This document shows, piece by piece, positions 1 through 11,385 of a DNA stretch of 11,385 bases. A program made the position numbers and the translations under genes. This stretch comes from an uncultured bacterium. Lineage in GTDB: Bacteria; Chloroflexota; Anaerolineae; JACIWP01. Every line of letters begins with the position of its first letter. Position 1 is the stretch's first letter. The notes beneath the pieces were generated by a model. It made no database searches. It was not told where the DNA came from and worked only from the letters and a program-made list of their open reading frames with translations. The stretch is from NCBI GenBank assembly GCA_903872005.1, contig CAIQJD010000015.1, forward strand, positions 1 to 11,385, written 5' to 3'.

Positions 1-124
1 AATTCACGCCCTGCAAGGCGTGGACGGCGATGCCTCGTTCTGCCGCCCCGTTGCCGGCGCTGCCGGTGGATGGCACGCCATACACCTTGGTCATGTCTGT
101 GATCGTAATGATTGCTTCTGACAC
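1..124 (-). CDS. ABC transporter ATP-binding protein, MacB/LolD type, N-terminal fragment
   Basis: The first 41 codons of an ATPase gene that runs off the left edge. It starts at GTG (122-124), with GGGAG at 132-136 seven bases upstream. The peptide opens with SEAIITITDMTKVYG and continues to VHALQGVN. This is the usual start of MacB/LolD-type ATPases: a beta strand, then the A-loop Tyr in K-x-Y-G, then V-H-A-L before the Walker A region. Between K-V-Y-G and V-H-A-L there are about 17 residues rich in Gly, Ser and Ala, longer than the short turn usual in the family. Walker A and everything beyond lie outside the window. The gene follows the periplasmic adaptor by 67 bases in the same direction, the usual adaptor-ATPase-permease order. 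The protein would power an inner-membrane efflux or lipoprotein-type permease. It is too short here to exclude other ABC subfamilies. Confidence 0.8.
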   Translation of the reverse strand, partial: MSEAIITITDMTKVYGVPSTGSAGNGAAERGIAVHALQGVN

Positions 125-191
125 GCGAATACTCCCATCACCTACCCGGTCCCGGAAAATGCCCGGTACGTTGCCTCAAGAAGATATGATG

Positions 192-1796
192 CTACTTCTT
201 CGGTGCAGCCGTGTCCTTGCCGTCGCTCGCATCCTGCTTCTTATCCACTTTGGCGTCCTTTGCAACGGTGAGGACTAGCTCTTCGCCAGGGTTCAGGCCG
301 GAGATGATCTCGGCGTTGACGAAGTCCCGCAGCCCGACTGTGACGAGGCGGGCCTCAGTTTGGCCATCGGGCTTCGCCACGAGGACGTAAAACTGCTCGC
401 TGCCGCCGCTTGCGCCCGGGGGTAGTGGGTGCAACGTCTGGAGCGGGGCCAGCACGGCGTTGCGCGCCTGGCGGGCCACGATATCCACCGCGGCGTGCAT
501 CCCCGCCAGCAAGGCGACGGGGTGGGAACCAAGATCAATGGTCGCATAGGACTGGACGGCCGGTGACCCATCTACGGTGACGAGGGCCGGATCCACGCTG
601 GTGATCCGGCCGGAGAAGGTGAGGTCGGGCAAGGCATCGAAAACAATGCTCACTGCATTGCCCGGCGCCACACTCGCCAGGCGCGCCTCCTCCACCCAGA
701 AGCGCAACCGAGGTTGGCTGAAATCGGCCAACGTGACGATGGCTTGCGTGCCCGCCGCTTGACCGGGGACCGCGCCGACAGCGGTCACCGTGCCGGCCGC
801 GGGAGCCAGCAAGACAGTGTCGGTCAACACACGCCTGGCGCTTGCCAAGTTCAACCGCGCCAGGGCGACGTTGAGCTCCGCCCTGGCCCGACCTGTGGTC
901 GTCCCTCCGGCCAAGAGTCCATCGAGCGCAGCCTGGGCCTGCGCCACCTGGGCCTCGGAGGCCGCTCGCGCATCCGCAGCAGGCCCTTGCAGCAAGGCGT
1001 CAAGATCAGCCTGGGCGCGGGCGACCTGGGCGCGGGCAGATGCGATCTGGCCGGGGCTGGCGCCCTGCCGCGCCTGGTTGTAGCGAGCCTTGTCCGCCTC
1101 GTAGTTGTTGGTGGTTTCCTGCAGGCGCAGGCTTTCGGGCCGACCGCTCACACCGGGCTCCCCGGCGACCATGTCGTAGGCGGATTGGGCTTGCTGGACC
1201 GCGGCTTCGGCAGTGGAAAGCGCCGCCTGGGCGATTGCAACTGCTTGAGGATCAGGCAAGCTGAGGAGATCCTGGAGGGTCTGTTGCGCGCCATTCAGAT
1301 TTTGCCGGGCAGCCTGGAGACGTCCCTCATTGACCGGCGCGGTCAGCGCTTGCAAGCTGGCTTTGGCGGTCGCCAGATTGGCCTGGGCCGCGGCCAGCGC
1401 CGCGGGATTGGCCGCGCCGGTCAGCTCCTCCTGGGCTAACTCGGCCAGACGCAGGCTGATCTCGGCCTGTGCGACCTGATCCCGAGCGAGGGTGTCGTCA
1501 ATGCGAGCCACGGCCTGCCCGGTCTGCACCTTGTCGCCGACCTTGACCTGCATCTCGGCCAGCAGGCCACCGCGGGGAAAGCCAAGCGCAACTTCCGAAG
1601 CGGGGAGTAAGATGCCCGAACCCTGGGCGGTGACAGTCAGATCGCCCTGGCCGACCCGGACGGTGTTGATGGCGGGTTTCGCAGCGCCTTTGGTGACCGC
1701 GGCCTTCCGATAGACGTTGGTGTAGTAGTAGCCGCCGCCGGCCGCGGCCAGCACGACGATCGAGAGGATGATCCATAAGAGTTTCTTTCGTATCAT
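192..1796 (-). CDS. Periplasmic adaptor subunit (HlyD/MacA-type membrane fusion protein)
   Basis: 534 residues. An N-terminal membrane anchor (about 6-26, after M-I-R-K-K) leads into a split biotinyl-lipoyl domain: first half about 45-100 (V-G-D-K-V-Q-T-G-Q-A-V-A at 86-97), second half near 330-350 (A-P-A-A-G-T-V-T-A-V). Between them, about 103-325 is Ala/Gln/Leu-rich helical hairpin with repeats of the form A-Q-A-x-L-D-x-L-L (261-269, 287-295). A beta-barrel domain follows at 363-440. The tail from 510 is Lys/Asp-rich and low in complexity. The hairpin is long, making the protein larger than the roughly 370-400 residues typical of MacA. The start is ATG with GAGGT a few bases upstream. It lies downstream of a two-component pair and upstream of an ABC ATPase, so it most likely couples an ABC exporter to the outer envelope. 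In an organism without an outer membrane it would instead form an extracytoplasmic adaptor. The substrate cannot be read from sequence. Confidence 0.92.
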   Translation of the reverse strand: MIRKKLLWIILSIVVLAAAGGGYYYTNVYRKAAVTKGAAKPAINTVRVGQGDLTVTAQGSGILLPASEVALGFPRGGLLAEMQVKVGDKVQTGQAVARIDDTLARDQVAQAEISLRLAELAQEELTGAANPAALAAAQANLATAKASLQALTAPVNEGRLQAARQNLNGAQQTLQDLLSLPDPQAVAIAQAALSTAEAAVQQAQSAYDMVAGEPGVSGRPESLRLQETTNNYEADKARYNQARQGASPGQIASARAQVARAQADLDALLQGPAADARAASEAQVAQAQAALDGLLAGGTTTGRARAELNVALARLNLASARRVLTDTVLLAPAAGTVTAVGAVPGQAAGTQAIVTLADFSQPRLRFWVEEARLASVAPGNAVSIVFDALPDLTFSGRITSVDPALVTVDGSPAVQSYATIDLGSHPVALLAGMHAAVDIVARQARNAVLAPLQTLHPLPPGASGGSEQFYVLVAKPDGQTEARLVTVGLRDFVNAEIISGLNPGEELVLTVAKDAKVDKKQDASDGKDTAAPKK

Positions 1797-1831
1797 GATG
1801 ACCTCGTTCTCGGCTTCATTCAGGTGGCTCA

Positions 1832-1903
1832 GACATCTGCGACCGACCGTAGTGTTTTTATGGTATCACACAGATGTCGAGAACCGATGCAGATGAGGTC
1901 GAG
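1832..1903 (-). promoter_or_regulatory. Candidate operator and extended -10 promoter for the adaptor-ABC operon
   Basis: The 122-base spacer between the kinase stop and the adaptor start holds structured sequence. On the minus strand, CTCGACCTCATCTG (1890-1903) and CTCGACATCTG (1871-1881) are near-identical direct repeats whose left ends are 22 bases apart, about two helical turns. They lie immediately upstream of TGATACCAT (1860-1868), an extended -10-like element. An inverted copy of the same half-site lies downstream: GACATCTG on the plus strand at 1832-1839 pairs exactly with CAGATGTC at 1871-1878. OmpR-family regulators usually bind direct repeats of about this spacing, and one is encoded just upstream (3340-4041). 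The link is inference. The inverted pair could instead form an RNA hairpin in the kinase-adaptor message. Confidence 0.4.
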
Positions 1904-1918
1904 GGGGCGTGCAGTTGC

Positions 1919-3343
1919 CTACACAGCAAGAGGCAAAGTGAAGCGAAAGACCGTGCCCGCTCCCGGCGTGCTCTCGGCCCAAATCCGACCGCCCTGCGCT
2001 GTCACCAGGCTCTGCGCGACAGACAGGCCGAGGCCTGTGCTGCTCGCTGTACCAACGCCGCCGGAGCGCGCTCGCGCCGGGTCTGCCCGCCAGAAGCGTT
2101 CAAAGACGTGAGGCAAGTCCTCCGCGGCGATGCCCTCCCCAGTGTCAGTGATGGCGATCGCCACGGTCTCCTCCCAGGCGGCTGCCGAGACCGTGACCGA
2201 GCCGCCGGGAGGCGTGTGACGCAGGGCGTTGATCAATAGATTCCGCAGCACTTGCGCCACCCTGTCGGGGTCAGACAGGACCGGCGGCAGAGCGGCGGGG
2301 AGTTGCGCGGTGAGTTTAAGCTCCTGCGCCTCAGCAGCCAGGGCCAAGGTGTCAACGGTGCGGCGGATGACCTGAGCCAGGTCGACAGGGATCAGATTCA
2401 GGTGCAATTGCCCGACGTCGGCTAACGCCAGTTCACGCAGATCATCCACCAGACGATTCAGCAGACGGGTCTCATCGTACAGCCGCGCAATTTCGGCCTT
2501 TTCGAGGGGATAGGCGTCGTTCAGGATCGCCCACAGGCCGCCCTGGAGTACGCTGAGCGGAGTGCGCAGCTCGTGGGCGACATCGGCTACCATGTTCTGG
2601 CGCAGGATCTCCGCCTGTTTCAGAGCGGCCGTCATCTCATTGAAAGCCTGGCCCACTTGGGCGATTTCGGTGCTGCCCCCGGTCGCGACCTGCCGATCCA
2701 GATCGCCGGCCGCGACAGCCCGTGAAGCGTCTACCAGGTGTTGCAGCGGCGCGTTCAGCCGGCGGCTCAACAGCGCGCCGACAATCACGGAAAGGCTCAC
2801 GGCCAACGCCGCGCCGCTCAGGAGAATCTGCTGCACGCGTTCGAGAAACTGCAGCTCCAAATCGCCAAGGGAAAAGTTGACGGGCCAGAAGAGCAACAGA
2901 TAGCCGACTACTTTTGGATCTCCAAGCGCGGTGATAGGCCAGGCATTGGCTCGTTCGCTGCCACTGAATGTCGTCCCTTTGGTCCGTACCGCATCGTTGC
3001 TGTAGATGATTCGGCCGCTGGCATCAGCCAGCAGGAGCATCGGTGATGCCCCGTTCGCCTTTGGCTCGCTGGCGTCGGAGGGCGGCGCGCCCAGGCCGAT
3101 GCCCTCTGGGCCAAAATGGATGCCTTCAGCGAGCAGGCTTTCCACGCCCGCCCAACCTTGATGTTGCCGATAGTACTCGCCCAGTCTTTGGAAGCCGTTG
3201 GCAGGGTTTTGCAAATCGCTCTGGGCGAAGTACTTGCGGAACTCGGCTTTCGCGCTGTGATTGACCCAGAGCACGGTGCTGACCATGGTAACGATGATGA
3301 CCGCGCCGAAGGCCAGGGTCTGCTGCACCCAGAGCCGCCTCAT
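1919..3343 (-). CDS. Membrane sensor histidine kinase (BaeS/PhoR-like)
   Basis: 474 residues. One membrane span at about 9-28, an extracytoplasmic sensor of about 145 residues, a second span at about 173-193, then HAMP (about 193-245), the HisKA dimerisation helix with phospho-acceptor His257 in V-A-H-E-L-R-T-P-L, and a C-terminal ATPase domain. The ATP-binding boxes are complete: N-box N-A-L-R-H-T-P-P-G (372-380), D-T-G-E-G (400-404), F-box near 414-418 and G-L-G-L (437-440). It should autophosphorylate and pass phosphate to the response regulator encoded just upstream. The regulator's stop and the kinase ATG share four bases (ATGA, 3340-3343), and GGAGG lies six bases before the start, so translation is coupled. 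The sensor part has no recognisable ligand pocket. The adaptor and ABC genes downstream suggest it senses envelope stress or a toxic compound, which is inference from neighbours. Confidence 0.95.
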   Translation of the reverse strand: MRRLWVQQTLAFGAVIIVTMVSTVLWVNHSAKAEFRKYFAQSDLQNPANGFQRLGEYYRQHQGWAGVESLLAEGIHFGPEGIGLGAPPSDASEPKANGASPMLLLADASGRIIYSNDAVRTKGTTFSGSERANAWPITALGDPKVVGYLLLFWPVNFSLGDLELQFLERVQQILLSGAALAVSLSVIVGALLSRRLNAPLQHLVDASRAVAAGDLDRQVATGGSTEIAQVGQAFNEMTAALKQAEILRQNMVADVAHELRTPLSVLQGGLWAILNDAYPLEKAEIARLYDETRLLNRLVDDLRELALADVGQLHLNLIPVDLAQVIRRTVDTLALAAEAQELKLTAQLPAALPPVLSDPDRVAQVLRNLLINALRHTPPGGSVTVSAAAWEETVAIAITDTGEGIAAEDLPHVFERFWRADPARARSGGVGTASSTGLGLSVAQSLVTAQGGRIWAESTPGAGTVFRFTLPLAV

Positions 3344-4041
3344 GGGATACCTCCGCCAGTCAGGCGATAGCCGACGCCGAAAACTGTCTCGATGAAGTCG
3401 GCCGGCGCGCCGGCGTCGGTCAGCTTGCGGCGCAGGTTGCGAATGTGGCTGTCCACGGTGCGCTCCAGGCCTTCATAGCTGTAACCCAGACCGTGCTCGA
3501 TCATCTCCAGACGGGTGAGCGCCCGGCCGCGCTGCTCGGCTAGGGCCTGGAGCAGGCCGAACTCGGTGGTCGTGAGATGGATAGCCTGGCCGCACACCTC
3601 TGCCTGATAGGCAGCGAAATCCAGCGTCAAGTCCCCGATGCGGATCACTTTGGACGCGGCATGTCCCGACTGGGTGCGGCGCAAGACCGCGTGGATACGT
3701 GCGATCAATTCGCCGGGATGGAAAGGCTTGGTGACGTAGTCGTCGGCGCCCAGTTCCAGGCCAACGATGCGGTCGTGATGCTCGATGCGGGCTGTGAGCA
3801 TGATGATCGGCGTGCTTGCCTGGCTGGCATCGCCGCGTAGCACGCGAGTCACATCCCAGCCATCACGGTCAGGCAACATCAGGTCCAGCACTACCAGATC
3901 GGGGCGCTCGCGGCGCAGGACATGCAGGGCCGTCTCGCCATCATAGGCGACGAACACTTGGTACCCCGCCTGCTCCAGGCTGGCGCGCAGCAAGCGCACG
4001 ATCTCCCGATCATCGTCTACGACAAGTATACGCTGGATCAT
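3340..4041 (-). CDS. OmpR/PhoB-family response regulator
   Basis: 233 residues from ATG at 4039-4041. The receiver domain has the full site: acidic pair Asp9-Asp10, phospho-acceptor Asp53 in V-L-D-L-M-L-P-D-R-D-G, Thr83 and Lys105 in T-K-P-F. A winged-helix DNA-binding domain follows (about 133-228), with L-T-T-T-E-F-G-L-L, R-T-V-D-S-H-I-R-N-L-R-R-K-L and G-V-G-Y-R-L, the standard OmpR signatures. The reading frame stays open another 62 codons upstream, but that stretch is not receiver-like. The family normally begins a few residues before V-V-D-D-D, as this ATG does. It is cotranscribed with its kinase and probably controls the adaptor-ABC genes. There is no Shine-Dalgarno sequence before the ATG; a TATAAT element ends six bases upstream, consistent with a leaderless message. 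Confidence 0.95.
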   Translation of the reverse strand: MIQRILVVDDDREIVRLLRASLEQAGYQVFVAYDGETALHVLRRERPDLVVLDLMLPDRDGWDVTRVLRGDASQASTPIIMLTARIEHHDRIVGLELGADDYVTKPFHPGELIARIHAVLRRTQSGHAASKVIRIGDLTLDFAAYQAEVCGQAIHLTTTEFGLLQALAEQRGRALTRLEMIEHGLGYSYEGLERTVDSHIRNLRRKLTDAGAPADFIETVFGVGYRLTGGGIP

Positions 4042-4056
4042 ATTGCCATTATAGCA
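4042..4056 (-). promoter_or_regulatory. Extended -10 promoter abutting the response regulator start (possible leaderless mRNA)
   Basis: On the minus strand TGCTATAAT (4048-4056) is a perfect TATAAT with an upstream TG extension. Exactly six bases, GGCAAT, separate it from the ATG at 4041. Transcription would therefore begin at or next to the A of the start codon. No convincing -35 sits 16-18 bases upstream, which an extended -10 can tolerate. The absence of any ribosome-binding sequence before the ATG fits a leaderless transcript. Confidence 0.65.
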
Positions 4057-4160
4057 TAGAGTTATTGAATTCTTGTGCAGGCCATACCCACATCTGGCAC
4101 AGGAGGGCATTGGATAACCTGCGCGCTGGACGGTTTGTCGGTGTGGTCGCATGGAGAGTG

Positions 4161-4169
4161 TGTTATGAT
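4161..4169 (+). promoter_or_regulatory. Extended -10 promoter of the transposase remnant
   Basis: TGTTATGAT on the plus strand is a TG-extended -10 (TATGAT at 4164-4169) lying 30 bases before the ATG of the 56-codon transposase remnant. AGGA at 4189-4192 is a suitable Shine-Dalgarno site. No good -35 was found at the expected distance. It points away from the regulator promoter at 4048-4056, so the two are divergent. Confidence 0.35.
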
Positions 4170-4199
4170 CTTGCTTGGGAATAGCACCAGGATGTTGAG

Positions 4200-4594
4200 A
4201 TGCGCAAGTGGGTCCAATTGCGGCCATTGATGGCAGAAGAAGCGACTGAAGTCAGGCGATCAGCCGCATCACGCAGGGAGACCATTCGGCAGGTCCAACG
4301 GGCGCGGACCATCGCCTGGTTGGCTGAGGATGCGGCGCTATGTGCTTATGGGGCGGCCCATTGGGAGTAGCTGGCCGTCGGAGGCCTGAAGTGAAAGCAC
4401 CGACGGAGCGGATTCCACGCTGCTGCGAAACACGATCCGGAGCTCGCACGAAGAATCTGAACCAACTTCCCGGCACCCTGGCAAGCTGTGGGCACATGGA
4501 GCGTACAAACCGGCTGCCGGCCAGGTCATGCTGGCGTTGAGCGCCACCGGCGGCAACGCCAGCCCCACCTATTTTGACGAGAGAGCCATTTAGA
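4200..4594 (+). pseudogene. Degraded IS630-like transposase (N-terminal and internal pieces)
   Basis: The first piece, ATG 4200 to TAG 4370, encodes 56 residues beginning M-R-K-W-V-Q-L-R-P-L with helical basic segments (E-V-R-R-S-A-A-S-R-R, Q-V-Q-R-A-R-T-I-A-W). This resembles the N-terminal helix-turn-helix entry of IS630-type transposases. A second open stretch (about 4390-4594, a different frame) contains K-L-W-A-H-G-A-Y-K-P-A-A-G-Q-V-M, which looks like the beta strand near the first catalytic Asp of the DDE domain. A large middle part, the catalytic residues and the C terminus are missing, so it cannot transpose by itself. The first piece keeps a Shine-Dalgarno site (AGGA, 4189-4192) and a -10 element. 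Family assignment is from remembered sequence patterns. Apart from this remnant, the regulator promoter and the hairpin at 4530-4563, I see nothing in the 548-base spacer 4042-4589. Confidence 0.5.
4530..4563 (-). terminator. Hairpin after the exosortase operon, possible 3' end or terminator
   Basis: GCTGGCGTTG (4530-4539) and CAACGCCAGC (4554-4563) are perfect 10-base inverted repeats. The 14-base loop contains a second small stem, CGCC/GGCG. The hairpin lies 26 bases after the stop codon of the last operon gene. No T-run follows on either strand, so it is not a textbook intrinsic terminator. It could protect the 3' end of the message or aid factor-dependent termination. It also overlaps the transposase remnant and might be a relic of that element. 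Confidence 0.4.
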
Positions 4595-5474
4595 TCTTGC
4601 CCATGCGGTAGGCGCTGCCGGTTTCGGCTTTGGCCTGGCGGAGCAGGGCGCGGCCGGCGTGGTACACCTGGCCGGCGTGAGGGGTTTTGTCGGCATCGAG
4701 CAATACGATGCCGATGGAGACGGAAGGCGTGGCGATGGCCGAGCCGGGGCCGGCGTTCCAGTCGCTTACGACGGCGTCGAACGCGCGGATGATGGCGCGC
4801 GCGATGGGTTCGCCGCGGTCGGGTGTGGTGATAATCATGAAGTCGTCCTGTCCGAAGTAGCCGGCGAAGCCGCCGCGACCCTCTTCTTTTACCTGCGCCT
4901 GGATGATGCGCGCCAGTTGCCAGAGGAGTCGTTCGCCGTTTTCGTAACCAGCGTATTCGTTGAAGGCAGTCAGGCTGTTCAGGTCAATGAAACAGACGGC
5001 TTGCGCCATGCCGGCGCTGAGCCGGGAGCGCAGCGTGTTGTCAATGGACGCGCTCCCATCCAGGTCAGCCAGCCAGCTTTGCATGCGCGCCACGATGCGC
5101 TGTTTGATGAGCATCTTGATGCGGCCATCCACGTGATCCAATGGCTCGCCCTTTGTGAGGAAGTCGTCTGCGCCCATCTCGTGCGCTTTCTGGCGCGCGG
5201 CTACGCCGCGCAGGCTGGTGAGGATCATGATGGGAATTGAGTTGGTGCGGGGGGTGGCGCGCAGCCGGCTGCACACTTCGTAGCCGTCCATGCCGGGCAT
5301 CATGATGTCGAGGAGGATGATGTCAGGGTCTTCGCTGGAGGCTTTCGCCAGGGCGTCTTTCCCGCCGTTCGCTTCAATCACGTGATAGTGTTGTTTGAGC
5401 AGCGCCGCCCCATACATTTTCAACACCAGAGGTTCGTCGTCCACCAGCATCACTTTGAAAGTGTCGAAAGCCAT
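4590..5474 (-). CDS. Response regulator with degenerate GGDEF output domain
   Basis: 294 residues. Receiver domain 5-125 with all key residues: Asp12-Asp13, phospho-acceptor Asp56 in L-L-D-I-M-M-P-G-M-D-G, Thr86 and Lys108. Residues 155-290 have the diguanylate cyclase fold: C-F-I-D-L-N-S-L-T-A-F-N-E-Y-A-G-Y-E-N-G matches the metal and base-binding strand-helix, and S-V-S-I-G-I matches the later strand. The signature itself is G-Q-D-D-F (208-212) instead of G-G-D/E-E-F. Loss of the second Gly and the Glu-to-Asp change make c-di-GMP synthesis doubtful, though nucleotide binding may remain. No DNA-binding domain is present. It starts at ATG sharing one base with the glycosyltransferase stop (TGATG), with AGGAGGT upstream. 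As the last gene of the operon it probably switches exosortase or glycan synthesis through protein contact. No partner kinase is encoded nearby. Confidence 0.9.
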   Translation of the reverse strand: MAFDTFKVMLVDDEPLVLKMYGAALLKQHYHVIEANGGKDALAKASSEDPDIILLDIMMPGMDGYEVCSRLRATPRTNSIPIMILTSLRGVAARQKAHEMGADDFLTKGEPLDHVDGRIKMLIKQRIVARMQSWLADLDGSASIDNTLRSRLSAGMAQAVCFIDLNSLTAFNEYAGYENGERLLWQLARIIQAQVKEEGRGGFAGYFGQDDFMIITTPDRGEPIARAIIRAFDAVVSDWNAGPGSAIATPSVSIGIVLLDADKTPHAGQVYHAGRALLRQAKAETGSAYRMGKI

Positions 5475-6823
5475 CAGTGACCTCCTCGCAAGGCGCTGAT
5501 CTTGCCGCGGATGTAATCAGATAGGGAGTTGAGGGCGTCGCGCGTCTCTGTGACTGGATCGCGCACGCGCCAACCGGCCGGCTCGGCCAGGGTGATGATG
5601 CAGCCGGCCAGGCGTGAGATGAAGATGAAGAGGCGGTAGGTGGGCATGATGCCGGCGATCCACCAGGAACGTTTCATGCGTTGGCGGATGTCGGCCGGCA
5701 CGACGAGATAGACCGAAAGGGTTGACAGCATCGCCAGCAGGCCGTAGAACAGGTAGACTAGCCCGAAAGCGCCGATAATCAGGCTCAGGGGATAGCCGAA
5801 AAAGATGAGCGCCGGGAAGACGAACGTCCAAATGAGCCGCGGAAAGATGAAGGTGTGGTCAATCAACAAGGTCCGACCAAGGGCCAGGCCCTTGAAGCGC
5901 AGGATGTTGCTGTCTACCATGTCGTTATGGACGGCGGCTACTTCGATCTCACCACGTTGCCAGCGCACTCGCTGGGAGTAGAGCGCGCCGAGGGATGGCG
6001 TCGGCGTCACGTAGATGATCGCCTCCGGGACGCAAGCCAGCCGGCCGCCGCCAAACTGGCGCCGGATGTCAAAGGTGATTTTGGTATCTTCGGAGACGGT
6101 CTGTTTGTCGTAGAGCATGGTGTTCAACAGGACATCACGTCGGAAGAACGAGAAGACGCCGGCGAGCGTGAATAGACTCTCGCTTAGGGCTTGCCCCTGG
6201 CGACCGAGCCAGAAGGCCGCCAGGTATTCATGAAACTCACATTCGGCGATCAGAAAGGCCACGCGGTCGCCGCGCTGATCATCCGGCAGCGGGAGCACTT
6301 CCACCGCCCCGGTGGCTGCGGCCAGGCGATGATCTGCTTCGAAGCGCCGCGCCATCTCGCGCATGGCGTCAGGGTGGATCACGGCGTCGGCATCAATGGT
6401 ACAGAGATAGGGGTGAGTTGTCAAGTGCAGGCCGGCGTTGAGGGCATAGGATTTGCCGCGGCCGGAGATGGAGATGAGGTGCATCTGGCCGCGATAGGGC
6501 TGGACGCTAATCTGGTTGAAGATGTCGCAGGTATGGTCGGTGCTGCCGTTGTCCACGACGATGATTTCGACCATTTCCGGCGGGTAGTTCTGCTGGCGCA
6601 GGCTGTGCAGACAGTTGCCCAGGGTATCTTCGCCATTATATACGGGGACGATGAGCGATAGGCCGGGCCAGACCTCTGGATCGGGGACGGCCTGGCGCCG
6701 GGCGCGGGCGCGACTGATGGCTACTTGCACAAGCACGACCAGCTCATTGACGCCGTCCACCAAAATGGGTAGGATGAGCCAGACGCCCCAGTAGATCGCT
6801 ATGGCAAAGATTTGCTCTTTCAT
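5474..6823 (-). CDS. Processive family-2 glycosyltransferase, exosortase-associated
   Basis: 449 residues. An N-terminal membrane segment (about 6-32) precedes a cytosolic GT2 catalytic domain. The UDP-sugar and metal-binding motifs are all present: V-V-D-N-G-S (89-94), D-A-D (144-146), the S-E-D catalytic-base motif (244-246) and Q-R-V-R-W (284-288), the Q-x-x-R-W signature of processive polysaccharide synthases. At least three C-terminal membrane segments follow (about 325-348, 350-376, 388-412). Architecture and length fit the glycosyltransferase that accompanies exosortase G in Gram-positive bacteria, and its position directly after the exosortase supports that. It probably polymerises or transfers sugar at the inner face of the membrane and feeds an envelope glycan. 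The sugar cannot be predicted. Its ATG is 7 bases past the exosortase stop, and its Shine-Dalgarno sequence AGGA overlaps that stop codon, indicating coupled translation. Confidence 0.92.
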   Translation of the reverse strand: MKEQIFAIAIYWGVWLILPILVDGVNELVVLVQVAISRARARRQAVPDPEVWPGLSLIVPVYNGEDTLGNCLHSLRQQNYPPEMVEIIVVDNGSTDHTCDIFNQISVQPYRGQMHLISISGRGKSYALNAGLHLTTHPYLCTIDADAVIHPDAMREMARRFEADHRLAAATGAVEVLPLPDDQRGDRVAFLIAECEFHEYLAAFWLGRQGQALSESLFTLAGVFSFFRRDVLLNTMLYDKQTVSEDTKITFDIRRQFGGGRLACVPEAIIYVTPTPSLGALYSQRVRWQRGEIEVAAVHNDMVDSNILRFKGLALGRTLLIDHTFIFPRLIWTFVFPALIFFGYPLSLIIGAFGLVYLFYGLLAMLSTLSVYLVVPADIRQRMKRSWWIAGIMPTYRLFIFISRLAGCIITLAEPAGWRVRDPVTETRDALNSLSDYIRGKISALRGGH

Positions 6824-6830
6824 CGCTGTC

Positions 6831-7448
6831 CTATGCGCGCATGCGCGCCTGGATGCTGACGCCTAAGTCGCGAATGGTGAGCCGGCTCAACAGGAGCCAG
6901 TAGACGCCGATGGCCAGCACGAAGAACACAATGCGGCCAATGATGGTGTGCGCCAGAAAGATCGAAGACTTGCCAAAGATGTGCAGGATGCTCAAGATAG
7001 TCATCACGCGCAATAGATTGGCTCCAAAGAGGGCGACGGCGCCGAGCGCCATGTACCCTAAGCGCCGGATGAATGACCAGGTCGGATAGAAAGAAAGGAG
7101 TCCAATCAGTACCGCCATTTCCAGGAACCCCGAACACTCCACATCGACGCGCACGATGGTCCAGCCGGGGTCTTGTACGACGACCCAGACCAGGATGTCG
7201 CCCGGCGTTGCCTCGAACACGTGGGTCGGGATGCCGAGGACTTCGCAGAAGGCGTGCGCGCCGCTGGTGGTCGCCAGCTCCAGCCAGCGTTCGAGGGGGG
7301 TGAGGCGCGCGCCGGCAAAGATCAGCAGCAGCGTCAGGCCAACCGCGCCGAGGCAATAGTAGACGAGCCAGATGCGATAGCGACGGAAGAAGTAGACTAA
7401 GGCCAGCCAGGCAATGGTCAGCAGGCCAAAACCTATGTATTGGCCCAT
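6831..7448 (-). CDS. xrtG: Exosortase (XrtG-like membrane transpeptidase/protease)
   Basis: 205 residues from the ATG at 7446-7448. This start is preferred to an in-frame ATG 69 bases upstream because GGGAGG (7454-7459) sits five bases before it and the longer version adds a basic, non-membrane extension. It is a multi-span membrane protein with segments near 5-22, 28-46, 108-122, 132-156 and 172-188. The three exosortase/archaeosortase catalytic residues are in order: Cys105 in V-E-C-S-G, Arg147 in N-L-L-R-V, and His167 in A-H-T-I-I-G-R. The family recognises C-terminal tripartite sorting tails on secreted proteins and cleaves them, probably handing them to an envelope acceptor. The small size and the GT2, PTPS-like and PTPS-related membrane neighbours match the exosortase G set. 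Its 5' end overlaps the candidate substrate gene by 16 bases. The catalytic triad supports function strongly; the G subtype rests mainly on neighbours. Confidence 0.9.
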   Translation of the reverse strand: MGQYIGFGLLTIAWLALVYFFRRYRIWLVYYCLGAVGLTLLLIFAGARLTPLERWLELATTSGAHAFCEVLGIPTHVFEATPGDILVWVVVQDPGWTIVRVDVECSGFLEMAVLIGLLSFYPTWSFIRRLGYMALGAVALFGANLLRVMTILSILHIFGKSSIFLAHTIIGRIVFFVLAIGVYWLLLSRLTIRDLGVSIQARMRA

Positions 7449-8143
7449 GCGCGCCTCCCGCGAGTGCGCCAAACCAGGACAACGGCGCCGAGAAACAGGA
7501 CCATGAGCAGCGGCCATCCCAGCGCCGGGATGGGCGCCCAGGTGATCGTGCCGCTGTCCGGCGCCCGATCCAGGTTCCCGCCGGTCTCTGTGGCGCCGGC
7601 GGAGATGTACATGCTGATCGTCTGGTGCGAGAAGACGCCCAGATCGGCGAATGAGACAACGAACTCGACCTGCGCGCCGCCCTCCGCGACGGATTGACCC
7701 CAGTCGCCGCTCCTTTGGCTGATTTGGCCGCCGCTACCGGAAAAGACGGTCACGATGACCTGGCTGGTCGTTTGCTGCGGGTCATACAGGACGGCGATGC
7801 GGCGATCGTCGCCATCGCCGGCGTTGCCGTTGTTGTTCGCATCTATGTAGACGTTGTAGAAGACTCTGGGGTTATTGCTATTGGGCGGGGTACGCACAAT
7901 CATGAAGGCGATCCGATCCCAACCGACCACGCTGGCCCAGGAGATGAGCGTGATGTCTGTGTTGGGCGTCGGGCCATCGCCGGCCGGGTCTGTAATGGAG
8001 CCGTAGCCGCTCCAATCTGCGAATTGGCCGTCCATCACCGGCCCTTCGGCCCAGACGCCGGCCGGCAGGACCAGGATCAGCGTCAGGGCGAGCAGTGTTC
8101 CGATCAGGAGGAGGCGCAGGTCAAGCCATCTCACTCGGCGCAT
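7433..8143 (-). CDS. Secreted protein with IPTL-CTERM-like sorting tail, candidate exosortase substrate
   Basis: 236 residues. The N-terminal signal peptide has a basic start (M-R-R-V-R), a hydrophobic core at 10-27 and a likely cut after A-x-A-like V-W-A near 32. The mature part begins M-D-G-Q-F-A-D-W-S-G, a D-G-x-x-x-D-W opening seen in CBM9/DOMON-like beta-sandwich domains. It has an Asp/Asn/Gly-rich loop, Y-I-D-A-N-N-N-G then G-D-G-D-D (99-113), that could bind calcium. The C terminus is tripartite: P-I-P-A-L-G-W (204-210), a hydrophobic span to about 225, then R-T-R-G-R-R (226-231). This closely recalls the IPTLxxWG-type sorting tails of exosortase substrates. It overlaps the membrane protein before it by 23 bases and the exosortase after it by 16. 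The function of the mature domain is unknown. An ordinary C-terminal anchor cannot be excluded. Confidence 0.8.
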   Translation of the reverse strand: MRRVRWLDLRLLLIGTLLALTLILVLPAGVWAEGPVMDGQFADWSGYGSITDPAGDGPTPNTDITLISWASVVGWDRIAFMIVRTPPNSNNPRVFYNVYIDANNNGNAGDGDDRRIAVLYDPQQTTSQVIVTVFSGSGGQISQRSGDWGQSVAEGGAQVEFVVSFADLGVFSHQTISMYISAGATETGGNLDRAPDSGTITWAPIPALGWPLLMVLFLGAVVLVWRTRGRRAWANT

Positions 8144-10619
8144 GGGTGTTTCCTTTCTGGCGGAATAGGTTGGGGAGCGCAGCTATCGTGGCCGCGCCGG
8201 CCAGGCCGAGGACGCTGACAGCCAGGCCGAGATAGTAGATGGGGGTGGGCGTCAGGGTAATGGACACGCGGTGCACGCCGGCCGGGGCCTCGAAGGCCAA
8301 CATGTTCTCGAACGAGTGGCTGTGGGCCGGCCGGCCGTCTACGAATACTTGCAGGGCGTCGTGATCGGCGATGGGCACGAAGAGCAGGTCAGGTTGTTCC
8401 AGCGTGTAGCTGAAGCGGTAGCCACGCGCGGATGCCGTATAACCGCGCAGCGGCACGGATTGGTAGGCGTTGGGGTGATCGGCCAGCAGTTCCAGCGCTT
8501 CGCTGAGGAGCGCGATGACCGCCGGGTCGCGCGTGAGCAGGGCGTGGTACGGCAGGTTGTCGCCCACGAACCAGATGCGGCCGGCGCCGATTTGGCGGTA
8601 GCCCAGCGCGGCGCTGAACGTACCGAAATATGGGTGGCGCAGGACTTCTTTGTCTAGCCCCTGGGGCGAGTAGGCGACCCAACTTTCGAATTCGGAACTG
8701 AAGGGAAGGAGCTGATAGGTCTTACCTTCGCCTTCGAGCCGGAGAGCGGTATGCCCCAAGACGATCGGCTCGCCCCAAACGCCCAGAAATCGGGGTTGGC
8801 GCGTCAGCGGGTCATCGCGGATGCCGGTCATGTCCACAAAGACGCGCACGCCGGCCTGGGCGATTCGGGTGACAAGCTCCTCGGCGCTCTGACGGTCGTT
8901 CCATTCGAAGCCGGAGAGGATCAGGGTGTCGTAGCCGGCCAACTCCTCGAAGGAGTATTGGTCCACACGCGATTCGCTGCCGATGATGATCTGCGGGAAG
9001 AGGTAGGCGAAATTCTGCGCGCCGCGTCCGATACCCAGGGCGCGCCAATTGGCGCGTATGGCGCGCGGCGCGCCGTCACGGTGGTACCAGGCGATGTCGG
9101 CGCTGCTGTATTGCTGCATGAAGCCGGCGTCGGCCAATTGGGTCGGCAAGTCAGCGGCCATCGGTTGTGTCTTCAGCGTGACGATGTCGTCTACTCCCAG
9201 CAGATTCAGCCGGTCGAACACGAAGTTGGCGAAATTGCGTTGCAGGGCTTCGTCCAGGGCTGAGACGTTGCGGGCGATGTGTGCGCCCTGGTAGGCCCAG
9301 CCGTATAGTTGCTCCCGCCCGCCGACGGAGCTGAAGAAGTAGGATGGGGCCGAGCCGAGCCGGCTGTAGTCCAGCGTGGCCTCGCGCCAGCCATAGGTCG
9401 TCGCCAATTGGTGGGCGATGTCGGTGATTTCGACGCGCGCCGGCCGCAGGTAGATGAGTCGCAGCGAGAGGAGGCTGTCGCCAGCGATCAGGGCAATGAT
9501 TAGGGCGGTCACGATGACCAGCCGGCCGCGCGTCCATTCGCTCAAGCGCCAGATGATTGCCAGGAGAAGGCAGAAACTGGCGAAGCCGATGAAGCGCAAG
9601 GGCCAGAAGAGGTGGTGAAGAGGGAGCGCGTTGAAGATGGCGTTGAAGCCCGGCGTTGTGATCAAGATTCCGAAGAAGCCGATGCCACTCAACGCGATGG
9701 CGTAGGCATTGCGCCCGCGCCGGATGAGCAGGAGCGCGAGGGCGACCAGGAGCAACGCCGCGCCGGCGTAGACGGTTTCGGGGTCGCTGGCGCGCAGGGT
9801 TGGGTTGAGGTAGGTGGTCAGGGGAAAGATCGCCAGGGCTTCGGTCATGGCCGTGGTGTTCAATTCGGTGATGCCGCCGACCAGGCTGGGCAGGAGCCAC
9901 CAGCCGGCCAGCAGTATGCCGATGGCCATGGAGCCAATGCCGGCCATGGCGCGCTGGACGTTGGCGCGCCGGCCGATCCAGAGTAGCATGCACAGGAGGG
10001 CGCAGCAAGCAGCGTAGATGGCTGCCATCATGGCGTGGCAGAGGACGATGAGCATAAAACAGAGGGTCAGGGCGAGGCGGTGCGAACGCCGGCCGGTCTC
10101 TTCCAGGCTACGTATGAGCAGGTAGACGGCCCAGGGGACGATGGCGGTCGCCAGGACACGCGGCAGGTTGCCTTCGGCCAGGGCGACGCGGATATTGTCG
10201 GGGAGGAGTGTGTAGAGCGCGCCGCCGATAACGGCCGGCAGCCAGCCGAACCAGCGGCGATACGGCAGCCAACCCAGGCCGCCCAGCAGCGCGCAGAGGG
10301 CGATGAGCCAGTTGGCGGCGGAGACCGCGCTGCTGGTCAGGGCAGCCAGCACGAAGAGGACGTAGTAGGGGAGCGGAGAGTGATAGCGGAGCATTTGCAG
10401 GCCGGCATACCATTGGGGGAGCAGGTCCGGGTAGGCAACGCCGGCCAGTAGTTGACGGGACAGGTATTCGGTCTTCAGCACGTGGCCGAGGGTGTCAGAT
10501 GCCCAGGGGTAGAGCGGAACCGAGCCGGCCGGCGCTAAGATGCCACGGTAGACCAGTGCTGTGATGGCGGCGATGAACAGGACACTGGCGGTTTGTCTCC
10601 CCAATTCTCGGGCGCGCAT
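8121..10619 (-). CDS. Large multi-spanning membrane protein, PTPS-related/GT-C type
   Basis: 832 residues. About a dozen membrane segments fill residues 10-390. The first outer loop has S-D-T-L-G-H (41-46), Y-P near 63 and P-L-P-Y-Y (82-86), the arrangement of GT-C glycosyltransferases with an acidic residue after the first span. From 395 to 790 it is soluble and probably extracytoplasmic. It includes a Rossmann-like stretch (Y-D-T-L-I-L-S-G near 563, V-R-V-F-V-D-M-T-G near 591) resembling glutamine-amidotransferase-like folds, and a YfhO-like ending (V-F-V-D-G, then G-V-H-R-V). A last membrane span lies at about 796-815. The family is annotated as 6-pyruvoyl-tetrahydropterin-synthase-related membrane protein (PF10131, from memory). 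It probably uses a lipid-linked sugar to modify a glycan or protein outside the membrane; that role is inferred. ATG with GAGG upstream. It follows the PTPS-like gene by 118 bases. Confidence 0.85.
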   Translation of the reverse strand: MRARELGRQTASVLFIAAITALVYRGILAPAGSVPLYPWASDTLGHVLKTEYLSRQLLAGVAYPDLLPQWYAGLQMLRYHSPLPYYVLFVLAALTSSAVSAANWLIALCALLGGLGWLPYRRWFGWLPAVIGGALYTLLPDNIRVALAEGNLPRVLATAIVPWAVYLLIRSLEETGRRSHRLALTLCFMLIVLCHAMMAAIYAACCALLCMLLWIGRRANVQRAMAGIGSMAIGILLAGWWLLPSLVGGITELNTTAMTEALAIFPLTTYLNPTLRASDPETVYAGAALLLVALALLLIRRGRNAYAIALSGIGFFGILITTPGFNAIFNALPLHHLFWPLRFIGFASFCLLLAIIWRLSEWTRGRLVIVTALIIALIAGDSLLSLRLIYLRPARVEITDIAHQLATTYGWREATLDYSRLGSAPSYFFSSVGGREQLYGWAYQGAHIARNVSALDEALQRNFANFVFDRLNLLGVDDIVTLKTQPMAADLPTQLADAGFMQQYSSADIAWYHRDGAPRAIRANWRALGIGRGAQNFAYLFPQIIIGSESRVDQYSFEELAGYDTLILSGFEWNDRQSAEELVTRIAQAGVRVFVDMTGIRDDPLTRQPRFLGVWGEPIVLGHTALRLEGEGKTYQLLPFSSEFESWVAYSPQGLDKEVLRHPYFGTFSAALGYRQIGAGRIWFVGDNLPYHALLTRDPAVIALLSEALELLADHPNAYQSVPLRGYTASARGYRFSYTLEQPDLLFVPIADHDALQVFVDGRPAHSHSFENMLAFEAPAGVHRVSITLTPTPIYYLGLAVSVLGLAGAATIAALPNLFRQKGNTHAPSEMA

Positions 10620-10737
10620 GGCTCATCCTCATCGGAGTCTTCCAAGCAGTTTTCAAGCGCCATTGTTTTGGCGCATTGCAGGGCCGTGCTGGCGGCCTGG
10701 GGGCCGGCGCTGGACAACCGAGATGGCGCGCCGGGCG
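10620..10737. other. Spacer between the PTPS-like and membrane protein genes
   Basis: This 118-base gap is the only sizeable gap inside the exosortase operon. It has no credible ORF. On the minus strand GCGCC and GGCGC (10657-10661 and 10670-10674 in plus coordinates) could form a 5-bp stem with an 8-base A/T-rich loop about 38 bases before the membrane protein start. I found no convincing promoter, so read-through from the first gene is assumed. Confidence 0.5.
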
Positions 10738-11136
10738 CTACTCTTTGATCGCGACGGTCACGCTGTTGGTAGGCGATTCCCAGATGGTCAGGGCGTGCAG
10801 TCTTGCATCGGAGCCACGAAATTCTTTGTCGAGCAGCTCGAACAGATACGTGACAAGATTTTCCGCGGAAGGCTCCTCGAAGGTGAATGGCGGGATGTCA
10901 TTCAAGAATGCATCTTCATAGCGGGCGAACAGGCGACGCAAGATGCGCCTGGTCTCTGCGATGCTGATGAGGGTGTGCTCCCCCAGATAGCGTGGCCGGC
11001 GGATTCTGACTTCAACCTTCCACGAGTGGGAATGCGCCGGCTCGTCCCCGATGGCGTGGCGGGCATTGAAGAAATCTATGACGGCAATCTCATAGATGTG
11101 TTCAACGATTACAGGGCCGGGACGTTGTGTGCTCAC
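10738..11136 (-). CDS. 6-pyruvoyl-tetrahydropterin synthase-like protein, exosortase-associated, catalytically degenerate
   Basis: 132 residues starting at GTG (11134-11136). There is only a weak purine stretch upstream and no in-frame ATG nearby. The fold signature is F-F-N-A-R-H-A-I (22-29) then A-H-S-H-S-W (34-39), which keeps the three zinc-ligand histidines of PTPS/QueD (His27, His35, His37). P-S-A-E-N (89-93) matches the usual P-T-A-E-N, and Glu120 in W-E-S-P-T-N corresponds to the substrate-binding Glu. The catalytic Cys that normally precedes the H-x-H pair is absent, and the L-D-H motif with the second catalytic residue is replaced by E-D-A-F-L-N. Pterin or queuosine chemistry is therefore unlikely. 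A similar PTPS-related protein accompanies exosortase G in Gram-positive bacteria (TIGR03112, from memory). As the operon's first gene it may bind a small molecule or act as a partner protein. Its role in sorting is unknown. Confidence 0.88.
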   Translation of the reverse strand: MSTQRPGPVIVEHIYEIAVIDFFNARHAIGDEPAHSHSWKVEVRIRRPRYLGEHTLISIAETRRILRRLFARYEDAFLNDIPPFTFEEPSAENLVTYLFELLDKEFRGSDARLHALTIWESPTNSVTVAIKE

Positions 11137-11210
11137 GTTGGTGTTTCTTTCGTACGAAATGTGACGCGGCAGCGCCCAAGGGACGTCGCATCTCGCGTGC
11201 TTCTCGTGTG

Positions 11211-11239
11211 AGTATATGTGGGAATGCTGGTTTCGTCAA
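11211..11239 (-). promoter_or_regulatory. Sigma70-type promoter of the exosortase operon
   Basis: On the minus strand TTGACG (11234-11239) and TATACT (11211-11216) are separated by exactly 17 bases, with five of six matches to each consensus box. The predicted start is near 11204, giving an untranslated leader of about 68 bases before the GTG of the PTPS-like gene. All six genes down to 4590 lie in one direction without another convincing promoter. The -35 box is only 25 bases beyond the stop codon of the transposase gene at 11265, so part of the promoter may lie in the insertion element's end. Confidence 0.75.
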
Positions 11240-11264
11240 GACGGGTTCGATTCGGGGGTGTGTT

Positions 11265-11385
11265 TCAGAATGGGGGTGAGTTGCGAGCCAGGCGCCACAC
11301 GGCGTCGAAGCGATCGCTCATAATGGCAGTACGAATGGGGAGCAGGTTTTCGGCGCCGCGACGGCTCCAGCGCATACCTGGGCCG
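11265..11385 (-). CDS. Transposase, C-terminal end (possibly ISKra4-like), runs off the window
   Basis: The last 39 codons of a gene that enters from the right edge and stops with TGA (11265-11267). The peptide contains G-M-R-W-S-R-R-G-A-E-N-L-L-P-I-R, then S-D-R-F-D-A-V-W and a short tail ending N-S-P-P-F. The G-M-R-W-S-x-x-G-A pattern, an R-T/A-x-x-x-S-x-x-F/W-D block and an aromatic W near the end are typical of the C termini of ISKra4-like transposases. Family placement is from memory and tentative. No inverted-repeat end could be identified without the rest of the element. Reading the same bases on the plus strand gives nothing sensible. Confidence 0.55.
   Translation of the reverse strand, partial: GPGMRWSRRGAENLLPIRTAIMSDRFDAVWRLARNSPPF

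Follow-up and report, generated by a model that had tools for sequence, protein, structure and literature searches.

The 11,385-nt stretch of DNA analyzed here (the window) carries six genes, spanning 4590-11136 on the minus strand, which form a genuine bacterial cell-surface operon of the exosortase G (XrtG) kind, joined in one clade by a response regulator. Its probable role is to build a glycan and to fix a single predicted sugar-binding (CBM9-like) protein to the cell exterior. In our judgment it is somewhat probable that the operon encodes an envelope module of the exosortase-G type, extended by a response regulator and working in the manner proposed below. All six co-directional genes named in the preliminary description are present, in the order PTPS-like protein, PF10131 membrane protein, secreted protein (SEC), exosortase, GT2, and receiver-GGDEF regulator (Table 1). 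The successive intergenic gaps are 118, -23, -16, +7, and -1 nt, with genes 2 to 6 either overlapping or spaced by no more than 7 nt. At the GT2/regulator junction the stop and start codons overlap by 1 nt in TGATG, with AGGAGG upstream. The six genes had also been placed behind one good promoter; the candidate site does match the consensus at 10 of 12 positions, but it is weak, as five such sites occur in the window against 2.3 ± 1.6 in shuffled sequences, and a single promoter there for all six genes is plausible but unproven.

Table 1. Genes of the XrtG operon and the promoter-like site, by position in the window
Feature	Position	Strand	Details
PTPS-like gene	10738-11136	minus	GTG start, 132 aa
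PF10131 membrane protein gene	8121-10619	minus	832 aa
SEC (secreted protein) gene	7433-8143	minus	236 aa
Exosortase XrtG gene	6831-7448	minus	205 aa, assuming the ATG at 7448; longer start in the ORF list at 7517
GT2 gene	5474-6823	minus	449 aa
Receiver-GGDEF gene	4590-5474	minus	294 aa
Promoter-like site	11211-11239	minus	TTGACG-17-TATACT, ~75 nt before first start codon

In NCBIfam searches the exosortase scored 104.7 bits against TIGR03110 (XrtG; cut-off 102.75), and it carries the proposed active-site residues Cys105, Arg147, and His167, which are invariant in all 19 rows of our XrtG alignment A1. The membrane protein matched PF10131 at 414.6 bits (cut-off 26.4). The GT2 matched TIGR03111 over nearly its full length at 359.7 bits, 4.3 bits under the cut-off of 363.95 and with the next family at 126.7. 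The PTPS-like protein matched PF01242 in Pfam at 68.8 bits and scored 51.2 bits against TIGR03112 (cut-off 69.35), which is still its best NCBIfam family. The G-type assignment and active-site residues given in the preliminary description are therefore upheld, whereas only two of the four profiles it named for checking, TIGR03110 and PF10131, were matched above cut-off, TIGR03111 being missed narrowly and TIGR03112 clearly. An alignment-based scan of genome contigs retrieved 20 loci, while a search with a single sequence confirmed nothing.

In QueD/PTPS enzymes the catalytic residues are a Cys and an Asp-His dyad. Inspected by eye, the window protein and all 16 aligned relatives lack both, and the His pattern of the metal site is kept in the window protein and in 15 of the 16 relatives, the exception being L052, the locus of Kallotenue papyrolyticum, which has a Ser-type XrtG.

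The PTPS, PF10131, SEC, XrtG, and GT2 proteins make up the known XrtG set, and the nearest named relatives of the window lie in Anaerolineae/Chloroflexota, consistent with the lineage first suspected. The same parts are found in the XrtG system of Bacillota (TIGR03110/03111/03112, TIGR04145, and PF10131; for example L075 and the Lactiplantibacillus plantarum set in the available passages of PMC12854382, where the complete system consists of a CTERM protein, an Xrt, and two GTs), namely an exosortase over the TIGR03110 cut-off, a GT2 of the TIGR03111 kind, a PTPS-like protein, a PF10131 protein, and a local substrate with a transmembrane (TM) helix and a basic tail. Unlike the window, L075 has the gene order PTPS-CTERM-Xrt-GT2-PTPS-PF10131; the window adds the receiver-GGDEF gene, and three of the four NCBIfam models of the XrtG system (TIGR03111, TIGR03112, and TIGR04145) stay below cut-off in it.

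SEC comprises an N-terminal signal-like helix, a CBM9-like beta-sandwich, a WAPIPALG motif containing Trp202 and Pro206, a C-terminal TM helix, and a basic tail, and thus fits its earlier description as a secreted protein with a sorting-like tail. The globular domain is CBM9-like in its predicted model; a Foldseek search by itself returned nothing at E 0.001, and the structure alignments covered the candidates that Foldseek had listed, so that another fold may apply. The likeness to CBM9 carbohydrate-binding modules is at only 11-19% identity, and sugar binding by SEC is putative. Against TIGR04145 (Firmicu-CTERM; cut-off 50), SEC scored 15.1 bits in the window and 20.9 in L002, compared to 116.3 for the L075 protein, which adjoins XrtG, and a profile comparison of SEC with that protein gave a weak match (probability 41%, E 2.8e-4). 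SEC does share the context trait of Firmicu-CTERM, being encoded beside XrtG and having a TM helix and basic C-terminus. A dedicated local substrate had been presented as new; it is in fact usual in XrtG loci, as in L075 and the L. plantarum set.

The predicted model of the PF10131 protein matches the GT-C folds STT3, AftD, PglB, ArnT, and Pmt in alignments that re-examined Foldseek's own list only, beyond which other folds may exist. Together with the Pfam match, this points to a GT-C enzyme, as the preliminary description had proposed. A rival reading is protein glycosylation: the GT-C enzyme (nearest to the oligosaccharyltransferases STT3/PglB/AglB) would load SEC or further exported proteins with a glycan from a polyprenyl carrier, and the part of XrtG would be limited to trimming or releasing SEC. 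We regard this as possible but rather doubtful: AftD and ArnT, which are not known to be protein glycosyltransferases, also match the model well, and the GT2, a processive-type enzyme with GT2 domains found in Pfam and the motifs DNGS, DADA, ED, and QRVRW, is by its QRVRW of the polymer-making type and has PgaC/IcaA as its nearest non-XrtG family in NCBIfam.

The gene order is common to other Chloroflexota and, with fusions, to Bacillota. L078 has a fusion of PTPS and PF10131, L076 one of PTPS, PF10131-like, and SEC parts; GTC-SEC fusions are also found in L050, L082, L083, and L084, and SEC-XrtG fusions in L077, L078, L080, and L081. These fusions argue that the proteins work as one membrane assembly, in which case SEC would be a built-in subunit and not one of many sorted proteins.

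In several lineages the nucleophile Cys of XrtG is replaced by Ser or Asn, and the state of the nucleophile matches that of the substrate in 51 of 51 scored rows: in Cys rows, position W+4 of the sorting tail is Pro, and in non-Cys rows this Pro is changed or the substrate is fused to XrtG. The 51 rows hold 50 distinct XrtG proteins (L010 and L122 are identical, and L126 and L130 are in one genome); they exclude the Ser rows L061 and L107, for which no tail was found, all database proteins, which came without gene context, L106, with an XrtG identical to that of L014, L079, and repeats of loci already counted. The co-variation amounts to four independent changes, named after seeing the data, for which a sign test gives p 0.125 and significance is out of reach. 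In a control on 15 tail positions, W+4 alone distinguishes Cys-type rows (21) from Ser-type rows (8); CBM9-type tails occur in 26 Cys rows, and the five of these outside the control (L008, L057, L083, L085, and L122) all show Pro. Tails of L019, L075, and Dehalococcoidia/Tepidiforma were put in register by eye, and the AU test held 15 Ser rows together, with P0172 and L127 left out.

Alternatively, the Ser-type enzymes could be active, using serine as nucleophile and recognizing a different motif (Pro to Asn, Asp, Ser, or Thr), which would be a change of specificity and not lost catalysis. All 70 XrtG proteins share Glu104, Ser106, Gly107, and Arg147, all 68 with a letter at position 167 have His there, and Ser-type loci keep SEC with its TM helix and basic tail, which speaks for an active enzyme. 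Nevertheless, we consider it unlikely, as Asn, no usual nucleophile, is at the position in 8 of 9 genomes with SEC fused to XrtG, and such fusions are without a separate tail to cut. The co-variation suggests a role for XrtG beyond cleavage, and that the chemistry of cutting was repeatedly lost from this protein-anchoring enzyme, which was itself retained. We give about even chances to the reading that XrtG does more than sort proteins as a peptidase and belongs, as one subunit, to a membrane assembly for glycan synthesis, with some four lineages having natural pseudo-exosortases that keep SEC, uncut, at the synthase. On the pseudo-exosortase reading, replacement of Cys by Ser or Asn would go together with loss of the Pro or with fusion of SEC onto the first helix of XrtG, the rest of the active-site neighborhood remaining unchanged, and the window would represent the cutting form with an added phospho-switch.

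The regulator matched PF00072 (91.2 bits) and PF00990 (42.3 bits) in Pfam. Its orthologues form a discrete family of 41 clusters including the window, followed among the matches listed by a step in E from 2e-72 to 2e-57. The receiver is intact, with Asp12/Asp13 in 40 of 41 clusters (one gap) and Asp56 and Lys108 in all 41. The "GGDEF" motif reads GQDDF in the window, and canonical GG[DE]EF is found in none of the 41 clusters, so the regulator is probably not a diguanylate cyclase, and c-di-GMP signaling through such a cyclase was set aside. The nucleotide site of the GGDEF domain is partly conserved (Asp164 in 37 and Asn172 in 32 of the 41), and nucleotide binding, even activity, is therefore possible. 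No PilZ domain was found among the nine window proteins in a Pfam scan.

The regulator gene lies directly after, and overlaps, GT2 in all three genomes of one order (G001, G002, and G404). The full set of six is seen at two of these three loci, L057 and L001, the latter with frameshifts in the MAG; the third, L002, has five on a contig that begins inside the PF10131 gene. The orthologue is absent from all 13 other XrtG-bearing Chloroflexota genomes (13 of 16 in all), including G003, whose XrtG falls in the window's clade and whose contig ends inside XrtG. The core module thus does not need the regulator, which is a clade-level addition to the XrtG locus; as a general trait of Chloroflexota XrtG loci it was rejected. 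The same six-gene order in several genera would have supported the first proposal; the arrangement holds within one order but in none of the 13 other genomes, and c-di-GMP synthesis is unlikely. That the gene is a neighbor with no functional tie to XrtG, or a general-use active cyclase, is improbable: receiver proteins are abundant (15-144 matches per genome), the adjacency is limited to one order, and the nucleotide site is partly kept, but against this stand the overlaps with GT2, the discrete orthologue family, the five further XrtG/regulator cluster pairs with equally long longest contigs, and the missing canonical motif.

A precedent for linking an exosortase system to a two-component regulator is PEP-CTERM/EpsH with PrsK/PrsR (PMC1569441), where the exosortase is likewise tied to polysaccharide genes. 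In the available passages of that paper PrsR interacts with sigma-54 and controls many substrate genes, whereas the window has a single substrate gene, and its regulator shows no DNA-binding domain above the Pfam cut-offs. In the Lactobacillus acidophilus gts operon (GtsA, GtsB, and PdeB; PMC6123363), likewise a GT2 operon, the last gene encodes a catalytically dead protein with a c-di-GMP-type domain, PdeB, an EAL protein that binds c-di-GMP; the available passages describe no exosortase or PTPS, unlike the window, and we keep the link as an analogy only. The literature searched (titles and abstract openings, with most subscription journals outside coverage) yielded nothing on Ser- or Asn-type exosortases and no receiver-GGDEF protein in an XrtG operon, and PMC12188702 offered nothing useful on the active site.

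From the gene set and order, predicted-model folds, residue patterns, fusions, and co-variation we infer a cleavage site, an acceptor, a product, a complex, and an action for the regulator. After export, SEC would stay anchored on the outer side of the membrane through its C-terminal helix. XrtG would use Cys105, Arg147, and His167 to cut it close to Pro206 and would transfer the CBM9-like domain to an acceptor. The likeliest acceptor is a glycan or lipid-linked saccharide produced by the neighboring GT2 and GT-C enzymes, and the PTPS domain would assist the GT-C protein in the cytoplasm as a partner without catalytic activity. The receiver would be phosphorylated by a kinase, and the GGDEF-like domain would act probably via protein contact or nucleotide binding and not c-di-GMP synthesis.

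No function, cleavage, acceptor, or glycan for any XrtG system was found in the titles, abstracts, and passages searched, which weighs against the model. The evidence nevertheless offers a concrete and testable picture. One Chloroflexota lineage has wired into the operon a regulator with no recognized DNA-binding domain, which perhaps acts post-transcriptionally, and the natural nucleophile replacements could help to tell the cutting function of an exosortase apart from a second function.

The six genes of the operon lie in one direction on the minus strand, as the preliminary description had them, running from 11136 to 4590 in the order PTPS-like protein, PF10131 membrane protein (GTC), small secreted protein (SEC), exosortase, GT2, and receiver-GGDEF protein. 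Genes two to six each overlap their neighbour or lie at most 7 nt from it, and a 118-nt gap sets the PTPS gene apart from the PF10131 gene. The GT2 stop codon and the regulator ATG, which is preceded by AGGAGG, have one base in common. A promoter-like site gives modest evidence for the "one good promoter" proposed for the operon, which is plausible. Following 548 nt after the regulator gene on the same strand, a further group of genes (see the table), among them a possible kinase partner, is probably a separate unit. In the window's PF10131 protein (8121-10619), residues ~450-719 appear by structure comparison to form a soluble domain like part of GH42 beta-galactosidases and STM3548.

By curated cut-off the exosortase is an XrtG (104.7 bits against TIGR03110, cut-off 102.75), and its neighbour is a PF10131 protein (414.6 bits). 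The GT2 fell 4.3 bits under the TIGR03111 cut-off, the PTPS-like protein scored 51.2 bits against TIGR03112 (cut-off 69.35), and SEC, for which the preliminary description named no model, scored 15.1 bits against TIGR04145 (cut-off 50). The top NCBIfam model for each protein was nevertheless the one named here, whether or not its cut-off was reached, and Pfam also matched PF01242, GT2 domains, and Response_reg with GGDEF. Judged by these scores, the proposed profile assignments hold for the exosortase and the PF10131 protein, nearly hold for the GT2, and fail for the PTPS-like protein; the operon parts below their cut-offs resemble the XrtG set.

The order PTPS-GTC-SEC-XrtG-GT2 recurs in seven loci from relatives, namely L055, L058, L059, and L060 (from the class of L001), L004 (a Chloroflexi MAG), L052, and L053. 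All six genes were found in L001 (frameshifted) and L057, and the L002 contig starts within the PF10131 gene. The apparent frameshifts in L001 (6816-10597) and the ambiguous stretch in L057 (9408-10043), which affect the GTC and SEC copies of these MAGs, are probably assembly errors. Bacillota usually retain SEC-XrtG-GT2, with the PF10131 protein mostly upstream and often longer, the extra length containing a fused PTPS domain in both proteins scanned (L076, L078). The order differs in L075, where a TIGR04145 protein (116.3 bits) sits between the PTPS gene and XrtG; the flanks of this locus (6412-7848, 15220-18992) encode a GH16 protein with CBM_4_9, a GH31 protein, and a sugar kinase. The PTPS-like protein of L052 (13285-13923), a locus with a serine-type XrtG, is without two of the three metal-site histidines, in which it differs from the other 15 aligned relatives.

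The XrtG module is sparse but broad by the counts that follow, which come from samples of larger groups, with genomes of unstated completeness. TIGR03110 matched 15 of 400 Chloroflexota genomes at E 0.001 (eight at ≥76 bits, just one of these over the cut-off, and seven at ≤30.5 bits). A 19-row XrtG alignment matched 12 of 396 genomes in the class of G001, nine strongly, and another alignment matched 17 of 294 in the class of G360, also nine strongly. Matches were found in 13 of 398 genomes from the phylum of Syntrophomonas (G743), 12 of them at ≥93.9 bits, and in 14 of 63 from the order of G764.

Conservation of the full six-gene order was only partly borne out, since among 16 XrtG-bearing Chloroflexota genomes just three, G001, G002, and G404, have a regulator orthologue (319-325 bits), placed directly behind GT2 every time; they are all the genomes of their order in the sample. 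The others reached at most 120.7 bits. In G003, which has an XrtG of the window's clade, the top score was 103.0 bits, on an assembly whose XrtG contig ends within that gene. Within the best 120 of 7999 database candidates scored, the regulator forms a discrete family of 41 protein clusters (P0021-P0061, the window's own among them), after which the E-values jump. In five pairs of XrtG and regulator clusters, not counting the window, the longest contigs are equally long (7467, 9889, 132242, 40070, and 3669), which suggests that the two genes may lie together. Receiver Asp56 and Lys108 are present in all 41 clusters and canonical GG[DE]EF in none, GQDDF being commonest (13) and near-canonical GGDDF occurring in one. 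Retention of Asp164 (37/41) and Asn172 (32/41) counts against a wholly dead GGDEF domain. The regulator thus looks like a phosphorylatable switch whose GGDEF domain probably no longer makes c-di-GMP. The PrsK/PrsR system likewise pairs an exosortase with a two-component regulator, as parts of PMC1569441 describe, and an L. acidophilus operon likewise joins GT2 to a c-di-GMP-type domain protein, there dead (parts of PMC6123363). What is new relative to known XrtG systems is the attached receiver-GGDEF gene.

Among 70 database XrtG-like proteins (the window's own included), the position of Cys105 holds Cys in 61, Ser in six, and Asn in three. Glu104, Ser106, Gly107, and Arg147 are identical in all 70, and His167 in all 68 with a letter there. 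Unfused XrtG with Ser occurs in L052 (inferred Kallotenue papyrolyticum), L053-L056, L058-L061, L103, and L107. The fourth residue after the SEC tail tryptophan, Pro206 in the window, is Pro in 21/21 Cys-type rows compared and Asn, Asp, or Ser in 8/8 of the Ser type; over the stretch W-6 to W+8, the remaining 14 positions do not split the two types. An SEC profile search of Dehalococcoidia/Tepidiforma XrtG loci turned up no CBM9-like protein, which in L014, L015, L016, L020, L051, and L056 is replaced by a different large surface protein, whose C-terminus reads CSGAPTMGW where XrtG has Cys; L056, with a Ser-type XrtG, has CSGATAMGW instead.

SEC is also found fused. It is joined to the PF10131 protein C-terminus in L076, L082, L083, L084, and L050, with TM helix and basic tail retained; in L050 (Chloroflexota, 2-3043) the junction is a long Ser/Thr/Pro linker and the ORF is open at the contig start. 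It is joined to the XrtG N-terminus in L077, L078, L080, L081, and further loci, in nine genomes altogether (G764, G963, G883, G1416, G1415, G1406, G1430, G1412, and G826). Within the order of G764, where 14 genomes matched, eight have this fusion and six do not. TIGR04145 matched fusions weakly (E 0.009 in L076 and L078). Judging from the sequences, SEC in the XrtG fusions has no TM helix or tail and continues into the first XrtG helix; Pro itself is kept (PFP), and the separate tail is what is lost. Cys is missing in all nine genomes (Asn in eight, Ser in one). G1406 carries two copies on different contigs (L126, L130).

Coordinates of SEC-XrtG fusions in relatives and of genes downstream of the operon
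Feature	Locus	Position	Remarks
OmpR-type response regulator, histidine kinase with HAMP, HlyD-type membrane fusion protein	window	192-4041	minus strand, downstream of operon
SEC-XrtG fusion	L078	9014-10216	Asn in place of Cys
SEC-XrtG fusion	L080	109-1305	Asn in place of Cys
SEC-XrtG fusion	L077	226-1428	Asn in place of Cys
SEC-XrtG fusion	L081	8214-9416	Asn in place of Cys
SEC-XrtG fusion	L120, L121, L126, L128, L130		Asn in place of Cys
SEC-XrtG fusion	L127		Ser in place of Cys

For the 51 rows scored for both traits, in groups named after the data were inspected, 32 combine Cys with a Pro tail and 19 are non-Cys (Pro lost in nine, fusion in ten), with no discordant row. On an XrtG tree of 69 rows, built after masking the nucleophile position, at least five Cys/non-Cys changes are required, a count that cannot separate loss from gain, and the direction is ambiguous where L050 (Cys) stands beside L103 (Ser). 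Independent pairs were concordant in 4/4 cases (sign test p 0.125), and an AU test rejected the named 15 Ser rows as a single clade (p 9.6e-6).

Parts of PMC7157517 and PMC1569441 identify Cys as the nucleophile of the superfamily. Titles and abstract openings of the literature searched yielded no Ser or Asn exosortase nucleophiles and no SEC-XrtG fusions. That the Ser-type XrtG is an active serine exosortase of altered specificity seems to us rather unlikely, and sits badly with Asn at the same position. Read most simply, Cys and Pro would serve one reaction, and where it was given up both would have decayed and XrtG been kept. On this reading XrtG should have another role too, which is probably that of holding SEC at the synthase; the system in the window is predicted to be the cutting form.
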